Shown here piece by piece: positions 1 to 36,472 of a stretch of 36,472 nucleotides of DNA. Each line of letters starts with the position of its first letter. Positions within the stretch are counted from its first letter, which is position 1. The notes beneath the pieces were generated by a model. It was not told the DNA's origin and searched no databases. It saw only the letters and a program-made list of their open reading frames with translations. The stretch lies in assembly GCA_000424365.1 (NCBI GenBank), contig AUJT01000031.1:5813-42284 (forward strand), read 5' to 3'. Origin of the DNA: Lachnospiraceae bacterium NK4A144 (GTDB lineage Bacteria > Bacillota > Clostridia > Lachnospirales > Lachnospiraceae). A program made the translations under genes and the position numbers.

Positions 1-95
1 GCGTAATAACGCTACTTGCTCGTGTTTTGCGGGTCCCAAGGTCTCAATCCTCTTTGTGCAAGCACAATCGGATTTTGACCTTTTGACCCTGACAT
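1..95 (+). repeat. MITE-like repeat family A, copy 1 (right part; runs off the window edge)
   Basis: These 95 bases are identical, base for base, to the right half of the complete copy at 24651-24840. The block ends in the terminal motif CTTTTGACCCTGACAT and contains the small hairpin TTGTGC-AA-GCACAA. It lies 4 bp beyond the stop codon of the DAHP synthase gene. The left part would lie outside the window. No ORF of note is in it. Confidence 0.85.
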
Positions 96-99
96 CATA

Positions 100-1137
100 T
101 TAAAGCATTTCAGCAAGTTCGTAGATCAGTCGCTCGGTTTTTTTCCAGCCAAGACACGGATCGGTTATGGACTTTCCGTATACACCGTCTCCGATCGCCT
201 GGCAGCCGTCTTCCAGATAGCTCTCGATCATGAGTCCTCTGACAAAACTGCGGATATCAGATGAAACGCGCATGCTGTGAAGAACGTCTTTGGAAATCCT
301 TATCTGCTCAAGATACTGTTTACGGGAATTATTGTGGTTACAGTCGATGATCACTGAAGGATTTTTTATACCGGGATTACTCTCATACAGTTTCATAAGA
401 TTCTGGAGATCTTCATAATGGTAGTTGGCATGGCTTCTGCCATATTTGTCCACATATCCGCGCAGGATCGAGTGAGTCATGGGATTTCCGGTAGTTGTGA
501 CTTCCCATCCTCTGTAAAGGAATGTCTGGCGGCTCTGCGCAGCGATTATGGAGTTCATCATGACTGAGATATCGCCGGAAGTGGGGTTTTTCATCCCGAC
601 AGGAATACCTACACCTGATGCAACCATGCGGTGCTGCTGATCTTCAACAGAACGCGCGCCTACAGCCACATATGCGAGGAGATCTGAGAGATATCTGTGA
701 TTTTCGGGATACAGCATTTCCTCAGCACAGGTGAATCCGGTTTCTTTTACGATATCTGTGTGCATCTGACGGATAGCGATTATACCTGCAAGCATATCTT
801 CATCGGCTTCAGGATCAGGCTGATGGAGCATACCCTTGTAGCCGGTTCCCTTTGTGCGTGGCTTATTGGTATAGCAGCGTGGAATGATAAAGATCTTGTC
901 CTTGACCTTCTCCTGTACGTCTACAAGACGTGTCATATATTCCAAAACAGAATCTTCGCGGTCAGCACTGCAGGGACCGATGATAAGGAGGAAGTGGTCA
1001 TCTTTTCCGGTGAAGATATTCTGAATGATCTCATCGCGTTCTTCCTTGATCTTTTTAACATTTTCCGGAAGAGGGAACTTTTCTTTAAGCTCTTTCGGAA
1101 CCGGAAGCTTGCGCTTAAATTCCATCTGCATTTCCAT
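100..1137 (-). CDS. aroF: 3-deoxy-7-phosphoheptulonate (DAHP) synthase, class I
   Basis: Condenses phosphoenolpyruvate and erythrose-4-phosphate to DAHP, the first step of the shikimate pathway, in the cytoplasm. The 345-residue protein has the usual length of the AroF/G/H (type I) family and shows its landmarks: IIGPCSAD (about 52-59), PRCYTNKPRT (86-95) with KGTGYKG, GARSVEDQQHR (160-170), GMKNPTSGD (181-189), DCNHNNS (265-271) and GKSITDPCLGW (321-331). The Cys of GPCSAD and the His, Glu and Asp of later motifs are the expected metal ligands. The start is the first ATG, 7 bp after CAGGAG. The GGGGTTACAGGT hairpin at 1174-1231 lies 37 bp upstream in its leader and a MITE copy follows its stop. 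Which of Phe, Tyr or Trp inhibits it cannot be told by eye, so the aroF/aroG/aroH letter is uncertain. Confidence 0.95.
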   Translation of the reverse strand: MEMQMEFKRKLPVPKELKEKFPLPENVKKIKEERDEIIQNIFTGKDDHFLLIIGPCSADREDSVLEYMTRLVDVQEKVKDKIFIIPRCYTNKPRTKGTGYKGMLHQPDPEADEDMLAGIIAIRQMHTDIVKETGFTCAEEMLYPENHRYLSDLLAYVAVGARSVEDQQHRMVASGVGIPVGMKNPTSGDISVMMNSIIAAQSRQTFLYRGWEVTTTGNPMTHSILRGYVDKYGRSHANYHYEDLQNLMKLYESNPGIKNPSVIIDCNHNNSRKQYLEQIRISKDVLHSMRVSSDIRSFVRGLMIESYLEDGCQAIGDGVYGKSITDPCLGWKKTERLIYELAEML

Positions 1138-1173
1138 GATAAAAACTCCTGTATAAACTGAAAAAAGTTATCT

Positions 1174-1231
1174 TGGTCCATGGGGACGGGGTTACAGGTC
1201 CATGAGCCTGTACCCCCGTCCCCATGGTCCA
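1174..1231. repeat. GGGGTTACAGGT hairpin, family C copy 1
   Basis: Long imperfect inverted repeat. The outer arms TGGTCCATGGGGACGGGG and CCCCGTCCCCATGGTCCA pair with one mismatch, and an inner stem ACAGG/CCTGT closes a 7-base loop TCCATGA. It is about 41/46 identical, in opposite orientation, to the element at 1541-1584. It lies in the 5' leader of the DAHP synthase gene. It has no U-tract on the minus strand, so it is more likely a repeat element than a simple terminator. Confidence 0.75.
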
Positions 1232-1283
1232 CAAAAAGTATAACACATACATCACCGCTTTAGTGAGAAAAAGTGTTTAAAAT

Positions 1284-1311
1284 TTGACAAAAAAGAAGTT
1301 ATGTACATAAT
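1284..1311 (+). promoter_or_regulatory. sigma-A-type promoter ahead of the small ORF at 1429
   Basis: A perfect -35 TTGACA (1284-1289), a 16-bp spacer and a -10 CATAAT (1306-1311, 5 of 6 matches) read toward a short ORF and a U-tailed hairpin. The distance to the ORF start leaves a leader of about 110 nt. Confidence 0.5.
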
Positions 1312-1428
1312 TTTGAACTTTATTCTTTGGGATTCAGTATACATTTCCGGGTGTAAACTGCCGATATACAATATGCAAGAATGACGGCTCATGTACTGTC
1401 TATATGAGTGCTCTTGCGGGAGGAAAAT

Positions 1429-1539
1429 ATGGAAAGCAGATCTGTGGTGGTTACTATCATGATGGTTTTATTTGTGTTGGCCATTTTAATGATGGGATGC
1501 GTCTGGAATGGTCAGAATTTGTTGATGTCGGTGTATTGA
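1429..1539 (+). CDS. possible 36-residue membrane or lipoprotein-like small protein
   Basis: The 36-codon frame begins ATG at 1429, 5 bp after a good GGAGG (1419-1423), and ends TGA. The peptide starts MESRSVVV, continues as one uninterrupted hydrophobic stretch of about 18 residues, and reaches MMGCVWNGQN, where the Cys after Gly resembles a relaxed lipobox. It is the only plausible frame between the DAHP synthase and LysR genes. It is bracketed by a promoter-like sequence (1284) and a U-tailed hairpin (1554-1589), so it looks like a monocistronic unit. A longer overlapping frame (1404-1607) runs into the repeat and is less likely. Function unknown; chance cannot be excluded. Confidence 0.4.
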   Translation: MESRSVVVTIMMVLFVLAILMMGCVWNGQNLLMSVY

Positions 1540-1540
1540 T

Positions 1541-1590
1541 GGATCAAGGGGATGGGGTTACAGGTTCATGGACCTGTAACCCCGTTTTTA
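1541..1590 (+). terminator. GGGGTTACAGGT hairpin with U-tract, family C copy 2
   Basis: GGGGTTACAGGT (1554-1565) and ACCTGTAACCCC (1572-1583) form a perfect 12-bp stem followed by GTTTTTA, a good intrinsic terminator for a plus-strand transcript such as the small ORF at 1429. The same core makes up the hairpin at 1174-1231, so it is a dispersed element that may have been co-opted as a terminator. Confidence 0.6.
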
Positions 1591-1637
1591 TTATGCGGAG
1601 CACTTAGTGAGGTATTTTCGAGCTTAGTGTAACTTAT

Positions 1638-2534
1638 TCATGTCAGCTCTTTCAGGATCTCGATATATTTAACGGTGAGTCCTGAGGGACGGATGGATGC
1701 GGGCAGGATATAGCCGATCTCCATGTAATCGTCGACTTTTAATGGTTTTGCGATGATATTCGGTCCATTTAGTTCTTCACTTATGACACCACTGCAAATG
1801 GTATAACCGTTTAATCCTATGAGCATGTTGAAAAGAGTAGCCCGGTCACAGACCACCAGCTCTTTATCGCTGTCCAAAGTGCTCAGTATTTCCTCTGAAA
1901 AATAAAAAGAATTATGGCTGCCCTGTTCGTAGGACAGGCGAGGGTAAGGCTTCAGATCATTGGGAGTTATGAGCTTTTTGGAAGCAAGAGGGTTGTTTTT
2001 TCCGATAAAGACATGAGGCTTCGTTGTAAATAATGGTTCAAATACCAGTCCGTTGTCGCGCAGGGTCTTCCTGATTATGGATTCATTAAAACGGTTTAAG
2101 TACAGGACGCCTATTTCGCTTCTCATATGTGCCACATCGTCAATGATCTCATAGGTTTGTGTCTCTCGCATATGAAATTCATACTTTTCTTTACCATACA
2201 GTTTTAGCAGGTTTACGAAGGCTTCGACAGCAAATGAGTAGTGCTGGGAAGATACGCAAAAACGCTGTTTGGATGCAGGTTTTCCTGTGTATCTTTCTTC
2301 TATCAGCGCAGTTTGTTCGAGAACCTGTCTCGCATATCCGATAAATTCATCTCCGTCCGGAGTGAGTTCGATTCCCTTATTTGATCGTGAAAACAAAGTT
2401 ATACCATATTCTTTTTCGAGTTCGTGGATAGCAGAAGTCAGGCTTGGCTGGGCGATAAAAAGTTTTTTTGCGGCTTCTGTGATATTTCCTGTATCTGCGA
2501 CTGTCACAGCATATTGCAGTTGTTTAAGTGTCAT
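1638..2534 (-). CDS. LysR-family transcriptional regulator, probably of methionine/sulfur metabolism
   Basis: 298 residues, the normal LysR length. The N-terminal winged HTH (MTLKQLQYAVTVADTGNITE, then AAKKLFIAQPSLTSAIHELE) spans about 1-60. The effector domain fills 90-295. Start ATG follows GGAGGG at the right distance. It is divergent from the MetE/YxjG-like methyltransferase at 2742, and the gap holds a perfect dyad, ATAGAT-AAA-ATCTAT, resembling the ATAG-N-CTAT boxes of MetR/MtaR-type LysR proteins. I infer that it controls that gene and itself in response to a methionine-pathway metabolite. The ligand is not readable from sequence. Confidence 0.85.
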   Translation of the reverse strand: MTLKQLQYAVTVADTGNITEAAKKLFIAQPSLTSAIHELEKEYGITLFSRSNKGIELTPDGDEFIGYARQVLEQTALIEERYTGKPASKQRFCVSSQHYSFAVEAFVNLLKLYGKEKYEFHMRETQTYEIIDDVAHMRSEIGVLYLNRFNESIIRKTLRDNGLVFEPLFTTKPHVFIGKNNPLASKKLITPNDLKPYPRLSYEQGSHNSFYFSEEILSTLDSDKELVVCDRATLFNMLIGLNGYTICSGVISEELNGPNIIAKPLKVDDYMEIGYILPASIRPSGLTVKYIEILKELT

Positions 2535-2554
2535 AGTCCCTCCGTAGCAAATGT

Positions 2555-2574
2555 ACTTTTGACCCTCTTGTCAT
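2555..2574 (-). repeat. solo end of MITE-like family A
   Basis: On the minus strand this reads ATGACAAGAGGGTCAAAAGT, close to the family A terminal repeat (ATGACAGGGTCAAAAG at 19095; ATGTAAGGGTCAAAAG at 24652). It lies in the short leader of the LysR gene. It may be a remnant or an independent resemblance. Confidence 0.4.
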
Positions 2575-2618
2575 TACCCAAGGCTTTACCATAGTGATAA
2601 TGCAATCTTAACACCCGT

Positions 2619-2637
2619 CTATAGATAAAATCTATGG
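2619..2637. promoter_or_regulatory. LysR-type dyad operator
   Basis: The palindrome ATAGAT-AAA-ATCTAT (2621-2635) is perfect on both arms and sits centrally in the divergent LysR/methyltransferase gap. LysR proteins classically bind T-N11-A dyads between themselves and their target. A weaker partial motif, CCATAGTGATAATG, lies 30 bp to the left. Confidence 0.6.
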
Positions 2638-2741
2638 TGAAAGCAATATATTATATATTTTTCCAAAAGTGCAGATTGGCATATTATGACATCCGACAGC
2701 AGTAAACTGAGTACAAAATTTTGCAGAGGAGTGTTTTATAT

Positions 2742-3863
2742 ATGGCAAACTTACAGTCACCTTACAGATACGATTTTGTTGGAAGCTTTTTAAGACCGGA
2801 AGCTCTTAAAAAAGCGAAGCTTGAGTATAGTGAAGGAAAGATCAGCCGTGAAGAACTTGACAGAGTGATTGATGAAGCAGTCACAGATGTTGTGAAAAAG
2901 CAGAAAGAATTAGGATTTCATGTTATTACGGACGGTGAATTCCGGAGAACTTTCTGGCATCTTGATTTTATGTGGGGGCTTGAAGGAGTTGAACATGAAG
3001 CGACAGGTAATGGAGTAGAGTTTAATGGTGAGCTGGCAGTACTTGACGATACTTATCTCGTGGGAAAGATCAGGGCAAAGGCACATCCTTTTGTAGAGTA
3101 TTTCAAGTTCTTAAAGCAGTTTGAGGATGAAAATACGGTCGCGAAATACACTATACCCGCACCGGCACAGACTTTTCAGCAGATGATCGTTCCTGCGAAT
3201 ATTGAATCCACCAGAAAGTTTTATGCTTCAAATGATGAGCTGATCGAAGATATAGCTAAAGCATATCAGGATATCATAAAGCAGTTTTATGATGCAGGAT
3301 GCAGAAATCTGCAGTTTGATGACTGCACTTGGGGCGCAATAGTCGGAGATGCAGCAAAACAGAGATATAAGGCGCTGGGGATTGATCTTGATGACGTAAA
3401 AGACCAGCTCCTCAGGGTTAATAACCTTGCGCTTGAGGGCAAGCCGGATGATATGGTGATAAATTCCCATATTTGCAGAGGAAACTATCATTCAACTTTC
3501 TTCACAAGCGGACCGTATGACTCAGTAGCAGACTATGTATTTGCAAGAGAAAACGTAGATGCGCTGTTTCTTGAGTATGATGATGCGAGATCAGGTGGAT
3601 TTGCGCCGCTTGCCAAAGTGTCTGATGACAAAAAGGTAGTGCTCGGACTCATAACCACAAAGTCACCGGTATTGGAGGACAAGCAGAAGATCATTGACAG
3701 AATACACGAGGCAGCAAAATATGTACCGATCGAGCGCCTGTATCTCAGCCCTCAGTGCGGCTTTGCTTCCTGCGAGATCGGAAATAAGCTCACGGAAGAA
3801 GAGCAGTGGGCAAAGCTGAAACTTGTGAAGGAAATTGCAGAAGAAGTATGGGGAAAAGAGTAA
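2742..3863 (+). CDS. MetE C-terminal-domain / YxjG-like cobalamin-independent methyltransferase
   Basis: 373 residues, matching the stand-alone catalytic-domain family (YxjG/YxjH type) rather than full-length MetE (about 750). Landmarks: VGSFLRP (13-19), TDGEFRR (63-69), QFDD (191-194), HICRGN (243-248) and SPQCGFAS (336-343). His243, Cys245 and Cys339 match the Zn ligands that activate the thiol substrate in MetE. I chose ATG 2742, about 10 bp after AGAGGAG; an in-frame TTG at 2721 lies upstream of that site. Likely reaction: methyl transfer to homocysteine or a related thiol, since this short family lacks the N-terminal folate-binding half. It is divergent from its probable LysR regulator and stops 4 bp from the convergent AraC gene. 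Confidence 0.85.
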   Translation: MANLQSPYRYDFVGSFLRPEALKKAKLEYSEGKISREELDRVIDEAVTDVVKKQKELGFHVITDGEFRRTFWHLDFMWGLEGVEHEATGNGVEFNGELAVLDDTYLVGKIRAKAHPFVEYFKFLKQFEDENTVAKYTIPAPAQTFQQMIVPANIESTRKFYASNDELIEDIAKAYQDIIKQFYDAGCRNLQFDDCTWGAIVGDAAKQRYKALGIDLDDVKDQLLRVNNLALEGKPDDMVINSHICRGNYHSTFFTSGPYDSVADYVFARENVDALFLEYDDARSGGFAPLAKVSDDKKVVLGLITTKSPVLEDKQKIIDRIHEAAKYVPIERLYLSPQCGFASCEIGNKLTEEEQWAKLKLVKEIAEEVWGKE

Positions 3864-3867
3864 AACA

Positions 3868-4899
3868 TCATTGAGTTTTTCTGTAATCCTTAGGCGAGCA
3901 GCCGTATTTTTCTTTGAATTTCTTATAGAAGAAAGTTACATTTTCATAGCCTGCCTTTGCGGCGATTTCTGTAACGGGCAGATTGCTCGAGTTTAAGAGT
4001 TGTGCGCTGTAATCTAATCGGTATGTCTGAACCAGTTGTATATAGGACATACCGATTTCTTTTTTTAAAAGAGTAGTGACATAATTTGGAGAGATGTGAA
4101 ATAGTTTTGCCACATCTGATTGGCTGCAGGTCCGGAAATTGTGCTGCAAATAGTGAAGTATGGAAAAAGCCAGTGAGGACTGAGGGCTTTTGGCAGTCGT
4201 TACCAGATCGCTTTCGTATACATTTATCAATTCTGCAAGGATCAGGTAGAAAAGATGCAGAGTAATGTCATTTGCATTTATAGACGGATCAAAGTATTCA
4301 CAACATAGTTCAGAGAAAAACAGAGCTATGCGTTCATTTCCTTCTGAATGGAAAAGGATATAGTGGTCGTGTTCAGTCTGGGTATTTAACGCCTGTATAA
4401 AGAAACGTGTAAGGAAATTGTCCTGTGAGATCTGTGACAGGAAGCTTTCCCTTAAATAGGTTTTGGGGATTATGATCGACATCAGGATATCGTCATGATC
4501 GAGATACCCTATGGAGTGCGGACATTCCGTATCGATCAAAAGAACCTGTCCTTTTTGAAGCAATATATCATTTCCGTCTACGCTCTGGCTGCAGGTTCCG
4601 GAATAAACAAAATTCATTTCTATGTAATTATGGATATGCTCGGGAACAGGATTAAAACGTGAGGTTTTCTTGATGATTATGGAGTTTCCGAGGTTCATGA
4701 TATAGCGGTTATTTCCGGCATGGCCGTCAAGACCGGAAGTGGTGCCCATCTCATGTTCGTTTCCTATCACGCTGTACAGTTTTCCGTTAAGTTCTTTTTT
4801 AGGCATATGTGCCCATCCTGTAAAGGAATAGCCATCTTTATATTTTTTTTCACTTTCAGACAATTCTTTAAGTTTATAGTCAAGGCTTTTAATATTCAT
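3868..4899 (-). CDS. AraC-family transcriptional regulator with cupin sensor domain
   Basis: 343 residues. The N-terminal cupin-like sensing region (about 70-170) contains PEHIHNYIEMNFVYSG and LLQKGQVLLIDTECPHSIG. The C-terminal double helix-turn-helix (about 240-343) includes SQSDVAKLFHISPNYVTTLL and PVTEIAAKAGYENVTFFYKK ending SPKDYRKTQ. Start ATG has CGGAG upstream. It is divergent from the PTS/glycosidase operon at 5185, so it most likely activates that operon in response to its sugar. A family A repeat (4939-5012) has landed in the shared regulatory gap. Confidence 0.9.
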   Translation of the reverse strand: MNIKSLDYKLKELSESEKKYKDGYSFTGWAHMPKKELNGKLYSVIGNEHEMGTTSGLDGHAGNNRYIMNLGNSIIIKKTSRFNPVPEHIHNYIEMNFVYSGTCSQSVDGNDILLQKGQVLLIDTECPHSIGYLDHDDILMSIIIPKTYLRESFLSQISQDNFLTRFFIQALNTQTEHDHYILFHSEGNERIALFFSELCCEYFDPSINANDITLHLFYLILAELINVYESDLVTTAKSPQSSLAFSILHYLQHNFRTCSQSDVAKLFHISPNYVTTLLKKEIGMSYIQLVQTYRLDYSAQLLNSSNLPVTEIAAKAGYENVTFFYKKFKEKYGCSPKDYRKTQ

Positions 4900-4938
4900 G
4901 TGAAACTCCGATGATTATTCAGAAAACTGGTAAATCTG

Positions 4939-5012
4939 GTGTTTTGCGGGTCCCAAGGTTTCACTCCTCTTTGTGCAAGCACAATCGGATTTTGACCTTT
5001 TGATCCTGACAT
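4939..5012 (+). repeat. MITE-like repeat family A, copy 2 (right part only)
   Basis: 71 of 74 bases match positions 22-95 of the copy at the window start, ending in CTTTTGATCCTGACAT. The left half is missing, so this is a truncated copy. It sits between the divergent AraC gene and the PTS operon, 40 bp from the AraC start. Confidence 0.8.
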
Positions 5013-5144
5013 CATTATATTTTTTAGTGTGGAAATGGTCAATAAAATGGATGGATACTGTCATTTTTATAATCAGAAAAAAGGGTAAAATATCATCATA
5101 AACTCTTAATGCGCAGAGAGTATAACGTGGATGATTTTTATTGA

Positions 5145-5180
5145 ACAGTCCGGCTGGAGAAAGGCCGGATCTAGGAGGAA
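5145..5180 (+). promoter_or_regulatory. leader hairpin before the PTS ribosome binding site
   Basis: TCCGGC and GCCGGA form a 6-bp GC-rich stem around the loop TGGAGAAAG, immediately upstream of CTAGGAGG. It is not a BglG/LicT-type antiterminator by eye and has no U-tract. It may affect translation or mRNA stability of the operon. A good TATAAT lies at 5068-5073 without a clear -35, as expected for an activator-dependent promoter. Confidence 0.35.
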
Positions 5181-5184
5181 TCTC

Positions 5185-7059
5185 ATGGGTAAGCGGGATG
5201 CAGAATATACAGCTCTTGCGAAAGCAGTTGTAGAGGCTGTAGGTGGAAAAGAAAACATAATCAGTGTTACAAACTGTATGACAAGACTTCGTTTTGTACT
5301 GAAAGACGATACTTTGCCCAAAGCGGAAAAAGTCAAAGCTATAAAGGGTGTAGCAGGAGTAATGAATCAAGGCGGTCAGTATCAGGTCATCATTGGCACA
5401 CATGTATCGGATGTGACGCCATTCGTGAGACAGATCTGTGGTATTTCTACTGACGATCAGGAAAGCGGAGAAGCGGAGAATAAGAAAAAGGATAATCTCT
5501 GGAATCGCTTCTTTAAGACGATCTCCGGATGTATCATGCCGATGATTGGTCCTATGATAGCAGGTGGTATTATAAAAGGTATCCTGACGATCCTTGTAAC
5601 CGTGGGACTACTCACAAAGACAGATGGAACGTATCTGATGCTTTACGCAGCGAGCGATGCAGTTCTATATTTCATGCCGATCATAGTAGGATTTTCAGCA
5701 GGAAAAGTATTTAACTGCAATCCTTATGTGACAGCAGTTATAGGTGCTGCGTTCCTTTATCCGGATCTGGTTAATGCTGTTTCGGCAGAGGGCGGCATCA
5801 CCTTCCTTGGAATACCGGTTGCAAATGCTTCATACGCAAGTACTTTGTTCCCGATCCTTATGGCTTCATTCGTAGCATCTCTTCTAGAAAAGCTCGGAAA
5901 GAAATTTATCCCGAGGATGCTGCAGCTGATGCTGGTGCCTAGTTTTGTATTGGCTCTGACAGTGCCTCTTGCGTGGCTCGTTATCGGACCGGTAATGAAC
6001 ACTGTATCAGGAATACTTTCATCAGCGGTGAACGGAGTTTTTGGAATAAGCCCTGTTGTGGGTGGCGTGCTCATCGGTGCATTTTGGCAGGTGATCGTGC
6101 TTCTCGGTCTCCATGCTGCTTTTATTCCTATTCTCATTAATAATCTCGTAACCACAGGTTCCGATCCGATCAATGCAGTCATGGGTCTTACTGTATGGGC
6201 ACTTGCAGGAACAGCTCTTGGATATGCTCTTCGTCAGAAAGATGTTGAGAAAAGAACAACAGGTTTTGGATGTATGGCATCAGCGCTTTGCGGTGTTACA
6301 GAGCCTACAATTTATTCGATAGCTCTTCCCAATATAAAGACTTTTGCAGCTGCATGGGTTGGCGGCGGTATCGCCGGAGGCGTACTCGGTGCACTTGGCG
6401 GCAGACTTTATGGTATGGCTGGTGACGGACTTTTCCGTATTCCAGGCATGATAAATCCGTTAGGACTTGATGTTAGTTTTTATGGTTTCATCATTTGTGC
6501 CCTTGCAGCTATGGGAACTGCGGCAGTGCTCTCTTTTATTTTTAGTGGAGAAAAGGTGGTTTCAATATCTGAAGGCGCTGAGATCAATGAAGTAAATTCT
6601 GATGGAAGTGTTGATATCGCTGCATTTGTAGACGGAACACTTCTCCCTATTGAAAAGGTTGAGGACGAGACTTTCTCGCAGAAACTTCTCGGAGATGGTG
6701 TAGCAATAGAGCCAGTTGACGGACTTGTGTCTGCTCCGGCATCGGGAAAAATAGTAACAGTAATGGAAGATTCAAAGCATGCTCTCGGAATTGAACTTGC
6801 AAATGGAACAGAGATCCTTATTCACGCAGGTCTGGATACTGTTGACATGAAGGGTGAAGGCTTTGAAATGCTGGTATCCGAGGGTGACGCAGTAAAGAAA
6901 GGTACACCACTTCTGAAGTTTGATCTTGATAAAGTTGCAAAGGCAGGACATAAAAAAACGGTGGTACTTGTCGTGACAGATGCAAAGGATCATATCCTTA
7001 AGAAATTTGCGACAGGAGAAAATGTAAAAGCAGGCGAAAGCTGCATCCTTCAGATCTGA
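5185..7059 (+). CDS. bglP: beta-glucoside-type PTS permease, EIIBCA
   Basis: Imports and phosphorylates a glucoside or disaccharide using PEP via EI and HPr. From ATG 5185 (after AGGAGG) the protein has 624 residues; the frame is open 18 codons further upstream, but without a ribosome site. Domain order: EIIB (1-85) with phospho-Cys31 in TNCMTRLRF; multi-spanning EIIC (about 105-470) with CGVTEPTIYSIALP; EIIA (about 500-624) of the glucose type with SAPASGKIV and the active His in LIHAGLDTVDMKGEGF (about 547). Length and order are those of BglF/BglP proteins. It is first in an operon with two glycoside hydrolases, with the AraC regulator divergent. The exact sugar is unknown; the gene symbol is by family. 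Confidence 0.9.
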   Translation: MGKRDAEYTALAKAVVEAVGGKENIISVTNCMTRLRFVLKDDTLPKAEKVKAIKGVAGVMNQGGQYQVIIGTHVSDVTPFVRQICGISTDDQESGEAENKKKDNLWNRFFKTISGCIMPMIGPMIAGGIIKGILTILVTVGLLTKTDGTYLMLYAASDAVLYFMPIIVGFSAGKVFNCNPYVTAVIGAAFLYPDLVNAVSAEGGITFLGIPVANASYASTLFPILMASFVASLLEKLGKKFIPRMLQLMLVPSFVLALTVPLAWLVIGPVMNTVSGILSSAVNGVFGISPVVGGVLIGAFWQVIVLLGLHAAFIPILINNLVTTGSDPINAVMGLTVWALAGTALGYALRQKDVEKRTTGFGCMASALCGVTEPTIYSIALPNIKTFAAAWVGGGIAGGVLGALGGRLYGMAGDGLFRIPGMINPLGLDVSFYGFIICALAAMGTAAVLSFIFSGEKVVSISEGAEINEVNSDGSVDIAAFVDGTLLPIEKVEDETFSQKLLGDGVAIEPVDGLVSAPASGKIVTVMEDSKHALGIELANGTEILIHAGLDTVDMKGEGFEMLVSEGDAVKKGTPLLKFDLDKVAKAGHKKTVVLVVTDAKDHILKKFATGENVKAGESCILQI

Positions 7060-7077
7060 TTAAAAGAGGAAAATAAA

Positions 7078-11062
<3,985 letters not shown>

Positions 11063-11072
11063 AATATTCTGT

Positions 11073-11101
11073 TTGACTTAATGCTCGGGTAATGCTAATC
11101 T
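11073..11101 (+). promoter_or_regulatory. promoter for the leader ORF and MFS gene
   Basis: TTGACT (11073-11078), a 17-bp spacer and TAATCT (11096-11101) give an acceptable sigma-A promoter just after the GH1 stop codon, reading toward the small ORF at 11144. Confidence 0.4.
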
Positions 11102-11143
11102 GATAAAGATTAATGTTCAAATTTTTGTAGAAAGGAGTGCAAT

Positions 11144-11251
11144 ATGAACTGGAAAACAGTTAATCTTCATCTGATGAAAGGTGCGATTTTGGCTGTTTAC
11201 GGGGATAGTGCGCTCTTTTTTAGGAAATTTGAAGTCGGTCACAGGTTATAA
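11144..11251 (+). CDS. 35-residue leader peptide ORF upstream of the MFS transporter
   Basis: ATG at 11144 follows a strong AAAGGAG at ideal spacing. The frame runs 35 codons (MNWKTVNLHLMKGAILAVYG, then DSALFFRKFEVGHRL) to TAA. No family recognised. Its position, 88 bp before the MFS start and just ahead of a hairpin that masks the MFS ribosome site, resembles regulatory leader peptides of antibiotic-inducible resistance genes. It could alternatively be a gene remnant. Confidence 0.45.
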   Translation: MNWKTVNLHLMKGAILAVYGDSALFFRKFEVGHRL

Positions 11252-11294
11252 AACGATTTGATCCGGCATAAAAATTTTCATAACAGACGTGACT

Positions 11295-11339
11295 ATCTCC
11301 TTATTTCTTTTTAACAATTAAGAATTAAGGAGATTTTTT
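11295..11339 (+). promoter_or_regulatory. hairpin masking the MFS ribosome binding site (attenuator candidate)
   Basis: ATCTCCTTA (11295-11303) and TAAGGAGAT (11326-11334) form a perfect 9-bp stem, followed by TTTTT and then ATG at 11340. The 3' arm contains the Shine-Dalgarno AAGGAG. The structure can therefore act as a translational lock or as an intrinsic terminator ending at the start codon. The CTCCTT arm could also pair with the leader ORF's own AAGGAG (about 11132). Confidence 0.6.
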
Positions 11340-12428
11340 ATGGATAGAAATACAGCAAAGAAACAGATACTGAAATTATATTTTACGGATGGTGCAGGAG
11401 CGCTGATGTTTGCCAGTGCTTCATGGGTCGCGTTACTTGCGGCACGTGGTTTTTCAACCGTTGAAATAGGACTTTTAGAGAGCATTTTTCACCTGACAAG
11501 TATGATCTGTGAAGTACCATCAGGTGTTGTTGCAGATGTATTTGGCAGAAAGAAGACCATGGTCGGCAGCACCGTGATGTCCGTTATCACATCGTTTATG
11601 ATGATCTTTACAGATTCCTTTGCAATGATAGCGGTTACGATGATGTTTTGTGCTTTGAGTTATAATCTCGCATCAGGAACAAGGGAGGCACTGGCGTATG
11701 ACAGTCTGAAAGAAGCAGGTGCAGAGGACGAGTACGATAAATTTGCATCAAATGATATGATCATATACAGCATTGCACATTCTGCTGCTACGATGCTTGC
11801 AGGTGCCGCACTTCTGCTTGGTTATAAAAGAGCATACTTTATTGATGCATTTATAGGTATCATAGCGGTTATCATGGCATTATCGCTAACAGAAGTAAAA
11901 ACAGAGCTAAATCAAAAATCAGACGTTAAAGAAAGATTTAGAGAAGTTATTTTTGAAAGCCTGCTTTTTATTAAAGAAAACCAAAAAGCCAGATTGATGA
12001 TCATTTTTAACGCATTAATAGGTGCAGTTTCTATACTTATCCTTTTCTTTTTACAGGCGAAGCTTCCTGAGATGGGCTTAAATAAAGCTTTACTCGGTCC
12101 GGCTCTTTTTGTGATGGGGCTTGGATCAGTAGTCGGTGCCAAAGTCATTGAACTTTTTAATAACGTCAGATATCGAAAGATCGCTATGTTAAGCCTGCTG
12201 GGAATAGCTGTTGCATTGGCGACAGTATTCTCCGGAAATTACCTGTTTGTAATTGTTGGTGGATTTGTCGGTGCGGTTACCGATAATTTTCTGGAGATCA
12301 GAACGGATGTAGCATTAAATAACATGATCCCTTCTGACCAGAGAGCAACACTCATGTCCATAAATTCATTCACGTTTTCTGTCGTTATGATCGTGATGTC
12401 TCCGGTATTTGGATGGATTTTTGCTTAA
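11340..12428 (+). CDS. MFS transporter, probably a drug exporter, C-terminally short
   Basis: 362 residues. Motif A of the major facilitator superfamily is clear (SGVVADVFGRKK, about 60-71). Eleven hydrophobic segments can be counted, the last being FTFSVVMIVMSPVFGWIF immediately before the stop; the canonical twelfth helix is absent, and 12-helix relatives are nearer 400 residues. Its stop codon overlaps the stop of the convergent MATE gene by 4 bp, so the end may have been lost by a deletion joining the two. Start ATG uses the masked AAGGAG described at 11295. Substrate unknown. Confidence 0.75.
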   Translation: MDRNTAKKQILKLYFTDGAGALMFASASWVALLAARGFSTVEIGLLESIFHLTSMICEVPSGVVADVFGRKKTMVGSTVMSVITSFMMIFTDSFAMIAVTMMFCALSYNLASGTREALAYDSLKEAGAEDEYDKFASNDMIIYSIAHSAATMLAGAALLLGYKRAYFIDAFIGIIAVIMALSLTEVKTELNQKSDVKERFREVIFESLLFIKENQKARLMIIFNALIGAVSILILFFLQAKLPEMGLNKALLGPALFVMGLGSVVGAKVIELFNNVRYRKIAMLSLLGIAVALATVFSGNYLFVIVGGFVGAVTDNFLEIRTDVALNNMIPSDQRATLMSINSFTFSVVMIVMSPVFGWIFA

Positions 12429-13783
12429 ACAGTTTTCTTATGATTCCAACGGATTAAGAAATATGCTACCTCAAGTACGCAGCAGCTCATCCAGCCTACA
12501 GGATAGCCAAAACCTACAAGTGTAGGAGTGTTTGAGACATAATGTGTGACGAAGAACAGGTAGACCTGTCTGATCGCTACAAAACTCGCCAGCATGATGA
12601 TCATGGGAACGGTGGAGTCACCGCGGCCTCTAAGTGCCCCTGCAAGTACATGATTTACGCAGTTAAACATCAGGAAGTACACATTCAAGCGGATAAACAG
12701 AGAGCCAAAGGCGATAACATTTTCATCGGCTGTAAAAAGTCTGGTTACAGCTGATGAAAAGATCCAGATAAGTGATGCGATCACAAATGTTATCCCAATA
12801 GACAGAAGGACAGAAATCTTAGTACCGTCATTAGATCTCTTAATCTTTCCGGCACCGATATTCTGACTTACAAAAGTTGTAGATGCCATCGCCATGCTGT
12901 TCATCGGCAGCAGTATGAACTGATCGAGCTTATTGTAGCAGCTCCAGCCAGCCATGCAGACAGAGCCGAAATAATTGACATAAGACTGCACAAATATATT
13001 TGAAAAAGCAGTGATCACAGACTGGATAGCAGCCGGGAGTCCTACAGCAAATATTTTTGAAAGTGTAGGGAAATCAATTTTCAGATCATGCAGGGTCAGG
13101 CGATAAACATCATCGCTTCGCGTTAAGAGCAGGAGTGTAAGTATCGCAGATATAAACTGGGAAATGATCGTAGCATAAGCAACACCCTCGATACCCATAT
13201 GGAAACCCGGTACAAATAGCAGATCGAGGATGATATTTAGAAAACTTGTGAGTATAAGAAAGAAAAGCGGACGTCTGGTGTCGCCCACAGCCCGAAGTAT
13301 GCCGCTTCCCATGTTGTAGATCAGAAGCCCGGAAATACCTGCAAAGTAGATGGTAAGATAGGTGGTTGCTTCACCGAATACGTCTTCCGGAGTATCCATA
13401 AATCTGAGCATGGGACCAACACCTAGTATAAAAGCGATCGTAAAAAGAACACAGAAAACAAAGGTTGCAGCCATCGTTGTTTCTACAGCGGTATGCAGCC
13501 TTTTTAAGTCTTTGGCGCCAAAATAGCGACCGATTATCACACCTGCGCCTACTGAAAATCCATTAAAGAAAAATACAGCCATATTTGTGATCATGGTTGT
13601 GGAACCTACGGCTGCGAGCGCTTCTGTACCTACAAAATTTCCAACGACTATAGAATCAACCGTGTTGTACAGCATTTGGAAAATATTTCCAAACATAAGC
13701 GGAAGAGCAAACATTATAAGCTGACGGACAATGTTTCCGTCAGTCATATCCTTTGTAGTTGTTTTACGTATTCTGTCATTCAT
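12425..13783 (-). CDS. MATE family multidrug efflux transporter
   Basis: 452 residues with twelve hydrophobic segments in two similar halves, the normal size of MatE proteins (NorM/DinF superfamily). The N-terminal hallmark is MTDGNIVRQLIMFALPLMFG followed by QMLYNTVDSIVVGNFVG, and the second half contains GLPAAIQSVITAFSNIFVQS. It exports cationic drugs or metabolites in exchange for Na+ or H+. Start ATG follows AAGGGGC. It is convergent with the MFS gene with no room for a terminator between them. Confidence 0.92.
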   Translation of the reverse strand: MNDRIRKTTTKDMTDGNIVRQLIMFALPLMFGNIFQMLYNTVDSIVVGNFVGTEALAAVGSTTMITNMAVFFFNGFSVGAGVIIGRYFGAKDLKRLHTAVETTMAATFVFCVLFTIAFILGVGPMLRFMDTPEDVFGEATTYLTIYFAGISGLLIYNMGSGILRAVGDTRRPLFFLILTSFLNIILDLLFVPGFHMGIEGVAYATIISQFISAILTLLLLTRSDDVYRLTLHDLKIDFPTLSKIFAVGLPAAIQSVITAFSNIFVQSYVNYFGSVCMAGWSCYNKLDQFILLPMNSMAMASTTFVSQNIGAGKIKRSNDGTKISVLLSIGITFVIASLIWIFSSAVTRLFTADENVIAFGSLFIRLNVYFLMFNCVNHVLAGALRGRGDSTVPMIIMLASFVAIRQVYLFFVTHYVSNTPTLVGFGYPVGWMSCCVLEVAYFLIRWNHKKTV

Positions 13784-13926
13784 CTAAAACGCCCCTTAAA
13801 AAGATAGTAATATCATCATATATATCGAATAAAGACAAATGAATATGATATACCTTTAGCGTTATTATTTCTATTGTTTTATAAGAAAATCACCCTGCCT
13901 ATCCGATAAATCAAAAGAGGGATTAT

Positions 13927-14784
13927 ATGTCCTTAAGTGGGGTAACGCGTATGTTGAAAAAAATATTTGAAGAATTACTGATTGCTGTTGGTGTAGCGAT
14001 AATTTTGGCGGCAGGCGGAGTGATCTGTCTTACGGGTTATAAACTTATAAGTGATCCGCTGGTTAAATCACCGGAGGAAGTGCAGGAATTACGAAGTAAA
14101 GCAAAGGCGGAATCAGGGGAACTCGGCGAAGATATATCTAATGCTGTGCAAAGTGTTCAAAACGAAGATAACACCGATTACTCTGCAGCACTTCAGGCGG
14201 CAGCCATAGTGGAGAATGCGCAAAATACGCAGGATCAGCAGCAAGAAAATGTGCAGCAGTCTGACGTAACACAGGGCGAAGAAGCTGCTGTGATCTCAGA
14301 CACAGGCTCATCTGACGGAGCGCAGGGGGAATCAGTTGCTGCTGGAAGTGTTGTGTCTGTTTATGGGCTTAAATTTAAGCTTCCGGATACATATACCTGG
14401 AGATTTAATCTGGGCGGAAACGGATATTATTTCAGACCGGATGAAAATACCTACAGTCCTATACTTGCTTTTCATTCAGTTTCAAGCGGAGATAAAGAGA
14501 TAAATGACAGTACAGCGCAGGAGATCATGCAGAAAAGGATCGAGATGCTGAAATCCCAACTCGATGAGGGGTGGGAGATTGATCAGGATGAAAGCGCTGT
14601 TTATAATGGACTCTCCGGATGGAAGTTTGTTTCCCACGGAAATGAAAACGGAAAAGATCAGAAGTCTGCAGTCATATTGCTATACAATCCAACAGATCAG
14701 GCGATAGCCGAGATCGATCTGTCCTGTGATACAGGCGATTTTGATTCGCGGATGAACGAGATAAATGACATGCTCAACTCATAA
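13927..14784 (+). CDS. membrane-anchored extracytoplasmic protein of unknown function
   Basis: 285 residues, not recognised. One N-terminal membrane helix (about 16-37, LLIAVGVAIILAAGGVICLT) is followed by a Gln/Glu/Ser/Ala-rich low-complexity linker (about 50-145, with runs such as QDQQQENVQQ) and a folded C-terminal domain (about 147-285) rich in aromatic residues (LPDTYTWRFNLGGNGYYFRP). This suggests a tethered outside-facing domain. ATG 13927 has AGAGGG upstream; an alternative start at 13951 (MLKKIFEELL) would still keep the helix. No operon partner. Confidence 0.7.
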   Translation: MSLSGVTRMLKKIFEELLIAVGVAIILAAGGVICLTGYKLISDPLVKSPEEVQELRSKAKAESGELGEDISNAVQSVQNEDNTDYSAALQAAAIVENAQNTQDQQQENVQQSDVTQGEEAAVISDTGSSDGAQGESVAAGSVVSVYGLKFKLPDTYTWRFNLGGNGYYFRPDENTYSPILAFHSVSSGDKEINDSTAQEIMQKRIEMLKSQLDEGWEIDQDESAVYNGLSGWKFVSHGNENGKDQKSAVILLYNPTDQAIAEIDLSCDTGDFDSRMNEINDMLNS

Positions 14785-14849
14785 AAAGTCACTAAAAAAT
14801 CTCCAAAATGAATACGATTTTGTCAATGGTTTTTGTGAGAAACTACACA

Positions 14850-14855
14850 TATAAT
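14850..14855 (+). promoter_or_regulatory. -10 element for the aldo/keto reductase gene
   Basis: A perfect TATAAT 65 bp before the start codon. The best -35 at 17 bp is a weak TGGTTT, so the promoter may need an activator. Confidence 0.3.
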
Positions 14856-14919
14856 CAAAACATGGCTCGTTATATCACACTATTTCTAAACGATTACTAA
14901 ATGGTAGGAGAATGAAACT

Positions 14920-16047
14920 ATGGCTGACAGAGTATTTCCCGAGATGAAAAAAAATTTTGGTTTTGGCATGATGCGTCTGCCGATGAATGGAGAAGCAGTT
15001 GATACAGAACAGGTATCAAAGATGGTGGATCTTTTTATTGAGAATGGATTTAACTATTTTGATACAGCCCATGGATACATAAACGGTTTATCAGAGCTTG
15101 CAGTTCGCGAGTGCCTGTCATCAAGACATGACCGGAGCGAATACCTTCTTACCAATAAGCTCACCGGAGAATATTTCAAAAAAGAAGAGGATATACGTCC
15201 TTTCTTTGAGACACAGCTGAAAGCCTGTGGAGTAGATTACTTTGATTTTTATCTGATGCACGCTCAGAATGCACATCTATTTAAGAAATTTAAGGAGTGC
15301 AGGGCGTATGAAACAGCGTTTGATCTAAAGAAAGAGGGGAAAGTAAAACACGTAGGAATCTCTTTCCATGATCAGGCATCTGTATTGGATCAGATCCTTA
15401 CAGAATATCCTGAGATCGAGATAGTTCAGATACAGTTTAACTATGTGGACTATGAGGATGAATCGGTTCAGTCACGTAAAGTATACGAGGTTGCCAGAAA
15501 ACATGGCAAGCCGCTCCTTGTCATGGAACCTGTTAAGGGCGGAAGCCTAGTTAATCTGCCGGATGACGCAAAGAAAATACTCGATGAGCTGAATGGCGGC
15601 TCCTATGCGAGTTATGCTGTACGCTATGCAGCGTCCTTTGACGGAATGGAAATGGTACTGTCAGGCATGAGTAATCTCGAGCAAATGCAGGACAATATCA
15701 GCTATATGAAGGATTTTAAGCCGCTGGATCAGACAGAAATGGATGCGGTAAAGAAAGTCAGCGATGTATTTAATTCTTTGGGAATGATCCCATGTACATC
15801 CTGTCACTATTGCATAGAGGAAAACCACTGTCCGGTAAATATCCTGATCCCGAATATGTTTGACTGCATGAACAAAAAAATGATCTTTAAGACCTGGAAT
15901 CAGGATTTTTATTATAAAGAAGTGCTTACAGCATCAAACGGAAAAGCAAGCGACTGCATTAAGTGCGGCGGCTGTGAGAGAGTATGCCCTCAGCACCTGG
16001 AGATCCGTGATCTGCTGGAAAAAGTTGCACAGGAATTTGAGAAATGA
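14920..16047 (+). CDS. aldo/keto reductase with C-terminal ferredoxin domain
   Basis: 375 residues. The N-terminal AKR barrel (about 1-280) has the MMRLPM opening, NYFDTAHGY with the catalytic Asp/Tyr, LTNKL with Lys, and YLMHAQN. The C-terminal extension holds cysteine clusters typical of the clostridial AKR-ferredoxin fusion family: PCTSCHYCIEENHCP (about 294-308) and DCIKCGGCERVCPQ (about 347-360), the latter a CxxCxxCxxxCP 4Fe-4S motif. It probably moves electrons between an Fe-S donor and an aldehyde/ketone or NAD(P). Start ATG follows TAGGAG. Its stop abuts that of the convergent gene at 16048 with zero spacing. Confidence 0.9.
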   Translation: MADRVFPEMKKNFGFGMMRLPMNGEAVDTEQVSKMVDLFIENGFNYFDTAHGYINGLSELAVRECLSSRHDRSEYLLTNKLTGEYFKKEEDIRPFFETQLKACGVDYFDFYLMHAQNAHLFKKFKECRAYETAFDLKKEGKVKHVGISFHDQASVLDQILTEYPEIEIVQIQFNYVDYEDESVQSRKVYEVARKHGKPLLVMEPVKGGSLVNLPDDAKKILDELNGGSYASYAVRYAASFDGMEMVLSGMSNLEQMQDNISYMKDFKPLDQTEMDAVKKVSDVFNSLGMIPCTSCHYCIEENHCPVNILIPNMFDCMNKKMIFKTWNQDFYYKEVLTASNGKASDCIKCGGCERVCPQHLEIRDLLEKVAQEFEK

Positions 16048-17100
16048 TCAAGCCTTTATAAGCTTTATTTTAGTGGTATATTCGGCTTTGCCGTATTTTA
16101 TGGTAAGGGTAACATTTCCCTTTTTCTTTTTGGCGGTAATGTTACCCTTTGAATCAACAACAAGCCTGCTTTCGTCTGATGATGTTACGGAATCAGGCTT
16201 GTTTTTCATCTCATCAGCGTTTATAACGATCTCATTAAAGGCAAGAGTTTCGCCCTTTTCAATTTCGATATCTTCCTCAATTTCAGGCTTTTCCACTTTT
16301 ATCTCGCATGTACCGATGACTGCTTTCTTCTTTTTGACAGTGATAGTCGCATCACCGGGATTTTTGCAGTTAAGTTTTCCCTTATTGACTTTTACGATAT
16401 CAGGATCAGAGGATTTATAGCTTACTTCGGTATTCTTAGGGATCTTTATGATAGATGAAACTGCGATCCCATTGTCTCCGGCTACATAAGTTTTGCTTTT
16501 GCACTGGCTGCTCTGATAGTACTCAGGAAATCCTACCGATGAGATATCCATGTTGAAGAGCTGTTGGAGAGTGTCTTCGAAGTAATTAAAACGATTTTCC
16601 TCATTGGTCTTTGCATAATAGGCAAGATCCTTTTTGGTCTCGTTTGTTTCATTTACATCAACGGTATAGCTGATGGCATCACCCTTGTGATATGTTCCGG
16701 GATTTTTGATCTTTCCGCTTATGGATGCGACTCTTCCATAAATCCTGGGATTATAGTAGGTATCGATCAGACTCCCTTTTTCTGTGTTAAATCGCATACC
16801 GGAAGTACTGATTATGGATTTTCCGTCAGAGTCAACGATCGTCAGCCGGTAATTAAGTATATTAGACTTAGAAATATAAATAAGCTGAGTTGTGTATCCG
16901 TGATTATTGTGCTTATCCCAGTTACAGGTCACATACTTATTTCCGCCGGAAGTAGATTTTCCCTTTTTCTTAACATATTTTACGATAGTGGAGATATTGC
17001 TTTTGGCGTCAGACCCTTCTTTAGCCATTGTTGGGCAGACCATAAGGAATACCATTACGAGTGTCAGTATAAAACAAGTTATTTTTTTGATATTTTTCAT
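16048..17100 (-). CDS. secreted protein with bacterial Ig-like (Big2-type) domains
   Basis: 350 residues from ATG 17100; a GTG 9 bp upstream is too close to AGGGAG. The N-terminus MKNIKKITCFILTLVMVFLM with CPTMAKEG is a signal peptide with cleavage after TMA. Residues about 30-190 are a unique region with no recognised fold. The C-terminal 150 residues carry two Ig-like repeats of the Big2 style (KSSDPDIVKVNKGKLNCKNP with GDATITVK; SSDESRLVVDSKGNITAKKK with GNVTLTIK). Likely a cell-surface or extracellular protein. The leader can fold into a hairpin (17109-17142) whose 3' arm on this strand contains the ribosome binding site. Confidence 0.75.
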   Translation of the reverse strand: MKNIKKITCFILTLVMVFLMVCPTMAKEGSDAKSNISTIVKYVKKKGKSTSGGNKYVTCNWDKHNNHGYTTQLIYISKSNILNYRLTIVDSDGKSIISTSGMRFNTEKGSLIDTYYNPRIYGRVASISGKIKNPGTYHKGDAISYTVDVNETNETKKDLAYYAKTNEENRFNYFEDTLQQLFNMDISSVGFPEYYQSSQCKSKTYVAGDNGIAVSSIIKIPKNTEVSYKSSDPDIVKVNKGKLNCKNPGDATITVKKKKAVIGTCEIKVEKPEIEEDIEIEKGETLAFNEIVINADEMKNKPDSVTSSDESRLVVDSKGNITAKKKKGNVTLTIKYGKAEYTTKIKLIKA

Positions 17101-17108
17101 GTTTTGCA

Positions 17109-17147
17109 CGCTCCCTTAAGATAATTATACCTTAAGAGAGCGTTTTT
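17109..17147 (+). terminator. hairpin with U-tract on the plus strand; masks the minus-strand ribosome site
   Basis: CGCTCCCTTAAG (17109-17120) pairs with CTTAAGAGAGCG (17131-17142) with one mismatch, followed by TTTTT on the plus strand. On plus it would stop transcripts coming from the aldo/keto reductase gene. On minus the 3' arm holds AAGGGAG, the Shine-Dalgarno of the secreted-protein gene. Confidence 0.5.
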
Positions 17148-17197
17148 GCGAACAGTATTGTTCTAATTTTTGAACATGTGTACAAAAAAAAGACTTT

Positions 17198-19024
17198 TTA
17201 CTCAACTGTAACGGATTTTGCCAGATTTCTCGGCTTATCCGGATCGATTCCCTTACCTGTAGAAGTGTAGTAAGCGAGCATCTGACAGATAACTATAACT
17301 TCAAATACAGTAAATTCATCCGGTACATCCGGGATATGGAAATGAACATCGCAAATAGAAGGATCGGTAACCTCAGGGTCCTTACTGATAAGGATAACGT
17401 AAGCTCCACGGGCTTCTGTTTCGCGGATATTTGAAATTACTTTACTGTAAACATTGCTCTGTGATGCGATGGCGATAACAGGGACACCTTCTTCAACAAG
17501 AGAAATGGTTCCGTGCTTAAGCTCGCCTGCTGCATACGCCTCAGCATGAATATAGGAGATTTCCTTAAGCTTTAAGGAGCCTTCCATTGCGATCTGATAG
17601 TCAAGACCACGACCGATAAAGAAAGCATCTGTTGCATTGACCATACGCTTTGTAAGACCTGCAACTCTGTCTTCGTAGCCAAGCATTGTCTTTATCATGT
17701 TCGGAACAGTCTTCAATGTTTCGATAAACTCCTTGGCACGGGGTTCTGAAGCCTTTCCGGAAACCAGACCGAGCTTGATGGCAATGAGATAAAATGCTGC
17801 AACCTGAGAAGTATAAGCCTTGGTAGATGCAACGGCTATTTCCGGACCTGCATGTGTATAGAGCACATAGTTACTTTCTCTTGCTATAGAAGAACCCTTA
17901 ACATTTACGATAGAAAGAGTCTTTTTTGTATATTCGCTTGCAAGGCGGAGAGCTGCCAGAGTATCTATGGTCTCGCCGGACTGAGAGCAAACGATGACAA
18001 GAGAATTTTCGTTGAGAACAGGTCTTTCATAACGGAATTCGGAAGCTACAGCGCAGGTAACCGGTATACCGAAGCGGTTTTTTATCATCTGTGCTCCGAC
18101 CATTCCTGCATAAAGCGCTGTACCGCAGGCAATTACAGTTATGTCTGATACGTTCTCAAAGAGAGAATCATCTATTCCGTCTACGGAAAAGTCCGGAAGA
18201 GAATCTTTTATACGAGGTGCTATTGTCTTCTCGATCGCTGAAGGCTGTTCATGGATCTCTTTCAGCATATAGTGAGCGTAGCCTTCTTTTTCGGCTGCAT
18301 CCACATCCCAGTCTACAGTGAGGTACTCGGGCTCAACCGTATTTCCCTCAAGATCCTCCATTTCGATTCCATCATTACTGAGAGTAAGCAGATGATACTC
18401 GGGAACTACGAAATAGTTTTTCGTAAAATCAAGGAAAGCTGTGAGGTCAGATGCAATAAAGGATCCTGCATTCTCTGCAAAGGTTGCCACCATAGGACTG
18501 ACGTTTCTAATTGCGTATATCTTTCCCGGATCTTCTCTGAAAAGGATACAAAATGCGAAAGCGCCCTCCATCTCATTTACAGCTGCCTTGAGAGCTTTCT
18601 TTGGATCGTTAAATTCATCGTATTTTTTATTAATGAGAGCTGCTGCAACCTCTGTATCTGTCTGAGACTTAAGCTGCGGCGCCAGATTATACTTAGCGAT
18701 AAGTTCTTTATAGTTTTCAATGATGCCGTTATGGATCAGTGCAACACGACCAACCCTGTGAGGATGAGCATTTGTAGTAGAAACTCCACCGTGTGTAGCC
18801 CAACGGGTGTGTCCTATTCCGCAATGGCTTTCGTTGTCATCATCGCATACTGCACGAAGGTCGCTTACCTTTCCGGCGGTTTTTCTGATAGAAATATGAT
18901 TGCTGTCATCTCTGAAATAAGCGATTCCTGCACTGTCATATCCTCGATATTCCAAGCGCTGAAGTCCGTTTAACAGAATGTCCTGCACGTGGTGAGAACC
19001 TGTAAATCCGATAATTCCACACAT
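17198..19024 (-). CDS. glmS: glutamine--fructose-6-phosphate aminotransferase (isomerizing)
   Basis: Makes glucosamine-6-phosphate from fructose-6-phosphate and glutamine, the entry to cell-wall amino sugars. I place the start at ATG 19024, giving MCGIIGF: removal of Met exposes the catalytic Cys nucleophile of the Ntn amidotransferase; the frame upstream (ATG 19042) would bury it. GGAGGT precedes it by 10 bp. 608 residues. The glutaminase domain (1-230) contains RWATHGGVSTTNAHPH. Two SIS isomerase domains follow (CGTALYAGMVGA, SQSGETIDTLAALR) and the end PDKPRNLAKSVTVE is canonical. Transcribed toward the secreted-protein gene. Confidence 0.97.
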   Translation of the reverse strand: MCGIIGFTGSHHVQDILLNGLQRLEYRGYDSAGIAYFRDDSNHISIRKTAGKVSDLRAVCDDDNESHCGIGHTRWATHGGVSTTNAHPHRVGRVALIHNGIIENYKELIAKYNLAPQLKSQTDTEVAAALINKKYDEFNDPKKALKAAVNEMEGAFAFCILFREDPGKIYAIRNVSPMVATFAENAGSFIASDLTAFLDFTKNYFVVPEYHLLTLSNDGIEMEDLEGNTVEPEYLTVDWDVDAAEKEGYAHYMLKEIHEQPSAIEKTIAPRIKDSLPDFSVDGIDDSLFENVSDITVIACGTALYAGMVGAQMIKNRFGIPVTCAVASEFRYERPVLNENSLVIVCSQSGETIDTLAALRLASEYTKKTLSIVNVKGSSIARESNYVLYTHAGPEIAVASTKAYTSQVAAFYLIAIKLGLVSGKASEPRAKEFIETLKTVPNMIKTMLGYEDRVAGLTKRMVNATDAFFIGRGLDYQIAMEGSLKLKEISYIHAEAYAAGELKHGTISLVEEGVPVIAIASQSNVYSKVISNIRETEARGAYVILISKDPEVTDPSICDVHFHIPDVPDEFTVFEVIVICQMLAYYTSTGKGIDPDKPRNLAKSVTVE

Positions 19025-19094
19025 TGTCTGGTTTACCTCCATTAGTTAGAGTTGCTTGTTATGCTGACCGTATTTTACCCCAAATTAATATATG

Positions 19095-19147
19095 ATGACA
19101 GGGTCAAAAGTAAAAAATCCGATTGAGCTTGCTCAAAAAGGATTTTT
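19095..19147 (-). repeat. MITE-like repeat family A, diverged end
   Basis: On the plus strand it reads ATGACAGGGTCAAAAG, the family A terminal repeat, followed by ATCCGATTG-AGCTTGCTCAA and AGGATT, matching the complement of the ends at 95 and 24839. The internal hairpin TTGTGC/GCACAA is replaced by TTGAGC/GCTCAA, so both arms changed together. With its U-rich tail it could also act as a terminator (ATCC...GGATTTTTT). It lies between glmS and the HPr-like gene. Confidence 0.6.
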
Positions 19148-19200
19148 TATTTTTGTACTTGCATATAAGAAGGTTTGTGATAAAGTATTGGGGTATGTGC

Positions 19201-19224
19201 GTTACAGATTGCACGTAAACGGAA
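19201..19224 (+). repeat. degenerate left arm of hairpin repeat family B
   Basis: GTTACAGATTGCACGTAAAC plus GGA resembles the family B arm at 23326 and 36022 (GTWACAGTTCAYACGTAAAC plus GGAG). The matching right arm is decayed. It supplies part of the leader of the HPr-like gene. Confidence 0.4.
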
Positions 19225-19256
19225 CATTTATTAGGATTTATAGGAGTTTTACGGAC

Positions 19257-19505
19257 ATGAAGAAGCAGGTAAAAGTGCATCTTAAAGACGAGAAACATAT
19301 TAAGGACTTTTTTAATCTGAATTCTAAAACAGAATGTGATATTGATGTTGAGAAAGATCACAGCTTCATAGATGGAAAATCCCTTTTAGGTGTTATGTCC
19401 ATGAATCTTTCAATGCCTCTTAAGATTTTTATCCATGGTGAAGATGACGAGATCGATCAGCTTGTTGATGAATACGCAAATAACGATCTGATCGCAGAGA
19501 TCTGA
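19257..19505 (+). CDS. HPr-like protein lacking the phosphorylatable histidine site
   Basis: 82 residues from ATG 19257, 10 bp after AGGAG; an upstream open stretch to 19092 reads through repeat sequence and is not credible. Residues 27-70 match the second half of HPr: CDIDVEKDHSFIDGKSLLGV plus MSMNL, corresponding to the NaKSIMGVMSL segment of HPr that contains Ser46. The N-terminal half reads KDEKHIKDFF where HPr has its GLHARPA loop, so the EI-phosphorylated His15 motif is not present. It is therefore probably not a sugar phosphocarrier; a Crh-like regulatory role is possible. It is followed by a GNAT gene 19 bp downstream. Confidence 0.65.
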   Translation: MKKQVKVHLKDEKHIKDFFNLNSKTECDIDVEKDHSFIDGKSLLGVMSMNLSMPLKIFIHGEDDEIDQLVDEYANNDLIAEI

Positions 19506-19524
19506 TCGGAGTTACAGTAAAAAA

Positions 19525-20124
19525 ATGGCAAATGAGATCAGAATAAGACAGGCAACTGTTGCTGACACGGCAGAATTACTGAAGATCTATGATCATTATG
19601 TAAAAAACACTGCCATAACATTTGAATACGATACACCTTCTCTTGAGGAGTTTTCCGGCAGGATATCATCGATCTCAAAAAAATATCCTTATATTCTTGC
19701 TGAGAGAAATGGAGAAATACTGGGATACTCTTACATAAGAAGTTTTGGCGGAAGAATGGCTTATGACTGCTCTGCTGAGACCACAATCTATCTGAAACCT
19801 GAGATCAGGAGAAATGGTGCAGGCAGACGACTCTATGAAGCGATAGAGGACATAGCGAAAAAGCAGGGAATACTTAATCTCTACGCCTGTATCGGTTATC
19901 CTAACGGTGAGGATGATGAATATCTGACACGAAACAGTGCAGAGTTTCATGAGCATATGGGATATCATCTGGTAGGTACCTTTACCAAATGCGGAAATAA
20001 ATTTGGACGATGGTACGATATGATCTGGATGGAAAAGATGATAGGAGCTCACGATGGTTCCAGTATCCCGCCGATCAGGTCTGTTGATCAGATCATTTCT
20101 GAGATCGATTTTGAAAAATATTAA
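19525..20124 (+). CDS. GNAT N-acetyltransferase (phosphinothricin acetyltransferase-like)
   Basis: 199 residues, slightly longer than the 165-180 of Pat/Bar proteins because of a C-terminal tail (about 175-199). It begins IRIRQATVADTAELLKIYDH and shows NTAITFEYDTPSLEEF, the acetyl-CoA binding segment LKPEIRRNGAGRRLYEAIE (R/Q-x-x-G-x-G/A) and FHEHMGYHLVGTFTKCGNKF followed by GRWYDMIWME. The family acetylates small amines such as phosphinothricin or methionine sulfone. Probably co-transcribed with the HPr-like gene, ending at the strong terminator at 20128. Confidence 0.88.
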   Translation: MANEIRIRQATVADTAELLKIYDHYVKNTAITFEYDTPSLEEFSGRISSISKKYPYILAERNGEILGYSYIRSFGGRMAYDCSAETTIYLKPEIRRNGAGRRLYEAIEDIAKKQGILNLYACIGYPNGEDDEYLTRNSAEFHEHMGYHLVGTFTKCGNKFGRWYDMIWMEKMIGAHDGSSIPPIRSVDQIISEIDFEKY

Positions 20125-20127
20125 AAA

Positions 20128-20169
20128 ATGACGTTGTGCCGAATTAATAAACTGCACAACGTCATTTTT
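20128..20169. terminator. bidirectional intrinsic terminator
   Basis: ATGACGTTGTGC (20128-20139) and GCACAACGTCAT (20153-20164) form a perfect 12-bp stem with AAAAA before and TTTTT after. It ends both the acetyltransferase gene (plus) and the HD-GYP gene (minus). Confidence 0.92.
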
Positions 20170-20184
20170 CGTTTGTTTAATTTC

Positions 20185-22359
20185 TTACTCAGACATTTCT
20201 ATATAGTTATTTAACTTATTCTTATCAAAGTGTTCTGAAGCAGCTTTGACTTCATCCGAGGCAGCTATAAAGGCTTCGGCGACCTTTGGGTCAAAGTGTG
20301 AACCGGAGTCCTTCTTAATGATATCCATAGCTTTTTCAAATGGAAAAGCATCTTTATAAACTCTGCTGGATACAAGAGCATCAAAAACATCTGCAACAGC
20401 CATTATCCGGGCTGAAAGCGGGATCTCTTCTCCGGACAGACCCTTTGGATAGCCTTTTCCGTTCCACTTTTCATGATGATATTTGGCGATATTTTTTGCC
20501 TCTATCAGATAGTGGGTACGTGGAAGAGTAGTCAGGCACTGATCGATCACCTTAGCGCCGTAGATCGTATGTAATTTCATGATCTCAAATTCTTCATCCG
20601 TAAGCTTTCCGGGTTTATTCAGTATCGAATCGGAAATATTTATCTTTCCTATATCATGGAGCGGAGCGGATTTTACGACGTTTGAAATAAATTCGTCCGT
20701 CAGTTCTTCTGTATAAAATCCCATTTCACGCATCTTATGCATTACGATTCCTGTATAGGTAGCGGTCTTTCTGATATGTTCACCTGTTGAAGCATCACGG
20801 TTTTCTACCATGTCTGCCAATACCATGATAAGACCTGACTGAACCATATCAAGATCTCTGGCATTTTGACGCATGGTACTGTAGTTTACCATGGTTTCTT
20901 CAAGTGTCTGGAGCAGCGTAAAATACAGATTTTCTATTTCATCACCTGTATGGATACTGAGCTCCCGGATATCGTCAACATTTTTCTTTCTGCTGTCTGC
21001 ATCAGAATAGTCAAAGCCTTTTGCTGCTTTTTCAAGTGCATTTACCGGATATATGATGTGGTACTTTGCAAACCACATACCGGCGCAGATGATCATAAAC
21101 ATAAAGCCGATGCAGAGAGAGATCAGACGGACCATAAATTGCGTTTCAACCTGATACAGATCTGCCATGGAAAGGTCAACACCGGCATAGCAGACATATT
21201 CGCCGCGTGAGTTGAAAACCGGCGTAATAGATGATATATACATGCCATTTGTTGAATCCTTAAAAATAACCGGAGAAAATTCTTTTCCGGATTTCAGATT
21301 TTCCAGATAAGGTCTGTCTTTCTCTTTAAAAGGAATCTGCGTTCCGGGAGAAATGTATGTATCCTCATTTGTATCGAAGTCAAAAATCACCAAATAGCCG
21401 TCATCAACTACCTGATGCACATAAATGTGAAAAATAGCGGGAGTTGACTGGCTTATATCGCTTAACAGAGTTTCTGCCTTGCCATAGCCATAGGTGGATT
21501 TTCCGTATTTCAGATAATCATCAATGTCATCTGCTTCTATAGCATTGGCTACGAGTCGTGAAATGCCAAGTGCCTGATCTTTATATTCCGCTTTCATATA
21601 AGATAAGAAAAGCATCCGGCTCATGTAAGTTATAGCAACAGTTGTCGTCAGGCATGAAAGTGTCAGAGCGATTATCATTTTCCCTTTGATCGACATATTG
21701 CGAGTAGATTTTGCATTTAGTTTTTTTACCTGATCATCGGTCAGAGGTTTCTGGAGCCATCCTATATTTTGTATGGTCATTTTCAGTTTTTCCGGAAGCA
21801 GTCTGATGATCAGATAAGCGCCGATGGAGCATATACATATATTGCAGATATTAATGAGCAAAAAAGCAAAAAATGATGCAGAGTATATATTGATATTAAG
21901 CCTGTTTTGAAAAAATGATACAAGAGAATTGATCAGCCAGTGTCCGTTGTAGTTTTCAACGCGCTGAAAATAAACAACGGCAAGACCAAAAATACTGTTG
22001 CATAGAGAAAGCAGTATTACAAATTTAGCAAACAGAAATGCAGATGTATTCTTTTTATTGTTGTAGACTTTGTAGAAGTCTGATGCAGCCAGCGCCAGGA
22101 TCGTATAGGGGATGAAAAAATAAATAGAGTTTTCATCTCTTATGAAAAACAGCATATTTGTTGCGAGGGCGACAGTCGCTCCGGGGAAATATCCTCCGAT
22201 AATAGCAGCGATGATAGTGCCGGTGCAGTCGAGGTATACTAATCCACCCATCGCCAATTCAGATAGCCCTTTAATTAAAAAATTAATCATAATGCAGGCT
22301 ATAAGAAAAGTAAAAAATATTCCCCATTTTTTTGCACTATCTTTGCTTAGTAACCTCAT
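20185..22359 (-). CDS. membrane HD-GYP domain protein, probable cyclic-di-GMP phosphodiesterase
   Basis: I place the start at ATG 22359 (MRLLSKDSAKKWG) after GAGGGG, giving 724 residues; 62 open upstream codons lack a ribosome site. Order: an N-terminal multi-helix membrane domain (about 10-215) with GGYFPGATVALATNM; a short cytoplasmic linker; a transmembrane helix (about 230-250); an extracytoplasmic sensor of Cache type (about 255-420); a second helix (IISLCIGFMFMIICAGMWF region); a HAMP-like linker; and an HD-GYP domain (about 500-710) with HDIGK (about 568), HHEKWNGKGYP and ARIMAVADVFDAL. All HD-GYP signature residues are present, so activity is expected. The first domain resembles ECF-transporter-S/MASE-like sensing modules. 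Confidence 0.88.
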   Translation of the reverse strand: MRLLSKDSAKKWGIFFTFLIACIMINFLIKGLSELAMGGLVYLDCTGTIIAAIIGGYFPGATVALATNMLFFIRDENSIYFFIPYTILALAASDFYKVYNNKKNTSAFLFAKFVILLSLCNSIFGLAVVYFQRVENYNGHWLINSLVSFFQNRLNINIYSASFFAFLLINICNICICSIGAYLIIRLLPEKLKMTIQNIGWLQKPLTDDQVKKLNAKSTRNMSIKGKMIIALTLSCLTTTVAITYMSRMLFLSYMKAEYKDQALGISRLVANAIEADDIDDYLKYGKSTYGYGKAETLLSDISQSTPAIFHIYVHQVVDDGYLVIFDFDTNEDTYISPGTQIPFKEKDRPYLENLKSGKEFSPVIFKDSTNGMYISSITPVFNSRGEYVCYAGVDLSMADLYQVETQFMVRLISLCIGFMFMIICAGMWFAKYHIIYPVNALEKAAKGFDYSDADSRKKNVDDIRELSIHTGDEIENLYFTLLQTLEETMVNYSTMRQNARDLDMVQSGLIMVLADMVENRDASTGEHIRKTATYTGIVMHKMREMGFYTEELTDEFISNVVKSAPLHDIGKINISDSILNKPGKLTDEEFEIMKLHTIYGAKVIDQCLTTLPRTHYLIEAKNIAKYHHEKWNGKGYPKGLSGEEIPLSARIMAVADVFDALVSSRVYKDAFPFEKAMDIIKKDSGSHFDPKVAEAFIAASDEVKAASEHFDKNKLNNYIEMSE

Positions 22360-22638
22360 TTTCCCCTCGCCATTTACATAACTTTCCGTGTCAATAGATA
22401 AAATCCTTTGTATGTATATCGAGTTTTTTGTCTTAATAATTAAGGATTCTTTTCGCTGCGTTGCACTAAAAAAAGTTCTTTTCGAGGAAAATGATGGAAA
22501 ACAGAAGCAGCTGTGAACTACAAAATTGTCTTTAATCAAAACCATAATAGTACCTTTTCAAATGAGTCTGTTTTTGCGAAAAATATAGTGAATGGACACA
22601 AACAGTCCCTCAAAAGGAATCAGCATGGAGGCGATCTT

Positions 22639-23229
22639 ATGAATAAATACATGGTCAGCTGGGCAAACGATGAACAATTGACTTATGAATTTGGATACCA
22701 TGAAAACGGCGGCATCGAGCATTTTCTTATCGAAGCAGATTCGCGTGAAGAAGCCGGTAAGATCTTTCTGGATTCGATGTATGATCTCATGATCGAAAAA
22801 GGACTGAAAAAGCAGGTTTTTGATGCTATTGAAAAGGATTTTATAGAAGAGAGCATTGAAGGTTTTTACATAGACGGGCTGACTGATAAAGAGAATGAGA
22901 TGTTTCTTGCTGAGCTCTCGGGAAAGACCAGGCAAAGTTATGATGAGATACTGCTCTCATTCGGAATCGTAAAAACACAGATGATGATGCAGGACGGCAA
23001 AATACAGTCGATCATGTCAAAAGAGGATATGACCGAACGTCAAAAAGAAGCATTTATTGAGGACTTTATTGAGGAATTCCATAATAAATGCAGTGACACT
23101 TTGTTTGAACATCTTTCTGAAAATGACTGCAGAAATATATGGTTCCGGAAAATGCAGTATGATGTTTCTGTTATTCCTCTTAGTGAAAAAATTTTAAGAC
23201 GAAATAGTGATCAAATTAGTACATTTTGA
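22639..23229 (+). CDS. conserved-looking hypothetical cytoplasmic protein
   Basis: 196 residues from ATG 22639, 7 bp after GGAGG; 42 upstream open codons are judged untranslated. No family recognised. The composition is acidic (many Glu/Asp) with predicted helices and no signal or membrane segment. A motif MVSWANDEQLTYEFGYHENG opens the protein and SKEDMTERQKEAFIEDFIEE forms a helical stretch. It lies between the divergent HD-GYP gene and ackA without a clear operon partner. Confidence 0.7.
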   Translation: MNKYMVSWANDEQLTYEFGYHENGGIEHFLIEADSREEAGKIFLDSMYDLMIEKGLKKQVFDAIEKDFIEESIEGFYIDGLTDKENEMFLAELSGKTRQSYDEILLSFGIVKTQMMMQDGKIQSIMSKEDMTERQKEAFIEDFIEEFHNKCSDTLFEHLSENDCRNIWFRKMQYDVSVIPLSEKILRRNSDQISTF

Positions 23230-23325
23230 GCATTAAAACAAAATAAAAATTTACGATGACAATACTGAATATACATGTTACCATGTGATGGGATGTGCTC
23301 AATTTATACTATATGCACAAAAGAT

Positions 23326-23386
23326 GTTACAGTTCATACGTAAACGGAGTATTTACTGCGGAGTTTACGAGCGAGTGAACAGTAAC
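23326..23386. repeat. hairpin repeat family B, most complete simple copy
   Basis: GTTAC-A-GTTCA-TA-CGTAAAC on the left is matched by GTTTACG-AGCGAG-TGAAC-A-GTAAC on the right, with the loop GGAGTATTTACTGCGGA between, so the 61 bp fold into three stacked stems (5, 5 and 7 bp). Related copies: 36022-36177 (nested), 33813-33845 (shortened), 19201 (half). It lies in the leader region of ackA. Confidence 0.8.
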
Positions 23387-23436
23387 AAAAAGAACGGCAC
23401 ATCATAAAACCACCGTTTTTTTAGAGGAGGAATTAC

Positions 23437-24642
23437 ATGAAGGTATTGGTCATTAACTGTGGCAGTTCTTCGTTAAAATTTCGTTTGATCGAAACATCAG
23501 ATGAAACTGTAAAAGTAAAGGGACTTTTCGAACGAATTGGCAGTGATAAGGGACATTTTGTTTATACCCCGACAGAAGGTTCAAAGTATGAAAAGGATAT
23601 CCCTATCCCTGATCATTATGAAGCAGTCAATATTCTTGTAGGCGCACTGACTGATCCGGAAACCGGTGTAGTAAAGAGCCTTGATGAGATAGATGCAGTC
23701 GGCCACCGTATCGTACATGGTGGAGATAAATTCAGCCATGCTGTAATTCTTACTCCCGATGCTATTAAGGAAATTGAAAAATGTGCGGAACTGGCACCTA
23801 TTCACAATCCGGTAAATCTTCTCGGAATCCGCGCATGCATGAAATATATGCCAAATACAGTCATGGTCGGAGCTTTTGATACATCTTTCCACCAGACAAT
23901 GCCGGAAGAAGCATATCTCTATGGTATTCCTTATGAATATTACAAGAGAGACAGAGTTCGTAGATATGGTTTCCACGGCATGAGCCATGAATACGTTGCT
24001 AATGAGACTGCAAAGCTCTTAAATAAACCTATTGAAGAAACTAAGATCGTTACCTGCCACATCGGAAACGGAACATCAATAGCTGCAGTAAAGGGCGGAA
24101 AATCTATCGATACTTCTATGGGATTTACTCCCCTTGCAGGAGTTCTCATGGGAACACGTTCAGGCGGTATCGATCCCGAGATCGTTAAGTACATTGCTCA
24201 AGTAGAGAATAAGTCTCTTCAGGAAGTTATGGACATTCTTAACAATAAATCCGGTCTGTATGGTCTTTCAGATAATCTTTCATCTGATGTACGTGACCTT
24301 ACGGATGAGTATGTTAAGGGAAATGAAAATGCTATCCGTGCCCTTAAGAGACTTGCCTATGCTATTACAAAGTATATTGGTTCATATTATGCTGTTATGG
24401 GTGGTATCGATGCCATTGCATTTACAGCAGGAGTAGGCGAGAACAGCTGGCTCGTTCGTAAGCTTATCTGTGAGAGGATCAGCGGCATGGGCGTTACTTT
24501 TGATGAAAAGACAAATAATGAAGCTCATGGAACAGCGATGATCTCCGGACCGGATTCATCTATCAAGGTGTTTGTAGTACCTACGGATGAAGAAATGTCT
24601 ATTGCCCGTCAGGTAGTACAGACAATAAACGCAGAAAAATAA
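23437..24642 (+). CDS. ackA: acetate kinase
   Basis: Interconverts acetyl phosphate plus ADP with acetate plus ATP, the substrate-level ATP step of acetate fermentation. 401 residues, the family length. Motifs: VLVINCGSSSLKFRL (3-17), GHRIVHGGDKF, FDTSFHQTMP with the catalytic Asp, RYGFHGMSHEYV, HIGNGTSIAAV, MGFTPLAGVLMGTRSGGIDP and FTAGVGENS. Start ATG follows AGAGGAGG. No phosphotransacetylase gene is adjacent, which differs from the usual pta-ackA pair. Its terminator at 24857 is separated from the stop codon by an inserted MITE. Confidence 0.98.
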   Translation: MKVLVINCGSSSLKFRLIETSDETVKVKGLFERIGSDKGHFVYTPTEGSKYEKDIPIPDHYEAVNILVGALTDPETGVVKSLDEIDAVGHRIVHGGDKFSHAVILTPDAIKEIEKCAELAPIHNPVNLLGIRACMKYMPNTVMVGAFDTSFHQTMPEEAYLYGIPYEYYKRDRVRRYGFHGMSHEYVANETAKLLNKPIEETKIVTCHIGNGTSIAAVKGGKSIDTSMGFTPLAGVLMGTRSGGIDPEIVKYIAQVENKSLQEVMDILNNKSGLYGLSDNLSSDVRDLTDEYVKGNENAIRALKRLAYAITKYIGSYYAVMGGIDAIAFTAGVGENSWLVRKLICERISGMGVTFDEKTNNEAHGTAMISGPDSSIKVFVVPTDEEMSIARQVVQTINAEK

Positions 24643-24848
24643 TTAAAAATGATGTAAGGGTCAAAAGTAAATTTTGCCCCTTACTGATGTCACGGATTGC
24701 TTCATTGCTACGCAATTCCCGCAATCCTAAAACACTCGCATTCCGCGTAATAACGCTACTTGCTCGTGTTTTGCGGGTCCCAAGGTCTCAATCCTCTTTG
24801 TGCAAGCACAATCGGATTTTGACCTTTTGACCCTGACATTTTAAAAAT
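24643..24848 (+). mobile_element. complete MITE-like element, family A, with 8-bp direct repeats
   Basis: The element spans 24651-24840 and is flanked on both sides by TTAAAAAT (24643-24650 and 24841-24848), which looks like a target-site duplication. Terminal inverted repeats ATGTAAGGGTCAAAAG and CTTTTGACCCTGACAT match at 15 of 16 positions. Interior stems include GGATTGC/GCAATCC (24694 and 24721), AAAACAC/GTGTTTT and TTGTGC/GCACAA. No coding capacity, so it would need a transposase in trans. The right 95 bp are identical to the copy at window positions 1-95. Confidence 0.8.
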
Positions 24849-24856
24849 AATTAATA

Positions 24857-24899
24857 AATTGGAAAACGTTGGATAAATCAATGTTTTCCAATTTTTTTT
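24857..24899 (+). terminator. ackA terminator, displaced by the MITE
   Basis: AATTGGAAAAC (24857-24867) and GTTTTCCAATT (24883-24893) form an 11-bp stem followed by a run of T. It is the first strong terminator after ackA, 215 bp past the stop codon; removing the MITE would bring it to about 17 bp. Confidence 0.85.
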
Positions 24900-25001
24900 G
24901 CTAATGTATCTCATTTAGAACTTTTTGTATACAATCGATGTGATAGACTACCTAATTGTGTATACAGTATTTGAAATTGTTTTAGATCGGGAGGTTCTAA
25001 A

Positions 25002-25553
25002 TTGAAAAAGATCGTTTTAATCACAGGTAGTCCCAGAAAAGACGGAAATTCTAAAATAATGGCAGATAGCTTTGATCGTGCAGCAAGAGCTCGTGAGATC
25101 GAAGTTAAGAGATATGACGCGGTTAGACTTGATATGTCCGGCTGCTATGCCTGTGATGATTGCTTTAAAAATGGCAAGGCTTGTGCTGTTGAAGATCAGT
25201 TTAATGCCCTTGCAAATGATATCATGGATGCTGATGGTCTCGTATTTGCGGCACCTGTATATTGGTATTCCGCACCTTCTCAGATAAAGGCTGTTATGGA
25301 TCACTTCCGTGCATTTAAGGTTGCAGGAAAGAACTTTACAGGTAAAAAGTGCGCCCTTATGACATGCTGCTCAGATGATGATGAAAATGCTATGCGTGGA
25401 TTTGAGTATTCTTTCCGTAAGTCAATGGAGTATATGAATGCCAATATCGTAGATGAGATCATGATCCCGGGAATAAAGACTGCTGAAGATATCGAAAAGT
25501 CAGGTGCCATGGAACAGGCTGCTGCACTTGCCGAGAAGTTTTTTGCTGCATAA
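25002..25553 (+). CDS. NADPH-dependent FMN reductase / iron-sulfur flavoprotein-type protein
   Basis: 183 residues from TTG 25002, which follows GGGAGG at 7 bp; no ATG alternative precedes the conserved start KKIVLITGSPRKDGNSKIMA, the flavodoxin-fold phosphate-binding loop for FMN. GCYACDDCFKNGKACAVEDQ (about 46-65) is the cysteine cluster seen in the iron-sulfur flavoprotein group. FAAPVYWYSAPSQIKAVMDH is the FMN-edge motif. It is probably an oxidoreductase that passes electrons to quinone-like or nitro compounds. Monocistronic, between the ackA terminator and the structured region at 25706. Confidence 0.85.
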   Translation: MKKIVLITGSPRKDGNSKIMADSFDRAARAREIEVKRYDAVRLDMSGCYACDDCFKNGKACAVEDQFNALANDIMDADGLVFAAPVYWYSAPSQIKAVMDHFRAFKVAGKNFTGKKCALMTCCSDDDENAMRGFEYSFRKSMEYMNANIVDEIMIPGIKTAEDIEKSGAMEQAAALAEKFFAA

Positions 25554-25705
25554 ATCATGAAAAAGATTGCAGAACAAGTGACGAGAGCTTTGAAAAGTAT
25601 AAACTGCTTTTTAAGGCTCTTTTTAAGTTACAGGAAATTCTGCTGGGATTCTTATAATTAAAAATGCGCTGCATGCATTGGATGCGACTTTTTTGAATAC
25701 CCTTG

Positions 25706-25779
25706 AAAAACGAAGATGATCAAACGATACATATATTAGATTACTTTTGATACAGAGCCGGATAGGGCTTTTCGTTTTT
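25706..25779 (+). promoter_or_regulatory. branched RNA-like structure before the hydrolase gene
   Basis: The outer stem AAAAACGAA (25706-25714) / TTCGTTTTT (25771-25779) encloses two inner stems, ATCAAA/TTTGAT (25719, 25746) and AGCC/GGCT (25756, 25766), a three-way-junction shape. The 3' arm runs into TTTTT and then GGAGGGG. It may be the terminator of the upstream flavoprotein gene or an attenuator of the hydrolase gene. Confidence 0.3.
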
Positions 25780-25798
25780 TTGGAGGGGAAGATTACAT

Positions 25799-26818
25799 AT
25801 GTTTTTTACATATATTCTTTTGCTGATCGTTTTGTTGATCTTTATTGATTTTATGGTATCGCATCTCTATTACCACCGTTCCTTAAGGGCTACTATAACG
25901 GAAAGGGTGATCAGGCTTGTTCCCACACGTATGAAATTCAAGGGCTCTGCCGAGGATTTTGAGGCTCGGATGCAGAAGTATGAAAGGATGGGAGAGCAGT
26001 TATATAGTATTCCTGAAAAGGTCAGATTTGAGTGTTCTGTGACAGAAAAGCACGAATATGGAATGCAGGTTTTTTACTTAAATCAGGAAAGTACGTCAGA
26101 TCGTATCCTTTTTTACATTCACGGTGGAGGAAATTGTGAACAGCCATCGGAACATCATTGGAAATTTATCAATAGCATTATAAAGAAAACGGGAGTAAAG
26201 GTTATTGCGCCGCTTTACCCGTTGCTGCCGTTTCATAATTACCACGATACCTTTCCTGCGATAACAGATCTATATATGGCTGTCGTCAGAAATAATGCGG
26301 GCTGCAGGGTCATACTGGCAGGAGACAGTGCCGGAGGCGGGATGGCGCTTGCAATTGCAGAAGATCTGTTAAAGCTGGATTTCTCTCAGCCTGATGAACT
26401 GATATTGATCTCACCCTTTGTCGAATCCTTATATTCAGAGGAAAACGCAAAGGCTATCGAAAAATACGAAAAGGTATGTCCGTTTATCAATACTTCCGGA
26501 TGTATCCCTCTTGTAAAAAGATGGGCAGGAAGTGAGGAAGAAAGAGGAGATTACCATGTTTCTCCGATACGTGGAGACATGGTTGGAATAGGTAAAACGA
26601 CTATATTTACCGGCACAAGAGAGGCATTTTATCCGTTAGAGGAAGAATTGTATGAGAAACTTACAAAAGCAGGCGTTGATGCAAAGCTCGTTGTCGGCAA
26701 AGGGCTGAATCATGTTTTTCCGATACTTACTAATCCTGAGGGTAGAAAAGCTCAGGTGCAGATAGCAGATATCATATTGAGGAGTGAGCCTTCCGCAGGA
26801 ACGTTGTTTTCAGTGTGA
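25799..26818 (+). CDS. alpha/beta hydrolase, hormone-sensitive-lipase-like
   Basis: 339 residues. After an N-terminal hydrophobic helix (about 2-22, FTYILLLIVLLIFIDFMV), which probably anchors it, the protein shows the HSL oxyanion motif FYIHGGGN, the nucleophile elbow LAGDSAGGGMALA, and a late His in GLNHVFPIL completing the triad (the Asp/Glu is probably in FTGTREAFYP). These are esterases or deacetylases of short acyl or peptide-like substrates. Start ATG follows GGAGGGG. Ends at the strong terminator 26881. Confidence 0.85.
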   Translation: MFFTYILLLIVLLIFIDFMVSHLYYHRSLRATITERVIRLVPTRMKFKGSAEDFEARMQKYERMGEQLYSIPEKVRFECSVTEKHEYGMQVFYLNQESTSDRILFYIHGGGNCEQPSEHHWKFINSIIKKTGVKVIAPLYPLLPFHNYHDTFPAITDLYMAVVRNNAGCRVILAGDSAGGGMALAIAEDLLKLDFSQPDELILISPFVESLYSEENAKAIEKYEKVCPFINTSGCIPLVKRWAGSEEERGDYHVSPIRGDMVGIGKTTIFTGTREAFYPLEEELYEKLTKAGVDAKLVVGKGLNHVFPILTNPEGRKAQVQIADIILRSEPSAGTLFSV

Positions 26819-26880
26819 TCTGATCGATTTTTGCGTGGAATATTGAACTATAAAACGTATATTTCCATATAGTAAGGCAA

Positions 26881-26937
26881 AAGAATAGAAGAAGAGCATT
26901 TTTCCGTATCCGGAAAGGCTCTTCTTCTGTTCTTTTT
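26881..26937. terminator. bidirectional terminator between the hydrolase gene and the polyamine operon
   Basis: AAGAA-T-AGAAGAAGAGC pairs with GCTCTTCTTCT-G-TTCTT, with an additional inner stem TTTCCG/CGGAAA (26901-26916), followed by TTTTT on the plus strand and preceded by A-rich sequence serving as the minus-strand tail. It ends the hydrolase gene and, on minus, aguB and the whole polyamine operon. Confidence 0.9.
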
Positions 26938-27811
26938 ATTCAGTTATTTCACTATAACATTCAGGTCTGCGATCTCTGAATAATCCCCATGAAAGACGTT
27001 CTTCACGGATCTTATCGAAATCAAATTCTGCGGTAAGGATCATATCACCACTACGCTCTGCTTCTGTAAGTATCGCGCCGGTTTCATCTGTTATAAAGCT
27101 TTTGCCGTAAAACATCAACTCAGATGACTGGTTTCCGTTCTCCTTGCAGGGAGTTACTTTTTCCAGACCGAAGCGATTGGCAGCGGCTACAGGGATGATA
27201 TTTGCTGCAGAATGTCCCTGCATCGTACGCTGCCAGTGAGGTGCGCTGTCTACATCCAGTATAGGTTCACTGCCGATAGCTGTGGGATAGAGCAGTATGT
27301 CAGCTCCTTTAAGTGCCATGCATCTCGCAGTTTCAGGAAACCACTGATCCCAGCATATTCCTACACCTACATTGCCGTATCGTGTGTTCCATACCTTAAA
27401 ACCGGTATTCCCCGGTGTAAAGTAAAACTTTTCCTGATAATAGTGATCATCAGGGATATGCGTTTTACGGTATACGCCCATAACAGAACCATCAGCATCT
27501 ATCATTGCGATAGAATTAAAAAGCCGTGTACCATCTTTCTCGTAGAAACTGACAGGAAGTGTTATTTCCAACTCACGTGCGACTTTGCTGAATCGCTGCA
27601 CTGCCGGATTTTCATCCGTAGGCGTTGCATATTCATAATATTCGTATCTTCGTTCCTGACAGAAATATGGTCTTTCAAACAACTCAGGCAGGAGTATTAT
27701 CCCGGCGCCCTCATTAGCAGCTTTGCGGACCAGTTTTTCTGCATGAGCTATATTTGCGTCAGGATGCGCCTCACAGCTCATCTGTATTGCAGCGATCTTA
27801 ACTGAACTCAT
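26936..27811 (-). CDS. aguB: N-carbamoylputrescine amidase
   Basis: Hydrolyses N-carbamoylputrescine to putrescine, CO2 and ammonia. 291 residues from ATG 27811 ([16 protein letters not shown]), preceded by AAAGGA; the start overlaps the aguA stop as ATGA, implying translational coupling. It is a nitrilase-superfamily protein with the triad Glu in LLPELF, Lys in YRKTHIPD and Cys in [10 protein letters not shown]. The segments [14 protein letters not shown] and [16 protein letters not shown] are typical of AguB. Last gene of the polyamine operon. Confidence 0.95.
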
Positions 27812-28926
27812 CGCGTATTTCCTTTCTGTATTGGGATCTGTTGGGTGATGCAATGGATATTTCCGCCGCCAAGAAGGATCTCCCTTGAATCGATCCCTAT
27901 TATTTCTCTGTCAGGGCAGAGTTTTCTCATGATATCGAGAGCTCTCTTATCACTTGAAAGATTTTCTCCGCCAAATTGAGGAATTAGAGCGATTTCATTA
28001 CCGAAGTAAAAATTAACGTAGCTGGCTGCCAGACGTTCGCCGGTGTCCCTGACATCTTCGCCTTCTTCAAACTCATATTTGGAAAGATCTTCTTCGGTGA
28101 TAAGAATCGGTTTATCCGGGATAGGCAGCTTATGTATCGTGATCTTTCTGCCCTTTGCATCAGTAACGCCCGACAAATAGTCATGATCTGCTTTTGACAT
28201 TGCATACTGAGGGTCAGATTCATTATCAGTCCAGGCAAGTACGACCTCTGCAGGCTTGACAAAAGCACATACGTTATCAACGTGTTCATTGGTTTCGTCA
28301 TTATATATGCCGTATGGAAGCCACAATACTTTTTCGGCGCCGAGCGCATCGCAAAGCTTCTTTTCGATCTGTTCCCGGGTGAGTTTAGGATTACGTCCTG
28401 CGCTCAAGAGACAGGCTTCGGTAACGAGGAGGGTTCCTTCGCCATCTGAATGAATGGAGCCGCCCTCTAATACGAAGTCATTAAAGTCGTAAAAATCTTT
28501 TTTTAACGCGTCGCAAAATGCGGCTGCCGCAGTGTCATCTTTTTCCCAGTCTGCGTAGAGACCATCAACATCTCCGCCCCAGGCATTAAATTTCCAATTT
28601 ATTCCCCGCACATCATGTCCGTTTGTCACAAACGTCGGTCCCACATCTCTCGCCCAGGCGTCATTAGTAGGGATTTTCAGTACTTCGGCATTTTTTCCGA
28701 GAGAAGACTTAGCCTCCTCTGCGTGCTCATTATCCGCAAGAAAATATACCTTTTCGTGCGGTGCCAACGCTTCTGCGATCTTTACAAAGGCTTCCTGCGC
28801 TTTTGACGGATCCTTTCCCCAACTTCCGGGGCGTGTAGGCCAGATTAAGAGAGTGCCTGTGTGAGGGGCATACTCTGCCGGCATATAGTAGCCGTCAGAT
28901 GACGGATTCTGATTTTGTATGATCAT
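27808..28926 (-). CDS. aguA: agmatine deiminase
   Basis: Converts agmatine to N-carbamoylputrescine and ammonia. 372 residues of the PPAD/AguA family, with the opening [57 protein letters not shown] and the active Cys in [15 protein letters not shown]. The start is ATG 28926, but the sequence ahead (ACGAAAGC then A-rich) is a poor ribosome site, unlike every other gene in the operon. The gap of 36 bp to nspC is the largest in the operon. Confidence 0.96.
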
Positions 28927-28962
28927 TTTTTTGCTTTCGTTTTTTACAATTCATAAGCTTTG

Positions 28963-30090
28963 TCATGACAGACGATTTTTGAAGTCATCATATCCAAAGC
29001 TTCTTATTACTTCACATTCGCCATTGTCATGCATCAATGCAATATCAGGTAAAGGCATACCGTTAAATGTATTGTTCTTTACCATGGAATAGATCGCCAT
29101 ATCCTCAAATATGAGTGTCTCGCCAATTTCAGGCAGCCTGTCAAAGCTATATTCACCTATAACATCTCCTGCAAGACAGGTTCTGGATGCGAGCCGGCAG
29201 GTAACTGCTTTTTCATTTGGAAGCCCACTGCTGCGGAGTGGCGGGCGATATGGCATTTCCAGAACATCCGGCATATGGCATGCTGCTGATGCATCCAGGA
29301 TCAGTATCGGCATATCGCTCTCAACTATATCCATTACCTTTGTATAGAGATAACCCGCGTTTAGCGCTATTGCCTCTCCGGGTTCCAGATATACTTCGAC
29401 GTCATATGTTTCTCTTAAATGGAGTATCGTCTTTTCAAGAAGAGAAATGTCATATCCGGGCTTGGTTATATGATGTCCGCCGCCCAGATTTACCCATTTG
29501 GCTTCTTTTAAGTATGTACCGAAATTCTCTTCAACTGAGGCGACAGTCCGTGCCAAGGGTTCAGCATCCTGTTCACAAAGTGTGTGAAAGTGGATACCCT
29601 CAACACCCTTAGGAAGATGCTCCGGAAGATCTTTTCTTCGTATTCCCAGGCGTGAGCCCGGTGCACAGGGATCATATATTTCATGTCCTTCCTGTGTTGA
29701 ATACTCGGGATTTATACGGATCCCGACACTTACTCCGGACAGTTCCCAAATTGATCGATGAAGCTCCAGCTGACGCAGTGAATTAAAGCTGATATGGTCA
29801 CATATCTCACATACCTCGCGCATCTCACTTTCTGTATAGGCAGGGCAGAAAACATGATTTTCGCCCTGCATTTCTTCGTGAGACAGACGGGCTTCGTAAA
29901 GTCCGCTGGCGGTCGCACCGGAAATATATTTAGAGATTAAAGGATAAATACTAAACATCGAGAAGGCTTTTTGCGCCAGAAGAATATGGCATCCGGTCCT
30001 TTCTTCTACGGCATGCAGTATTTCAAGGTTGTCCCTGATCCTTTTTTCATCAACAAGATACACAGGTGTTTTAAGTTCAGTATCTTTCAA
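28963..30090 (-). CDS. nspC: carboxynorspermidine/carboxyspermidine decarboxylase
   Basis: PLP enzyme that decarboxylates carboxyspermidine to spermidine (or the nor-analogue). 375 residues of the alanine-racemase-fold group III family: PLP Lys in ILLAQKAF (about 42), GATASGLYEARLS, GIHFHTLCEQ, NLGGGHHITKPGYD, YLEPGEA and the active Cys in RTCLAGDVIGEY. The start is TTG 30090, after AAAGGA that overlaps the upstream stop codon; no nearby ATG fits the conserved N-terminus. It receives its substrate from the dehydrogenase encoded 12 bp upstream. Confidence 0.95.
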   Translation of the reverse strand: MKDTELKTPVYLVDEKRIRDNLEILHAVEERTGCHILLAQKAFSMFSIYPLISKYISGATASGLYEARLSHEEMQGENHVFCPAYTESEMREVCEICDHISFNSLRQLELHRSIWELSGVSVGIRINPEYSTQEGHEIYDPCAPGSRLGIRRKDLPEHLPKGVEGIHFHTLCEQDAEPLARTVASVEENFGTYLKEAKWVNLGGGHHITKPGYDISLLEKTILHLRETYDVEVYLEPGEAIALNAGYLYTKVMDIVESDMPILILDASAACHMPDVLEMPYRPPLRSSGLPNEKAVTCRLASRTCLAGDVIGEYSFDRLPEIGETLIFEDMAIYSMVKNNTFNGMPLPDIALMHDNGECEVIRSFGYDDFKNRLS

Positions 30091-30102
30091 TTCGTTTTTC
30101 CT

Positions 30103-31362
30103 TTATTCCACGGTTGCGGGATTTTCATCAACGATCCATGGCAGACCAAATTCTGTCAGCATTTCCATGTACGGATCGGGATCGAACTCATCAGTTGTGA
30201 GAGTACCTCTCTTATTCCAGATGCCATTTGCGACAAGTGCAGTACCGATCATTGCCGGAACGCCTGTTGTATAGCTGATCGCCTGGCTTCCGAGTTCTTT
30301 GTAGCATTCCTGATGATCACAAACATTGTAAATGCAGATGGTCTTTTCTTTTCCGTCTTTAATTCCGGTAAAGATACATCCGATATTTGTCTTTCCGACA
30401 GTTCTCGGTCCGAGTGATGCAGGATCCGGAAGGAGCGCCTTTAAGAACTGGATAGGTACGATCTCATGACCGTTGAAATTGATCGGTGTTGTGGAGAGCA
30501 TGCCTACATTTTCAAGGCACTTCATGTGTGTAAGATAGCTCTGGCCAAATGTCATGAAGAAACGGATCCTCTTTACACCTGGGATATTCTTTGCAAGAGC
30601 CTCGATCTCCTCGTGGTGCAGGAGATACATATCTTTCTTGCCGACCTGTGGGAAATCATATTCACGCTTAATGGACATTGCCGGTACTTCTATCCAGTGT
30701 CCATCTTCCCAATAGCTTCCCGGAGCGCTTACTTCTCTTAAGTTTACTTCCGGATTAAAGTTAGTTGCGAAAGGATATCCATGATCACCGCCATTACAGT
30801 CAAGAATATCGATCGTATGGATCTCATCAAAATAGTGCTTTAATGCATATGCAGAAAATACGCTTGTTACGCCGGGATCAAAGCCTGTTCCGAGGAGTGC
30901 TGTGAGTCCTGCGTCCTTAAATTTCTGATCATATGCCCACTGCCATGAATAATCGAAGTATGCGGAAAATCCTAAATCTTTACATCTCTTTTCGTAGATC
31001 TTTCTCCACTCTGGATCATCGGTATCTTCAGGCTCATAATTAGCTGTATCAACGTAATGAACACCGCAGGCGAGACAAGCATCCATGATGGTCAGATCCT
31101 GATAAGGAAGAGCTACATTAAGTACAACATCCGGCTTATATGAATTAATGAGAGCCTTAACTTCTTCTACATTATCAGCGTCAACCTGTGCAGTTGTTAC
31201 GATGGTAGATGTCTTGCCCTCAAGCTTATTCTTGAGATCGTCACACTTTGATTTTGTGCGGCTCGCTATGCATAATTCCTTAAAAACGGCACTGTTCTGA
31301 CAGCACTTCTGGATAGCAACCTGTGCTACGCCGCCGCATCCTATAACTAAAACTCTGCTCAT
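30103..31362 (-). CDS. carboxyspermidine dehydrogenase (saccharopine dehydrogenase-like)
   Basis: Reductively condenses putrescine with aspartate semialdehyde to carboxyspermidine using NADPH. 419 residues of the LYS9/saccharopine dehydrogenase family. The N-terminal Rossmann motif VLVIGCGGVAQVAIQKC (4-20), DVVLNVALPYQDLTIMDACL, GTGFDPGVTSVFSAY and WQWAYDQ with NCNGGDHGYP-type segments are typical. Adjacency to nspC assigns it to the polyamine rather than the lysine pathway. ATG overlaps the speE stop as ATGA, with AGGAGG inside the end of speE. Confidence 0.93.
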   Translation of the reverse strand: MSRVLVIGCGGVAQVAIQKCCQNSAVFKELCIASRTKSKCDDLKNKLEGKTSTIVTTAQVDADNVEEVKALINSYKPDVVLNVALPYQDLTIMDACLACGVHYVDTANYEPEDTDDPEWRKIYEKRCKDLGFSAYFDYSWQWAYDQKFKDAGLTALLGTGFDPGVTSVFSAYALKHYFDEIHTIDILDCNGGDHGYPFATNFNPEVNLREVSAPGSYWEDGHWIEVPAMSIKREYDFPQVGKKDMYLLHHEEIEALAKNIPGVKRIRFFMTFGQSYLTHMKCLENVGMLSTTPINFNGHEIVPIQFLKALLPDPASLGPRTVGKTNIGCIFTGIKDGKEKTICIYNVCDHQECYKELGSQAISYTTGVPAMIGTALVANGIWNKRGTLTTDEFDPDPYMEMLTEFGLPWIVDENPATVE

Positions 31363-32219
31363 GATTTGTTTTCCTCCTCACGTAAAAGATCCTCAACATA
31401 ACGCGGCAGCATGAATGAGCCGCAGTGAAGATTTGTTGTGTAATACCATGTTTTTATATTTCTGTCATTCCAGCGCTGACGATCAAAATCCTTTAACGGA
31501 TGATATTTCTTGCTGGCAAAGCCGAATAACCAGTATCCTGCAGGACATGTCGGGATATGTGCCTGATAAACACGATTTATCGGGAAGCTTCGATATGCCT
31601 TTCGGTGCATTGCTCTGCAGGAATCTTCGTCTTCATCAAAGAAGGGGCTGCCATGCTGGTAAACCATGATCCCGTCTTCGCGAAGGGCACGGAAACAGTT
31701 TCCGTAAAATTCCTTAGTAAACATGCCTGCTGTATGTCCGAGCGGGTCGGTACAGTCATTTATGATCAGATCATACTGGTCATGTCGTGACCTTAGGAAA
31801 CGAAGACCATTTTCGTTGTAGATCTTAACTCTTGGGTCATCTAATCCGCAGGCGTTATCCGGAAACCATTCTTTACAAACGTCGATAAAAAGCTGGTCTT
31901 CTTCAACGACGTCAATTTCTTCTATTTCATCGTAATATGATAGCTCACGCGCAACACCGCCGTCTCCGCCGCCGATCACCAGCACTTTTTTTACACCGGG
32001 GTGAACTGCCATGGGTACGTGAACGATCATTTCGTCATAAACGAACTCATCTGCTTCAGAAAAGATAACGCTCCCGTTGGAACAGAGAAAGCGTCCAAAT
32101 TCCGGTGATTGAAAAACATCTATTCTCTGATATTCACTTTCGCCTGAGAAAAGCTGTTTATTGACACGAATAGACATCTTTACATTGTTCGTGTGTAATT
32201 CTTCAAACCAGAATTCCAT
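31359..32219 (-). CDS. speE: spermidine synthase (polyamine aminopropyltransferase)
   Basis: Transfers an aminopropyl group from decarboxylated AdoMet to putrescine or another amine. 286 residues, normal length. Motifs: VLVIGGGDGGVARELSYYDE (nucleotide-binding loop), EIDVVEED, YDLIINDCTDPLGHTAGMFT with both catalytic-site Asp residues, YQHGSPFF and IPTCPAGYWLFGF. Translationally close to speA (1 bp between stop and ATG). No speD is visible in the window, so the source of decarboxy-AdoMet is unknown. Confidence 0.93.
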   Translation of the reverse strand: MEFWFEELHTNNVKMSIRVNKQLFSGESEYQRIDVFQSPEFGRFLCSNGSVIFSEADEFVYDEMIVHVPMAVHPGVKKVLVIGGGDGGVARELSYYDEIEEIDVVEEDQLFIDVCKEWFPDNACGLDDPRVKIYNENGLRFLRSRHDQYDLIINDCTDPLGHTAGMFTKEFYGNCFRALREDGIMVYQHGSPFFDEDEDSCRAMHRKAYRSFPINRVYQAHIPTCPAGYWLFGFASKKYHPLKDFDRQRWNDRNIKTWYYTTNLHCGSFMLPRYVEDLLREEENKS

Positions 32220-32220
32220 T

Positions 32221-33681
32221 TTAGTAGGTTCCTTTCTTCAGTACATTGAGGCGTGAGATATCATCGCTCTCAGGTCCCTGCATAGAGCAGCCTTTTTCCT
32301 GGGCAAAGCGGATGTATTCTATGATGTCACGGGTTATCACTTCTCCGGGGGCGAGGATCGGTATTCCCGGAGGGTAGCACATAACTGATTCCGCGCAGAC
32401 ACGTCCTGCACATTCCATTATCGGAAGAGATTCTTTATCCGCATAAAATGCCGTCTGTGGAGTAGTCACGACAGTGGGTGAGATATACTCTGCGGAAAAA
32501 AGTTTTTTCTCCGGCTTTGAATATAACCTGTAGATATCAGATAATGCACCTACCAGACGTTCTATATCCTGAATAGAATCACCGATCGAAATATATGCAA
32601 GGATATTGCTTATATCTCCAAATTCCATCTGAATGTCGTATTCATCACGGAGAAGATCGTAAACTTCGATACCGGCAAGTCCGATCCTGTGAGTCAGAAC
32701 AGCAAGCTTCGTTACATCAAAGTCATAAACACTTCCACCGTTTATCAGTTCTTTTCCGTAAGCATAGTAACCGCCGATCGCATTTATCTCTTCACGTGCA
32801 TACTCGGCCATACGGGCAACTTTTTCAAATGATTCTTTTCCGCGTAAAGCAAGATTTCTGCGAGAGAGATCGAGACTCGCCATCAGCAGATAGGAAGCGC
32901 TCGTAGTCTGTGTGAGGTTGATTATCTGTCCTACATATCCGGGATTCATCTGAGGTCCGAGGAGTAATAAGGAACTCTGTGTGAGACTTCCACCTGACTT
33001 ATGCATGGAAATGGAAGCCATATCTGCCCCTGCCTCCATGGCAGAGCAGGGGAGTTCATCGCTAAAGTAAAAGTGTGTTCCGTGAGCTTCATCAACCAGT
33101 GCAAGCATGTGGTGCTCATGAGCCATTTTTACGATAGTTCTGAGATCCGAGCAGATTCCGTAATAAGTAGGATTATTTATTAGTACTGCCTTGGCATCGG
33201 GATTTTCTTCCATTGCTTTTTTTACATCGGTAACTTCCATTCCAAGAGGTATGCCAAGCTCAGTATCTACTTTTGGATCGATGTAAACCGGAGTCGCACC
33301 GCAGAGAACAAGTGCGTTTATGGCGCTTTTATGCACATTTCGAGGAAGGATGATCTTGTCACCCGCCTTACATGCAGACAGTACCATGGCCTGCACGGCG
33401 GAAGTGGTTCCTCCGACCATAAGGAAAGAATGTGCAGCTCCAAATGCGTCTGCAGCAAGTTCTTCAGCTTCCTTGATGATGGAAACCGGATGACACAGGT
33501 TATCCAGCGGTTTCATGGAATTAACATCAATCCCTACGCATTGTTGTCCAAGGAAATTAACCAGCTCCGGATTTCCGCGGCCTCTTTTATGTCCCGGCAC
33601 ATCAAACGGAACGACATGTAATTTACGAAAGCGCTCTAAGGCATCATAGATCGGCGCCTTTTTTTGTTTTTCAAGATTCAT
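32221..33681 (-). CDS. speA: arginine decarboxylase, Orn/Lys/Arg decarboxylase fold
   Basis: Decarboxylates arginine to agmatine, the first step of this operon's pathway. 486 residues, the short aspartate-aminotransferase-fold form found in Firmicutes (SpeA/YaaO/Cad group). VPFDVPGHKRGRGNPEL opens the protein; VGGTTSAVQAM, VDEAHGTHFYF and the PLP-lysine motif SISMHKSGGSLTQSSLLL follow. The C-terminal domain has CYPPGIPILAPGE. Substrate Arg is inferred because aguA and aguB follow; lysine or ornithine cannot be excluded from sequence alone. Start ATG 33681 follows AGGGATGAG, just after the leader terminator. Confidence 0.92.
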   Translation of the reverse strand: MNLEKQKKAPIYDALERFRKLHVVPFDVPGHKRGRGNPELVNFLGQQCVGIDVNSMKPLDNLCHPVSIIKEAEELAADAFGAAHSFLMVGGTTSAVQAMVLSACKAGDKIILPRNVHKSAINALVLCGATPVYIDPKVDTELGIPLGMEVTDVKKAMEENPDAKAVLINNPTYYGICSDLRTIVKMAHEHHMLALVDEAHGTHFYFSDELPCSAMEAGADMASISMHKSGGSLTQSSLLLLGPQMNPGYVGQIINLTQTTSASYLLMASLDLSRRNLALRGKESFEKVARMAEYAREEINAIGGYYAYGKELINGGSVYDFDVTKLAVLTHRIGLAGIEVYDLLRDEYDIQMEFGDISNILAYISIGDSIQDIERLVGALSDIYRLYSKPEKKLFSAEYISPTVVTTPQTAFYADKESLPIMECAGRVCAESVMCYPPGIPILAPGEVITRDIIEYIRFAQEKGCSMQGPESDDISRLNVLKKGTY

Positions 33682-33693
33682 TTTTTCTCATCC

Positions 33694-33756
33694 CTAACTT
33701 AAAAAACAGGCAGTGCCGCGTATTACAGCACTGCCTGTTATCATTCTCTTAATCAT
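33694..33756 (-). CDS. possible 20-codon leader peptide overlapping the speA attenuator
   Basis: On the minus strand ATG 33756 opens MIKRMITGSAVIRGTACFLS and stops TAG, spanning the entire terminator hairpin (33700-33739). A ribosome in this frame would disrupt the hairpin. The Shine-Dalgarno is weak, and the two Arg codons are AGA and CGC. It may be a chance frame. Confidence 0.25.
   Translation of the reverse strand: MIKRMITGSAVIRGTACFLS
33700..33739 (-). terminator. intrinsic terminator in the speA leader (attenuator)
   Basis: Read on the minus strand, AACAGGCAGTGC and GCACTGCCTGTT form a perfect 12-bp stem around an 11-nt loop, followed by TTTTT. It lies 19 bp before the speA start codon. 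There is no gene upstream on this strand, because the next gene (34299) is divergent, so its only target is the polyamine operon's own leader. Confidence 0.8.
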
Positions 33757-33812
33757 TTCAGATCTGTCTCTGTCAGATTGCCTATTGAACGTTTCACAAG
33801 TGTGCTTTTGTC

Positions 33813-33845
33813 ATTACAGTTCACATGTAAATGAGTGAACGTAAT
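33813..33845. repeat. hairpin repeat family B, shortened copy within the speA leader
   Basis: ATTAC-A-GTTCAC...GTGAAC-GTAAT folds into stems of 6 and 5 bp. It is the family B outer stem with the CGTAAAC/GTTTACG inner part collapsed to ATGTAAATGA. Confidence 0.55.
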
Positions 33846-33962
33846 CTTTTAACACCGGTTATAGAGTAACCATCTTATAAAATTGAGCTTTTAACTCGAT
33901 CAATATGTGACTTCACGCCACTTCGGCAACGACCGCCAGAAATATTGTATCTATCGACATAC

Positions 33963-33990
33963 AGAATAACAAAAATAATCTGTATGTCAA
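33963..33990 (-). promoter_or_regulatory. promoter of the polyamine operon
   Basis: On the minus strand: TTGACA (33990-33985), a 16-bp spacer and TATTCT (33968-33963). A second TTGACA lies 18 bp upstream (34008-34003), and the two are part of an inverted repeat TCAACT-TTTC-AGTTGA that could be an operator. The predicted leader to speA is about 275 nt, containing a CAATAT/ATATTG-bounded stem with GC-rich interior, a GGTTA/TAACC hairpin, the family B hairpin and the terminator. Confidence 0.5.
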
Positions 33991-34128
33991 CTGAAAAGTT
34001 GATGTCAAATATATTCTTTTGATATTTTTAAACATATTGCATACATTTTATTATAATAATTGTGCAAGAATTCAATTTTGAATTTATCACGATAATACAC
34101 GAATGCACAAATACAATAACGTCACAAA

Positions 34129-34140
34129 TGTACGCGTACA
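34129..34140. promoter_or_regulatory. 12-bp palindrome in the speA/symporter gap
   Basis: TGTACGCGTACA is a perfect palindrome in an otherwise AT-rich divergent intergenic region. Operator-like; regulator unknown. Confidence 0.3.
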
Positions 34141-34208
34141 AAAGACAGTTGTCGGTGAATCCTTATAAAATCTAAACTTTCATGATCATTCTTTATCACT
34201 TTAAGAAG

Positions 34209-34227
34209 TTAAAGCGTAACGCTTTAA
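34209..34227. promoter_or_regulatory. operator-like dyad ahead of the symporter gene
   Basis: TTAAAGCG-TAA-CGCTTTAA has two perfect 8-bp arms and lies 72 bp before the symporter start. It resembles a regulator dyad but does not fit the CcpA cre consensus. Confidence 0.4.
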
Positions 34228-34298
34228 ATTTACTTGATTAGATAGTAAAATGTATCAACGTCACATTAAAAATAATCAAATGAAGGTTGATCAAAATT

Positions 34299-35762
34299 AT
34301 GGGTTTAGTTACAGCTATTTATAATCTTTTGTGGGGAGATCTTGTTACGATATCGTTGCCGGGAGGCGGATCACTGGGACTTTCTCTGTTAATCATTCTG
34401 CTTATTCCGGCAGGTATATTCTGTACAATCATTACACGTTTTTTACCTATAAGACTTTTACCAGAAATGCTGACCGTTGCAGTTGAAAAGAAAAATGAAA
34501 ATACAAACGGTAAGCAAAATGCTGTGTCCGGTCTGGAGGCCTTGATCGTTTCTACAGCTACACGTGTCGGCATGGGAAATCTGGTCGGAGTGGTAGCAGC
34601 AGTTTCTGCAGGTGGTGCAGGTGCGGTTTTCTGGATGTGGATCACTGCGATCATTGGTTCAAGCACAGCTTTTATAGAATCGACTCTGGCACAGATCTAT
34701 AAAGAAAAGGATCCTCTCTATGGTGGTTACCGCGGAGGTCCTGCGTTTTATCTTCATTCGCTATTTAAGGGAAAAAAGAAAAAGAGTATCCTGGCGATCC
34801 TCTTTGCGCTTTCAGGGCTGCTCTGCTGGTGCGGTATCAGCCAGGTTATAGGAAATTCTGTATCATCGGCATTTGATAATGCTTTTCATGTACCGCCTAT
34901 TGTTACAGCTGTTATTCTTTGTACGATAAGCGCATTTATCGTGCTTAGAAAGAATATATCAGTTAAGGTTCTGGATGTGATCGTTCCTGTCATGGCAACA
35001 TTCTATTTCGTGCTTACAGTGTTTGTGATCATTACAAATATCAGCGCACTGCCTTCGGTTTTCGGAAGGATATTCCAGGAAGCGTTTGGATTCAGACAGG
35101 CAGCTTCGGGAGCTTTTGGCGCTATCCTTATGAATGGTGTAAAGAGAGGGCTTTTTTCAAACGAGGCAGGCTCAGGTTCCGCTCCGTGTGCTGCGGCAGC
35201 GGCTGATGTGACCCATCCTGTAAAATCCGGTCTGCTGCAGGCACTCGGCGTATTTATAGATACGATCGTGATATGCAGCTGTACAGCATTTATGATGCTG
35301 CTGGTTCCGGACAGTGTTACGGCAGGACTCGGAGGAATGGATCTCCTGCAGGAAGCAATGAGATATCATTTCGGAAATATAGGCGTGATATTTATCGCTT
35401 TGACACTTTGGTTTTTCTGTTTCTCAACATTTATCGGAGTATTGTTCTATGCCCGCGGAAATGTTGCTTATGTTTTCGGTGATAACTGGACATCGCAGAC
35501 GATCTATAAAGTGATCGCTATCATAAATCTGTTTATCGGATGCATGGCAGCATATACCTTTGTATGGGATCTCGGAGATGTGGGAATCGGACTTATGACT
35601 ATTTTTAATATGATGGCGCTTATACCGCTTTCAAAGGAGGCTATTGAATCGCTGAAAGATTATGAGCTGAATCATATTAAGAAGCGAAAGACGGGCGGAG
35701 AGATCCGGCCTTTCGTAAAAAAAGACAGCATCATATGGCAGGAAGATAGTGAAGCTTCGTGA
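34299..35762 (+). CDS. alanine/glycine:cation symporter (AGCS family)
   Basis: Sodium- or proton-driven uptake of alanine or glycine (sometimes other small amino acids) across the membrane. 487 residues from ATG 34299; an upstream TTG at 34287 abuts the GAAGG ribosome site and is rejected. Signature segments: ATRVGMGNLVGVVAAVSAGG plus AGAVFWMW, YRGGPAFYL, GLFSNEAGSGSAPCAAAAAD and HPVKSGLLQALGVFIDT, with about ten membrane helices. Divergent from the polyamine operon across a 617-bp gap containing two palindromes. Followed by a terminator shared with tRNA-Gln. Confidence 0.93.
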   Translation: MGLVTAIYNLLWGDLVTISLPGGGSLGLSLLIILLIPAGIFCTIITRFLPIRLLPEMLTVAVEKKNENTNGKQNAVSGLEALIVSTATRVGMGNLVGVVAAVSAGGAGAVFWMWITAIIGSSTAFIESTLAQIYKEKDPLYGGYRGGPAFYLHSLFKGKKKKSILAILFALSGLLCWCGISQVIGNSVSSAFDNAFHVPPIVTAVILCTISAFIVLRKNISVKVLDVIVPVMATFYFVLTVFVIITNISALPSVFGRIFQEAFGFRQAASGAFGAILMNGVKRGLFSNEAGSGSAPCAAAAADVTHPVKSGLLQALGVFIDTIVICSCTAFMMLLVPDSVTAGLGGMDLLQEAMRYHFGNIGVIFIALTLWFFCFSTFIGVLFYARGNVAYVFGDNWTSQTIYKVIAIINLFIGCMAAYTFVWDLGDVGIGLMTIFNMMALIPLSKEAIESLKDYELNHIKKRKTGGEIRPFVKKDSIIWQEDSEAS

Positions 35763-35841
35763 TATAAAAGGCAGGAGACAGGTGAAGTGGTACTTACACT
35801 GGTAAAGAAATAAGAAATGTAAAAAGATATAACGGAAAAGC

Positions 35842-35875
35842 CCCGGAGAATGATCTTCTCCGAGGCTTTATAGAA
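35842..35875. terminator. bidirectional terminator between the symporter gene and tRNA-Gln
   Basis: CCGGAGAA-TGATC-TTCTCCG within AAAAGCCC...AGGCTTT gives a 7-bp core stem extended by AAAGCC/GGCTTT with a bulged C. It serves the symporter gene on plus and the tRNA on minus. Confidence 0.75.
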
Positions 35876-35877
35876 AC

Positions 35878-35949
35878 TGGGCTAGAAGGATTCGAACCTT
35901 CGAAGTGACGGAGTCAGAGTCCGTTGCCTTACCGCTTGGCGATAGCCCA
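35878..35949 (-). tRNA. tRNA-Gln (anticodon CTG)
   Basis: 72 nt on the minus strand with all four stems: acceptor TGGGCTA/TAGCCCA, a D-loop with AAGCGGTAAGGC, anticodon stem ACGGA/TCCGT around loop CTCTGAC (anticodon CTG, reading CAG) and T-arm GGTTCGAATCC. The CCA end is not encoded. The 5' UGGGCUA acceptor is typical of bacterial tRNA-Gln. Confidence 0.95.
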
Positions 35950-35962
35950 TCGACGATTTAAT

Positions 35963-35991
35963 ATGTTACACCTATTTGATTTAAAATGCAA
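35963..35991 (-). promoter_or_regulatory. promoter of tRNA-Gln
   Basis: On the minus strand TTGCAT (35991-35986), a 17-bp spacer and TAACAT (35968-35963), with the -10 ending 13 bp before the tRNA 5' end. Confidence 0.55.
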
Positions 35992-36021
35992 GAACTTTTT
36001 TTATCATTTTTGCGTCTTTTA

Positions 36022-36177
36022 AAGTAACAGTTCACACGTAAACGGAGCACTACGCTGCGGAGTTTACGACCAAGAAAGATGAAAAGCCATTGGATTTTGC
36101 CCATCGCCGGAGGCGATTTAATTGGCAAAATCCGTTACGTGAGCGAGCTGTAAGCGAGTGAACCAATGTCATTTAGT
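36022..36177 (+). repeat. hairpin repeat family B, large copy with a nested inverted repeat
   Basis: It begins AGTAACAGTTCACACGTAAA and continues CGGAG...GCGGAGTTTACG like the copy at 23326. The right arm is then interrupted by a second foldable block bounded by CATTGG (36088) and CCAATG, inside which GGATTTTGCC/GGCAAAATCC (10 bp) and ATCGCC/GGCGAT (6 bp) stack. The family ending, GTAAGCGAGTGAAC, resumes near 36150. No coding frame. Together with 35950-36021 this fills the gap between the tRNA and the transposase leader. Confidence 0.65.
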
Positions 36178-36188
36178 TAAGATACTTT

Positions 36189-36225
36189 GAGTTAGATTCT
36201 TTTAGGGGTCTAACTCATTTTTTTG
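36189..36225 (+). terminator. intrinsic terminator ahead of the IS end
   Basis: GAGTTAGA (36189-36196) and TCTAACTC (36209-36216) pair perfectly, followed by ATTTTTTTG. There is no plus-strand gene immediately upstream, so it may guard the insertion sequence against read-through or belong to a lost gene. Confidence 0.65.
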
Positions 36226-36257
36226 TAAAAAAACAGTTGACAAGAAAGCTCAAAAAT

Positions 36258-36472
36258 GCGGCCGCTCTCGCTACTGATTGCATTTAGAAGTAGCGAGAGC
36301 GGCCCTTGAAATTAACAAAACATAATCGTTGATTTCAAGGAGGTCACCATGAACTACTCTGTTACTGTAAAAAATATTTTGATGTCTGATATTGACGCTA
36401 TGGCTTCTATACCAGAAGCCTATGCTTTAAATCCCGGAAAGGATTTTACCAGACATAGGAAGATTTCCTTTA
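36258..36472 (+). mobile_element. left part of an IS4-type insertion sequence (truncated by window end)
   Basis: A GC-rich inverted repeat CGGCCGCTCTCGCTACT / AGTAGCGAGAGCGGCC (about 36258-36304) precedes a transposase start. A second stem CTTGAAAT/ATTTCAAG (36305-36339) ends on the ribosome site AAGGAGG. The exact IS terminus cannot be fixed without the other end. Confidence 0.55.
36349..36472 (+). CDS. IS4-family transposase, N-terminal fragment
   Basis: 41 codons are visible before the window ends. The stretch NPGKDFTRHRKISF near residue 28 is the characteristic N-terminal motif of IS4-family transposases common in Lachnospiraceae. ATG follows AAGGAGG at 8 bp. The catalytic DDE part would lie outside the window, so completeness is unknown. 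Confidence 0.8.
   Translation, partial: MNYSVTVKNILMSDIDAMASIPEAYALNPGKDFTRHRKISF

Follow-up and report, generated by a model that had tools for sequence, protein, structure and literature searches.

The polyamine operon and its leader

The window, i.e. the whole stretch of DNA analyzed here, spans 36,472 nucleotides of contig AUJT01000031.1 from Lachnospiraceae bacterium NK4A144. Its minus strand carries a presumed operon whose products are an Orn/Lys/Arg decarboxylase, the spermidine synthase SpeE, a CASDH-like protein related to carboxynorspermidine synthase (which scores below NCBIfam's own cut-off), NspC, AguA, and AguB. The start codon of speA begins at 33681 and is preceded by a leader of ∼274 nt, from about 33955. 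Elsewhere in the window, two matches to Rfam RF01699 (Clostridiales-1 RNA) are found at 24685-24841 and 1-97, both on the minus strand. The genes, promoter, terminator, and short frame of the locus are as follows.

26936-32219, minus strand: speE, CASDH-like gene, nspC, aguA, and aguB, the remainder of the presumed operon (protein family matches)
32221-33681, minus strand: speA-type Orn/Lys/Arg decarboxylase gene, the first controlled gene (protein family matches)
33694-33756, minus strand: 20-codon frame of the original prediction, MIKRMITGSAVIRGTACFLS, judged to be no conserved leader peptide (comparison with relatives)
33705-33739, minus strand: intrinsic terminator-like hairpin with a U-rich tail (terminator scan)
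33963-33990, minus strand: sigma-70-type promoter-like element, TTGACA, 16 nt, TATTCT (consensus scan; the same element is in the same place in L034)

The original prediction, made from this DNA alone, described a leader of about 275 nt running from a predicted promoter, and this agrees with the 274 nt that we found downstream of TTGACA-16-TATTCT (33990-33963, minus strand). It also described a perfect 12-bp, U-tailed terminator. The strong hairpin (33739-33705, minus strand) and its U-rich tail are there, and the scan scores the stem as 15 pairs including weak ones. Because the agcS-like gene upstream of the leader is divergent (34287-35762, plus strand), the terminator can act only on the speA transcript, as had been proposed. 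The leader folds with a minimum free energy of −78.3 kcal/mol versus −58.2 (S.D. 4.4) for 200 dinucleotide shuffles, a z of −4.6 with the terminator included. The structure of the leader exceeds chance, since its core, as detailed below, turns up repeatedly across the phylum. No Rfam family reaches its own cut-off in the window leader, and the eight matches obtained at E up to 10 are all far under their family cut-offs. Neither the T-box (RF00230) nor SAM-I matches the window leader, also at E up to 10, and SAM-I is equally absent from the 24 distinct homologous loci scanned. A known riboswitch, a T-box, or SAM-I was rejected as the identity of the window leader on the basis of these Rfam scans.

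A conserved core and the domain preceding it

A BLAST search with the window leader returned 53 of 299 family genomes, most of which share a stretch of ∼50 nt with 80-94% identity, and the same conserved block is seen upstream of SpeA homologues. We built a covariance model (R1) from 45 sequences on a trimmed core alignment made with MAFFT (A2), because variable hairpins were misaligned in the full-length alignment and in an earlier one (A1). A2 excludes leaders with long inserts, including that of the window. RNAalifold on A2 returned stems P1-P3, and P4 was added by hand before pairs were counted. In the resulting architecture, P1 encloses P2 and a long P3, which in turn encloses P4 and P5. 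In the window, the core reads as follows.

33783-33923, minus strand: full extent of the core as matched by R1, with 69.5 bits and a genome-wide E of 6.1e-14 (covariance model)
33907-33921, minus strand: hairpin b, GUGGC..GUCAC, whose sequence differs between relatives (alignment of relatives; minimum free energy fold)
33900-33905, minus strand: P1 5' strand, UAUUGA, whose partner is 33783-33788 (pair counts; nearly invariant)
33885-33897, minus strand: P2 hairpin, GAGUUAAAAGCUC (compensatory changes)
33874-33882, minus strand: P3 5' strand, UUUUAUAAG (RNAalifold, pair counts)
33857-33871, minus strand: P4 hairpin, GGUUA..UAACC (G-C/A-U exchanges among relatives)
33802-33856, minus strand: P5, a variable hairpin outside the covariance model and the pair counts (comparison with relatives)
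33792-33800, minus strand: P3 3' strand, CUUGUGAAA, of which CUUGU is shared with the antiterminator (pair counts, coupling test)
33783-33788, minus strand: P1 3' strand, UCAAUA (pair counts)

Within P5, a hairpin-forming insertion of ∼40 nt (about 33807-33847) is common to the window and L034 and absent from the near-identical L035.

R1 occurs in Lachnospiraceae and also, beyond this family, elsewhere in the phylum. Positive genomes number 49 of 200 in the family and 20 of 398 in the phylum (the window's own genome being counted in each), 6 of 48 congeners, and 5 of 73 genomes in the order of G478. A covariance search of homologous leaders had been named beforehand as the check to make, and the core does recur with covarying stems. 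In 96 distinct R1 matches, 97.3% of cells are paired and 12 of the 25 pairs show two-sided changes, which fall entirely in P2, P3, and P4. The covariation score is 0.114, versus a maximum of 0.038 for slid structures, in this alignment that is itself fitted to R1. In A2, which is not so fitted, the score is 0.071 versus a maximum of 0.044, with five pairs showing two-sided change versus six in the −1 slide. P1 and P3 are both highly conserved, with two-sided changes in none of six and two of nine pairs, respectively. P1 hardly varies, and it is therefore supported by its conservation and not by covariation. The core resembles the sensing part of riboswitches in being structured, conserved, and located in the 5' UTR of genes whose functions are linked. 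In one locus (L208, from genome G196), two R1 cores (501-630 and 891-1020) lie 390 nt apart, upstream of a ∼200-codon frame beyond which speD is located; these are tandem switches.

In many relatives, a 54-nt domain classified in Rfam as RF02440 (SpF59_sRNA, "ldcC RNA") lies immediately 5' of the core. The ldcC motif was reportedly named by Weinberg et al. in 2017. To survey it we used 99 elements, which correspond to 101 R1 matches in the 100 loci searched, minus L112 (cut off) and one of the tandem copies in L208. As assessed with a loose pattern, the CGGACAG domain is in place before the core in 84 of the 99 leaders and is missing in place from 14 besides the window (L012 has a displaced copy). 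By covariance-model score (membership cut-off 37.2 bits), RF02440 was assigned in three scans to 8 of 10, 1 of 5 (L027, a repeat), and 4 of 10 loci of relatives; in the first of these, one further locus is just under the cut-off, and in L020 the domain is missing. Each of the 10 genomes in which RF02440 was found also carries R1, the two matches being 0 to 20 nt apart. In the window leader, RF02440 has no match at the cut-off nor at E 10. A GCUC subtype, which comprises the window's own genus and its neighbors (L034, L036, L043, L052, L218, L219, L220, and L222), does not reach RF02440 at E 1, and all four intact congeners scanned fall short of the family. The link of this subtype to RF02440 therefore rests on position and on CGGACAG..GCCG. 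In L052, the opposite strand carries a T-box leader (4229-4454, minus strand), which lies immediately upstream of the leader of the polyamine genes.

The hairpin of this domain is supported by compensation. In 77 distinct relatives, its middle pair is G-C in 39, C-G in 33, and unpaired in 5, which is a clear compensatory pattern. The register taken for this 5' hairpin does not suit the GCUC subtype, its outer pair being G-G in 16 cells. The outer 4-nt stem has an exact upstream complement in 56 of the 77, versus 31.4 upon permutation; in the 31 leaders that do not read GGUC, the exact complement is present in 15, versus 4.1 expected. In the window, the ldcC hairpin around CAUACGGACA, with its UGACC/GGUCA closing stem, has no 5' half, as is apparent from alignment with the nearest relative, L034, whose SpeA is 99% identical.

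33937-33938, minus strand: junction where the window lacks 61 nt of L034, which cover the ldcC-like domain's 5' half and the sequence ahead of it (alignment to L034)
33921-33934, minus strand: what is left of the ldcC-like domain at its 3' edge, GGUCGUUGCCGAAG (aligned with L034 and relatives)

The claim that the leader holds no known motif is thus true of the window itself and has to be qualified for its family, since many homologous leaders match RF02440 and the window lacks ∼61 nt of its nearest relative. A further 56 nt are absent between the terminator and speA. The 61-nt difference may be biological or an assembly error; CGGACAG is kept in the other five of the six R1-positive congeners. 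Six leaders (L016, L018, L020, L025, L028, and L033) have no CGGACAG domain, and in five of them a ATGCAAATATT-like stretch directly precedes hairpin b. The CGGACAG module seems to have been lost repeatedly. The window leader is a degraded member of an RNA family that is widespread and strongly conserved.

Pairing between the core and the terminator

Terminators were called in 85 of the 99 homologous leaders (a few lie inside genes and add only noise), with no call in the remaining 14. We asked how well a core segment, consisting of 8 nt plus CUUGUG at the start of the P3 3' strand, pairs with the 5' arm of the leader's own terminator. Terminators with an energy ≤ −12 and an offset ≤ 260, taken irrespective of their position relative to the start codon, were available for 71 of the 85 leaders; L183 was dropped because it has no exact segment (leaving 70), and removal of duplicates left 66. 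In these 66 leaders, the mean pairing with the own terminator is −11.5 kcal/mol, versus −8.3 when terminators are permuted, a value reached in 0 of 20,000 permutations, which do not remove relatedness among leaders. The signal persists after thinning to 49, 36, 22, and 14 representatives, and the last set, under 75% identity, again gives 0 of 20,000. The variable 8-nt flank alone gives 9 of 20,000. The signal peaks at the P3 3' segment (z −11.3) and the windows overlapping it (z −9.7 and −8.3). Remaining core windows range from −3.0 to +1.8, the lowest being −3.0 (core 19-32), −2.9, and −2.7 (the last two adjoining the peak). Controls with the terminator 3' arm and with the reversed segment give z values of −1.3 and −0.1, respectively.

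In the window leader, pairing is possible between AGCACACUUGU (33806-33796) and ACAGGCAGUGCU (33738-33727), and both are identical to the segment and arm of L035, for which the pairing energy is −11.6.

33796-33806, minus strand: antiterminator 5' strand, AGCACACUUGU (duplex with terminator arm; coupling test)
33727-33738, minus strand: antiterminator 3' strand, ACAGGCAGUGCU, which is the terminator 5' arm (duplex, coupling test)

For the whole window leader, the OFF fold is favored over the ON fold by 16.9 kcal/mol, and by just 3.6 kcal/mol once only the terminator 5' arm has been made. The own-terminator coupling points, on sequence evidence, to an expression platform that is mutually exclusive with the conserved domain, as in riboswitches. 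Because the arm of a leader's own terminator is a far better partner for the start of the P3 3' strand than are the arms taken from other leaders, the arrangement is best read as a transcription OFF switch. Because P3 excludes the antiterminator and the antiterminator excludes the terminator, the attenuator would be off when the core is folded. The original prediction had allowed for either riboswitch or leader-peptide attenuation; attenuation of a riboswitch-like kind is what the terminators in 85 of 99 leaders and the sequence-specific coupling support, and the leader-peptide half of the proposal did not hold up (see below).

In the scheme that we propose, the conserved core (P1, P2, P3, P4, and P5) would be followed by the intrinsic terminator, and the start of the P3 3' strand together with the nucleotides preceding it could alternatively pair with the terminator 5' arm. 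With the core folded and P3 formed, the terminator would form and speA-speE-CASDH-nspC-aguA-aguB would be off; with P3 open, the antiterminator would form and the operon would be on. Since the window copy has lost half of the upstream ldcC-like domain, its response may be altered. Loss of this half might even have broken the switch, leaving the window leader constitutive or weakly terminated, as the 61 nt missing relative to L034, the additional 56 nt missing between the terminator and speA, and the retention of CGGACAG in the other R1-positive congeners could suggest. We consider this somewhat unlikely. The window retains the core, the terminator, and an antiterminator identical to that of L035, and among the 14 other leaders without a CGGACAG-like motif several pair strongly with their own terminator (L026, −12.6; L204, −11.9; L208, −12.5).

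Genes downstream of the core and the probable signal

We determined which genes follow the RNA in 74 genomes, the R1 positives of the family, phylum, congener, and order searches, which were selected by RNA and not by SpeA. This set was preferred over the 99 elements because some genomes occur twice among the latter. Of seven reference proteins sought downstream, the one encoded closest to the core is SpeA in 42 genomes, SpeD in 21, and carboxy(nor)spermidine dehydrogenase (CASDH) in 9, with none in 2; intervening frames were examined in the seven genomes where the distance is >330 nt, and in G196 a frame of ∼200 aa precedes SpeD. The median distance of the reference gene from the core is about 225 nt. 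The two exceptions are a contig end and an M28-family peptidase with a lipoprotein-like start, which leads one of the 73 readable downstream regions. In the latter (L210, 1625-4083), the core and a CACGGACGG variant of the ldcC motif precede the peptidase gene, and this is the sole genome with enough downstream DNA and no reference polyamine gene within 3.5 kb. Another copy, found by BLAST (L015/L214; L214, 462-5085), precedes a potA-potB-potCD import operon in which potCD is a fusion.

Conversely, the R1 core is absent at E 0.01 from 52 of 80 SpeA loci, mostly in Butyrivibrio (within L045-L109); this count includes L045, with no upstream DNA, L078, with only 264 nt, and L107, which is borderline (0.047), and L041 was scored positive from separate evidence. 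The core is therefore not essential to speA operons. In the window's genus, SpeA is ≥85% identical in all six genomes that have the RNA, whereas three genomes with a SpeA of 69-78% identity lack the RNA; in a further one, G716, the gene is only a fragment at a contig start.

From the computed results (the core and its conservation, the genes, the terminator, the antiterminator coupling, and the missing stretch), we infer a ligand, its direct binding, and the direction of the response, and spermidine fits the genes best. The CASDH-NspC route yields spermidine without SAM, and spermidine is therefore preferred over SAM, MTA, agmatine, and arginine. PotABCD imports spermidine, making it the shared product of these operons, and an OFF switch spanning both synthesis and import fits end-product feedback. 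Aptamer-like size and conservation suggest direct binding. On balance, we think it probable that the leader acts in cis as an RNA switch, attenuating transcription of the polyamine operon when the core is folded, and that the signal is most likely spermidine, bound directly; as the end product of the pathway, it would hold the core folded in a riboswitch-like manner and so shut the operon off once polyamine is plentiful. Arginine, agmatine, putrescine, and spermidine had all been put forward as ligands, and the downstream genes favor the last, making the other three less likely.

It is unlikely that the ligand is another metabolite of the pathway, i.e. putrescine, agmatine, arginine, SAM, dcSAM, or MTA. 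SpeA or SpeD follows the RNA in 63 of the 74 positive genomes and the window operon contains the agmatine genes aguA and aguB, both of which would suit such a ligand, but CASDH-led operons (9 of 74) need no SAM at that step, SpeD is not an agmatine enzyme, and by pathway logic it is a polyamine end product that unites the synthesis operons with PotABCD import. The main rival to direct metabolite binding is recognition of the folded core by a protein sensor, or by another factor acting in trans, through the same RNA switch and expression platform. The near-invariant P1 and P3 helices would suit a protein site equally well, but size, domain structure, and breadth across families are reminiscent of aptamers, and we regard a trans-acting sensor as unlikely. 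The original proposal that the 20-codon frame might encode a speFL-like peptide, by which translation would be coupled to termination, was rejected as highly implausible: an ATG frame does span the hairpin in the window, but among 12 near relatives (counting frames of at least 8 codons that start ≤110 nt after the core) a similar frame runs through the hairpin in just 4 (L034, L035, L036, and L037), with differing ends, 3 have another or shorter frame (L038, L039, and L046), and 5 have none (L040, L042, L043, L044, and L095), whereas the RNA structure is conserved over the phylum.

Control of polyamine genes from a leader has precedents. Selective polyamine riboswitches have long been sought, and leader peptides of the speFL type act on such genes from the leader. 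The odc1 motif (PMC8632094) resembles R1 leaders in controlling polyamine genes from the leader; R1 leaders differ from it, and from speFL-type leaders, in having no conserved peptide. A spermidine riboswitch that is a variant of SAM-I, with a four-stem fold and 13 representatives, has been described (Salvail et al. 2023, PMC10853860). It shares with R1 leaders the polyamine genes, an OFF response by premature termination, and an antiterminator competing with the terminator for its left shoulder, and it differs in its SAM-I fold, which none of the R1 leaders scanned matches. RF02440 is related more directly, as its 54 positions directly precede the core in relatives, but Rfam types it as an sRNA gene of 54 nt only, with the core, antiterminator, and terminator outside.

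No description of the R1 core and no study of the ldcC RNA was found in the literature searched, which covered few subscription papers. New here are the core, un-catalogued in the RNA-family library searched, and its coupling to the terminator, which extend the ldcC RNA since RF02440 covers the 5' part only. The R1 leader is possibly a second class of polyamine riboswitch. We tentatively suggest that the core, with or without the ldcC domain, could be an aptamer that binds spermidine or a closely related polyamine, structurally unrelated to the SAM-I variants and much commoner than these, governing both synthesis (speA, speD, and CASDH) and import (potABCD). In leaders that have both domains, these may form one composite or tandem sensor. 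The demonstrated class (PMC10853860) consists of 13 rare SAM-I variants, whereas R1 is broad, conserved, and placed before synthesis genes and, once, before import genes. Because the expression platform is already mapped by covariation, the question of the ligand is directly testable, and the Rfam "sRNA" RF02440 would be recast as the 5' portion of a longer leader that acts in cis.
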